Source: a virus
Reading direction: 5' to 3' (one strand)
IMG/VR virus record: IMGVR_UViG_3300024520_000219
Span: 1-37,771 of that record
DNA length: 37,771 bases
Position 1 is the stretch's first letter; every line of letters begins with the position of its first letter. Of this stretch, positions 1-37,771 are shown one piece after another. The notes below the pieces were generated by a model that saw only the letters and a program-made list of their open reading frames with translations, did no database searches and was not told where the DNA came from. Position numbers and translations under genes: made by a program.

Positions 1-192
1 CTTAGCAGGACGAACTGGGAGGAAGCCCTACCCCTTATCAAGCGGGGCCTGGAACTTACAGCAGGGGTAAAGCCGAAGAGGAAGCGGCGTACCAAGGCTG
101 AGATGGCGGCTGCTAGGGCCGTTCTAGAGATCCCGATAGATCCCCTGGGTGCTGCTGCAATGAAGGCTGCTGAGGTGGACGGTGAGGCATGA
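1..192 (+). CDS. C-terminal end of an unknown protein (cut by window edge)
   Basis: The frame is open from the first base and ends in TGA, giving the last 63 residues of a protein that begins outside the window. The visible part has a basic stretch (KPKRKRRTKAEMAAARAVL) that could bind nucleic acid, followed by an Ala-rich end. Its stop overlaps the next start in an ATGA junction, so it belongs to the same rightward operon. I do not recognise the family. It is in phase with the open frame at the right window edge, which matters if the molecule is circular. Confidence 0.6.
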   Translation, partial: LSRTNWEEALPLIKRGLELTAGVKPKRKRRTKAEMAAARAVLEIPIDPLGAAAMKAAEVDGEA

Positions 193-410
193 GCGAAGAT
201 ACGGGTAACGCTTTGCGTGAGTGCTTCATTTCTCCCAACGTCTCTGACTCCAACATGGAGGCTGCCAATATCGTGGACGTTGGGAATAACATCGCCAAGG
301 CCTTGTGGGCCATCGTCTACGAGATGAGGGCTGAAGTTCCGACTGTCTCCGAGACGCATGGCATCAACGAGAAGGGCAAGGTGGTACCGCTGGAGAAGGA
401 CGATGAGTAG
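189..410 (+). CDS. Hypothetical small protein, 73 aa
   Basis: It starts in an ATGA overlap with the gene before and stops inside the start region of the gene after, so it is almost certainly translated by coupling. The protein is acidic to neutral, with a predicted helical middle (NMEAANIVDVGNNIAKALWA) and a charged end. No motif is recognised. The first codons (MSED...) resemble the start of the gene at 30861, but the similarity ends there. Confidence 0.65.
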   Translation: MSEDTGNALRECFISPNVSDSNMEAANIVDVGNNIAKALWAIVYEMRAEVPTVSETHGINEKGKVVPLEKDDE

Positions 411-873
411 CGACTGGAAGCCTAAGTCTGGGGAGCGGTGCAGAATAGATGCGGTGGTGCACAACCCGGCCAACTTTGAAGGCCGTGCCGTTGTCGACGT
501 TCGGCACTTTCATGGAGGCTGCCGGTTGATTCTCAAGAAAGACGCCACCCTCCACCCCGTCCCCATCCACGATGAGGCGGTGCTGCTGGAGGAGTTGGAG
601 TTGCTGACGGGGCGCGTAGCGTTGGGCAACATGCCCTCCGGCGAAGCGGACAGATACCGCGCCCTCCGCACCGCCCGCGAACAGAGGGAGCGGGAGGCAG
701 AGGGGCCGAAGTACGAAGAAGGGCAGGACGTTTGGCTGCGGGTGAAGTACCTTGGCGAAGAACCGGAAGGGATGCTTCCTTCTCCGGGAGGGAAGATGCT
801 GGGCTTCTCCACGGGACGTAATGGCTGGACACTCCCCGAGAGCGAGTGCGACATACGCACCGAGGAACCATGA
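403..873 (+). CDS. Hypothetical protein, 156 aa
   Basis: The frame is open further upstream, but the ATG at 403 overlaps the stop of the previous gene and is the likely start (MSSDWKPKSGERC). The first half looks like a small beta-rich domain (KPKSGERCRIDAVVHN, then VVDVRHFHGGCRLIL). The middle is helical and charged. The end (DVWLRVKYLGEEPEGM, then GWTLPESEC) also looks like a beta barrel. Function is unknown. Confidence 0.65.
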   Translation: MSSDWKPKSGERCRIDAVVHNPANFEGRAVVDVRHFHGGCRLILKKDATLHPVPIHDEAVLLEELELLTGRVALGNMPSGEADRYRALRTAREQREREAEGPKYEEGQDVWLRVKYLGEEPEGMLPSPGGKMLGFSTGRNGWTLPESECDIRTEEP

Positions 874-977
874 CTGAAGCCTTGGTGTACATCGTGACGG
901 TAGGGGGTGTTGTTAACGTAGTGCTGCAATGGGTTTTCGTACTGAGAGGCCGTGATGGACATATCAGATCCTCCTGA
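870..977 (+). CDS. Very small membrane protein, 35 aa
   Basis: This short frame starts in an ATGA overlap with the stop of the gene before and ends after overlapping the next start by 23 bases. Residues 5-26 are hydrophobic (LVYIVTVGGVVNVVLQWVFV) and could form one membrane helix, followed by a short basic end. The strict overlap and membrane helix support it being real. No function can be assigned. Confidence 0.5.
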   Translation: MTEALVYIVTVGGVVNVVLQWVFVLRGRDGHIRSS

Positions 978-1356
978 TCTATTCGACGTAGATCCCATCT
1001 CTGGACGTGTTGTGTACGACGTGCCTGAGAAGCCTGCCAAGGCGTATGACTTGTACGGCGGCACACCGCCTCACGAAAGCCCTGCCACGTCCGCTCAGGC
1101 TGCTCATGCGATCAGGCCGCACGTCGGTAAGCTGCAACAGGTAGTCCTTGATGAGATCCTCGCTTCAGGTTCCTGCGGCATGACTGACGATGACGTTGAG
1201 CGGGCCACGGACTTGCGCCATCAGACTGCCAGTGCTCGGCGTCGGGAACTCTACCTGAAAGGCTGCATTCGATACCGGCTGGACGCCAACGGCAACAAGG
1301 TGAAGCGGAAGACATCCAGTGGGCGATACGCCTTCGTGTTCGTGGGGGCCGCATGA
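955..1356 (+). CDS. Winged-helix / HTH-like DNA-binding protein, 133 aa
   Basis: GTG at 952 and ATG at 955 are adjacent possible starts; the ATG is preferred. After an acidic, probably flexible N-terminus, residues 60-105 read as a helix-turn-helix (LQQVVLDEILASGSCGMTDD, then DLRHQTASARRREL). A short beta wing follows (CIRYRLDANGNKVKR ... SGRYAFVFV). This pattern of a first helix, Gly-rich turn, recognition helix with QTASARR and a wing is typical of phage regulatory or recombination-linked DNA-binding proteins. It sits just before the methyltransferase gene. The target is unknown. Confidence 0.6.
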   Translation: MDISDPPDLFDVDPISGRVVYDVPEKPAKAYDLYGGTPPHESPATSAQAAHAIRPHVGKLQQVVLDEILASGSCGMTDDDVERATDLRHQTASARRRELYLKGCIRYRLDANGNKVKRKTSSGRYAFVFVGAA

Positions 1357-1381
1357 AGAAGGCTTATACGTGGAGGGTGGT

Positions 1382-2356
1382 GTGAGTTACCGCATCGTCC
1401 AGGGTGACGCGCTCGATGTCCTGCGCGAGATGCCGGACGATTCGGCTCATTGCTGCGTGACGTCGCCTCCGTATTGGGGGCTCCGAGACTACGGGGCGGA
1501 CGGGCAACTCGGCCTCGAATCTACCCCAGAGGAGTACGTCGCCAAGATTGTGGAGGTGTTCGGAGAGGTGCGGCGGGTGCTGCGGGACGACGGTACGCTC
1601 TGGCTCAACCTTGGAGATTCGTATGCGAACACTGGCAATCCGGGCCAAGATTTCAGTGCTTCGAGCGTCGGGTATGGCGGCAAAGGTCGAGGGCATCTTG
1701 GCGGTCAACCAGTAAAGTTGATGCCGCCTGGCCTCAAACCCAAGGACATGGTGGGTATCCCCTGGCGCGTCGCCTTCGCGCTCCAATCCGATGGCTGGTA
1801 TCTCCGCTCCGACATTATCTGGCACAAGCCGAACCCGATGCCTGAGTCCGTGACGGATCGCCCGACGAAGGCGCACGAGTACATCTTCCTGTTGAGCAAG
1901 GCGAAGCGGTATTTCTACGATGGGGATGCGATACGAGAGGACTGGACTTCAGGGCGGGACGATATGCGTAAACACGGTGTTCGTACCGGCGCGGCTTACA
2001 TCCAACAAGGTTCGGTGATGGACAACTCAGACAAGGGCGAGCGACTCGCAGAACGAAATCAGCACGACTACCAGGGGGGCCGCAACAAACGCTCCGTCTG
2101 GACAGTAACCACCAAGCCCTATTCGGAGGCTCACTTCGCCACGTTCCCGCCGAAGCTCATTGAGCCGTGCGTGCTGGCGGGATGCCCCGAAGGCGGCACC
2201 GTGCTCGATCCCTTCGCCGGTAGCGGGACAACTGGCATGGTGGCGCTTCGGGCTGGCCGTTGCTTCGTCGGTATTGAGATCAACCCTGAGTACGTCGAAC
2301 TCGCACGCCACCGAATACATAACGACGCGCCATTATTCAACCTGGAGGCGTCATGA
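1382..2356 (+). CDS. DNA methyltransferase, beta class (N4-cytosine or N6-adenine)
   Basis: It transfers a methyl group from S-adenosylmethionine to an exocyclic amino group of a base in DNA. Catalytic motif IV (TSPPYW) lies near residues 27-32. The SAM-binding motif I (LDPFAGSGTTG) comes late, near residues 275-285, followed by FVGIEINPEYVELARHRI. The order IV before I defines the beta class. The SPPY form is common in N4-cytosine enzymes, but N6-adenine cannot be excluded. The GTG at 1382 is chosen because GGAGG lies five bases upstream; the frame is open back to 1319. No restriction endonuclease is adjacent, so it is probably a solitary enzyme protecting phage DNA from host restriction. 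Confidence 0.92.
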   Translation: MSYRIVQGDALDVLREMPDDSAHCCVTSPPYWGLRDYGADGQLGLESTPEEYVAKIVEVFGEVRRVLRDDGTLWLNLGDSYANTGNPGQDFSASSVGYGGKGRGHLGGQPVKLMPPGLKPKDMVGIPWRVAFALQSDGWYLRSDIIWHKPNPMPESVTDRPTKAHEYIFLLSKAKRYFYDGDAIREDWTSGRDDMRKHGVRTGAAYIQQGSVMDNSDKGERLAERNQHDYQGGRNKRSVWTVTTKPYSEAHFATFPPKLIEPCVLAGCPEGGTVLDPFAGSGTTGMVALRAGRCFVGIEINPEYVELARHRIHNDAPLFNLEAS

Positions 2357-2565
2357 GCCCAGAGGAGACACCCATCCCCGTACCCAAGCCTGTGACGGAT
2401 GCTGACTTCAGGGCCAACTTCCTGTGGCTGGTACGGCAGGGAGCAGGGACGTGTAAACACTGCGACTACAAGCACACCGGCTTCCATAGCTACGTGAGTC
2501 ACCTGCAAGCCGAGCATCCCGAGGAGTGGAAAAAGACTGTCGCCTTTACGGGTATCCAGCCCTAA
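2353..2565 (+). CDS. Small C2H2 zinc-finger-like protein, 70 aa
   Basis: It starts in an ATGA overlap with the methyltransferase stop. Residues 34-54 carry CKHCDYKHTGFHSYVSHLQ followed by AEH, which fits a classical C-x2-C ... H-x-H zinc finger with an aromatic core. The end of the protein is short. Such one-finger proteins may bind DNA or partner proteins. Co-translation with the methyltransferase suggests a related role, but this is inference. Confidence 0.65.
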   Translation: MSPEETPIPVPKPVTDADFRANFLWLVRQGAGTCKHCDYKHTGFHSYVSHLQAEHPEEWKKTVAFTGIQP

Positions 2566-2606
2566 CCTTTATTGACTGACTCCATATTATGATGTAGGGT
2601 ATCGGG

Positions 2607-2846
2607 ATGGATGAAAAAAAGAGGGCAGGGGACGAATATAGGGCGCTACGTCTCAAGACACCCAGCAGGATGGACTTTGCTGACGACACACCACAGCAAG
2701 CCTCTCATCGACGCTCCTACATGTCACAGACAGAGTGGGGACTGGCTCTAGGTGTAGCTCAGTACACCGTAAGCCACTGGGAACGTGGTACGTGGAGACC
2801 TAGCGAAGAAAGGGTGGAGAAAATGAAGGAGCTGGCTGGTGGGTAA
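2607..2846 (+). CDS. Cro/XRE-type HTH regulator, 79 aa
   Basis: Residues 38-75 form a typical XRE helix-turn-helix (MSQTEWGLALGVAQYTVSHW then ERGTWRPSEERVEKM), with Q40, the GVAQYTVSHWERG recognition region and a final packing helix. About 37 N-terminal residues precede it; ATG at 2721 (MSQTEW) would give a shorter HTH-only protein. The gene has its own 40-base gap upstream, where the sequence becomes AT-rich (CCATATTATGATG), so it may have its own promoter, although I find no well-spaced -35/-10 pair. Confidence 0.75.
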   Translation: MDEKKRAGDEYRALRLKTPSRMDFADDTPQQASHRRSYMSQTEWGLALGVAQYTVSHWERGTWRPSEERVEKMKELAGG

Positions 2847-2912
2847 AACGGTTTTCCAGCACCCTCTAAAAAGGGAGGGGCGGGGAAAAGTAAGTTGAAC
2901 CAGGGGGAGGGT

Positions 2913-3542
2913 ATGAGATCCTGGCCGCGTGCCGAGCGGGAGGATGAGCGGCTCACCGCAGAGATGAGCCACCGAGCGTCGCTGTTCGAGCAACAGTTCG
3001 AGACTCGTACATGGGGGCAAGTACCTGCCGGGGAGGTAGCAAGATTTTCTGCCCCCGCTGAGCGCCCGTTCCTTCGGCCGGGATGCCCCGAGAAAGAAGT
3101 CCGCGACTTGGCGTTGGCCGTGCTGGGTTATGGCACTTCGAGTCGCGCAGGGTTATGCGACGTTCGCTACCGATTCACTCTCTGGCATGAAATTCTAGGG
3201 ATTGACGAGACTGCCCTGAATGACTATTGCGAGAGGCGACGGCGTGCCCTTGGAATAGAAACTGACTGGGAGTGGGACGAGCCGACATCTGCGACGGACT
3301 ACGAAACGTGGGTAAAGAAGCGGCACGCTCCCCGATTCCCAGACGTAGACGCGAGAGTGCGGGCGAATCAGCTCGTGAAGAATTGCAGGCTCCGCAAAGA
3401 ACTCCTAGCGGCGCAGCGCAAGCAGGACACCCTGCGAATCAATGAGATCAAGCAAGCGCAGTACGAACGCAAGATGGCTATTATGGCGGAGGTAGCGGGC
3501 CGTACCGTAAACAGGCTAGTCCGTGCCGGAGTAGAACCCTAG
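2913..3542 (+). CDS. Hypothetical protein, 209 aa
   Basis: The frame is open from a TTG at 2895, but the ATG at 2913 has GGGGGAGGG directly upstream and is preferred. The protein is strongly charged and rich in Arg and Glu. The C-terminal third (NCRLRKELLAAQRKQDTLRI onward) looks like a long amphipathic or coiled-coil helix. No family is recognised. It is the last gene of the left rightward block, and its stop overlaps the stop of the leftward late operon. Confidence 0.65.
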   Translation: MRSWPRAEREDERLTAEMSHRASLFEQQFETRTWGQVPAGEVARFSAPAERPFLRPGCPEKEVRDLALAVLGYGTSSRAGLCDVRYRFTLWHEILGIDETALNDYCERRRRALGIETDWEWDEPTSATDYETWVKKRHAPRFPDVDARVRANQLVKNCRLRKELLAAQRKQDTLRINEIKQAQYERKMAIMAEVAGRTVNRLVRAGVEP

Positions 3543-3805
3543 TCTCCCTCTCTGCGCTGCCCTCCACCCGGCCCGAACTGGGCTGCCAGCCTGCCCAGCA
3601 CGCCGACGAGCAACACCAGGTCGGTGGTGGACAACTCGCCGCTAGCAAGGGCTGAGACCTCCCAAAACCCAAGGTGGTCCCCAAGTAGCACCAGTACGAG
3701 AAGCTCGCCCCAGTGGCCCCGTGCGCGCTGTGAGATAGTAGCGAGCAGAGCATTGCCCGTACTCCGTACCGCCTTGCCCGTGAACGTCTGTTCTCCCTTA
3801 CTCAT
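3539..3805 (-). CDS. Small membrane protein, possible holin, 88 aa
   Basis: This is the last gene of the leftward late operon. Two hydrophobic stretches are visible, near residues 33-50 (GELLVLVLLGDHLGFW) and 58-74 (LSTTDLVLLVGVLGRLAA), separated by a short polar turn. A basic N-terminus and charged C-terminus complete a layout seen in small phage holins. Its position at the end of the late genes beside two other membrane proteins supports a lysis role. No endolysin is recognised nearby, so the call is tentative. Confidence 0.5.
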   Translation of the reverse strand: MSKGEQTFTGKAVRSTGNALLATISQRARGHWGELLVLVLLGDHLGFWEVSALASGELSTTDLVLLVGVLGRLAAQFGPGGGQRREGD

Positions 3806-4019
3806 TACGATTCTCCCTCATCCGGTCCACTGTTGCAGTCAGCGTCATGATGGACGTTTCGATAGCATCCACCTTTGCTACCAGTACCGGGATCTGCTTC
3901 AAGTCAGCAGCATAGGCAAAGAAGGTGCCCAGGATGCCCAGCAGGGTGCCTGCCAACAGCAACGCCGGTGCTTTGTAGTTGTCGGCTACCGGAATCTTGC
4001 TGCTTCGCCCGGCGTTCAT
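3798..4019 (-). CDS. Small membrane protein with coiled-coil tail, 73 aa
   Basis: One membrane helix is clear near residues 17-40 (APALLLAGTLLGILGTFFAY). It is followed by a periplasmic-type heptad helix (VAKVDAIETSIMTLTATVDR) and a charged end. It overlaps the following holin-like gene by 8 bases and the preceding gene by 4. The pattern of one N-terminal helix plus coiled coil is seen in holins, antiholins and inner-membrane spanins. Which of these it is cannot be decided here. Confidence 0.55.
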   Translation of the reverse strand: MNAGRSSKIPVADNYKAPALLLAGTLLGILGTFFAYAADLKQIPVLVAKVDAIETSIMTLTATVDRMRENRNE

Positions 4020-4252
4020 AGCTCAAGGAAGATTTCGCCCGACGAGCAGATTGCTCCGCAATCGCCGGGGGAGCCGAACTCCAGATCACAACCGTCCTGA
4101 TCCTCGCAGGAGTCCTCGCAGAACTGCTCGCAGTCACCCCCGGACGACGCAAGGCGCGTACCCATCGTGAGGCGTCGGACGAACTCCGCGTAGTGCTCTG
4201 CGTCGATGCGTACCCACTTGCCGTGCCGCTCCGTTATCTTCACTGGTGCCAT
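4016..4252 (-). CDS. Cysteine-rich acidic small protein, 78 aa
   Basis: The ATG has GGGAG seven bases upstream. The N-terminal half (VKITERHGKWVRIDAEHYAE) looks like a short folded domain. The C-terminal half holds a tight cysteine cluster (CEQFCEDSCEDQDGC, then CGAIC), six to seven cysteines in about 30 mostly acidic residues, which suggests metal binding or disulphides. No signal peptide is seen. The first 119 bases overlap the end of the upstream gene in another frame, an unusually long overlap. Confidence 0.55.
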   Translation of the reverse strand: MAPVKITERHGKWVRIDAEHYAEFVRRLTMGTRLASSGGDCEQFCEDSCEDQDGCDLEFGSPGDCGAICSSGEIFLEL

Positions 4253-4475
4253 CTGGAAGCTCCCTGTACTTGTTCCGCATGTCTTGGATACGCCCCGCGC
4301 ACTCGCTGCTCCTGCCTACCGCCGTCAGCGCGTCGCACAGATCCTTCTCTGCCCTGTCCAGCCGCTCTGATGTTGCCCATACAATGTACCTGACAGCCAC
4401 GGCCCCACCGGCCACCCATACCAGCGTAATTGCTAGCAGGAACGCCAATACCCTGAACCACCTCCTCCACCTCAT
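4134..4475 (-). CDS. Membrane-anchored protein with i-spanin-like layout, 113 aa
   Basis: A basic start (MRWRRWFR) is followed by one membrane helix near residues 8-33 (VLAFLLAITLVWVAGGAVAV). Then comes a charged helical stretch with two cysteines (SERLDRAEKDLCDALTAVG) and a basic tail. GAAGG lies just upstream of the ATG. The layout (N-in helix, periplasmic coiled coil) resembles Rz-type inner-membrane spanins, and a second gene overlaps its 3' end as in Rz/Rz1 pairs. However, the overlapping protein lacks a lipoprotein signal, so this is not a proven spanin pair. Confidence 0.5.
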   Translation of the reverse strand: MRWRRWFRVLAFLLAITLVWVAGGAVAVRYIVWATSERLDRAEKDLCDALTAVGRSSECAGRIQDMRNKYRELPDGTSEDNGAARQVGTHRRRALRGVRPTPHDGYAPCVVRG

Positions 4476-4505
4476 CCACCTTCATCGTTTCCGGCCCCCA
4501 GGAAT

Positions 4506-6869
4506 CTATTGCTGCCTACCTATGCCGGGAACCACGCCCGACTGCAAGTTCTGCTCAGGTAAATGGACATCAGGAACCCTGTTCCTCTCGCGCGCATCTT
4601 CCGCCTCAGCGAACGCAACATCCTCCGGGGTAATCAACTGGCTGAGCCTACTTCCCCAGAAGGCCATTGATCGAGCGTTATTGCTAGTGGAAGCATCCAG
4701 GAACTTGCGTACCGCCTTGACTCCATCTGTTCTAGTCATCAGGCGGGCCATCAAGTTCAATCCGACTGCTGCCGTAACAGCCCCAGCAACTACGCCAAGT
4801 CCTGCCGCAACAGCAGGGACGCCAGCGAAAGGCAACCCGAACGCCGCCCCCGCCAGTCCCGCGATAGGGATTTTCACGAGCCCGGAGTTGATGCCGCCAG
4901 CGATGATGCTACCCGCGCCCTGATCCAGATTGGTTCCTAACCGTTTCGTGATGTCCAGTACGCGGGACACCTCGCTAGCAATAGCCGGGCCGTACAACTT
5001 CGTCATCCTGCCGCTCTTGCGCAGACGCTCGAATCTCGTTATCGCGTTGTCTACTTGGAAGGTTTTGCGCGGATCGAACTCGCCGGGCAACCCAGTGTCC
5101 AACTCGACTGCCGTCCTCTCCCCTCTCGACACGTCGTCAAAGAAGTCCCGCAAGAACCTTGCCTTGGCGGCTTGCAGTACCTCTTCACCGTGCGAGGCGC
5201 GCATTAGTTCATCGAACTTGTCAAGATCCTCAATGGCGATCTTGTCGAGCATGGTATGTGCCCTCTCCGGCACAGATTCGATGATCCGCCCCAGGGTGCT
5301 CTCGTTGGCAGCCTCTACAAGCCCCTTCCACCTGGCTCCTAGCGCCTGGACTTCCTCGAACACCCCGCGTATGCCGAACTCCGATTCGATGCGTCGCCCC
5401 CCGTCCTCCATCGCTTCTGTCATCAGGGAGGAGAGTCGTCGCAACCTGCCCTGGCTCTGTGAGCCGATAGGTAAATCGCTCCTGCGTGCTAAGGCAGAAA
5501 AGAACTTCCTTGCATTGTGAGCTTCGACAAACGAGATCGCATCAGCCCCGGACGCGAGGTTGTTGATGGAATTCAACTCCGACGAGAGAGCACCGCCCAC
5601 GTCGAGCCCCTTGGAGATCAAATTTGATATTTCGTCCACGGCGGAGTTGATGAATGCTCGCATCTCACCAAGACGGACTACTTCTCGGGGGTTGAACGAC
5701 ACGCGGGGGCCGGGAGAGCCCGCAAACCCAAGCTCCACAGTGGATGTCTGCCTGTTAATTCGGCCTTGCAGTTCCGTGTACTCCGCCCCCAGTTCCCTAC
5801 CGACAATATCTATGCCTTCGTTCAGCTTCCCCTGTAGCGCCTTGCCGAGCTGCACGTCGTCCCCGTCAAAGTCGGAAACGAACCTGACAACATCGTCCGT
5901 CACGTTATCGACAATCAGTGCATCCCGAGAGGTAAAGAAATTACGGAACAGGCTGCTGCCGGGGAATGTTCGGGAGATCACGTTCTCCGCAAAGGCTCGG
6001 ACTCCACGAAACCTGGCACCAGGGCGCTCCGATCCAAGCAACGGCAGTTCTGTTTCCCCTGCCGCGATTGTCGAAGCTGCTTTCGGAAAGTCAGTAGGAA
6101 GAACGTGACGGGCAGCGCCAGGGAGAGCGTCGGGCAGGAACGCGCCAGTCAATTGCCCCGCAGCATTGCGCGCAAGCCTGCCACCCTCTTCTGCGTCCCC
6201 CTCTCCGATGCCAACCATCGCAGCTTCCCCTAGCTGCTCCCCCATCTCGGCGGCGAAAGCCCCCACTAAAGGCACAGAGCCAGCCAGGATATTGCCAGTC
6301 CCTTGTACTGCTTCACGAGCCGATGGGTCCGTAAAGGTAGTCGCCGCAGCGGCCAGTCCTGGTGGTCCTGGAGTCGCCAATCCGCCAACCGCTCCAAGTA
6401 AGTTGGGAATGATGTTCGGATTTTGCTCTGTTGCAGACGCTACCTGCTCCTGTCCGCGCTCCTGCAACGGCAGCCTGCTCGCTTGTTCCTGTTGGACAAA
6501 GTTACCAACAGAGGCGGCTCCTTGTGCCATCTGGGCAGGGTTCCCGCTCCCGAGATTCCTGACAGTTTCCGCAACCCCGAAGAGGAGCCCTCCGAGGCCA
6601 GCAGCCGTAGGTAGTTGTTCTCCTATGCCCCCGAAGAAGTCCGGCTTGCCCGGCTCGGTGATGCTTTGCGGGCGTGAGTCGATCTGCACGGGATCGCGCT
6701 CAAGCAGACTAATTAACCGATCTGCGTCGCCAGGATGCTGCTGGCGCAGTAAGTCGATGTCAGAATCAGTCCTGCCAGGGTTGAACCATATGCCCAGCAG
6801 TTCATCGTCCGAGAAGCTGCGCTGAGGAATCCTCTGCGGCTGCTGTGGCGCTGGAACCTGTGGCGGCAT
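4506..6869 (-). CDS. Large virion protein, probable ejection (internal) protein, 787 aa
   Basis: No enzyme motif is recognised. The protein opens with a Pro/Gln-rich segment (MPPQVPAPQQPQRIPQRSF). It then has Gly/Ala-rich hydrophobic stretches, long charged helices in the middle, and near residues 690-735 a strongly hydrophobic Gly/Ala region (IAGLAGAAFGLPFAGVPAV) able to enter a membrane. Size, position after the tail genes and before the lysis-like genes, and pairing with two other large proteins fit the ejection proteins of podoviruses (T7 gp14-16, P22 gp7/16/20). This is inference from position and composition. Confidence 0.65.
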   Translation of the reverse strand: MPPQVPAPQQPQRIPQRSFSDDELLGIWFNPGRTDSDIDLLRQQHPGDADRLISLLERDPVQIDSRPQSITEPGKPDFFGGIGEQLPTAAGLGGLLFGVAETVRNLGSGNPAQMAQGAASVGNFVQQEQASRLPLQERGQEQVASATEQNPNIIPNLLGAVGGLATPGPPGLAAAATTFTDPSAREAVQGTGNILAGSVPLVGAFAAEMGEQLGEAAMVGIGEGDAEEGGRLARNAAGQLTGAFLPDALPGAARHVLPTDFPKAASTIAAGETELPLLGSERPGARFRGVRAFAENVISRTFPGSSLFRNFFTSRDALIVDNVTDDVVRFVSDFDGDDVQLGKALQGKLNEGIDIVGRELGAEYTELQGRINRQTSTVELGFAGSPGPRVSFNPREVVRLGEMRAFINSAVDEISNLISKGLDVGGALSSELNSINNLASGADAISFVEAHNARKFFSALARRSDLPIGSQSQGRLRRLSSLMTEAMEDGGRRIESEFGIRGVFEEVQALGARWKGLVEAANESTLGRIIESVPERAHTMLDKIAIEDLDKFDELMRASHGEEVLQAAKARFLRDFFDDVSRGERTAVELDTGLPGEFDPRKTFQVDNAITRFERLRKSGRMTKLYGPAIASEVSRVLDITKRLGTNLDQGAGSIIAGGINSGLVKIPIAGLAGAAFGLPFAGVPAVAAGLGVVAGAVTAAVGLNLMARLMTRTDGVKAVRKFLDASTSNNARSMAFWGSRLSQLITPEDVAFAEAEDARERNRVPDVHLPEQNLQSGVVPGIGRQQ

Positions 6870-6872
6870 CGA

Positions 6873-8210
6873 CTACCCCCCACCACGCAAACGTAGCAGC
6901 GCGGCGTCGTCCTGGGGGCCTATGGCCCTGGACTGCGCCCGCACTACCGGATCAGGACTGAACACCCCGAATACGGCATCGGCACTCAGCACTTCATCTA
7001 CACGCTCTACCGGGATTCCGTGTGTCGTCACCGCCAACCTTCTCGGGATCGCCACAATGGAATCGAACTGCTGGCGTGAGGCGTTCTCCAGTACGCGAGC
7101 GTTGTCAACGATTGATCGCATTTGATCGTCGCTAAGTGGCGGGATCCTACCTGTGCGCAAACCTTCCCATGCCAAGAACGCTTCTTCTATGGCGCTGAGA
7201 ACCTGCTTGTTGATAGCAACCTCTCCCTCAGTGACTCTGTTGCCCGGATCGCGCATCCTTGCGATGGAGGAAAGAATGGTGATCTGATCGTCCGGTGTTA
7301 GCCCCTCGATACTTCCGCGCTCCTGTATTAACCCGTTGATGGTTGCGAAGTTCCTGCCCAAGTCCTGTATGTCAGACATGCCGGGACGCCTGGACGTGTC
7401 CAGAACTATAGCGTCCATCGCTTTTACCTGCTCTGCCGTCAATCCCCCGGTAGCCTCACGCCCCTTCAGTGTCGCCTCTGCCTGCAACACCGCGTCCCTG
7501 TTGGCCTTGGCCCCATTAAAGTGCCCTGTCTGTGAAATCTGAGCCAACGCGTCCCCTGGCAGAGAGGCGATAAAGTCGGGCGGTAGCGTTGAACCCGGTG
7601 CTGACTCGGCAAGCTGGCCTGCGAACACGTCAGTCCTGCGCTTGCCCGTGAGGGGATCAGACTCCGGCAAGTTCGTCGCAAACTCAGCACTTGTGGGGGC
7701 CTGATCCACGAAGCCTGGTGGGCCTGGGGGCGCTGTTGTTGGCTGCACAGACGCGCCAACACGCGGGCCGCTAGACAGGATGTTCTGAATCATCGGCTTG
7801 CCTTCAAACAAATCTCCTGCCGACGCCGCCTGGTGCACCTCACTGCCCGGAGTAGTACGCGACTCCGATTCAGTGCCAACGCGCTCAAAGGCCCTGCCGA
7901 ATCTCCCGCCACGCTGAGCAGCTTCAAGCTGGCGAGGATCTCCGCTCGAAAATGCCCGAGCCAAACCAGGAGCCGAAGTCCCAGCACCTTCCGCCTTCAC
8001 CAAGTCTTGCAAGAGGTTTTGCTGCGATAACGCCGCCGTCCTGTCCGCAGTCAGCTTGGCTTGCTCTGCTTGGCGTCCCAGGATCAGCTCGTTCTGTTTC
8101 TCTTGGCGATCAGTAACGAACTCGTTCTGCGCCAAGATCGCCAACGCCCTGGAGATGGCATCAGCGAAGCCGCTTACTGCTGCCCGTCCTCGTTGTCGTC
8201 GTTGAGGCAT
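6873..8210 (-). CDS. Probable internal virion / ejection protein, 445 aa
   Basis: The start MPQRRQRG is nearly the same as that of the gene before it. The N-terminal 70 residues are helical and Gln-rich (TDRQEKQNELILGRQAEQAK). The middle is low-complexity and Pro/Gly/Ser-rich. Residues 230-420 look like a folded helical domain (TAEQVKAMDAIVLDTSRRPG, then ITILSSIARMRDPGNRVTEG). No enzymatic residues are apparent. Tight linkage (three bases to the next gene) and shared N-terminus point to a common role in the particle. Confidence 0.6.
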   Translation of the reverse strand: MPQRRQRGRAAVSGFADAISRALAILAQNEFVTDRQEKQNELILGRQAEQAKLTADRTAALSQQNLLQDLVKAEGAGTSAPGLARAFSSGDPRQLEAAQRGGRFGRAFERVGTESESRTTPGSEVHQAASAGDLFEGKPMIQNILSSGPRVGASVQPTTAPPGPPGFVDQAPTSAEFATNLPESDPLTGKRRTDVFAGQLAESAPGSTLPPDFIASLPGDALAQISQTGHFNGAKANRDAVLQAEATLKGREATGGLTAEQVKAMDAIVLDTSRRPGMSDIQDLGRNFATINGLIQERGSIEGLTPDDQITILSSIARMRDPGNRVTEGEVAINKQVLSAIEEAFLAWEGLRTGRIPPLSDDQMRSIVDNARVLENASRQQFDSIVAIPRRLAVTTHGIPVERVDEVLSADAVFGVFSPDPVVRAQSRAIGPQDDAALLRLRGGG

Positions 8211-8213
8211 GGA

Positions 8214-10658
8214 TCAGTTTCCGATGAAGCCCTGCGCACTCTGCTGTGCGAGGCTCTGGAATAGTTGGATGAGTGGCATGAATTGATTCAGCCTGCCCTG
8301 CTGGATCTGCTCCAGCGTCCTGTCACGCTCCAAACCAAACTCGGCAAGGAACTGTGCGAAGTCGTTGTTTTCACGTAGCGACTGCAAGGCAATATCAGAG
8401 AGTACCTGCTGCCGTCCCGTGCCCTGCCCGATTGCGTTGAGCAAGTTCTGTGAGTTGTTCTGCGATACGTTCGCTCCCAGCCCTACCGTGCCCAGCAAGT
8501 TCTGCTGCTGCGACTGGTTCAAGCCAGTACCCAAGCCGAGGCCCTGCACGAAGCGGTTGTTCGCCGCCTCTCGCTCACTTGCCTGGATGTTGCGGAACTC
8601 TGACGCTCCGATGGAGGCAATGTCCCTGCTGATGTTCTCCAGGCCCGTCTTGCCGATGCCTGAGCCGCCGCTGAAGCCACGATCTGCCAGCCGGGCATCC
8701 AATGCACTCACCCGCCCTTGCTCAAGCGTATTCAGCCCCTCTATCGCGCTCTCAAGCCGCTGATCTATGACGCCCTGATCCAGATTCCCGCCGTTGGCGA
8801 TGAGATCCTGGATGCTCCCCTCGATACCTTGCCCAAAGCCCGTGCCCGAGCTGCCACCAGCGTCGATGAGTTCCTGGATGGCCCCCTCGATGCCCTGCCC
8901 GAACCCTGTAGTGGAAGAACCTCCGCTTTGCAGCAACTCCCTGATGGATCGGGTGATGTCCTGCGACAGAGGATCCCCACCTACCTGATTGACGGCTCCC
9001 TGGTTGGGGAACGGCGCTCCTGTCCCCTGTGCTGCCGAGGGATCAATGACGCCAAGATCACCTCCACCGTCCCCAGTACCCTCCCCAGTACCGTTGCCCG
9101 TACCTGTACCTGTCCCGGTGCCCGTACCTCGCAGCCCGATCAGACGCTCCACCTCAGCAAGACGCTGCTGGTTGAAGTCCTCGAAGGTGCGGAAGTTGCC
9201 TGGTCCTACTTGCTGCCCTCCCGATACCTGCACGCCCTGGGAGAACGTCACGCCCGCATACTGCTGCTCCAACGAGGCAAGTGTCTGCGCCCGCTGCTGC
9301 GGGGTGAACGTCCCACCAGCCTCCCGCTGTAGCCGCTGGAAGTCCGCATTGAACAACTGCGGCAACAGGACTGCATCAGAGCCAAAGACGAAGTTGGAGC
9401 CTGGGATCTGATCGAGCCCCTGCGCCCTTGCGTTCTGGATGTTGCGGAACAACGGGTTGTTCAGCGTCCGCTGGAGAGCATCACGTTCTGCTTCCAGAGT
9501 CTCGAAGCCAGCAGGAGTCAGCCCGGTATCAGGATTCACCGGGCCTGTGTTGCCCACAGTGCGGCCAAGGTTATCGAGGTTGCCGATAGCCTGAGACAGT
9601 GCAGTATTCTGCTGCACCTCATCTCCCACCGCCGCTCCACGTAGGGCGTTGCCGTCTCCGATGTCCGCCCCGCCGCCTACTACCTGCGCATTGTCCAACT
9701 GCGCCTGACTGAGACTCTTAGAAGCGGCGGCGGCGCTGAGGCCGCCTCCCGTTAAAGACGTGCCATTCCCTCCGCGTAGCGTCTGATTCCCGCTACCTCC
9801 TTGTACCGTGTTGGGCCTGGTGCTACCACCAGCACCGCCTACTGCCCCGCCGTTGCTTGAAACGAAGCCACCCGCTCCACCGGGCTGCGCCAGGTTGGCC
9901 AGGGTTCCGCCAGCACCTCGTGCGTCAAGAGTCGGGAAGCCACCACCGGTGACGGCGTTTGATACATTGAGTTCGGAGTTTATTGCCGGTTCCTTATTGC
10001 CAACGAACTGCCCGGCCCCAGGTAGCGGCCTGAAGTTCTGCCCGCCTCCGATTTGTGCACCAGGAAGGCCGCCGACTGCCCCGGTAGCCCCGTCACCAGG
10101 CAATACCCCAGTGCCACCGAACGACACTCCGCTCCCCGGAGCCCTGTTGAAACGCGGATCACTCCTGCCGATCACCGTACCGTCAGGCAGGATTTGGGCG
10201 TCCTGCAACCCAATGTCGTTCCGCAGAGTCTGGTTGCCACCGCCGCCCTGGATGAAATCTACGCCGCCTTCATCCTGGTTGAAGATGTTGGGATTGAAGG
10301 AACCGCCGACGCCTGTTCCACCACCAAGATCCACGGTAGTGCCGGAGCCGTCGATGAGGTTGCGCAACGACTCTGCGACGCTGCCCGGAGGGGGAGGAGG
10401 ATCGCCCGTAGGCCCGCTGGCCTGGAATCCCGTAGAGACACCCAAGCCTGTAGTGCCGCCGCCGCCACCGATCTGGTTGGGCCTGATGCTCTGCTCGCCC
10501 CCTACCTGCAAGGGCTTTGTAACCCCTCCGCCTACCTGGCTCACCAGGTTGCCACCGCCGATCTGATTCGGGCGTAAGGTTTGCTGCCCACCGCCTCCGA
10601 CTGCCGGGAACTTACCGCTACCGCCGGGAACTGCCGCTAGCCTCTTGCGTTGAGGCAT
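8214..10658 (-). CDS. Glycine-rich repeat protein, probable internal virion / ejection protein, 814 aa
   Basis: The N-terminal 330 residues are very Gly-rich with recurring motifs (GGGQQTLRPNQIGGG, GGEQSIRPNQIGGG, GGGGNQTLR, GGSGNQTLR). A run of Gly-Thr pairs (GTGTGTGTGTGNGTGEG) lies near residue 515. After it come three copies of a roughly 24-residue repeat (SIRELLQSGGSSTTGFGQGI, AIQELIDAGGSSGTGFGQGI, SIQDLIANGG). The last 170 residues are Gln/Asn-rich and helical. Such flexible, repeat-built proteins occur among podovirus internal proteins. It begins MPQRKR like the next gene. Confidence 0.6.
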   Translation of the reverse strand: MPQRKRLAAVPGGSGKFPAVGGGGQQTLRPNQIGGGNLVSQVGGGVTKPLQVGGEQSIRPNQIGGGGGTTGLGVSTGFQASGPTGDPPPPPGSVAESLRNLIDGSGTTVDLGGGTGVGGSFNPNIFNQDEGGVDFIQGGGGNQTLRNDIGLQDAQILPDGTVIGRSDPRFNRAPGSGVSFGGTGVLPGDGATGAVGGLPGAQIGGGQNFRPLPGAGQFVGNKEPAINSELNVSNAVTGGGFPTLDARGAGGTLANLAQPGGAGGFVSSNGGAVGGAGGSTRPNTVQGGSGNQTLRGGNGTSLTGGGLSAAAASKSLSQAQLDNAQVVGGGADIGDGNALRGAAVGDEVQQNTALSQAIGNLDNLGRTVGNTGPVNPDTGLTPAGFETLEAERDALQRTLNNPLFRNIQNARAQGLDQIPGSNFVFGSDAVLLPQLFNADFQRLQREAGGTFTPQQRAQTLASLEQQYAGVTFSQGVQVSGGQQVGPGNFRTFEDFNQQRLAEVERLIGLRGTGTGTGTGTGNGTGEGTGDGGGDLGVIDPSAAQGTGAPFPNQGAVNQVGGDPLSQDITRSIRELLQSGGSSTTGFGQGIEGAIQELIDAGGSSGTGFGQGIEGSIQDLIANGGNLDQGVIDQRLESAIEGLNTLEQGRVSALDARLADRGFSGGSGIGKTGLENISRDIASIGASEFRNIQASEREAANNRFVQGLGLGTGLNQSQQQNLLGTVGLGANVSQNNSQNLLNAIGQGTGRQQVLSDIALQSLRENNDFAQFLAEFGLERDRTLEQIQQGRLNQFMPLIQLFQSLAQQSAQGFIGN

Positions 10659-11516
10659 TTAGAACCTCCTTTTGTTGTTGCTCAGGCCGCCGAGAATAGC
10701 CAGCGCCTTTGAGAACTCTGTTTGATCGCCAAGTGGCTGCTGTTGCTGAGAATGCGCAGTAATACCGGGAAACGTAACAGTCCCGCCAACGTCGGGTTTC
10801 CCTTGATCTGGCGTTCCCGCATCTGGAATGTCGGGAATGTTGATGTCCACCGGATCGTGCCCTACGTTCCCGTCGTCCTGCCCGTCACCGTCGTCGCCAC
10901 CCTCACCGCCACCTGGAGGTAGCGTCACTGGCGGTAAGCCTTCAATGGGATCGGGAACTACCGGGTTTACTGGGATGAACTCTACCGGGAAGGGATCATC
11001 CGTCGTAACGGCATTGGGCGGCGGCACCGTCTCTGCAACGTCAGCATTGTGCCCCCCCCGAGGATCGAACAGGCTTGCAATGAGATCATCGGGAATTGGC
11101 CCTTCGCCCGTGCCGTCATTGAAGATGCCAGGCCCATTCGGGAAGTTGGCGTTAGCGCCAGGCCCGAACTGGGCGTCCGGGCCACCAGGGAAGCCAGGCG
11201 AGAAGAACGGGTTCTGTGTATCAAATGCCGTCACCCCAATATCCATAGGCAAGCCACCGCCAGAGAACACCGCAGGTTGCTGCACGAAGGAGGACGACAG
11301 ATCAATGTCGCGTGTGAAGTTATCGTTGAACAGCGGCAGGAAATGCTCCGCCAGCCCCGCCGTGGCAGCCAGCCGATCCGCTGGATCAATGGTGATGCCG
11401 TTCCTGTTGACGCCCTCGAAGGACTGCAACTCCTGCCCTTCCGGTGCGAACAGGGGGCCAAGCCCTCCTGCTACGCCAGAACCTAGTGCCAACTTACCCG
11501 CTGTTTCCAGTCCCAT
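10659..11516 (-). CDS. Proline/glycine-rich structural protein, 285 aa
   Basis: The start has a Gly/Ala hydrophobic segment (AGKLALGSGVAGGLGPLFAP). The middle is rich in Pro, Gly, Asn and Asp (PGFPGGPDAQFGPGANANF). It ends with a Gln-rich helix (HSQQQQPLGDQTEFSKALAI). The stop TAA overlaps the ATG of the next gene. No family is recognised; the place between tail and ejection-type genes suggests a virion component. Confidence 0.55.
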   Translation of the reverse strand: MGLETAGKLALGSGVAGGLGPLFAPEGQELQSFEGVNRNGITIDPADRLAATAGLAEHFLPLFNDNFTRDIDLSSSFVQQPAVFSGGGLPMDIGVTAFDTQNPFFSPGFPGGPDAQFGPGANANFPNGPGIFNDGTGEGPIPDDLIASLFDPRGGHNADVAETVPPPNAVTTDDPFPVEFIPVNPVVPDPIEGLPPVTLPPGGGEGGDDGDGQDDGNVGHDPVDINIPDIPDAGTPDQGKPDVGGTVTFPGITAHSQQQQPLGDQTEFSKALAILGGLSNNKRRF

Positions 11517-11982
11517 TTCTACCTGCCAGGTATTCGTCCCTCGTTAACTGCAAGGTGGACACTTTCAAATTCCTGAATCCTAGATGCTCGTCCAACCGCA
11601 ACGCTCGCGTGTTCTCGCTCGGCACCTGCCCTACCAACGTCTGCAAGCCAAGCGTTCCGAAGGCCAGATCCACCGCTGCCTTTGCGATACGCACCGCAAG
11701 TGGTGAGTTCTGATGTTCCTTCGGCACTACGATATGGCATACCGCCGAGCCGTCCTGCTGGATATGCGTCGCTCCCACCGCCCCCACAGGCTCCCCGTTC
11801 CTGCTTGCTACGTACCACTGAATGTCGGGAGCCGACAGGCCGATCACCAGTAGTTCCCGGACGCGGAACTCCGTGGTGTCGGCAGGCAGACGCATGGAGG
11901 CCAGAATGCCGGGATCTTCCGACACCCATCGAGCCATCAAGTCGTTGTCGTCTAGCGTCCATGCTGCAAACTCAATCTTCAT
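11494..11982 (-). CDS. GNAT-family N-acetyltransferase-like protein, 162 aa
   Basis: GNAT enzymes move an acetyl group from acetyl-CoA to an amine. The fold order is visible: an N-terminal strand-helix region, two central strands (IQWYVASRNGEPVGAVGATH), the motif A strand and helix (AVCHIVVPKEHQNSP then LAVRIAKAAVDLAFGTLG), and the motif B signature (SENTRALRLDEHLGF). The pyrophosphate loop (usually Q/RxxGxG/A) is degenerate (KEHQNSPLA), so activity is uncertain. ATG at 11982 overlaps the previous stop by 11 bases and is preferred to the open frame from 12021. Similar genes occur among tail genes of several phages. Confidence 0.75.
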   Translation of the reverse strand: MKIEFAAWTLDDNDLMARWVSEDPGILASMRLPADTTEFRVRELLVIGLSAPDIQWYVASRNGEPVGAVGATHIQQDGSAVCHIVVPKEHQNSPLAVRIAKAAVDLAFGTLGLQTLVGQVPSENTRALRLDEHLGFRNLKVSTLQLTRDEYLAGRNGTGNSG

Positions 11983-12631
11983 TGGCGAATGAGAGGGTGT
12001 AGGCCCATATCTTAGCGCCAAAGGTATCCGCTCCGAGATTGCCCATGCGAGTAGCCTGGTACAGCATCATCACGTCGCTGGTGCCAATCGGCACAGTGCC
12101 CATGTCCGTCTCTTGGAACAGATCCTCGTTATCGCCGTTGGTAGCTGCTGCTACTGCCGTCACGGTGAGCACGTCGTTGGTTCCCGTGTCGTCCTCCCCT
12201 ACCTGCACCGGCAGGGTGAAGAGACGCAGTGTCACGTTGCCTGTGGTGGCAGCCTCAGAGTGCGCCCATGTCCACTTACACCGCAGTCGCTTCCCCTTCC
12301 ACTGGGGCGGTATCGCCAGCACGCCCTGGATGCCCTCCGTGGCAGCGTCGTCCAGCTCGGCTCCATCTGCCTGCACGAAGGTTGGGGTGGGCGTCCCCGA
12401 ACCTCCGCTGATCGTGACGGTGCCAATGGCCTGATGCTGTGCTACCTCTGCAAAGCGGATCTCCTGGAATACCGTGTCGTCGTCAACTGCCAGCTCGCCA
12501 TCAGGATCAATGGCAGGGAGTACTCGATCCACAAGCCCTTCCAGCGTGTCGGCCACATCATCCAGCGCGTAGCGCAACTGCTTGTTCGTTTGCCATCTGC
12601 GCAGCAGCGTGGTGTTGAAGGGGAAGCTCAT
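11972..12631 (-). CDS. Virion structural protein, unknown, 219 aa
   Basis: The first 45 residues are helical (LRRWQTNKQLRYALDDVADT). The rest reads as a beta-sandwich rich in Thr, Val and Gly, ending in YTLSFANED. This shape, a helical anchor followed by a beta domain, is common in tail or capsid surface proteins. It overlaps the stop of the tail protein before it by 4 bases. No specific function is claimed. Confidence 0.6.
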   Translation of the reverse strand: MSFPFNTTLLRRWQTNKQLRYALDDVADTLEGLVDRVLPAIDPDGELAVDDDTVFQEIRFAEVAQHQAIGTVTISGGSGTPTPTFVQADGAELDDAATEGIQGVLAIPPQWKGKRLRCKWTWAHSEAATTGNVTLRLFTLPVQVGEDDTGTNDVLTVTAVAAATNGDNEDLFQETDMGTVPIGTSDVMMLYQATRMGNLGADTFGAKIWAYTLSFANED

Positions 12632-14589
12632 CGCCCTCTCTCCCCTGGGAGCACCTGATACCCCAGCGAAAAGCCCGGAACGCTCCAGGCAGCATCGTCA
12701 GAGTCGTCAGAGAACTTCAGCCGCATGGCACGGGATACGAGATAGTCACCTCCCGAATCCTTCAGCAGAACCTTTGTCTGTACGTGTGTGAGGTTCGTTC
12801 CGCTTTGGTTGACGGTAAGGGACGCTTCCGCTGTAGCGGAGCCATTCGCGTAGCCGTCGAACCACTCGACTGTAAGAAGGAGAGCAGACGCCTGAGCCCC
12901 TGTGACGATGTTAAGCCGACGCCATCGCTTGCTCTTGGCGATAAGGGGGCCACCGTTCTCGTCCACTCCCAGTAGCGGTTTCGTCCACCACTCTGCGTCA
13001 ATGTCGGCACCTGCTGAGACATAGCGACTACTCTGCTTGTTGATGTAGACGAACCCACCGACGGCCGACGATGTTTCTCCCGTCAGTATTATTTGCTGGG
13101 AGGTGTCAGTGCTGATAACCGCACCGCACCGAAATGGCGTATTGGTGATCTCCGCCCACGTCCCCCACTTGTAGTTCCAGCGAAGCCCGTAACCGACATC
13201 GTCGTTGCCAGCGGACGCTAAGGGGAAATACCACGTCACCTCTGACTCTTCCGCGTCGTGCTCCGCCCATATCCGTTTCCTCTCCGTGTAGTAAGGCCTA
13301 GATAAGTCGGTTTGCAAGAACTCGTGCTTGGGGTATGAGATAACAACGTCATTGTCGCCGTCGAATAGATGAATTGTGTTCTTGGGTGAGAAGTATGCCC
13401 ACGAAGATGCAGAAGTCTCCGCCGTTTCTCCAGTGGCAGTTGTGTACTTGGCCCCCGAAGGTACTTTTACGACGCTGCGATGCGAGACGCAGCCGATGGA
13501 GGCGTTGGTGCGCTCAAGTCGGAAGTCTGGGATGCCCTCAGCGATGATCGTCCCTGATCCAGAGACGCGGTACACCGAACGCTCCATCCAGACGATCAGC
13601 GAGTCGTTCACATCGCCTGTCATGCCCGTGATTACGTCACCAGATAGCAAGGGATCAGGTAGATCGAAGAAGTTGTTCGTGCCTACCGAGTCGGGATCGT
13701 TCGGGGAACTCCACCAGAGACGCCGATCCAGTGCGTCAGTGCGCCCCCACCACATCCTGTTGCGGTGAGGCTCAACAAAGTACATGTTGTCGGCTGGAGC
13801 CTCTCCGTGCTCGTCCAGCGGCCTGCCACGCACCAGCCTCTTGTCGAGAAGATCGTAGGTAACTGAGGCTGTAGCGAGCAAGTCCACGTATTGAGCAAAG
13901 TAGAATTCCTTGCCCGTGCCCGACGTGGCGTACAGTTCGTAGCCGGTGACGAGACTGTTGGTGTCGGCAGTCCACTGTAAGTCGATCTGCTTGTTCTCCA
14001 CCTGTACTGCGGTAGAGACAGGCCCACCAATCTGGCGCTCGTTCCCGATCATCGACACCAGCTTGAACTCGTAAGTGCCGGAAGGGTTCCCTGCTGAGCC
14101 CGCAGTTGAGCTGGTGAACGTAGGCGATACTGTCCCGCCCGCATCTACGACAGTGGAGCCGTTGAATACCTGCGGTGTTCCCTGCCCTAGCGTGACGAAT
14201 AGATCAGTACCGAAGGGGGCGGCGTCAGGAGGCTCGATAGCAATGTTTCCCAAGTCCCGCTCGAACACGAACGTATCCGGCAAATCGGCATCGGCCCAAC
14301 TCCAGAACTCCACTTCAGTGGAACTTTTAAACACCCCCAGGAGCCCAGACTCCCCGTATTGAAATAGGCCCTGAACATCAGTGGCGTTGCCGCCAGTGTC
14401 GGTTATTAGTCCGTTGAGGCCCGTTCCAAACTGGGCATATCCCAGCACCTTCTTGATCTCGCCAGCCTTGTCGATACGCACGTTCTTGGAGTCGGCAGAC
14501 GAGTAGATATCAGCCAGCGAGAGAACACCGATATCCTCATGATCCCCACCCGCTACTACGAAGTTCTGCGTCTGGATCGGATTAGGCAT
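12628..14589 (-). CDS. Tail-tube / tail-stabilisation-like protein, 653 aa
   Basis: The sequence is almost entirely beta-rich, with repeated strands and loops and many Trp and Tyr. Near residues 260-420 there is a stretch (YFVEPHRNRMWWGRTDALDR, FRLERTNASIGCVSHRSV, YFSPKNTIHLFDGDND) of the type seen in podovirus tail tubular B and P22 gp10-like proteins, which join the connector to the tail tip. The ATG at 14589 (MPNPIQTQNF) overlaps the previous stop by 8 bases and is chosen over the open frame from 14643. The call rests on size, composition, position and these local patterns. Confidence 0.65.
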   Translation of the reverse strand: MPNPIQTQNFVVAGGDHEDIGVLSLADIYSSADSKNVRIDKAGEIKKVLGYAQFGTGLNGLITDTGGNATDVQGLFQYGESGLLGVFKSSTEVEFWSWADADLPDTFVFERDLGNIAIEPPDAAPFGTDLFVTLGQGTPQVFNGSTVVDAGGTVSPTFTSSTAGSAGNPSGTYEFKLVSMIGNERQIGGPVSTAVQVENKQIDLQWTADTNSLVTGYELYATSGTGKEFYFAQYVDLLATASVTYDLLDKRLVRGRPLDEHGEAPADNMYFVEPHRNRMWWGRTDALDRRLWWSSPNDPDSVGTNNFFDLPDPLLSGDVITGMTGDVNDSLIVWMERSVYRVSGSGTIIAEGIPDFRLERTNASIGCVSHRSVVKVPSGAKYTTATGETAETSASSWAYFSPKNTIHLFDGDNDVVISYPKHEFLQTDLSRPYYTERKRIWAEHDAEESEVTWYFPLASAGNDDVGYGLRWNYKWGTWAEITNTPFRCGAVISTDTSQQIILTGETSSAVGGFVYINKQSSRYVSAGADIDAEWWTKPLLGVDENGGPLIAKSKRWRRLNIVTGAQASALLLTVEWFDGYANGSATAEASLTVNQSGTNLTHVQTKVLLKDSGGDYLVSRAMRLKFSDDSDDAAWSVPGFSLGYQVLPGERGR

Positions 14590-15148
14590 AGCCCAGCAGC
14601 TCCAGATCCTCGCGCTCTGCGACGAACTCGTACAACTCGGCACTCACGTCAGGGGTTCCTTCTCCGACGTTGAACGGCTCGATATCGTGCGTCTTGCCGG
14701 TGACAGCTTCCAAGTCCCGACGCAGCGTTTCCTGCTTGCCTATGATCGTCGCTGTCTCCATGTACGGTGCGAAGAATCGGGTGACGAAGTTGGGCTCGGC
14801 AGTCAGCAGATCGTGTACGAATTCCTCGAACCGTTCTGACTTGTACTTGCACGTATCCGCCATCATCCGGTGGTACGGGTTTGCGTCAACTTCAAAGTTG
14901 CCCGGTAGCGGTGATTCGTCCAGCCACCCGCTACGCTGGCTATGCGCCCACCAGCTTGCCAACCAGGTAGCGGGGTGCCGGATGAATACATAGGTGGGAT
15001 ACCGAGTCTCGGGAGCAGGCGAGTGGTTGTCAGCCATGTCCTTGATGATGGTGCAGCCTGCCGCTTGCAGCGCACGACGCACCCACGATCCTCCGCACTT
15101 CGGGATGTGGGTGACGACGAATGCGTTGTCCCAGAGAGCGGCCATCAT
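14582..15148 (-). CDS. Sulfotransferase-family protein, 188 aa
   Basis: Sulfotransferases move a sulfo group from PAPS to a hydroxyl or amine. The 5'-phosphosulfate loop is clear near residues 13-22 (THIPKCGGSW). The 3'-phosphate motif is near 53-67 (YVFIRHPATWLASWW, with R57 and S65). A further region (FEEFVHDLLTAEPNFVTRFF) matches the usual 'E.F...' helix. At 188 residues it is short for the family but holds both PAPS-binding motifs. It starts in an ATGA overlap with the fibre-like gene and overlaps the tail gene, so it is fully embedded in the tail operon. The acceptor is unknown. Confidence 0.82.
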   Translation of the reverse strand: MMAALWDNAFVVTHIPKCGGSWVRRALQAAGCTIIKDMADNHSPAPETRYPTYVFIRHPATWLASWWAHSQRSGWLDESPLPGNFEVDANPYHRMMADTCKYKSERFEEFVHDLLTAEPNFVTRFFAPYMETATIIGKQETLRRDLEAVTGKTHDIEPFNVGEGTPDVSAELYEFVAEREDLELLGYA

Positions 15149-16302
15149 GCGATTCTCGCAGCCTCGAAGGCAGTCAGGCGCTCAGAGAACGTCTGTACGT
15201 TACGTACATGCCCGGACATGAGGCTCAGCGCCACGCCACCGCCTATCCTGATCGCCGTCAGGCTCGAAGGTAGATTGCCGGAAGTGTCGGTTCCTCTGGA
15301 CTGCCCCGACGTGACAAGCTCGAAGTCGTCCGCTGCGTAGATAGCTGCGATCCGCTTTGGCGTTGAATCGCCCATATCGTCCGCACCGCCAGCCGCTTGA
15401 ATGTTGGCTTGCGTCCCGCCGATTGCAACGAAGTAGCCAGGCCGCGACGTTGCCCCGCTGTTCTTCCAGATCAAGTGGGCATTGGTGTTGTTGGTATCGT
15501 CCACTTGTAGTACGTATTCCTGCCCCCCGTTACCGTCATGGAAGTCCACCTCGCAGTAGATCACACCCTTGGCTTCGTTAAAGTTGTTGGCCGTGGGCCA
15601 CGTCAGGGTGTCGGAGTTACGCACTACCGTCCCCGAAGTCGAGGGCAGTACCGACGTTGCGAAGCCTGCGGCAGCGACGTATGCAGCCTGTACCAGCACC
15701 TCGTCGCCACTCGTCACGATACGGATACCGAAGTCCGGGTTGGCGAGTGTCTGCTGAATAGGAAAGACGGTGAAGGTGGACGTGACGGCTACTGTCGTCC
15801 ACGTAGAGCCACCATCTAGCGTCAGATCAATGTCGCCTGTGCCTGTTACTCGCTCAATCCACAGCACGCCGTTGGTAGCAGCAGAGCCGATGACACCTAG
15901 ATCGTTGATGAGGGTGGCGTTGGCCGCTCCGGCAGTCAGCTTGGATGCCACGGAAGCCTCCCCTCCAACGCCAGTCTGTGACGCCAGTACCGTGACATTG
16001 CTGTTCGTCCAGGCTGCATCCTCGAAGTCGTCCGAGGGGAACAGTAGCTGAGTCCTTGCCAGTTCCGTCAGGTAGCCGTTCCCCTCGAACCTCTCATCTC
16101 CCGAAGCGTCGTCAATGATGACTCCCGAGTCCTGATCTACGTGCGTTGCGATAGTCGCCCGCGCTTGCGTCGGCTCTCCAATACAGCCTGCGTTGAGGTT
16201 ACGCTGCAAGGGAGCGAAGAACAGACGCACTGTCTGCAAGTCGGACGGACAAGTCCCTGACGGCCAGTGGCGCTGCTCTCGGAATGTTGAAGTCTTGAAC
16301 AC
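15145..16302 (-). CDS. Fibre- or surface-type protein with LamG-like domain, 385 aa
   Basis: Residues 85-110 (LLFPSDDFEDAAWTNSNVTV) match the start of a carbohydrate-binding-module-like domain common in phage tail proteins. The C-terminal half reads as a concanavalin-A/laminin-G-like fold (GVIYCEVDFHDGNGGQEYVL, then AIRIGGGVALSLMSGHVRNV and TFSERLTAFEAARIA). The closing 'SGHVRNVQTFSERLTAFE' is characteristic of LamG domains. The likely role is host surface binding or fibre or capsid decoration. It directly precedes the sulfotransferase gene. Confidence 0.7.
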   Translation of the reverse strand: MFKTSTFREQRHWPSGTCPSDLQTVRLFFAPLQRNLNAGCIGEPTQARATIATHVDQDSGVIIDDASGDERFEGNGYLTELARTQLLFPSDDFEDAAWTNSNVTVLASQTGVGGEASVASKLTAGAANATLINDLGVIGSAATNGVLWIERVTGTGDIDLTLDGGSTWTTVAVTSTFTVFPIQQTLANPDFGIRIVTSGDEVLVQAAYVAAAGFATSVLPSTSGTVVRNSDTLTWPTANNFNEAKGVIYCEVDFHDGNGGQEYVLQVDDTNNTNAHLIWKNSGATSRPGYFVAIGGTQANIQAAGGADDMGDSTPKRIAAIYAADDFELVTSGQSRGTDTSGNLPSSLTAIRIGGGVALSLMSGHVRNVQTFSERLTAFEAARIA

Positions 16303-16304
16303 TA

Positions 16305-17072
16305 CTAGCGCCTCATCAGGTACATGTCGAAAGATCCGTGAACCTGGCTCCCTGCGCTGATCGCTTTACAACGCAGCATGATGTCGAGCTTCTCAGTCAC
16401 CTTGATAGCAGGATCGAAGTTCACCTCAACCTCACCGTCCCCAACCGTCACCAGCGACATGGTGTTAATCGGCAGCAGGACATTGCTGTCCTCCGCCGCC
16501 GTCACCATCAGTTCGATATCCGTCGAGCGCGTAGCAGAAGTGTTGGCAAACGACGCCCTCATGCGCGTCACTACACCAACAACACCCGCCGGGACGGTGT
16601 ACCAGGCCTGCTCAGTTTGTGTCCTCCCAGCCAAGATATAGGCGACACTCGTTCCGCCAATCGTGGCGGTGATGTTGCCCGCTGCCACATCCCCCGATCC
16701 TGCCGTCAGTACCTTGATGCGAAAGATGCGCGAGTAGGTGCCCGACGTAACGACATTATCTGTGCCCGAAAGCGTCACGGTTTCTTCTTGCTCCGCCTTG
16801 TCGGCATCGAGCCCGAAGCACCGAACCGTCAACGCGCCCGTGGCAGTCGTCTTGTTGTCGGCGTCGGATGAACTGGTGAGCGTCGCTACGCCTGGGGTGA
16901 TGTCATCGACGCTAGGGAATGCTGTGGACAGTACCCACAGTCCGTCGCCTGCGGCGGTGGCCTCATTGCGGCCGAACTTGTTGACGCAGGAGGTGTACGG
17001 ATCCTCGCCCATAGCAATTTCCAGCCACCCCATAGGGGTTCGGTTGCTGGAGAAATTGCTAGCAATGGGCAT
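16305..17072 (-). CDS. Virion structural protein, beta-rich, 255 aa
   Basis: The protein is Thr/Val/Gly-rich with regular strand-turn patterns throughout (VATLTSSSDADNKTTATGAL, VTRMRASFANTSATRSTDIE) and ends YLMRR. There is no signal peptide or membrane segment. Its stop is two bases from the LamG-like gene and its start overlaps the stop of the gene before by one base. A structural role is inferred from composition and position only. Confidence 0.6.
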   Translation of the reverse strand: MPIASNFSSNRTPMGWLEIAMGEDPYTSCVNKFGRNEATAAGDGLWVLSTAFPSVDDITPGVATLTSSSDADNKTTATGALTVRCFGLDADKAEQEETVTLSGTDNVVTSGTYSRIFRIKVLTAGSGDVAAGNITATIGGTSVAYILAGRTQTEQAWYTVPAGVVGVVTRMRASFANTSATRSTDIELMVTAAEDSNVLLPINTMSLVTVGDGEVEVNFDPAIKVTEKLDIMLRCKAISAGSQVHGSFDMYLMRR

Positions 17073-17503
17073 TACGGCCTGCCGTTCAGGTAGTGAGCCT
17101 CCATGATTACCTGAACACCACCAGTCCCGGCAGAGTGTGCCGAGACTTCAGACTTCATGAACTCCGACACCTCTGTCACCGTCACTGAGGCATCAGCCGA
17201 CATGTTCGAGCCGACTTGATGGATCTCCGAGGTGGCTGCTGGAAGCTGCCCATCAATCGTGGATTGCTCCCATATCCTCACCGTGGCGGTGTCACCATTG
17301 AGTTGAACGTCGAGCTTTACGTAGTCCGCCCCTCCGACGTGCTGGTACACACCGTTTTCTGCGGCCGTAGCGCCGTCGTTCATCACGTACTTTCGGTACA
17401 CATGGGAGCCTGATCCGGCGAACCAGAACACCTTGCCGTTGGCGGCCCCCGCCGCAGCGGTGTACTGCGTCCCTGTTGCGTCTATCCAGTCACCTGATGC
17501 CAT
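17072..17503 (-). CDS. Small structural protein, 143 aa
   Basis: The frame is open back to 17590, but the ATG at 17503 (MASGDWIDATG) has GGAG upstream and avoids a long overlap with the preceding gene. The protein is beta-rich with aromatic residues (KVFWFAGSGSHVYRKYVM). It ends in a helix and strand (VSEFMKSEVSAHSAG ... MEAHYLNGRP). No family is recognised. Confidence 0.6.
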   Translation of the reverse strand: MASGDWIDATGTQYTAAAGAANGKVFWFAGSGSHVYRKYVMNDGATAAENGVYQHVGGADYVKLDVQLNGDTATVRIWEQSTIDGQLPAATSEIHQVGSNMSADASVTVTEVSEFMKSEVSAHSAGTGGVQVIMEAHYLNGRP

Positions 17504-17517
17504 CAGTTGCTCCAGTC

Positions 17518-18240
17518 TTATCCGACGCCGAGATGTACCGTCACGACGGCGTTGGTGATCTCGTTCGGCGTGGCGGTTACATCGACACATAGTCGATTCC
17601 CGGCAGCCAGTGTCAGATTTGCAGTAGTAGCGGTAAGCGCAGGCGTCGTGACGGTGTTAGCGGTAGCTGTCGCGTCCACCACGGCAGTTTGCAGGTCGTC
17701 GCCAGCGGCACATGCTTCCGTGCCCTGAAGGCGCTCTACCATGATGTCCATCGAACCCGTCGATTCGGCAACGCCCCACACCACGTCGATGCTCTTGACG
17801 GTAACGATCTTGTCGGTGACGAAAAACTGCGTGTCCAGCATGTCGGCAGCAGTTCCGCCCTGCACGAACGATACAGCGAAGTCACCAAGCGTCGTGGTGA
17901 CGATTGGTAGCGTCGCTGTTGCATCGGCAGTCGGCTCACCAAACGACAGCGTCACCTCGAAAGCGTCGTCGGTAGTACCTTCGCCCACGATGGTGTTAGC
18001 GGCCCCGAGATAGAGACTGGAGGCGTCCATCGTGTACTCGACGGTGTCCGAAGTCGTGAACTGGAACTCAAGCTCCGAGTTCGGATCGTCGTAACTCAGC
18101 GTCATGATCGAGTCGTTGGCACCAGCACCAGCGACGAAGCCGTACGCCTGACGTAGAGACTGATCGCCCTGCGGGACGAAGGCTGTTGCCAGCAGTACCG
18201 TTACCGCCAGCGCGAATACGAGGGGTTTGCGTGTTCTCAT
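17518..18240 (-). CDS. Structural-operon protein with signal peptide, 240 aa
   Basis: The first 23 residues form a textbook export signal: basic MRTRK, hydrophobic core PLVFALAVTVLLATAF, then a polar region with no obvious lipobox. The mature part is Thr/Val/Asp-rich and beta-like, with two cysteines in EACAAG and RLCVD. The placement between connector and fibre-like genes would suggest a virion protein, yet virion proteins normally lack export signals. It could instead be exported to alter the cell surface. Confidence 0.6.
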   Translation of the reverse strand: MRTRKPLVFALAVTVLLATAFVPQGDQSLRQAYGFVAGAGANDSIMTLSYDDPNSELEFQFTTSDTVEYTMDASSLYLGAANTIVGEGTTDDAFEVTLSFGEPTADATATLPIVTTTLGDFAVSFVQGGTAADMLDTQFFVTDKIVTVKSIDVVWGVAESTGSMDIMVERLQGTEACAAGDDLQTAVVDATATANTVTTPALTATTANLTLAAGNRLCVDVTATPNEITNAVVTVHLGVG

Positions 18241-18252
18241 GCTGCGCTCCTA

Positions 18253-18924
18253 TCAGTAACTCGCGTACCGCAGGGTTGCGGGGCGGGCTCCTGTGCGTTG
18301 GAAGTTGGAAAGAGTTTCTATAAGTGGAGAGAAAGTCTGAAATGCCAACGACTGATAATCCTGCGTGGCGTCGTCGGTTCCAAGTGTCATCAGCAACGAC
18401 ATGAAGGTTGCCAGGTAGGGGCGTGCGATGTCGGGATACGGGACTGTGTCGCCCGCCCCCGTCAGATCAGCCTTGGATGCGTAGCCGTAGTAGCGGATCG
18501 TATGCGTCCCGTCCGGTAACGGTATCCAGCGAATGTTCGTACCGTCCGTGCTATAGCCGACCGGCCTTCCTGTTGCTGATGTAGAGCTGGCGAAGATGGG
18601 CGGATAGTAGGAATTCGCGGAGCCATCCTCGTAGTCGGGGTCCAGCGTGTAGGTAGGTAGTGATGTTGAAGCATCAATGAATCGCAGCCTGTCGATGCGC
18701 AGCACCCCGGAAGGGAAGGTCGTCGTCTCCGTGGAAGCCGACGTTGTCACCGTTCCCACCACATCTCCAAGCAGCCCAGGGTGCTGCGCGAGGAGCGCAT
18801 CTAGGTGGTCCTTCGTCATGTTGAATGCAACAATCCCCTTGACTACGTCCTTCTCGCTGGTCTGTAGGTTCAAGTCCCTGTTGATGACTTCAACATAGTC
18901 GAAAACGGTTTGGAGTGTCGCCAT
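18253..18924 (-). CDS. Head-tail connector (adaptor)-like protein, 223 aa
   Basis: The N-terminal 50 residues are helical (LQTVFDYVEVINRDLNLQTS). The middle is a strand-rich insertion (LRIDRLRFIDASTSLPTYTL, NIRWIPLPDGTHTIRYYGYA). The C-terminus is again helical with a conserved-looking ARPYLATFMSLLMTLG segment. This helix-beta-helix plan, length and position resemble podovirus adaptor proteins that sit under the portal (T7 gp11 / P22 gp4-like role). The call is moderate. Confidence 0.6.
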   Translation of the reverse strand: MATLQTVFDYVEVINRDLNLQTSEKDVVKGIVAFNMTKDHLDALLAQHPGLLGDVVGTVTTSASTETTTFPSGVLRIDRLRFIDASTSLPTYTLDPDYEDGSANSYYPPIFASSTSATGRPVGYSTDGTNIRWIPLPDGTHTIRYYGYASKADLTGAGDTVPYPDIARPYLATFMSLLMTLGTDDATQDYQSLAFQTFSPLIETLSNFQRTGARPATLRYASY

Positions 18925-19526
18925 CAGTCGGTCAGCATCTTGTTAGCGTTGACGGTGGCCCGATTGCCACCGCCTACAAAGGGCTGCGTGGAGCGCCAGT
19001 AATCCCCAGCCCACACCTTCGACTCGGCCGAGGCTTCTTCCTCGACCTTGTAGGCGTCCCGCTTCTTCTGTGCTTCTACCTGCTCGAAGCACTTTTTGGC
19101 ACCGCCCCGCCTGGATGTATCGGCCATGTACACCGCCGCCATGACGCGGTTATCCAGCTCGAAGGGGCGGCAGTCGAACAGAAACCGCCACCCCCGGCAC
19201 CATTCCAGCCTGATAGCCGATGCCCTCTCAAAGACGGCGTAGGTGCCGTTGTGAGCGTTGAACGCGAGATCCAGGTTGGAGTCCACCGTCTGTAGCTTTC
19301 GCCGCACACGGGCCGCCTCAGAGGCCCGTGGCCCATCTGGAGCACGCCCAGGTATCCAGAACTGGTGCATCGACTCCAACGCGTCCCGCTCCGACATGGG
19401 CGAGCCCTGCGGAGTCGCCGTGAACTTCGCCTTGCTCTCACGGGAGAAGCCGCGATCAGTGATGAGTTCCCCCGGCTCCGCCAGTGGGGACGCCTTTGCT
19501 TTGTACTTGTCCAGGGCTGAGTTCAC
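18924..19526 (-). CDS. Hypothetical late-operon protein, 200 aa
   Basis: The protein is charged and mainly helical (DALESMHQFWIPGRAPDGPR, ASEAARVRRKLQTVDSNLDL) with a shorter folded centre (RLEWCRGWRFLFDCRPFELD). The start of the next gene overlaps its stop by one base. No family is recognised. Its place between capsid and connector genes suggests a head completion or assembly role, which is inference. Confidence 0.6.
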   Translation of the reverse strand: MNSALDKYKAKASPLAEPGELITDRGFSRESKAKFTATPQGSPMSERDALESMHQFWIPGRAPDGPRASEAARVRRKLQTVDSNLDLAFNAHNGTYAVFERASAIRLEWCRGWRFLFDCRPFELDNRVMAAVYMADTSRRGGAKKCFEQVEAQKKRDAYKVEEEASAESKVWAGDYWRSTQPFVGGGNRATVNANKMLTD

Positions 19527-20257
19527 GTCGGGAAGATCTCCTGATGCGCCAGTCGGTGATCGTCAACCGTCAACGGATCCTGAATCGCCTTCAGGTGCCT
19601 GCCCAGCTTGCCCCACGCCTGTGTTTCCGAACTGTTGGAGTTGGCGTCGAACTCGAAATGCTTCTCGCATACCGGGCACATCACGTAGGAAGCGATAGGA
19701 TCGTCCTCGTTGGTGTTCGGAAACAGGCAGTTCTCCCGCAGGAAACGAGCCTCGGCAACGGGTTCCTTTACTTCCTCTTCGTCACCGATGCCCTTGGTGA
19801 AGTCAACCTGCTTGCGGGTAGCCGTGTCGATCAGGAACAGGGGTTTCCGAACCCGGCCACTCGAAGTGCCGGGTCCGGCCCAGTTGGCTTTCCCGCGAGA
19901 GTCAAACTTGAACATCTCGGGGTGAAAGCCTTTCCCCTGTGGATCTTCATGCTTGTGCTGAAGGAAACGCTCCTGCCGCTCTACCCACTCGCTGATGTGC
20001 TTGCTTACCGCATCGAAGCCAACCCAGCCTTCGATCTGGCCTGATGTCGCACGCTGTTCCAGCTCTGAGAACCGATCAAGGGCGTGCAGCACTGACGGTG
20101 CCTCATCCGGTGCTGTCGGGAACCCCGGCTTTGCTCGTGCTACGCCCCCAGGGGTGCCGAGGTGCTCTTGGATGAACGTCAGTGCTGCAACGGTATACAG
20201 CGGCGGATCAAATACGTTCTCCACTCGGGGGAACGTGTCATCAGCGAGTCTGCTCAT
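19523..20257 (-). CDS. Hypothetical late-operon protein with possible zinc site, 244 aa
   Basis: The N-terminal two thirds are helical and charged. Near the C-terminus a C-x2-C pair (MCPVCEKHFEFDANSN) is followed by GKLGRHLKAI and DDHRLAHQ, which could complete a zinc site with histidines. It overlaps the next gene by 4 bases. No known family is recognised. Confidence 0.6.
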   Translation of the reverse strand: MSRLADDTFPRVENVFDPPLYTVAALTFIQEHLGTPGGVARAKPGFPTAPDEAPSVLHALDRFSELEQRATSGQIEGWVGFDAVSKHISEWVERQERFLQHKHEDPQGKGFHPEMFKFDSRGKANWAGPGTSSGRVRKPLFLIDTATRKQVDFTKGIGDEEEVKEPVAEARFLRENCLFPNTNEDDPIASYVMCPVCEKHFEFDANSNSSETQAWGKLGRHLKAIQDPLTVDDHRLAHQEIFPT

Positions 20258-20266
20258 TGCGTTTCC

Positions 20267-20866
20267 TTAGTATTGGTACGGATCGCCCTGATACGTGCTC
20301 GGCGGGCCTTCTGCTCGCTTCGGCACGTAGTCAATGATGATGCCGTACATGTTCATTTCCTCTGAGGCGTCGTCAACGTCCAACTCAAGGTTGAGCGCCA
20401 TCAACGACATGGCGGCAACTTGTGCTTCCGTGACGGTGGCTCCGTCGAGGATGCCCCGTGGGGACTCCTGCCATGCGTCCGCCGTGCCGTTGTCGAGTTC
20501 CGCAGCAATCGCGGTACTGAGCGCGGTGGTGCCGAGCGCAAGGGCAGAATCTTCGTCAATTACGTCGTACAGCAAGATCCAGTGCCGATCATCTGCCGCC
20601 GTTGCCGAGGCGGACGAGTACCGCACTTTGAATCCGATGGAATGGAGCTGGTTCAGATCGTTCGGGATCGTCCAGTACCAGTCGTGCTCGTCGGCTGCGT
20701 CCATGTGCAGGCCAACCGCCGAGAGTGCTCCCGCCTCTGCTTCAGGCGCATCGCCCACGCCGGTTGATGCCGATACTCCGGCAGACGAGATCAGGCCGCG
20801 AGTACCTTCCTGATACCCGAGGAATACATGCTTGCGCTTCGGACGCCCCTTGTCGATGCTAGGCAT
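20267..20866 (-). CDS. Virion-associated protein, unknown, 199 aa
   Basis: After a basic start (SIDKGRPKRKHVFLGYQEG) the protein is Ala-rich with a beta-like centre (WYWTIPNDLNQLHSIGFKVR) and ends with YGIIIDYVPKRAEG. AAGGAG lies upstream of the ATG. It is the first sizeable gene after the capsid gene and its basic companions. A head decoration or surface role is possible, but nothing in the sequence proves it. Confidence 0.6.
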   Translation of the reverse strand: MPSIDKGRPKRKHVFLGYQEGTRGLISSAGVSASTGVGDAPEAEAGALSAVGLHMDAADEHDWYWTIPNDLNQLHSIGFKVRYSSASATAADDRHWILLYDVIDEDSALALGTTALSTAIAAELDNGTADAWQESPRGILDGATVTEAQVAAMSLMALNLELDVDDASEEMNMYGIIIDYVPKRAEGPPSTYQGDPYQY

Positions 20867-20929
20867 TGCTTTTCTCCTTGGTGCCGTGTTGTTGGCTTAC
20901 GCCCACCTCTTTCGAGGCCCGGTATACCG

Positions 20930-20965
20930 CTAGTACGTCTTGCCCTTCTTGCGCTTCTTCGCCAT
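20930..20965 (-). CDS. Tiny basic peptide, 11 aa (MAKKRKKGKTY)
   Basis: The ATG overlaps the TAA of the lysine-rich gene before it (TAATG), an efficient re-initiation junction. The frame ends after 11 codons. Seven of the residues are Lys or Arg. It is too short to judge by composition, but the exact coupling and basic character beside another basic protein make translation plausible. It could also be chance. Confidence 0.3.
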   Translation of the reverse strand: MAKKRKKGKTY

Positions 20966-21171
20966 TACTTCTTCTTCTTTGTCTTGGCAGCCTTCTTTGG
21001 TGCCGCCTTCTTCGTTGCCTTTGCCTTGACTGGTGCCGGTGCGGGCTTGGGCTTGGGCTTCTTCGCCATCTCCTCGCGGAGATGCCGCATCTCCCGCTGC
21101 CCTACCTGTGACGACACGCCAGCCTTGTCAATGCAGTCAAGGAGAGCCTGTGCTGCCTCTTTTACGCTCAC
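20965..21171 (-). CDS. Small protein with histone H1-like Lys/Ala/Pro tail, 68 aa
   Basis: The frame is open from 21303, but the GTG at 21171 has GAGGAG five bases upstream and lies just after the capsid stop and hairpin. The first 38 residues form a short helical domain (KEAAQALLDCIDKAGVSSQV). The last 30 are nearly all Lys, Ala, Pro and Thr (KPKPAPAPVKAKATKKAAPK and more), as in histone H1 tails and some bacterial nucleoid proteins. It may bind DNA or the negatively charged capsid interior. Its position downstream of the capsid gene suggests a head component. Confidence 0.65.
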   Translation of the reverse strand: MSVKEAAQALLDCIDKAGVSSQVGQREMRHLREEMAKKPKPKPAPAPVKAKATKKAAPKKAAKTKKKK

Positions 21172-21196
21172 GTCTACTCCTCTGTTGCGAGGGGAA

Positions 21197-21220
21197 GGGG
21201 GCGGGCCGAAGCCCACCCCC
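21197..21220 (-). terminator. Very stable GC hairpin after the capsid gene
   Basis: Read on the minus strand, GGGGGTGGGC and GCCCGCCCCC pair over ten bases (one G-U pair) around a TTCG tetraloop. It starts 10 bases after the capsid stop. The bases after it (TTCCCC) are only weakly U-rich. It is therefore more likely a partial terminator or an mRNA 3' stabiliser that raises capsid expression relative to downstream genes. Confidence 0.65.
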
Positions 21221-21230
21221 TCTATCCCGC

Positions 21231-22508
21231 CTAGCTTTCCGCGATGTCCTCCAACTTGAAGTTGGCTGCGGGGTTGTCGCAGATCAACTGCCAAGCACCC
21301 CACCAGGCAACGTCGAACGTCGCGTTGGTGGTATCGCGGAAGAAGTTGGCCCGCGAGAAGGTGTCAGATACCGGCTGCGGGAACTTGTTCTGTCCGTGAC
21401 CGATACTGAAGGTGGAACGGTCCACACCTACGATGGTGTTCGCTACTGCGAAATCGTCCATGTAGAGGTGGATGCCCGACAGTGACAGTTGCGTCTTGCC
21501 GTCGTCTCCGATGCTCTGCAAGCCCTTCGGGCCGAGCGATCCTGACATGCCGCCGCTCTCACCGTTGGTTTGCACGATGTACCGATCGTTGAGGAACAGA
21601 TCGTAGTAGCGCCGGTAGATGCTCGGATTGGTAATCAGAGCGTCTACGCTTCCGCCACCCTTCAGGCGCGAGTCCAACGACCCCTGAATGATCAGATCCT
21701 CGGTGATGGTGCGGTTGGTGCCGCCGTTGCTGAGAACGACTGATTCCCAGAACTCGTTACCGGCAGTACCGCGATCGATCCCACCGTAGTCGCCTACAAC
21801 AGCAGCAGGATCGTCGTTGTCCACGATTCCGATGATGCCGTGCAAGTGACGCGCCTCGCCCGCTGCTCCGTCCGTGGTGTCCTCACGAACGAAGTAGTCG
21901 CTTGCGGCAGTGCCAGTGATCGTGCCTGAGACGGTAATCGTGTTGGCTACCGTGTCTACGGCGCTGATCGTGCCCGAATCCAGATGCTTGGTGGTGTTGT
22001 CGGTGTCCATGATGTCAACCACCATGCCCTGACGAGCACGGATCGGACGAGACACCGTAACCGCCGACGTGTTGTCCGCTGCCGGAAGGACTGCAAGACG
22101 CCCACGGCCATCATCGAGGATGGCGTTATTGAGATCCTGCGCCCATGCCAAGCGGAACGACTTGTCGTGGAGTTCCACGAACCTCTCGAAAGCGAACTTG
22201 TTGGAACGCGCATCCGAGATACCCTTCCACGTAACGGTGTAGACGCCTGCCATTTCCTGCAAGGCAAACACCGCCTCCGCCGTGTTCGGGTTGAGGTTGG
22301 ACGGCAACGAGCCGCCCTCGTCAATACCTACGATGCCCTCGGAGAGCTGGTGCAGGATCGGTACGATCCATTGCCCACGGCCCCCAAACGGGTGCATCGT
22401 CTTTTTGAACAGATTCCACGTACTGTGGGACTTGTTCATGAGACGTTCGAGGCGAGTCGAACCGTAGTTGTACTTCATCGCCTCGATGAGTTGTGCGGTA
22501 GTAGCCAT
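21231..22508 (-). CDS. Major capsid protein, HK97-type, 425 aa
   Basis: The protein directly follows the scaffold gene, with TAATG overlap, and has the length of HK97-fold capsid proteins. It shows an N-terminal helical arm (residues 6-40), a spine-helix-like region (NKFAFERFVELHDKSFRLAW), beta-rich insertions (TISAVDTVANTITVSGTITG) and a typical end with DALITNPSIYRRYYDLFLND and DTTNATFDVAWWGAWQLICD. It forms the icosahedral shell. The N-terminal arm (residues 9-37) has a clear homologue in the small gene at 29312. Confidence 0.85.
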   Translation of the reverse strand: MATTAQLIEAMKYNYGSTRLERLMNKSHSTWNLFKKTMHPFGGRGQWIVPILHQLSEGIVGIDEGGSLPSNLNPNTAEAVFALQEMAGVYTVTWKGISDARSNKFAFERFVELHDKSFRLAWAQDLNNAILDDGRGRLAVLPAADNTSAVTVSRPIRARQGMVVDIMDTDNTTKHLDSGTISAVDTVANTITVSGTITGTAASDYFVREDTTDGAAGEARHLHGIIGIVDNDDPAAVVGDYGGIDRGTAGNEFWESVVLSNGGTNRTITEDLIIQGSLDSRLKGGGSVDALITNPSIYRRYYDLFLNDRYIVQTNGESGGMSGSLGPKGLQSIGDDGKTQLSLSGIHLYMDDFAVANTIVGVDRSTFSIGHGQNKFPQPVSDTFSRANFFRDTTNATFDVAWWGAWQLICDNPAANFKLEDIAES

Positions 22509-23308
22509 TAGATTTCTTCTTCGTCGGTATCCTCGGTCCAGAAATCCGCAGGTTCAAGATCCTCATCAAGCGCCTTGGACGGAGACGCGATGCCTCCGCT
22601 GCTCGACAGGCCACGACGCGCTGCCTGGACCTCAGCCTTGTTAGCGGAAGCAAATGCGGCCTTCGCGCTCGTCCAGCTTTCATCCAGCATGTCTGGGTAT
22701 GCTGCATCCAGATCGTCGCCCTCGTATGCTGAATAGAGATCCCGTGCGTGGTTGTCAAAGTGCTCTCTCGCACCACTACCTACTTTGAGGCGCTGTGCCG
22801 CCGCCTCGATGGTGGAGTCCAACCGCTGTGTGGCTGACGCAGTAATCAACGGATCGTACCTCTGGGCAGCACGCTGAGACTGCTGGTGCATGAGTCCTAG
22901 CGCACCGATGATCTCCTGATTCCGTGCTTCCATTTGCTGCAAGCGTTGATCGACACCGGCCACCAAGGGATCGAGATGATCTGCCGTCACGTAACCTTGC
23001 TGACGAGCAGCTTCAAACTGATCCTGCTGCACGGCTTGCTGCTGTGCCCGCTGCGCCTGTTGCGCGTAATGCTGCTGTAGGCGCTGCTGGTATGCCTGTG
23101 CTTGCTGATTGACGTTCTGTTGATACTGCGCCACTTGATCCCTTACTGACTGCGTGTCGGCTTGTCTCTGCCTCGTGTAGTCAGCCCTTGGAACGAAGCT
23201 TTGTTTGTATTCACCCCAGGTAGTTTCCACCCCGTCAACGAGGAACCGTGCGTTGTCATCCAGGTTCATCAATGCTGCGGCTTCTGCTACCTGCGTCGGA
23301 TCTGCCAT
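22508..23308 (-). CDS. Scaffolding protein, 266 aa
   Basis: It lies between portal and capsid genes, the usual place for scaffold. Residues 40-150 are a Gln/Ala-rich coiled coil (QSVRDQVAQYQQNVNQQAQA, AQRAQQQAVQQDQFEAARQQ). The middle is helical and the C-terminal 40 residues are Ser-rich then very acidic (EDTDEEEI). The ATG at 23308 has GGAGG five bases upstream and is preferred to the open TTG at 23320. It should guide capsid assembly and leave the mature head. Confidence 0.8.
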   Translation of the reverse strand: MADPTQVAEAAALMNLDDNARFLVDGVETTWGEYKQSFVPRADYTRQRQADTQSVRDQVAQYQQNVNQQAQAYQQRLQQHYAQQAQRAQQQAVQQDQFEAARQQGYVTADHLDPLVAGVDQRLQQMEARNQEIIGALGLMHQQSQRAAQRYDPLITASATQRLDSTIEAAAQRLKVGSGAREHFDNHARDLYSAYEGDDLDAAYPDMLDESWTSAKAAFASANKAEVQAARRGLSSSGGIASPSKALDEDLEPADFWTEDTDEEEI

Positions 23309-23510
23309 TGCGTCCTCCAAGAGTCGCCCAGTAGAGCGTGCCGAGTCCTTCCGATAGTTCCAGCAACGCTGGAGTCGTCCAGTTCGTTCGGTTTGCTTCT
23401 ACCTGCGGAATTCCCTTTGGTGCCTCCACGAGTTCGCCACCACGAGTAGCGAGTGCTTCAGCGTTTCTTGAAACGTCATCAAAACTCTCTCTGTGGCTCT
23501 GTTTGGGCAA
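23256..23510 (-). CDS. Possible small gene between portal and scaffold, 84 aa
   Basis: About 170 bases separate the portal stop and the scaffold start. The only long frame across them begins inside the portal gene end and runs past the scaffold start. The middle (EALATRGGELVEAPKGIPQV then LLELSEGLGTLYWATLGG) looks protein-like. It overlaps both neighbours in other frames, and no good Shine-Dalgarno is visible for the ATG. It may be a genuine small gene or a leader region. Confidence 0.35.
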   Translation of the reverse strand: MPKQSHRESFDDVSRNAEALATRGGELVEAPKGIPQVEANRTNWTTPALLELSEGLGTLYWATLGGRNGRSDAGSRSRSIDEPG

Positions 23511-25695
23511 TCAGGGAGTCAATGGACTGTCCCTGCGCCTGAGCCTGCCTGAGTCCTTCAAAGACGGTATCTTGCGTCAACTGGGCCACGTCGGCGGCAA
23601 CGGCTGCTGCGGCCTGCTGTGCGGCCTGGTTGGTGATCGCCTCGATATTCTGGTTCTGCTGCAACTCCGCAGCCTGCTGCTGCTGCTCCTGGCCCATCTG
23701 AGCAAGGGCGGAGTAATACTCCTCGATGCTCTGCTGGACTTGCGGCGAGAAGTCGGGGAATTCGTCCGAGACAATGACGATCTGGAACTCGTCAATCATG
23801 GGAGCGAAGTCCATGAGCTGATTCGGAGGGATGGGCGGCTGTGCCGTCTTGAGCTTGCCGAGGATCTGGCCCGCCAGCTTCCGTGCACGTTGTTCCTTAC
23901 CGGGCCGCGCTACCTCGCCAAACTGCCCCTCTGCCGCGATCTTTTCCTTGTCCCACTGTCCCTCGGAAGTCTGATACATCATCGGGAACGTATTCATCCG
24001 CTCAGCAAGAAGGGCTTGCTTGTCGGCTTGGAGTTGAGGGATCAGCGTGTCGCGCTGCACCGAGACGTTGTAGTTGACATCAGAGGGGAAGGCGTCCTCT
24101 CGGTGGTATTCCAGCACCTCGTTCCGTAGAGCATCGTCGACGAAGTGCAGCGTGCGGGAAGCGGGAGCGAAGTCTCGCCAGATATTGAGACGTAGCTGCT
24201 TGGAGCGGGAGAAGCGTTCTCCGAGGTGACGGTAGAGCGTGCCCCACTCGGTATCCATGATCTCTTGCAACCGCGCTACCACGCCTGTGCCGCGTAGCTG
24301 GCCGGGGAAGTTGGAGTTGGAGGTAAGATCAGCGCCGCCCATCAATTCGTCAAAGATGGTCATGAGTTGGTCCGGCATGTTGGTAAACCAGCCGGGAATC
24401 TGCGCCATCGGAGCCTGCATCACCTGCGGTACTCCGTCAGGGCTGATTCCCTTGGGTACGTAACGCGGCATGTCGTTAGGCGTGAAGTCAGCAGCATCTA
24501 CCTGCGGGCCGAGAAGCATGGGAGCCTTGGCAAAGGCGTTGCCGTACTCCCGCATGTCACCGAGAGTGCGTTGAATCGCCTTGATGATCGACTTGCCCTT
24601 CTCTACGTACCCGCCAGTCCAGAACGTCGTGGTGACGGGGCTCCAGTGGTAGTCGATGATCGGAATCTCCGGGTACGGATTCTCGTCATCGAACAAAATG
24701 CCTTCATCGGGCACGAAGACGGTGTAGCGGCCACGGGGGTTTTTCTTGGAGCGGGCCATGTAGCGTTCCACGACAACCACCATGTCGGGATCATCGTCGC
24801 CTGCCGTGCCCTGGATAGCGGGAAGCAGGGACGACAAGTTGATTCCCGAGAGTGAATCCCCCACCTGGGTGAGATTGGTGAGGACGATCTTGATGTCCCT
24901 GCTCCCAGTGAGGTTGTCGAGGTTGAACTGGGCGGTGTCCTGCCCTTCCTCGCCCCAGTTCTCCTTAACCCACTCCACCGTCCGGGGCAGAGCGATCGAT
25001 ACAGACTGATCGGGGGCCAGCTTGCGGAGATCCTTTACCGAGTGATCGACAAAGACGTTGAGCGGCCCGAGCACATCCACCTGAATATCGCCCGTCATTT
25101 GCAACTCTTCGTGGATCTCGAACGTCTCAGGCGGGATACCTGCCGCTACCTGCTCCTCCACGATGGACTGCGGAACGATGGCGCTGGCAGGATCAGGCTG
25201 GGACAGATCGCGGAATAGCAGATCGCCTGCCTCGTCACGTACCGGCAACTGATCGACGCTTGAATCGGGCACCCAGCGGCAGTATTCAAACGCCACGCCG
25301 CCCAACCCGCACCATTCCAGAATCTCACGGGTGACGGAAGGCTGATCCAGGCGTTGGTCCTGCGCGATGATGAGGTTGGAGGCTACCTCGGCTCCAGCCG
25401 TCTTTTCAGCATCGTTGCCCTTGGGTTGGGCCTTGAATGACGGAGCAAAGGCAGAGAGCCTGCCTAAAACCTTGCCCATCCGTTGCCCGATGAGGGGGAT
25501 GGACATGTGGACGCGGTGCTGGTCCTGGGGGGCCTGGCGCAAGATACCGCGCCGGACATACACATTCTCGCCATTGGCGAAACAGATATTCTCAAGGACT
25601 CGCGCCTCAACATTGCCAGTCGTAGAGTATTTCTGGCGCTGGAGTCTGCGATATTCCTTGCTTAGCGACTCAATGGTCGTCTTTTCAGTCGGCAA
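23479..25695 (-). CDS. Portal protein, P22-like, 738 aa
   Basis: The portal forms the dodecameric DNA gate at one capsid vertex. The length (738 residues) is close to P22-type portals (about 725). The N-terminal helical clamp region (ESLSKEYRRLQRQKYSTTGN, NVYVRRGILR) and central beta/helix core (MVVVVERYMARSKKNPRGRY, YGNAFAKAPMLLGPQVDAAD) fit that family. The last 100 residues form a long Gln/Ala-rich helix (EQQQQAAELQQNQNIEAITN), like the P22 barrel. The start codon appears to be TTG preceded by a GGGGGC Shine-Dalgarno-like run. No earlier ATG in frame is available. Confidence 0.85.
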   Translation of the reverse strand: MPTEKTTIESLSKEYRRLQRQKYSTTGNVEARVLENICFANGENVYVRRGILRQAPQDQHRVHMSIPLIGQRMGKVLGRLSAFAPSFKAQPKGNDAEKTAGAEVASNLIIAQDQRLDQPSVTREILEWCGLGGVAFEYCRWVPDSSVDQLPVRDEAGDLLFRDLSQPDPASAIVPQSIVEEQVAAGIPPETFEIHEELQMTGDIQVDVLGPLNVFVDHSVKDLRKLAPDQSVSIALPRTVEWVKENWGEEGQDTAQFNLDNLTGSRDIKIVLTNLTQVGDSLSGINLSSLLPAIQGTAGDDDPDMVVVVERYMARSKKNPRGRYTVFVPDEGILFDDENPYPEIPIIDYHWSPVTTTFWTGGYVEKGKSIIKAIQRTLGDMREYGNAFAKAPMLLGPQVDAADFTPNDMPRYVPKGISPDGVPQVMQAPMAQIPGWFTNMPDQLMTIFDELMGGADLTSNSNFPGQLRGTGVVARLQEIMDTEWGTLYRHLGERFSRSKQLRLNIWRDFAPASRTLHFVDDALRNEVLEYHREDAFPSDVNYNVSVQRDTLIPQLQADKQALLAERMNTFPMMYQTSEGQWDKEKIAAEGQFGEVARPGKEQRARKLAGQILGKLKTAQPPIPPNQLMDFAPMIDEFQIVIVSDEFPDFSPQVQQSIEEYYSALAQMGQEQQQQAAELQQNQNIEAITNQAAQQAAAAVAADVAQLTQDTVFEGLRQAQAQGQSIDSLIAQTEPQREF

Positions 25696-25761
25696 GAGCC
25701 CCCGCCCCTGTCGTGCGTATTATGGAAACTCTTTTGCACCATGTAGCACGGGGGCTGATTT

Positions 25762-25769
25762 GTCAAGTA
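25762..25769 (-). promoter_or_regulatory. Half-operator upstream of the portal gene
   Basis: On the minus strand the bases TACTTGAC match the left eight bases of both full dyads at 28301 and 30521. The right half (GCAAGTA) is absent here. It lies about 70 bases before the portal start and contains TTGACA, a possible -35 box. A -10 like CATAAT is found nearer the gene but not at proper spacing. It may be a weak repressor site or a chance match. Confidence 0.3.
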
Positions 25770-25772
25770 GGG

Positions 25773-25982
25773 CTATGCCTTGCTCTGCTTCGTAGCTGCT
25801 GCTCCAAGCAACTGCAAGATACGGCTCAAGTCCTTCTCGGTGGAGGCCCAGACGGCAAGTTTCTGCCGACGAACGGCGGTGTCTGGTTCGATCTGGAATA
25901 CGAATACGTGGCCGTCGTCGCCGTCCCATGTTCCTGGATCGTCGTCGGGTAGATCGTCGTACACCCTCATCTCAACACCCAT
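25773..25982 (-). CDS. Hypothetical acidic small protein, 69 aa
   Basis: ATG at 25982 (MGVEMRVYDDLPDDDPG) is preferred because it leaves only an 11-base overlap with the preceding gene; the frame is open from 26012. The protein has an acidic start, a short strand pair (HVFVFQIEPDTAVRRQKLAV) and a C-terminal helix. It is the last gene before the portal gap. Function is unknown. Confidence 0.55.
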   Translation of the reverse strand: MGVEMRVYDDLPDDDPGTWDGDDGHVFVFQIEPDTAVRRQKLAVWASTEKDLSRILQLLGAAATKQSKA

Positions 25983-26244
25983 GTGGATCTCCGTCCCGTA
26001 GATTGGCGGCAACTGGTGCCTGCTCTGGTACGTCGAACATGTGCATTACCGCCCGTACATCGCCGTGCAGGAGCGTGGTTTCGTCGTGGAGGCGCTTCAA
26101 CGCATCGAATGTCTTTCGTTCGTTGGTTCTCGCATTGGCACGAGCGTCATCCACGTTGCAATGTAAGTTGATGAGATCCGTGCGGATTTCATCAATCAGG
26201 AAGAAGTGGAGGATCTTGCCCTTCAGCCACTTTCTAAAGCCCAT
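25972..26244 (-). CDS. Hypothetical small protein, 90 aa
   Basis: The N-terminus is hydrophobic and basic (GFRKWLKGKILHFFLIDEIR) and might touch a membrane. The middle is a charged helix (ARANARTNERKTFDALKRLH). It overlaps the terminase stop by 11 bases. No family is recognised. Confidence 0.55.
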   Translation of the reverse strand: MGFRKWLKGKILHFFLIDEIRTDLINLHCNVDDARANARTNERKTFDALKRLHDETTLLHGDVRAVMHMFDVPEQAPVAANLRDGDPHGC

Positions 26245-27814
26245 GCGGATCTGTCCTTCCCTCGCCTCTCGGCGGCCCGAGTCCCAGTAGTGTTTCGATA
26301 GCGGTGCGTTTCTTCGCCTTCTTCACCTTGCTCCCACGGCCCCGCTGAGCGGCGATGTGCTCGGCGGGATCCAGGGTGTGATCCTTCTCCTTGATGCGTC
26401 TCCAGACGCCTGTGCTCGTCTCACGGGGTGGGTAGCGGGCCATCTCTATCTCGTAGGGGAGGATCTGGAGCCAGGGGGCAAACCACACCCTGTCGTTCTG
26501 GAAATACTCCCGCAAAATCTCGGTACGAGCTTCGGGGCCGACTCTGGCGGGCAGCAGCGTCATGCCGGAGGAGATAGAGGCGTCGATCTTCATTTGGGAG
26601 TTGTGATCCACCCAGAAGGAGCCGTCACCGCCCCAGTGCAGCGACATCTTGCGGGAGTTCTCGTACCAGTTGCCCAGCGTCATCGTCTCGTCTTGTTCGA
26701 GTTCTGTCGCTACGTATCTATAATTCGCCAGTTCATCGAGGAAAAAGAGATTCGTAGCATCCGCTTCGGAAAACGCTGCAACCACTGATGAATATTTCGA
26801 TCCAGTATCGCCGCCGCCGATAATCTGCCAGTTGACGGGGATTCGGCAGTTTTCTCGGGTCGGCAGTCCTTTCGGATCTTTCCAGAGGTGGGGGTGAGTT
26901 TCGGTGTTGAAGACACGTTGGCCTCGCTGGTAGGAGTAGCAGGAACCGACATACTGCCCGAGCACTCCGTCGTGGGCGATGGCGTGCTTTTCCCGCGTCA
27001 TAATCCGACGATCCTGCTCTTTTTCACGACGCGAGTAGGTGAAGGGATTTTGCTTACGAGCAACACCGGAGACACAGAACCATTCCGTCAGTTCCGCATC
27101 ATTTCCAAGCTCGTGGTAGATCTCCAGCCATGCGGAATCGGGGGTGGTGCAGGAGATCATCTTGCCGTTTCGTGCCGTGAGGTTCTGCTTGATGTCGGTA
27201 AACCACACTATCCCTGGAAGCTGGTACACCTCACAGCCCAGGTAGCCGTCCCGCATCTTGCCCTTGAGTCCTTCTTTCCGCTCATAGGAACGGGCTTCAA
27301 CCTGCGAGCCGTTGGATAGCTTGCACACCATGACGCCAGCGCGGGGACGATTCTGCACTGATACGGCATAGAGGCCAGCATGATCCGGTTTCTTCAGCGG
27401 CAGGTTGAAGCCCTGCTCGGAGAATAGAGCGTCGAGAATATAGCCGAATTCCGGCTCACAACTCGTATATTCTGCGCCGACGAGATCCCAGGAGACGCCA
27501 GGTATCAGCAACTCGGGAGCGACGAACATGGCCCCGCCAAGCGACTTGCCCCCCTTGAATGCGGCCAGATCAGCAGCGAAGCGTGCGGGGCCTCCTTGCC
27601 GCTCCAGTAGCATCCTCTGTTCGATGGATTTGTCGTCCAGCATGACGGCCATGCTGTGCTCGACAGAGGTGGGGATTTCGGTGAGTTCGTATCCTTCCAG
27701 GGCGGCCCAGATTGCGGCTTGATGGGGAAAGGGAGTAAAGCCCATTGCATCCCATAGCTGACGACGGAACCGGGGCGCTAATCTGTCGCGTTGCTCCCAT
27801 CCGAGGTAGGCCAT
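26234..27814 (-). CDS. terL: Terminase large subunit, 526 aa
   Basis: TerL uses ATP to pump DNA into the head and cuts it. A Walker-A-like loop with an unusual sequence (AFKGGKSLGG) lies near residues 85-94. After it come the ATPase-domain segments (YTSCEPEFGYILDALF, SYERKEGLKGKMRDGYLG). The C-terminal nuclease begins with the strand bearing D336 (WQIIGGGDTGSKYSSVVAAF) and continues to LFFLDELANYR and FWVDHNSQMK, with candidate metal-binding D336 and D403. The end is basic (KVKKAKKR). It stands next to small late genes and upstream of portal, the normal packaging order. Confidence 0.88.
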   Translation of the reverse strand: MAYLGWEQRDRLAPRFRRQLWDAMGFTPFPHQAAIWAALEGYELTEIPTSVEHSMAVMLDDKSIEQRMLLERQGGPARFAADLAAFKGGKSLGGAMFVAPELLIPGVSWDLVGAEYTSCEPEFGYILDALFSEQGFNLPLKKPDHAGLYAVSVQNRPRAGVMVCKLSNGSQVEARSYERKEGLKGKMRDGYLGCEVYQLPGIVWFTDIKQNLTARNGKMISCTTPDSAWLEIYHELGNDAELTEWFCVSGVARKQNPFTYSRREKEQDRRIMTREKHAIAHDGVLGQYVGSCYSYQRGQRVFNTETHPHLWKDPKGLPTRENCRIPVNWQIIGGGDTGSKYSSVVAAFSEADATNLFFLDELANYRYVATELEQDETMTLGNWYENSRKMSLHWGGDGSFWVDHNSQMKIDASISSGMTLLPARVGPEARTEILREYFQNDRVWFAPWLQILPYEIEMARYPPRETSTGVWRRIKEKDHTLDPAEHIAAQRGRGSKVKKAKKRTAIETLLGLGPPRGEGRTDPHGL

Positions 27815-28020
27815 TACTCCTTCTTCTCAGTTGATTCTACGGGCGTTGCTGTGTAGCGAACTATGAACTCGCAATGGAGCCAGAAGTCGAGGCCGCAGGA
27901 GTCGCATTGAATAACTCGCTGCTCAGCGTCCACGAGCCCGTGCTTCCACAGTTCCTCCGACGCGGGGCCGAAGCAGGTAGGGCACTCGATGCTCTGCCCT
28001 GTCGTCGTTATCTCACTCAC
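27814..28020 (-). CDS. Small zinc-ribbon protein, 68 aa
   Basis: Two C-x2-C pairs (CPTC at 13-16 and CDSC at 39-42) are spaced as in zinc ribbons, with aromatic residues around (GLDFWLHCEFIVRYT). The start appears to be GTG; its stop overlaps the terminase start (ATGA on the minus strand). It may assist terminase or act in DNA binding. This is inference from position. Confidence 0.6.
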   Translation of the reverse strand: MSEITTTGQSIECPTCFGPASEELWKHGLVDAEQRVIQCDSCGLDFWLHCEFIVRYTATPVESTEKKE

Positions 28021-28041
28021 GATCCCTAAACGGGTTCGGAA

Positions 28042-28281
28042 TCATCTCCCCCTCACTGCCCAGTAGCGGGTGTTATCCAACTTGCTCAGAGTGGTACGCC
28101 AGAAGTTCTCGACAGGGCCACCGCCGACAGCATCGTGTATCGCCTCTGCCATCAGCTCATTAATCGGCTCCGCGCCTCCCATTACCAACGAGATGTACTG
28201 GCGTGTGACGCCGATACGGTCAGCAACTACCTGCTGCGTAATGCCGTGCTTGAACATGTGAATAGCCAGTTTCGTCCTCAT
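28042..28281 (-). CDS. XRE-type repressor-like protein, 79 aa
   Basis: Residues 7-45 form a helix-turn-helix (HMFKHGITQQVVADRIGVTR, QYISLVMGG) with the typical 'ITQQxVADRIGVTRQYIS' pattern. The C-terminal half is a helix (AEAIHDAVGGGPVENFWRTT). It is read away from the small operon at 28355, with a 19-bp dyad in the shared intergenic region. Divergent layout plus dyad suggests that it represses its own and the opposite promoter. It could also be an antitoxin-like regulator. Confidence 0.75.
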   Translation of the reverse strand: MRTKLAIHMFKHGITQQVVADRIGVTRQYISLVMGGAEPINELMAEAIHDAVGGGPVENFWRTTLSKLDNTRYWAVRGR

Positions 28282-28300
28282 TTCAACAGCATTTCATGAC

Positions 28301-28319
28301 TACTTGCTAATGTCAAGTA
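28301..28319. promoter_or_regulatory. Operator dyad TACTTG-N7-CAAGTA (copy 1)
   Basis: A perfect 6-bp inverted repeat with a 7-base spacer sits between the divergent repressor gene and the rightward operon. On the minus strand it contains TTGACA, a good -35 box for the repressor gene. On the plus strand it lies just before GATAAT, a -10-like box. It matches copy 2 at 30521 in 15 of 19 bases when both are read from TACTTGAC. The probable ligand is the HTH protein at 28042. Confidence 0.65.
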
Positions 28320-28330
28320 AGGTTGATAAT
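28304..28330 (+). promoter_or_regulatory. Candidate promoter of the small rightward operon
   Basis: TTGCTA (-35-like) and GATAAT (-10-like) are separated by 15 bases, slightly short of the usual 17. The start of transcription would fall near 28337, about 18 bases before the ATG at 28355, with AAGGGGA between. The operator dyad covers the -35 and spacer, so a bound repressor would block it. Confidence 0.45.
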
Positions 28331-28354
28331 GTGGGTGAAATGAAAGGGGAAGTG

Positions 28355-28537
28355 ATGGACGACGCCGAGTTGGAAAAACTGGTAATTGCATGGAAAGCGA
28401 AGTGCGTGGAAACAGGCCACCCAGAACCTCAAGCGTTATCGCTCGACAATACGGATCCTGTTTACAAGTTGTACATAGAGATGGTGATGTGGCCCTACGT
28501 CGAGCAAGGCACCAAGGAGCGAAGTGAACGTGGGTGA
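28355..28537 (+). CDS. Hypothetical small protein, 60 aa (paralogue of the gene at 28651)
   Basis: AAGGGGA precedes the ATG, which is preferred over the in-frame upstream codons. The layout ELEKLVIAWKAKCVETG then LYIEMVMWPYVEQ matches the gene at 28651 (ELDELMAAYRAELKKRG then LHYDMVTKPAMQRL) in the spacing of Leu, Ala, Gly, Met-Val and Pro. So the two are likely paralogues. Function is unknown. Confidence 0.6.
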   Translation: MDDAELEKLVIAWKAKCVETGHPEPQALSLDNTDPVYKLYIEMVMWPYVEQGTKERSERG

Positions 28538-28564
28538 ATTCAGCACTTACCGAGAGGGGGAGCC

Positions 28565-28654
28565 GTGAAGCGGAATGAAACGTGGGGCTGGGCGATTGCA
28601 ACAGCCGTTGTGCTTGGCGTCGCCGCTGTGCTGCTGATGGGGATGTGCGGATGA
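28565..28654 (+). CDS. Single-helix membrane peptide, 29 aa
   Basis: The GTG has GAGGGGGAG upstream. The peptide is a basic start (VKRNETWGW) followed by about 18 hydrophobic residues (AIATAVVLGVAAVLLMGM) and ends at Gly. Its stop overlaps the next start (ATGA). Good ribosome binding site, overlap and membrane helix support a real gene; small membrane peptides of this kind may be toxins, holin-like or superinfection-exclusion proteins. No specific claim. Confidence 0.5.
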   Translation: MKRNETWGWAIATAVVLGVAAVLLMGMCG

Positions 28655-28815
28655 GCGAGGAACTGGACGAATTAATGGCGGCGTACCGAGCAGAACTGAA
28701 GAAGCGGGGGATGGGTTCCATGATGACGGATGCGCACTGGGAGCTGCATTACGACATGGTCACGAAACCCGCCATGCAACGACTCGTTACAGCGGCAATG
28801 CAGGAGGAAGAATAA
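28651..28815 (+). CDS. Hypothetical small protein, 54 aa (paralogue of the gene at 28355)
   Basis: The ATG overlaps the stop of the membrane peptide, which is preferred to the open frame from 28582. It shares the ELxxLxxAxxA...G...L..MV..P pattern with the gene at 28355. It ends at a rho-independent terminator. The two paralogues enclosing a membrane peptide form a compact three-gene unit. Confidence 0.6.
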   Translation: MSEELDELMAAYRAELKKRGMGSMMTDAHWELHYDMVTKPAMQRLVTAAMQEEE

Positions 28816-28835
28816 GGGGGCCAATAGCCCTTTTT
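28814..28835 (+). terminator. Rho-independent terminator of the three-gene unit
   Basis: GGGC and GCCC pair around CAATA, with flanking A/G-T pairs extending the stem, followed by TTTTT. It starts right at the stop of the gene before. It should end transcription from the 28304 promoter, so the following genes would need their own signal. Confidence 0.7.
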
Positions 28836-28841
28836 ACCGGG

Positions 28842-28866
28842 GTGGTACTAAATTAGCATGTACCAC
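28842..28866. promoter_or_regulatory. Inverted repeat GTGGTAC-N11-GTACCAC
   Basis: A perfect 7-bp dyad with an AT-rich 11-base centre lies between the terminator and the next gene. It could be a second operator or a hairpin at the start of the next transcript. Its sequence differs from the TACTTG dyads, so a different protein would bind. Confidence 0.45.
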
Positions 28867-28869
28867 AAT

Positions 28870-28892
28870 CCCCTTTAACCACGCTACTTAGG
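28870..28892 (+). promoter_or_regulatory. Repeated leader element, copy 1
   Basis: CCCCTTTAA, four bases, GCTAC, TTAGG and six bases lead into the ATG of the next gene. The same element with nearly identical spacing stands before the gene at 29137. TTAGG may serve as a weak Shine-Dalgarno. The rest may be a promoter or a regulatory leader. Confidence 0.5.
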
Positions 28893-28898
28893 TGCAAA

Positions 28899-29102
28899 AT
28901 GGAGGAGCGCGCAGGAATGGTGTTAATCAACGAGCATGGACGTGAGGTTTTCGTCGTTAGCGAGGAGATAGTGCTAATCGAGCAGGTACAGCCCGTAGCA
29001 TCGCTCCTGTGGGAAGTTACACTTCGTGGGGGAGCCAGCTTCTACATCCCCTGCCTGGAGGACGAGGGCAGCTGCGGCATCATGACACGCCTCGGTATCT
29101 AA
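28899..29102 (+). CDS. Hypothetical small protein, 67 aa
   Basis: The protein is mostly beta-like (GMVLINEHGREVFVVSEEIV, ASLLWEVTLRGGASFYIPCL), perhaps a small barrel. The overall plan (a short strand, 'I..V..I', hydrophobic strand, GG turn) resembles the gene at 29137, so they may be distant paralogues. Both have the same leader element. Function is unknown. Confidence 0.6.
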   Translation: MEERAGMVLINEHGREVFVVSEEIVLIEQVQPVASLLWEVTLRGGASFYIPCLEDEGSCGIMTRLGI

Positions 29103-29106
29103 CATT

Positions 29107-29130
29107 CCCCTTTAAAATAGCTACGTTAGG
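29107..29130 (+). promoter_or_regulatory. Repeated leader element, copy 2
   Basis: CCCCTTTAA, four bases, GCTAC, one base, TTAGG and six bases to the ATG repeat the pattern found 237 bases upstream. The spacers differ, while the boxes are conserved, which is the sign of a functional signal and not of recent duplication. Confidence 0.5.
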
Positions 29131-29136
29131 CCACCC

Positions 29137-29322
29137 ATGAAGTACATCGAACTAGACTCCATGAACCAAACCAAGTGCATGATCAATCTCAACAGCATCG
29201 CCTACGTCGAGGAAATAGGCGGTATATGCGCCATACACTTCGTAGGAGGCTCTGTAGCGAACTTTGACTCCTCCCTCCAAGACTTCCTCTACTCCGTACT
29301 CGACGCACTCAATGAATCGTAG
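29137..29322 (+). CDS. Hypothetical small protein, 61 aa
   Basis: The protein reads as a small beta-barrel (YIELDSMNQTKCMINLNSIA, GGICAIHFVGGSVANF) closed by a helix (LQDFLYSVLDALNES). This layout is seen in small PH- or Sm-like phage proteins, but no family is recognised. Its end overlaps by 11 bases the start of the capsid-arm gene, and that next gene seems to depend on it for translation. Confidence 0.6.
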   Translation: MKYIELDSMNQTKCMINLNSIAYVEEIGGICAIHFVGGSVANFDSSLQDFLYSVLDALNES

Positions 29323-29566
29323 AACCTTCCTACAACGCTCCACAGCAGCCCTCCCCCTCCTAGCCCTACCTACACCCCTATATGCAGCTATAAAGGCCCC
29401 TACAGCCGCCCTGGGGCCTTGCAGCACCTCCCCACGTACCATCCTCGAAGCCCTGAAATACACCTACGGCACCAAGCGGCTTGAGAGGCTCATGGTGCAG
29501 AAACACGATACCTGGAGGCTCTTTGCCACCACAGATGGCCATATACCCCCAAAGGGTTCCTCCTAG
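29312..29566 (+). CDS. Twin-arginine-like signal fused to a capsid N-arm copy, 84 aa
   Basis: Residues 1-25 form a twin-arginine-like export signal: MNRRTFLQ, a hydrophobic stretch AALPLLALPTPL, and YA-A as a possible cleavage site. Residues 46-74 (EALKYTYGTKRLERLM and HDTWRLF) align without gaps to residues 9-37 of the major capsid protein with 18 of 29 identical. Codons differ widely between the two, so the copy is old or came from a related phage. No clear Shine-Dalgarno precedes the ATG; translation is probably coupled to the overlapping gene before. Function is unknown, and export of a capsid-arm piece has no standard explanation. Confidence 0.65.
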   Translation: MNRRTFLQRSTAALPLLALPTPLYAAIKAPTAALGPCSTSPRTILEALKYTYGTKRLERLMVQKHDTWRLFATTDGHIPPKGSS

Positions 29567-29590
29567 AGCCCTACAATGTATATGCCATGA

Positions 29591-29693
29591 CCCCAGTACA
29601 CCCCCACCCCTACTTACCCCCACCCCCCCCTCCGTATGGGGTAGGGGGTGGTAGCTGTTGGTTCCTGGGGGTGTAGGGGGTGTGTGGGTGGGG
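29591..29693. repeat. C-rich then G-rich block with opposed G-quadruplex motifs
   Basis: Bases 29601-29630 hold C-runs of 5, 4, 5 and 8 separated by 1, 6 and 1 bases, a G-quadruplex motif for the minus strand. Bases 29667-29693 hold G-runs of 5, 5, 3 and 4 with loops of 4, 5 and 1, a motif for the plus strand. CCACCCCTAC near 29604 can also pair with GTAGGGGGTGG at 29641. The block sits where rightward and leftward genes converge, so it may stop transcription from both sides. The rest of the 29567-29827 gap holds no gene that I can support. Confidence 0.6.
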
Positions 29694-29827
29694 AGAACGG
29701 CCATGTAGGCCCTGAAGCCCTGGGAGGTAGTAGGCCCTGGGTGGAGGTAGTACGTGTCTCTACCGCTTCCCTGTGGCCTTACAGGGTATCTGCATTGAAC
29801 GCGGTGCGGGGCGCGGCGTGGTGCGCG

Positions 29828-30079
29828 TCACCACAGTGCGAGCAAGTCCCCCGCCTTGGTTGGTAGGGCCTCGATGCACCACAGCAGCCGTCGTGCCTCC
29901 ACGCTTCCTAGCTGTCTGAACGGCCATGTGTCGGGAGGATCGGTAGCAGACTGAGGGCATTCCGCCGGCTTCGTACCTGCTAGGAGTCCTGTCAGTATCT
30001 GCTGCGCTCGAGGTGCCGCGTCGGCGTCGGCTGCAACCTTGAGGGCGATAGCACGCTCCAGGAGTTCATTGGATAGCAT
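29828..30079 (-). CDS. Hypothetical small protein, 83 aa
   Basis: ATG at 30079 (MLSNELLERAIALKVAADAD) is preferred; it overlaps the stop of the gene before by 14 bases, and the frame is open from 30118. The N-terminus is helical. The rest is Ala/Leu-rich with a Pro-containing loop and ends in LLALW. No family is recognised. Confidence 0.5.
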   Translation of the reverse strand: MLSNELLERAIALKVAADADAAPRAQQILTGLLAGTKPAECPQSATDPPDTWPFRQLGSVEARRLLWCIEALPTKAGDLLALW

Positions 30080-30467
30080 CGTCGCCCGTCCAGGAGCCTG
30101 TAGTCGCCCAGTGGGCAACCTGCTCCTCTGTCTTGCCGGGGAACATCACAGCCATAATTTCCCGCTTGTTATCCAGCTTGCCGGTGATCCTGGCAAAGAG
30201 CTTGATGGCGTCAATCGTGTTGGTGGCGCTGGGAGCTTTGGTGCTGAGGTTCGCCATCCCGGCACCTATCAGCTTCCTCAGTCCAAGCTCCACGTCAAAG
30301 CTGATACCGAAGTGCTTGCAATGCCTCCCGACGCTGTTACGGGGCAGGCCATGTTCCCGCTGCACGTGCAGCACGGAGTAACCAGTCCGCACCATATCCT
30401 CGATATCAGCACGTGCCTCATGCTTGCATACCGAGCACCGCGTCTCATGCTGCGCCGTGGTTCCCAT
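30066..30467 (-). CDS. Zinc/HTH DNA-binding protein, candidate terminase small subunit, 133 aa
   Basis: The start carries C-x2-C-x-H (CSVCKHEARADIEDMVRTG) followed by a helix-turn-helix-like stretch (SVLHVQREHGLPRNSVGRHC) and KHF, a combination seen in phage small terminases and related recognition proteins. The C-terminal half is helical (TNTIDAIKLFARITGKLDNK). TerS usually lies just upstream of TerL; here it is 2.3 kb upstream on the same strand with other genes between. A regulatory role is an alternative. Confidence 0.55.
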   Translation of the reverse strand: MGTTAQHETRCSVCKHEARADIEDMVRTGYSVLHVQREHGLPRNSVGRHCKHFGISFDVELGLRKLIGAGMANLSTKAPSATNTIDAIKLFARITGKLDNKREIMAVMFPGKTEEQVAHWATTGSWTGDDAIQ

Positions 30468-30475
30468 AGAACAGC

Positions 30476-30505
30476 ACTATGCCACGCCTACCCGCCTATT
30501 TTCAA
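30476..30505 (-). promoter_or_regulatory. Candidate leftward promoter
   Basis: On the minus strand TTGAAA (-35) and CATAGT (-10) are separated by 18 bases, ahead of the gene starting at 30467. The distance from the -10 box to the ATG is under 10 bases, so the message would be nearly leaderless. This weakens the call. Confidence 0.35.
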
Positions 30506-30520
30506 CTACATGCATATTCC

Positions 30521-30539
30521 TACTTGACGGCCGCAAGTA
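30521..30539. promoter_or_regulatory. Operator dyad TACTTG-N7-CAAGTA (copy 2)
   Basis: This is the second perfect copy of the 6-7-6 dyad. Read from the plus strand it is TACTTGACGGCCGCAAGTA, and read from the minus strand copy 1 is TACTTGACATTAGCAAGTA; outer bases match, inner four differ. It covers the -35 box of the promoter for the long rightward operon, a classical repressor position. Confidence 0.7.
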
Positions 30540-30552
30540 ACTACCCTATCCT
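30524..30552 (+). promoter_or_regulatory. Promoter of the long rightward operon
   Basis: TTGACG and TATCCT are separated by exactly 17 bases, a good sigma-70-type arrangement. Transcription would start near 30559, just before a small hairpin and the first gene. The TACTTG dyad overlaps the -35 box, so this promoter is probably repressible. Confidence 0.65.
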
Positions 30553-30560
30553 TCCCATAG

Positions 30561-30578
30561 TTCAGGAACGGGCCTGAA
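30561..30578 (+). promoter_or_regulatory. Leader hairpin before the first gene
   Basis: TTCAGG and CCTGAA pair around AACGGG at the expected 5' end of the transcript. A 5'-end hairpin followed by AGGAG is a known way to protect an mRNA. The following 18 bases (GAACAGAGCGATAGGAGA) recur before the second gene. Confidence 0.5.
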
Positions 30579-30598
30579 CAGAGCGATAGGAGAACACG

Positions 30599-30757
30599 AT
30601 GGCACGATACGAGAAGCTAAATGAGTGGGAGCGGTTGGCAATCGAGGCAGCAATAGAACGCCAAATTGCTAGCGGGAAGATTCACAGTGAGCACGGGGCA
30701 ACGTTGTTGAGCAAGCTTCAGAATGCCGACAGTATCGCCACCAAGCAAGCCGGATAG
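30599..30757 (+). CDS. Hypothetical small protein, 52 aa
   Basis: The ATG has AGGAG seven bases upstream. The protein is helical and charged (ARYEKLNEWERLAIEAAIER, ASGKIHSEHGATLLSKLQ). It is the first gene behind the repressible promoter. Such first early genes often make host-takeover proteins. Its identity is unknown. Confidence 0.6.
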   Translation: MARYEKLNEWERLAIEAAIERQIASGKIHSEHGATLLSKLQNADSIATKQAG

Positions 30758-30762
30758 AACTA

Positions 30763-30799
30763 CCACCCTCCGGCCCGGCGATGCTAAGCCGGAGGGTGG
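30763..30799 (+). terminator. Perfect 12-bp stem hairpin without U-tract
   Basis: CCACCCTCCGGC and GCCGGAGGGTGG pair fully around a 13-base loop. No T-run follows (CCTAGGAGCTT), so it may attenuate transcription, act as an RNA-processing or stabilising element, or both. It separates the first and second genes of the operon. Confidence 0.6.
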
Positions 30800-30833
30800 C
30801 CTAGGAGCTTCACACAGTCGCGGCTAGGGGCCG

Positions 30834-30851
30834 GAACAGAGCGATAGGAGA
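30834..30851 (+). repeat. Repeated ribosome-binding leader (second copy)
   Basis: GAACAGAGCGATAGGAGA is identical to 30576-30593 and again carries the Shine-Dalgarno AGGAG. Related but diverged leaders (ACAGCGATGGGAGATACAGC) stand before the genes at 31120 and 31432. The same translation module is used repeatedly. Confidence 0.65.
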
Positions 30852-30860
30852 TATACAGCA

Positions 30861-31067
30861 ATGAGCGAAGATAACGCTTTCTATAACCCAGACGCGGTTG
30901 CCTACGTACCGCGACGATGCAACAAGGCGGCGTACCGCTTCTCGTTTATCAACGGATTCCGACGATGCGAAGCCTGCTACGAAGCTGCGCACCTGAACGA
31001 TCAACGCTTGATGGTGATAGGCAACTTCGGCGCACCTGTTGGCCGCTGCGACAACCGCAACTGCTAA
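30861..31067 (+). CDS. Hypothetical small Cys-containing protein, 68 aa
   Basis: The second gene of the operon has a copied AGGAG leader. Cysteines are spaced in pairs and singles (RRCNKAAYRF, RRCEACYEAAH, GRCDNRNC), which may form a zinc site. Aromatic residues are frequent. Function unknown. Confidence 0.6.
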   Translation: MSEDNAFYNPDAVAYVPRRCNKAAYRFSFINGFRRCEACYEAAHLNDQRLMVIGNFGAPVGRCDNRNC

Positions 31068-31076
31068 GCCCAACAC

Positions 31077-31098
31077 AGCCACGCTAGGGAGCGTGGCT
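31077..31098 (+). promoter_or_regulatory. Leader hairpin, 9-bp stem with AGGG loop
   Basis: AGCCACGCT and AGCGTGGCT pair perfectly. The same hairpin, with an 8-bp stem, stands before the gene at 31432, and both are followed by ACAGCGATGGGAG. Hairpin plus Shine-Dalgarno thus forms one reusable leader. Confidence 0.6.
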
Positions 31099-31119
31099 AC
31101 AGCGATGGGAGATACAGCA

Positions 31120-31341
31120 ATGCAGATAGACAAGACGCTGGATATCAGCGCAAAGGCAGCGGATCGCATGGCGTGGTTGCTCGCGTGCAGCACAACGGAT
31201 TTACGACGCGACGCTGCCCGTATTCCTTCGCTGGCAGAGAATAGCGCGACGCTGGAAGCGCAGAACGACAGATGCGTAGCCGAGATTGACTGCGCAGACG
31301 CCTACAACCTGTTCCTCACTTCCTTCTACCAGACTTCCTAG
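31120..31341 (+). CDS. Hypothetical small protein, 73 aa
   Basis: ATG at 31120 follows GGGAG in the repeated leader; the open frame from 31039 runs through the hairpin and is not used. The protein is helical and Ala/Asp-rich (DISAKAADRMAWLLACSTTD, ENSATLEAQNDRCVAEIDCA). No family is recognised. Confidence 0.55.
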   Translation: MQIDKTLDISAKAADRMAWLLACSTTDLRRDAARIPSLAENSATLEAQNDRCVAEIDCADAYNLFLTSFYQTS

Positions 31342-31389
31342 CACCACAGCAGCCGCGACACTGCCGTCGTGGTTGCGACTGGTACTAGG
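31337..31389 (+). terminator. Long imperfect hairpin after the third small gene
   Basis: CCTAGcACCA pairs with TGGTaCTAGG, and inner segments CAGCCGCGAC and GTTGCGACTG also pair partly. The stop codon of the gene before lies in the left arm. There is no T-run, so this is an attenuator or mRNA-stabilising structure more than a strict terminator. Confidence 0.4.
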
Positions 31390-31410
31390 AGCCACGCTAG
31401 GGGCGTGGCT
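31390..31410 (+). promoter_or_regulatory. Leader hairpin, second copy
   Basis: AGCCACGC and GCGTGGCT pair around TAGGG. With the following GGGAG it repeats the leader found at 31077. The two copies are nearly identical over 33 bases, which implies a recent duplication. Confidence 0.6.
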
Positions 31411-31431
31411 ACAGCGATGGGAGTAGAACCG

Positions 31432-31560
31432 ATGAGCAACGTAGGGAAGTTACGAGTGCTGGTGTGGGTTGGTGGGTATGCCGCAATCCCGAAAAGTTTC
31501 GGCACCGTGCTGTGGGAACTACGCGCCACCCTTCGCGCCGCTACCTCGGAGGATAGCTAG
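31432..31560 (+). CDS. Hypothetical small protein, 42 aa, ending in SEDS
   Basis: The ATG follows GGGAG in the hairpin leader. The protein (MSNVGKLRVLVWVGGYAAIP) has a short hydrophobic strand and ends TLRAATSEDS. The final codons are part of the GGAGGATAGCTAGC cassette that starts the next gene. The frame is also open from 31369. Confidence 0.5.
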   Translation: MSNVGKLRVLVWVGGYAAIPKSFGTVLWELRATLRAATSEDS

Positions 31561-31561
31561 C
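31548..31561 (+). repeat. GGAGGATAGCTAGC start cassette, copy 1
   Basis: The cassette combines Shine-Dalgarno GGAGG, the palindrome GCTAGC and, one base later, ATG. The stop of the gene before is inside it. A 34-base block around it (31535-31568) is identical to 33151-33184. Confidence 0.7.
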
Positions 31562-31562
31562 C

Positions 31563-31832
31563 ATGCGCGTAGTCGAATCCAACAACTGCCCCGGCTTGAT
31601 CGCGGCGTTGTGCCCCGGTGAGGCGGAGTTGTGGCAGAAGACAACGCTCAAGCTGTCGCAGCGTGAATGCAATACGCTTCGCTCCGCTGCCCGGATACTC
31701 AACAAGATCCGAGACAACTACTTGGATCCCGACGGCAACAACGGCAGCCAAGTGTCGTGCGATATCGCGCTAGGCGCATATGTCATGAACGACATTGCCG
31801 ACGATGGCGAGATCGAACTACTCGGAGGATAG
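31563..31832 (+). CDS. Hypothetical protein, 89 aa
   Basis: The gene begins one base after the start cassette. The protein is mixed helical (CPGEAELWQKTTLKLSQREC, SAARILNKIRDNYLDPDGNN) with an acidic end. It runs into the next copy of the cassette, where its stop TAG is formed by the shared bases in another frame than in copy 1. Function unknown. Confidence 0.6.
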   Translation: MRVVESNNCPGLIAALCPGEAELWQKTTLKLSQRECNTLRSAARILNKIRDNYLDPDGNNGSQVSCDIALGAYVMNDIADDGEIELLGG

Positions 31833-31837
31833 CTAGC
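31824..31837 (+). repeat. GGAGGATAGCTAGC start cassette, copy 2
   Basis: An exact copy, with one base (A) before ATG. The upstream stop is GGA-TAG, in a different frame from copy 1, so the DNA and not an encoded peptide is conserved. Confidence 0.7.
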
Positions 31838-31838
31838 A

Positions 31839-32084
31839 ATGCGCCTTACCAACAAAGCACGCGAAGAACTCCGCCGCACACTACAGCAACTTGAGCGCGC
31901 CCACGACTTCATCATGCAAGACAATATGGCCGTTGCTCGCCGGGGCGGCCCTGCTACCACGTCGCTCCACTACATCCGCGACGATGGCGAAGTCCTGTAT
32001 GAGATCAACAAAGAAGTGGGTTCAAACCTCTGCGGCCTGTCAATGGGTATCGACAAGCTTGCCGCCTTCATTGTCAGTCACTAG
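31839..32084 (+). CDS. Hypothetical helical protein, 81 aa
   Basis: The first 40 residues form a charged helix (TNKAREELRRTLQQLERAHD). A beta turn (DDGEVLYEINKEVGSNLCG) and a second helix (SMGIDKLAAFIVSH) follow. No family is recognised. Confidence 0.6.
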   Translation: MRLTNKAREELRRTLQQLERAHDFIMQDNMAVARRGGPATTSLHYIRDDGEVLYEINKEVGSNLCGLSMGIDKLAAFIVSH

Positions 32085-32085
32085 G

Positions 32086-32099
32086 GGAGGATAGCTAGC
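32086..32099 (+). repeat. GGAGGATAGCTAGC start cassette, copy 3
   Basis: An exact copy, two bases behind the stop of the gene before, one base before ATG. Here the cassette is fully outside the coding sequences. Confidence 0.7.
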
Positions 32100-32100
32100 T

Positions 32101-32412
32101 ATGCGCGCCGTATTGGTTTATCAGTGTGGCATTGCCAACGTGTTCCGCGTCGAATCGTACAACCTTGCCGACTACGGCCGCGACGCCGAGCGGTTGACGC
32201 AGCATTGTTTCGCGCACTGCGAAGCCTTCGCTCAGGGCTTGGTTGAGGCAGGTTGGGGCGTCAAGTCTGCGGCATGTAAACAGGCCGGGGATATCGCCAA
32301 AGCACGCTGGACGGACGATCTTGACGCCCAGCCGTTCAGCGACAGATTCTCACCCGTAGACGGCAATAACACCGGATGGGGCAGCCTTCTTGATGCTCCG
32401 GAGGATAACTAG
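32101..32412 (+). CDS. Hypothetical protein, 103 aa
   Basis: The protein opens with a beta strand (MRAVLVYQCGIANVFRVESY) and continues with a Cys/His-containing helix (AERLTQHCFAHCEAFAQGLV). The last part is Asp-rich and ends APEDN, encoded by the next cassette. It may be a small alpha/beta protein. Function unknown. Confidence 0.6.
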   Translation: MRAVLVYQCGIANVFRVESYNLADYGRDAERLTQHCFAHCEAFAQGLVEAGWGVKSAACKQAGDIAKARWTDDLDAQPFSDRFSPVDGNNTGWGSLLDAPEDN

Positions 32413-32413
32413 C
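32400..32413 (+). repeat. Start cassette, copy 4 (GGAGGATAACTAGC)
   Basis: One base differs from the consensus (A for G at the ninth base), which breaks the GCTAGC palindrome but keeps Shine-Dalgarno, stop codon and one-base spacing to ATG. Confidence 0.65.
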
Positions 32414-32414
32414 T

Positions 32415-32678
32415 ATGAGTACCGAACTGTCAGGACTGGAAGCTAACCCGGTGCCGTACTTGCGTGACTGTTTCGCAGTAGGGGGGCATGGCCGGTTGAC
32501 ACGCGGTATCCGTGAGTGCGGCGTGAGCGTTGCTAGCGTCAAGGTAAAGCGACAGCCGGAAGGGTATCCGACACTGGTTATCTATCGCGTCACACTCGCA
32601 GACGGAACACGCGGCAGCATCTCATGCCGCAAGTACGCCCAATTCGTAGCAGGACGCCCAGCACCGGAAGGTAGCTAG
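32415..32678 (+). CDS. Hypothetical protein, 87 aa
   Basis: The N-terminus is helical with a Cys (SGLEANPVPYLRDCFAVGGH). The C-terminal half is beta-like (SVKVKRQPEGYPTLVIYRVT, GTRGSISCRKYAQF). It ends PEGS within the next cassette. No family is recognised. Confidence 0.6.
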   Translation: MSTELSGLEANPVPYLRDCFAVGGHGRLTRGIRECGVSVASVKVKRQPEGYPTLVIYRVTLADGTRGSISCRKYAQFVAGRPAPEGS

Positions 32679-32679
32679 C
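32666..32679 (+). repeat. Start cassette, copy 5 (GGAAGGTAGCTAGC)
   Basis: Two bases differ in the Shine-Dalgarno part; the TAGCTAGC part is kept, with one base before ATG. The upstream stop TAG is again inside. Confidence 0.65.
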
Positions 32680-32680
32680 T

Positions 32681-33103
32681 ATGAGTACAACCACGCCAAG
32701 AATGCCGTACCTACAACTGGAAGCCCAAGGTGACGAGTTCATGGATGATGAACGAGTCCCGGACTACTCATGCGACGGCGAAGCCACTGTCCGCATATCC
32801 AATCCCGAGGCTGAGAATGGCTGCGAGCAAGAACCGGGGCCGCTTACGTGGCTCAACTCTGCCCGCATTACTACCGATCCAGAAGACGACGCGGTGCATT
32901 GCCTAGTCTCTGTCGGTGATCCACGCGGGGCCTTCTGCTTTACCGTGCGACGCACGCCCGACGGCACGCTTCTACTGCACCTGCCGCACCCCGGCGAAGG
33001 CATGGCGCACGAATCCACGCGCCAGATATGCGAAGGCACGCTTGAGGTAGTCCACTACGGTACCGAGAAGCCTATCGACTACAGCGACAGCGACGATGAA
33101 TGA
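32681..33103 (+). CDS. Hypothetical beta-rich protein, 140 aa
   Basis: The protein is acidic with several beta segments (EATVRISNPEAENG, DAVHCLVSVGDPRGAFCFTV, DGTLLLHLPHPGEGMAHEST) and ends in an acidic tail (DYSDSDDE). It starts behind the fifth start cassette and its stop overlaps the chimeric mini-gene. Function unknown. Confidence 0.6.
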   Translation: MSTTTPRMPYLQLEAQGDEFMDDERVPDYSCDGEATVRISNPEAENGCEQEPGPLTWLNSARITTDPEDDAVHCLVSVGDPRGAFCFTVRRTPDGTLLLHLPHPGEGMAHESTRQICEGTLEVVHYGTEKPIDYSDSDDE

Positions 33104-33176
33104 CTGGCCACAGGACATACCCGACGATATCAAGGCCCAGGAAGCCGACAGCGCCGCTACCTCGGAGGATAGCTAG
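33096..33176 (+). pseudogene. Chimeric mini-ORF, 26 aa, truncated copy of the gene at 33590
   Basis: The first 33 bases (33095-33127) are identical to the start of the gene at 33590, giving MNDWPQDIPDD. After a few codons the frame passes into the same 34-base block as at 31535, ending AATSEDS. So it looks like a join of the beginning of one gene with the end of another. It may still be translated, but it is best read as a recombination scar. Confidence 0.6.
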
Positions 33177-33177
33177 C
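33164..33177 (+). repeat. GGAGGATAGCTAGC start cassette, copy 6
   Basis: An exact copy, within the 34-base block shared with copy 1. It closes the chimeric mini-ORF and opens the next gene. Confidence 0.7.
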
Positions 33178-33178
33178 C

Positions 33179-33337
33179 ATGCGCCTAGGATGCGACGGAC
33201 TCGGCTATTGGCACGAAGAAGGCTCCGACGGTACGCCTACCAACGACACACGGCTACGGCGGGCCTGGCGCGAGTACCGCGCCCCCAAGCCTGCTTACGA
33301 CGCTAATGTCGTGGGCTTCGCGAGGAGGGAACAATGA
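33179..33337 (+). CDS. Hypothetical small protein, 52 aa
   Basis: The ATG stands one base after cassette copy 6. The protein is aromatic and Arg-rich (DGLGYWHEEGSDGTPTN, RLRRAWREYRAPKPAYD). Its stop overlaps the next start (ATGA). Function unknown. Confidence 0.5.
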   Translation: MRLGCDGLGYWHEEGSDGTPTNDTRLRRAWREYRAPKPAYDANVVGFARREQ

Positions 33338-33597
33338 GCATCAAGAACATACGCCCGTACGAAGCCTCCGCGTTCAACCCGCGCACGCGCGGATTCTATG
33401 GCATCTGTTCATTTTGTGCGCATCGCTACGAAGGGCGACGCGCCGAATCAATGGGGACGGATCGAGCTGGCCGTAACTTCGCCCTGTGCCGCCACCATGC
33501 CGCTTCGGTAGTCGAGGTTCGCATTCCGCTCCCCGACGACGCCCGCCTCAGCAACGAGCTTATCCAGTATGCATGGGAGTCGGTGCAGGATGAATGA
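33334..33597 (+). CDS. Small Cys/His protein, possible zinc binder, 87 aa
   Basis: GAGGAGG precedes the ATG. C-x2-C-x-H (CSFCAHRYEGRRAESMG) and a later CRHH (NFALCRHHAASVVEVRI) can form a zinc site. The end is helical. It overlaps the next gene by 8 bases. Confidence 0.6.
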   Translation: MSIKNIRPYEASAFNPRTRGFYGICSFCAHRYEGRRAESMGTDRAGRNFALCRHHAASVVEVRIPLPDDARLSNELIQYAWESVQDE

Positions 33598-33844
33598 CTG
33601 GCCACAGGACATACCCGACGACATAACGGCAGAGGGTGCCGACGACGCGGCTACACGGGCCGACAGACTCTACCGTGAGCACGTACCGCAACAGCAAGTC
33701 CAATGCTACGAGTGCGCTACCTACGTGCCAGCCACTACGGCCCACGTCCTGATAGGCAGCGACGGGGCATTCTGTACCGAGGAATGCCACGACGCGCACT
33801 ACCGCAACCGTGAACTAGACAGACTCGAAAGGTTGGGAAGATGA
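33590..33844 (+). CDS. Small zinc-ribbon-like protein, 84 aa
   Basis: The helical N-terminus starts MNDWPQDIPDD, the same as the chimeric mini-ORF at 33096. The C-terminal half carries CYECATYVPATTAH and FCTEECHDAHYRNR, so C-x2-C and C-x3-C-x3-H, a likely zinc site of MYND/TRASH-like size. The preferred ATG is 33590; the frame is open from 33569. Confidence 0.65.
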   Translation: MNDWPQDIPDDITAEGADDAATRADRLYREHVPQQQVQCYECATYVPATTAHVLIGSDGAFCTEECHDAHYRNRELDRLERLGR

Positions 33845-34161
33845 GCGAACACGCAGCATTACCGTGGAGTTCTTGCCGTGAAGTTAAGCCACCTCACCCC
33901 GATCAAGGAGTTGTCATACGTTCGGACGCCGATACTTGCGACGGCGTTGGCTCGATAGTTGCTCCTCGCGTATGGGGTGACGCCAATGCCGCCTTCATTG
34001 TCCGTGCCTGTAACGCACATGATGAACTCGTAGCGGCGCTGGAGAACGCATGGCGCACGCTGGACAACGCAGCAGACGTGGACGGTGAGTTGTCACAGAT
34101 TCACAAAGTCGAACTCATCGACGCGGCCTGTGCTATCCGCGCAACCCTCGCCAAGTCATGA
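33841..34161 (+). CDS. ACNAHDELV-family hypothetical protein, copy 1, 106 aa
   Basis: The protein has the pattern of a common phage family of unknown function: start with His/Leu-Pro-Trp (HAALPWSSCR), beta region (DQGVVIRSDADTCDGVGSIV), AAFIVRACNAHDELVAALEN and a C-terminal helix. The gene at 34208 is a second copy. It overlaps its neighbours in ATGA junctions on both sides. Confidence 0.65.
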   Translation: MSEHAALPWSSCREVKPPHPDQGVVIRSDADTCDGVGSIVAPRVWGDANAAFIVRACNAHDELVAALENAWRTLDNAADVDGELSQIHKVELIDAACAIRATLAKS

Positions 34162-34211
34162 GCCTACCAAGCAACATACCCGCCAACCCAAACGAAAGGT
34201 TGAGCCAATGA
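34158..34211 (+). pseudogene. Truncated copy of the MSLPSN gene, 17 aa
   Basis: Bases 34153-34194 match 34523-34564 with one difference in 42. The frame (MSLPSNIPANPN) then runs into GAAAGGTTGAGCCAATGA, a copy of the bases before the gene at 33841. It marks the joint of a roughly 370-bp tandem duplication. Confidence 0.65.
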
Positions 34212-34531
34212 ACGAACACACGCCAACACCGCTACAAGTAGAGGCTCCCGGCAAGTACACCGAAGGCTGGCAGATACGGGACGCCTACGGGCAAGTAGTA
34301 GCGCGCAACATGGACGAGGTACGCGCGCACACCGTTGTCACAGCCTGTAACGCCCATGATGAGCTGGTAGAGGCACTGGAAGGCTTGGTATCAATCGCGG
34401 AGATGTACCACAAGGGCGAAGCTGAAGGGCACCTTGATGCCTGTGAGAATCCCGATAACTGCGGCCACTGCCTTGCCATGCGCAAAGTAGAATCTGCGCT
34501 CGCCAGAGCTTCGGCAGGGGTGAAGTCATGA
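34208..34531 (+). CDS. ACNAHDELV-family hypothetical protein, copy 2, 107 aa
   Basis: The core VVTACNAHDELVEALEGL matches the gene at 33841, and the protein shares the whole plan. The two have drifted in the N-terminal half and in the C-terminal helix, where this copy has a Cys cluster (LDACENPDNCGHCLAM) absent from copy 1. The ATG overlaps the stop of the truncated gene. The frame is open from 34085. Confidence 0.65.
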   Translation: MNEHTPTPLQVEAPGKYTEGWQIRDAYGQVVARNMDEVRAHTVVTACNAHDELVEALEGLVSIAEMYHKGEAEGHLDACENPDNCGHCLAMRKVESALARASAGVKS

Positions 34532-34767
34532 GCCTACCAAGCAACGTACCCGCCAACCCAAACGCCAATGCTGCGCCAGAGGCACCCGAGTGGGACGCGC
34601 TATCCCTCGACGTAAAGCTGTCGGACTTGGCGTCGAGAGTCGACTGCCTGATCCCCGACGATATGCGCGGTTCCGACTACCGCCGCGCCCTGGATACTGT
34701 CAGCAAGCTGGAAGAGTTGAGCGGGTATGTCTTTGAATGGATGAAGAACCACGGAGAGGTGCTGTGA
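34528..34767 (+). CDS. Hypothetical small protein, 79 aa (MSLPSN gene, intact copy)
   Basis: The protein opens with a Pro/Asn/Ala leader (MSLPSNVPANPNANAAPEAP) and continues with helices (WDALSLDVKLSDLASRVDCL, YRRALDTVSKLEELSGYVFE). This is the intact version of the truncated copy at 34158. Its stop overlaps a GTG start. Function unknown. Confidence 0.6.
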   Translation: MSLPSNVPANPNANAAPEAPEWDALSLDVKLSDLASRVDCLIPDDMRGSDYRRALDTVSKLEELSGYVFEWMKNHGEVL

Positions 34768-35012
34768 GCGAACACTACACGTTGACGGAAGCACGCGAAG
34801 TTATCGACACTCACGACATGGACCCGCACCACAGAGAGCTGCTGCAATGGCTAGCCGATACCGCAACAGAGGCCGGCGAAACTCTTGATGCGGCTATGGG
34901 CATCGTCAATTCTGGCGACGTCCGGCATCTTATGGGCGAGCAAGGGGAAACGGCTCATTGCCACAGCGTTATCAATAGGGCCAACGCCGTGCGCTTGATG
35001 CTCAACAGATGA
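34764..35012 (+). CDS. Hypothetical small helical protein, 82 aa
   Basis: The GTG overlaps the stop before (GTGA) and has GGAGAGG upstream; the frame is open from 34737. The protein is mostly helical (LTEAREVIDTHDMDPHHREL, TETGE-type then SVINRANAVRLMLNR). No family is recognised. Confidence 0.55.
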   Translation: MSEHYTLTEAREVIDTHDMDPHHRELLQWLADTATEAGETLDAAMGIVNSGDVRHLMGEQGETAHCHSVINRANAVRLMLNR

Positions 35013-35019
35013 CTCTCAC

Positions 35020-35035
35020 GGGCTCCTGACAGCCC
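35020..35035 (+). other. Small hairpin in the 58-base gap
   Basis: GGGCT and AGCCC pair around CCTGAC. No U-run follows. It may be a leader element for the next gene. The call is weak. Confidence 0.25.
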
Positions 35036-35070
35036 CACCAGAGCACGAACTACCCGGAAGGTAGGGGAAC

Positions 35071-35397
35071 ATGCCCGCAACAGAAGATAAGGCCCTCAGC
35101 GGGCCGAGACGGACGAAGATCAAACTCACTGTCGGACGCACCGAACACCTCATCGAAGGCAACAGCAACAACTGGGCTACCGGCCCGCTCAAGTTGGAGA
35201 AAGACAAGAAAGGGGAATTGCAGGAACGGTGCGGTAACCCGACGTGCTACTTCCAAACCCTGGACGGCCTCGCCAACCACTTGTTCGAGCTATCGCTACG
35301 GAAGTCCGACGCTACCTCAATCCTCGAACTGGTAGAGGTTGCCAAGTCGGTACGCTACGAACTCCGCGAACACTTCCAGCTACGGCTAATTCCATGA
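35071..35397 (+). CDS. Hypothetical protein with possible zinc finger, 108 aa
   Basis: GTAGGGG precedes the ATG. The first half is a charged beta region (RRTKIKLTVGRTEHLIEGNS), then CGNPTCYFQTLDGLANHLFE, a C-x4-C ... H arrangement, and a C-terminal helix (SILELVEVAKSVRYELREHF). It is the last gene before a strong terminator-like hairpin. Function unknown. Confidence 0.6.
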   Translation: MPATEDKALSGPRRTKIKLTVGRTEHLIEGNSNNWATGPLKLEKDKKGELQERCGNPTCYFQTLDGLANHLFELSLRKSDATSILELVEVAKSVRYELREHFQLRLIP

Positions 35398-35402
35398 TCC
35401 CG

Positions 35403-35467
35403 GCCCGGCCCCCAATCCTACGCTCCGCCGCCGTGTGAATGGGCCGGTGGCGTTGTGGGGGCCGGGC
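35403..35467 (+). terminator. GC-rich terminator-like stem loop
   Basis: GCCCGGCCCCCA and TGGGGGCCGGGC pair perfectly over 12 bases. The 41-base loop holds a smaller stem. ACCTTTCTTT follows, a moderate T-tract. It probably ends the first part of the long operon, and a new promoter-like box follows. Confidence 0.65.
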
Positions 35468-35487
35468 ACCTTTCTTTGCCCATCGGC

Positions 35488-35514
35488 TTGCAGGTAGCTT
35501 ATTCACCCTATAAT
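35488..35514 (+). promoter_or_regulatory. Possible promoter with perfect TATAAT
   Basis: TATAAT stands at 35509-35514 with TTGCAG 15 bases upstream. A start near 35521 would leave almost no leader before the ATG at 35527, and the Shine-Dalgarno GGAG at 35517-35520 would be upstream of the transcript start. So either the message is leaderless or the box is not used. Confidence 0.4.
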
Positions 35515-35526
35515 ATGGAGAACGCT

Positions 35527-35730
35527 ATGAACGACTTGGGAATCTACACCATCGCCTTTCTGCTGGTGGTGATTGCGTGCTGCGCGGGTCTGCTGTCGGA
35601 TCGCCTGTGGCTGTGGTTCGAGCAGCGACGAAAGCGTAGGAAGGTGCGCGCCATTATCAATCAGTCCCGCTCCATCTCTACCGCTGGGGCCTTGCGCTCT
35701 CTGCGTAACCGTGGAAGAAGGCCGCAATGA
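35527..35730 (+). CDS. Small membrane protein, 67 aa
   Basis: One membrane helix covers residues 6-27 (YTIAFLLVVIACCAGLLSD), followed by a strongly basic cytoplasmic tail (FEQRRKRRKVRAIINQSRSI, RNRGRRPQ). GGAG precedes the ATG. The N-out, basic-tail layout resembles small phage membrane proteins of unknown role. Confidence 0.6.
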   Translation: MNDLGIYTIAFLLVVIACCAGLLSDRLWLWFEQRRKRRKVRAIINQSRSISTAGALRSLRNRGRRPQ

Positions 35731-35912
35731 GCGAACTGACAGAGCAACGCAACACCCTTGTACGCATCTTGCGCGACACAGGGCGGCAACTCGATACCGC
35801 CCGTGCCCGTGCCATCGATCCCGCTGTAGGTATGCCTACCGTGCGCCACCACCTGCGGGGCGTTCTATCTACCCTGGAAACCGCCATTGCTATGGCAAAG
35901 GATACGGAATGA
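35727..35912 (+). CDS. Hypothetical helical protein, 61 aa
   Basis: The protein starts in an ATGA overlap and is nearly all helix (LTEQRNTLVRILRDTGRQLD, VRHHLRGVLSTLETAIAMAK). A dimeric coiled-coil adaptor is possible, but nothing confirms it. Confidence 0.6.
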   Translation: MSELTEQRNTLVRILRDTGRQLDTARARAIDPAVGMPTVRHHLRGVLSTLETAIAMAKDTE

Positions 35913-36055
35913 AAAGCAAGCTACTGCGAGCCGTCGTGATGTACTTTGCCGTCGTGTTCCTCGTGCTTGGCTTCAAGGACGCCCCCGAGATCAGCGGCAG
36001 CTTAGCCACCGTCTTCGCGTGCGCTGGCGCTCTCCTGATCGGCCTACGCTCATGA
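35909..36055 (+). CDS. Small membrane protein, 48 aa
   Basis: Two hydrophobic stretches (AVVMYFAVVFLVLGF and ATVFACAGALLIGL) are separated by a polar turn (KDAPEISGS). Both ends overlap neighbours (ATGA), which supports translation. It may form a helical hairpin in the membrane. Confidence 0.6.
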   Translation: MKSKLLRAVVMYFAVVFLVLGFKDAPEISGSLATVFACAGALLIGLRS

Positions 36056-36264
36056 AAACCTGCCCTGCCTGCCCGTCCTACCGTGAACCTAACCCCGTCA
36101 ACTCTGGCGACTACGTATGCAATGACTGCCAGTGGACTGTGGAGAACGACGCACGCAATGCCGAACTCATGCAACTCGTAGACGAACAAGCCGAACTCGG
36201 CACCGCTGGCCGTATGCGCCTGCGCACTGCCTTGGCGGCACTCGAAAGGCGGTACCCCGAATGA
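36052..36264 (+). CDS. Small zinc-ribbon protein, 70 aa
   Basis: CPAC at residues 4-7 and CNDC at 23-26 form a zinc-ribbon pair (MKTCPACPSYREP, YVCNDCQWTVEN). A helical tail follows (ARNAELMQLVDEQAELGTAG). It starts at the ATGA overlap with the membrane protein. Confidence 0.65.
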   Translation: MKTCPACPSYREPNPVNSGDYVCNDCQWTVENDARNAELMQLVDEQAELGTAGRMRLRTALAALERRYPE

Positions 36265-36464
36265 GCCTGAAGCGGGAGATAGAGACTCTGGCGACTGAGT
36301 TGGATACATACCGATTGGACGAGCAACCAGTTGACAGCTATCTCGTAGGGAGGGCAAGTGCCTTGGCTGCCAGCGTAGGAGAGATGGAAAGTGCCTTGGC
36401 TGCCAGCGTAGTAGACGTGGTTCGTATCACCACCGACATGCTGCAAGGGGAGGATTCCGAATGA
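36261..36464 (+). CDS. Hypothetical helical protein with an internal repeat, 67 aa
   Basis: The protein is helical throughout. ALAASVGEMES and ALAASVVDVV repeat an 11-residue unit encoded by a 22-base perfect direct repeat. It overlaps both neighbours in ATGA junctions. Confidence 0.6.
   Translation: MSLKREIETLATELDTYRLDEQPVDSYLVGRASALAASVGEMESALAASVVDVVRITTDMLQGEDSE
36357..36411 (+). repeat. Direct repeat, two 22-base copies, period 33
   Basis: AGTGCCTTGGCTGCCAGCGT plus AG occurs at 36357-36378 and 36390-36411. The period of 33 keeps frame, so it extends a helix by three turns. Copy number may vary between relatives. Confidence 0.8.
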
Positions 36465-37132
36465 GCAACGCTGTCTTTACCTCGCAACTACCTCAAGATC
36501 GGCTGCTGTACGTCGGCGAATTCAACGAGGCGTGGCGTTCCAAGAAGGACGACGGCATCAACTTCAAGGGTGCCGTTATCACCGACGAGTCAGGTGCCGA
36601 ACATGCCCGTGGCAACCTCTTCCTGTTCGATTCCGTCATCAGAGATCGACAGCGAAACATGCAGGCCATTACCCAAATCTTCACCCTCGCAGCACGACAC
36701 GATGAGGGTTCAGGGAAAACGTACTGGAACTACGCACCCGTCGATCTCAACGCAGACGGTACACAGGTTCCAGTAGTGGACGTTAAGGGTGCTACAGCAG
36801 GCCCGCCACAGGCTGCTCAGGCTCCGATCTCCCCTGCCCCTACCCAACCACCCCCGGCTCCTATCGCCGTGCCTCCACCGCTCTCTCAGGCCTTCGCGCA
36901 ACCTGGCTTCTCTGGCAAGCCGACGATGGCGCAGTCCGACACGCTGCATGAACGGGCATTTGCAGAGGCGCTGTCGATGGTGCATCGAAGCGAGCGGGAA
37001 TTGCTCGCCTGTGCGGCCGGACTGGATGGCGTGACGCTTACCGTGGATCTCAACGCCTTGACGTATCAGCGTATGCGGCTGTGGCAGGACTCCTCCGACT
37101 TCGATCCTGAACCGCCCGACTTGGCCTTCTGA
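36461..37132 (+). CDS. Hypothetical protein with Pro-rich linker, 223 aa
   Basis: Residues 1-105 look like a beta-rich folded domain (RLLYVGEFNEAWRSKKDDGI, NLFLFDSVIRDRQRNMQAIT, GKTYWNYAPVDLNADG), perhaps a nucleic-acid-binding barrel. Residues 112-155 are a Pro/Ala linker (PISPAPTQPPPAPIAVPPPL). The end is helical and acidic (DFDPEPPDLAF), like the acidic tails of single-strand-binding proteins. SSB identity is only a suggestion; it is the largest gene in the right arm. Confidence 0.6.
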   Translation: MSNAVFTSQLPQDRLLYVGEFNEAWRSKKDDGINFKGAVITDESGAEHARGNLFLFDSVIRDRQRNMQAITQIFTLAARHDEGSGKTYWNYAPVDLNADGTQVPVVDVKGATAGPPQAAQAPISPAPTQPPPAPIAVPPPLSQAFAQPGFSGKPTMAQSDTLHERAFAEALSMVHRSERELLACAAGLDGVTLTVDLNALTYQRMRLWQDSSDFDPEPPDLAF

Positions 37133-37473
37133 TGAAGCCTCAACCTAAGCCTGCTGCCCGCGTGAAGGATGCTCCACTACTCGCTCGTTTCAGGCATACA
37201 CGCGATCAGTGCCAGATTTGCTGCAAGCAGGACAAGCTGGAGACACATCATCTTACCGATATGGAACGACACGGTATCTCTCGCCGCTCGGACGTGTTCG
37301 AGAACCTGATGCGGTTGTGTCAGAAGTGCCACCAAGTCAAGTACCACCATTACGGGCACTGGAGTAAAGCGGAGATGCGTCAGCACAAGGTGAACGATGA
37401 AACGGAGTTTGCAGATAGGTACGCCGATAACGAGCTGGACTACGACGGGGAGGTGCTATGGGCGAAACCATGA
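37132..37473 (+). CDS. HNH endonuclease-like protein, 113 aa
   Basis: The zinc pairs C27-x2-C30 and C63-x2-C66 frame the HNH core: H39-H40 (LETHHL), N58 (ENLMRLCQKCH) and H67, followed by KYHHYGHW. All catalytic and zinc-binding residues expected for a short HNH domain are present. Free-standing HNH genes serve as homing enzymes or help packaging. The gene is not near terminase in this window. The start overlaps the previous stop by one base. Confidence 0.75.
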   Translation: MKPQPKPAARVKDAPLLARFRHTRDQCQICCKQDKLETHHLTDMERHGISRRSDVFENLMRLCQKCHQVKYHHYGHWSKAEMRQHKVNDETEFADRYADNELDYDGEVLWAKP

Positions 37474-37628
37474 AGTTCCATGAGAAGTCACTACCCGGCA
37501 AGCTACGGCACATAGCTGCTGGCCTGGAAGAATGCCGCCCGCCGCTGTACTGGGACGACATTCTGGAAATCGCCAACCCTGACACGCTGCGAGAGATGGC
37601 GTCAGAGATGGAAGAGGTGCTGTCATGA
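37458..37628 (+). CDS. Hypothetical small helical protein, 56 aa
   Basis: ATG at 37458 has GGGGAGG close upstream; an in-frame ATG at 37470 gives a tighter overlap. The protein is helical (LPGKLRHIAAGLEECRPPLY, DTLREMASEMEEVLS). Its stop overlaps the next start. Function unknown. Confidence 0.55.
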   Translation: MGETMKFHEKSLPGKLRHIAAGLEECRPPLYWDDILEIANPDTLREMASEMEEVLS

Positions 37629-37771
37629 GCACCCTAGGGCGACTAAGGCAGTTGGAGCAGGAGGCTACGGCGGGAGAGTGGTACGCCGACAGGGCGAACG
37701 TTCCATATCCGAGCGGCGTCTTGCCAATGTGTGTTCGTGCTTCCGAAAAGTTGACGGCGACACACGACGTA
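37625..37771 (+). CDS. N-terminal part of an unknown protein (open at window edge)
   Basis: The ATGA overlap with the gene before sets the start. The 49 visible codons (MSTLGRLRQLEQEATAGEWY, then VPYPSGVLPMCVRASEKLTA) contain no stop. The LEQEATAGEW pattern resembles the beginning of short phage proteins that carry an ACNAHDEL-like segment later. The frame continues in phase into the reading frame open at base 1 if the molecule is circular. Confidence 0.55.
   Translation, partial: MSTLGRLRQLEQEATAGEWYADRANVPYPSGVLPMCVRASEKLTATHDV

Follow-up and report, generated by a model that had tools for sequence, protein, structure and literature searches.

A short phage reading frame in which a Tat-like signal precedes the N-terminal arm of the major capsid protein

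Why would a phage encode the N-terminal arm of its major capsid protein (MCP) a second time, apart from the rest of the capsid and behind an export-like signal? The question arises from a virus record in IMG/VR, 37771 bp long and classed linear, which was analysed here in full (the window) and in which the structural genes form a leftward block and the small genes a rightward block. The rightward small-gene run comprises frames at 28304/28355, 28565, 28651, 28899, 29137 and 29312. The last of these, which lies outside the structural cluster and on the opposite strand to the MCP gene, encodes the protein MNRRTFLQRSTAALPLLALPTPLYAAIKAPTAALGPCSTSPRTILEALKYTYGTKRLERLMVQKHDTWRLFATTDGHIPPKGSS and is referred to below as the ORF.

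Table 1. Positions of the ORF, its neighbours, the capsid genes of the window and the signal-bearing MCP genes of relatives (the latter in coordinates of the respective locus).
Feature	Position	Strand	Basis or remark
84-aa ORF: Tat-like signal, linker and capsid N-terminal arm	29312–29566	+	ATG 29312 to TAG 29566
Tat-like signal MNRRTFLQRSTAALPLLALPTPLYA	29312–29386	+	motif; hydrophobicity set against that of bacterial enzymes' Tat-like signals
Capsid-arm homology, ORF residues 44–74	29441–29533	+	BLASTP to window MCP; arm HMM
61-aa gene	29137–29322	+	3' end overlaps start of the ORF by 11 nt
67-aa gene	28899–29102	+	same short operon as the 61-aa gene and the ORF
Leader repeat, copy 1 (CCCCTTTAA..GCTAC..TTAGG)	28870–28893	+	2 copies versus 0 expected
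Leader repeat, copy 2	29107–29130	+	
Inverted repeat 3' of the ORF	29592–29680		15-nt arms, 87% complementary; C-rich then G-rich stretch
MCP, 425 aa	21231–22508	-	NCBIfam NF033394, 99.5 bits (cutoff 80); phrog_14242, E=1.5e-24
MCP codons 7–37, arm matched by the ORF	22398–22490	-	
Probable scaffold-type protein upstream of MCP	22508–23320	-	position before MCP; similarity to relatives' equivalent gene
Signal-bearing MCP, L157	2911–4293		
Signal-bearing MCP, L317	2474 onward		
Signal-bearing MCP, L190	2405–3790		
Signal-bearing MCP, L192	2393–3790		
Signal-bearing MCP, L193	2402–3787		

BLASTP aligned residues 44–74 of the ORF product to residues 7–37 of the window MCP without gaps, with 18/31 identical and 23/31 positive residues (E=6e-12). 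The ungapped match to MCP residues 9–37 given in a preliminary description of this DNA (18 of 29 identical) is correct, running from E9 to T37. An HMM of the MCP N-terminus, built from 33 distinct MCPs with the window's own included and the ORF left out, matched the ORF at E=5.1e-9 when about 1 Mb was searched in six frames; the two E-values exclude a chance similarity. The full-length MCP profile, run against all six frames of the window, matched only the MCP and the ORF, the latter over profile positions 6–39, and the same search detected no further part of the MCP, past about residue 39, in the vicinity of the ORF. In the MCP alignment the ORF ends at the point where the strongly conserved motif GGRGQ would start, in agreement with the earlier remark that the frame stops where the capsid fold would go on.

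The ORF accordingly shares with the NF033394 and phrog_14242 families the homologous N-terminal arm, whereas the full-length profiles are matched by the window MCP and not by the ORF. No family in PHROG, Pfam or NCBIfam matches the ORF, so that no unrelated family there explains the arm better, and the IMG/VR relatives found with the ORF are all full-length or contig-cut MCPs. At the level of sequence, the observation of a capsid arm behind an export-like signal is thus confirmed. Since no PDB chain matches the window's MCP family in sequence, we infer the equivalence of this arm to known N-arms. AlphaFold models predict helices across the arm both in the ORF alone (pLDDT 54) and in the MCP (pLDDT 45, insufficient for comparing folds), in each case with low confidence. 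The N-terminal helix of the SPP1 MCP is a binding site of the scaffold, and its N-arm, once released, makes contacts between capsomeres (PMC6813328). What the ORF carries appears to be the equivalent segment from the window's MCP family, but as a free protein, unlike the N-arms known from tailed phages, SPP1 gp13 among them, which are part of the MCP. The product of the gene upstream of the window MCP probably has a scaffold role and is a possible partner of the arm.

The ORF product begins MNRRTFLQR and continues to LYA; the order N-RR-T-F-L is followed by 18 uncharged residues (STAALPLLALPTPLYAAI), and LYA, after which cleavage is putative, is only A-x-A-like. By simple rules the sequence thus has the twin arginine, the moderately hydrophobic uncharged stretch and the A-x-A-like site of a Tat substrate. 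A simple Tat rule, applied to ATG-started frames of at least 40 codons, was passed by one of the 447 frames in the window, the ORF itself, compared with 8 of 4687 in relatives; the rule is lax, with a background of about 0.2%, or roughly 1 in 500 frames. Peak hydrophobicity over 15 residues is 1.59 in the ORF, against 1.67 and 1.35 in the signals of two bacterial loci found through the same MNRRTFLQ start. Those loci encode Gfo/Idh-like and sugar-isomerase-like proteins, which we read as bearing Tat-like signals. Motif, hydrophobicity and the count of frames bear out the Tat-like start described earlier. Homology of the ORF signal to particular bacterial genes was rejected, as the two genome matches share only the Tat-like start.

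The overlap between the 61-aa gene and the ORF would make translational coupling possible; no ribosome-binding site was found ahead of ATG 29312. One copy of a common leader repeat stands ahead of each of the two preceding genes, 28899 and 29137. By eye the products of these two genes look alike, possibly owing to a duplication, and that of the second gives a weak FlbD-like match below the cutoff. The inverted repeat that follows the ORF was considered as a terminator and dismissed, its folding being no better than that of shuffled sequences (z=-0.41). Third-position GC differs within the ORF, at 0.47 in the signal part (first 35 codons) versus 0.74 in the arm part, which suggests a chimera of two joined sequences of different origin.

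Among the 18 residues shared by the ORF and MCP arms, 12 of the 16 that are degenerate differ in codon, which excludes a recent duplication of the MCP arm, as had been concluded before. The two arms are identical at 56/93 nucleotides, with pS 0.77 and pN 0.30 (NG86); the protein was evidently kept while synonymous sites became saturated. In simulations the observed divergence had a likelihood of 0.10 under constraint (omega 0.1) versus 0.0013 under neutrality, a factor of about 80 that is only indicative because the model is rough (assumed omega, equal branch lengths, 31 codons). An old neutral relic of the phage's own MCP is disfavoured by that factor, and the sequences indicate that the ORF arm was constrained for most of the time since its split from the MCP arm. 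This constraint may have acted on the ORF itself or on an MCP that was later the source of a capture. In ungapped BLOSUM62 comparison over 35 residues, the ORF arm scores 96 against the window MCP and 72 against the next best; the window MCP arm reaches only 87 with its own nearest relative, so that the source of the ORF arm is the window's capsid lineage or a close sister. The change of N32 to R at a nearly invariant MCP residue was rejected as a sign of relaxed constraint, the same R being present in the MCPs of L145, L190 and L192.

The preliminary description had proposed a search for the same fusion in related phages, and the outcome was divided. The short ORF has no counterpart: none of 34 whole relative records has a second short arm, each having one arm, that of its MCP, and six-frame profile searches of 315 related loci (about 2.1 Mb with some overlap) found no short arm ORF. 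The short signal-plus-arm ORF is therefore a singleton among these records and loci, a sample that holds many fragments and no close relative, the best MCP being 62% identical to the window's. Phage and plasmid collections gave no match to the ORF, a search of Verrucomicrobiota genomes, run without a positive control, found no relative of it, and exact peptide patterns detected in IMG/VR no orthologue of the 61-aa gene or of the large terminase.

A signal before the arm does occur in relatives, on the capsid protein itself. Five full-length MCPs of the same family (L157, L317, L190, L192 and L193) have a hydrophobic, signal-like segment directly before the arm. The N-termini of two of them read, with a slash at the putative cleavage site, MIRLFMSRWPRLTPVILALLFVIGFDSAAFA/VSTADVIEALKYTYG in L157 and MVTFLLARCPKLAPVLLALLFVLGFEAAAYA/VSVSDVIEMLKYTYL in L317. 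Shine-Dalgarno-like stretches (GGAG, GGGAG, GAGGGG) stand ahead of the outer ATG in L157, L193, L192 and L317; inner starts without a good site are present in L157, L190 and L317 (GTG) and in L193 (ATG), so that the choice of the outer start is not proven for each of these proteins. Comparison of L157 with L317 gives pN 0.24 and pS 0.66 for the signal region, a lower pN than in the first 40 codons after the signal (0.39), as expected of a translated, conserved peptide. All five signals are Sec-like and have no RR. In the tree the five proteins fall into one well-supported group of eight, the other three members of which (L101, L148, L265) have no evident signal, whereas the window MCP pairs with that of L009 elsewhere. 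The ORF arm scores at most 57 (BLOSUM62) against the signal-bearing MCPs, compared with 96 against the window MCP. Given the distance of this clade and the closeness of the ORF arm to the window MCP, signal and arm were apparently joined independently in the window. With five such MCPs in the family, a signal ahead of the arm is not peculiar to the ORF, which stands out in that its arm is separate from the remainder of the capsid protein. Searches of open-access literature found no paper whose title or abstract describes a tailed-phage MCP with a signal peptide. In the structural block of the window, the protein encoded at 17518–18240 (minus strand) begins with a Sec-like signal (MRTRKPLVFALAVTVLLATAFVPQG), and in its C-terminal part it shares 48% identity with the MCP-adjoining protein of L101, which has no signal.

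Our preferred explanation, to which we give somewhat less than an even chance, is that the ORF is a genuine small gene of the phage, encoding a membrane- or export-directed arm peptide that binds arm partners and affects capsid assembly. An export-like, Tat-type signal would have been joined to an N-terminal arm stemming from the phage's own line of capsid proteins; the product would be translated from the last gene of a short operon that runs divergently to the structural genes and, judging by its signal, directed to the inner membrane or exported. The arm part would keep the surface with which the MCP N-terminus binds the scaffold and neighbouring capsid subunits, and the free arm could compete for these partners at the membrane or through it. 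The most likely effect would be to hinder or delay capsid assembly, be it that of this phage early in infection or that of co-infecting relatives; tethering of capsid assembly to the membrane would be a less likely effect. The plus-strand run of small genes with its end-to-start overlap, the Tat-like start, the arm homology, the closeness of the arm to the window MCP, the constraint, the signal-like N-termini on the five relatives' MCPs and the SPP1 precedent count for this explanation. Counted against function are the isolated occurrence, the lack of a ribosome-binding site, the GC3 mismatch and the low-confidence model, as well as the consideration that selection on the arm may predate capture, from its time inside another phage's MCP. 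Moreover, a Tat-exported arm would leave the cytoplasm, the site of capsid assembly. On balance, the interpretation in the preliminary description is partly supported.

The isolated occurrence, the missing ribosome-binding site and the GC3 mismatch also speak for the recent capture of an MCP fragment. The 5' end of a related phage's MCP gene would have been placed by illegitimate recombination behind an open frame where the small-gene run ends; the result may be translated but functionless, its Tat-like start being incidental or taken from another gene. The end of the match at MCP residue 37–39 fits such a capture, and the codon data are compatible with neutral drift since a recent event. A Tat-like start is, however, met by chance in only about 1 in 500 frames by the lax rule, its hydrophobicity lies in the range of the enzymes' Tat-like signals, and five relatives have signal-like segments ahead of this arm. 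As only one case is known, we hold capture without function to be nearly as likely as the best explanation. It is decidedly improbable that the ORF is the 5' end left of an ancestral full, signal-bearing MCP after capsid replacement: such MCPs exist in the family, with the signal preceding the arm as in the ORF, but they form a clade away from the window, resemble the ORF arm far less than the window MCP does and carry Sec-like signals without RR, and the ORF is located away from the structural genes on the opposite strand and is followed by no remains of an MCP. We regard as very improbable a lure for a capsid-sensing host defence, in which the arm peptide would occupy or divert a sensor of the MCP; capsid proteins are known to trigger defence systems (CapRel, PMC9712102), but export would take the peptide away from a cytoplasmic sensor.

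A functional signal-plus-arm protein would have partial parallels. Ccm of SaPIbov5, a capsid-protein homologue that redirects capsid assembly of phage phi12 (PMC8569155), is like the ORF a separate homologue beside the normal capsid protein, and one able to alter assembly, as the ORF product may also be. Whereas Ccm has the complete HK97 fold and makes pentamers, the ORF has the arm only, together with an export-like signal, and is thus no Ccm-type capsid-fold homologue incorporated into capsids. For the anammox encapsulin, an HK97-fold shell protein, a Sec-like N-terminal signal peptide has been proposed (PMC8346489), which makes it comparable to the five signal-bearing MCPs; unlike the ORF it is a full-length shell protein of a cellular compartment and not a phage gene, and its signal is Sec-like rather than Tat-like. 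A broader possibility, which we consider unlikely, is that tailed phages of the window's capsid family bring the N-terminal arm to the host membrane or across it, one clade through a cleavable signal on the whole MCP and the window phage through a separate protein; this would amount to membrane-linked assembly or control of a kind not described for HK97-fold phages. If translated and targeted, the ORF product would represent the capsid-assembly arm as a free protein that bears an export-like signal and could serve to probe the binding partners of the MCP N-arm, and full-length tailed-phage MCPs with conserved signal-like N-termini would make membrane-linked capsid assembly directly testable.

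Two further features lie downstream of the ORF. A 24-nt repeat occurs four times between 30570 and 31424 at a spacing of 258–312 nt, where clear genes are scarce. The adjoining ORFs 33841–34161 and 34085–34531 share a similar stretch, CNAHDELVxALE, and are apparently paralogues (window 33841–34531).
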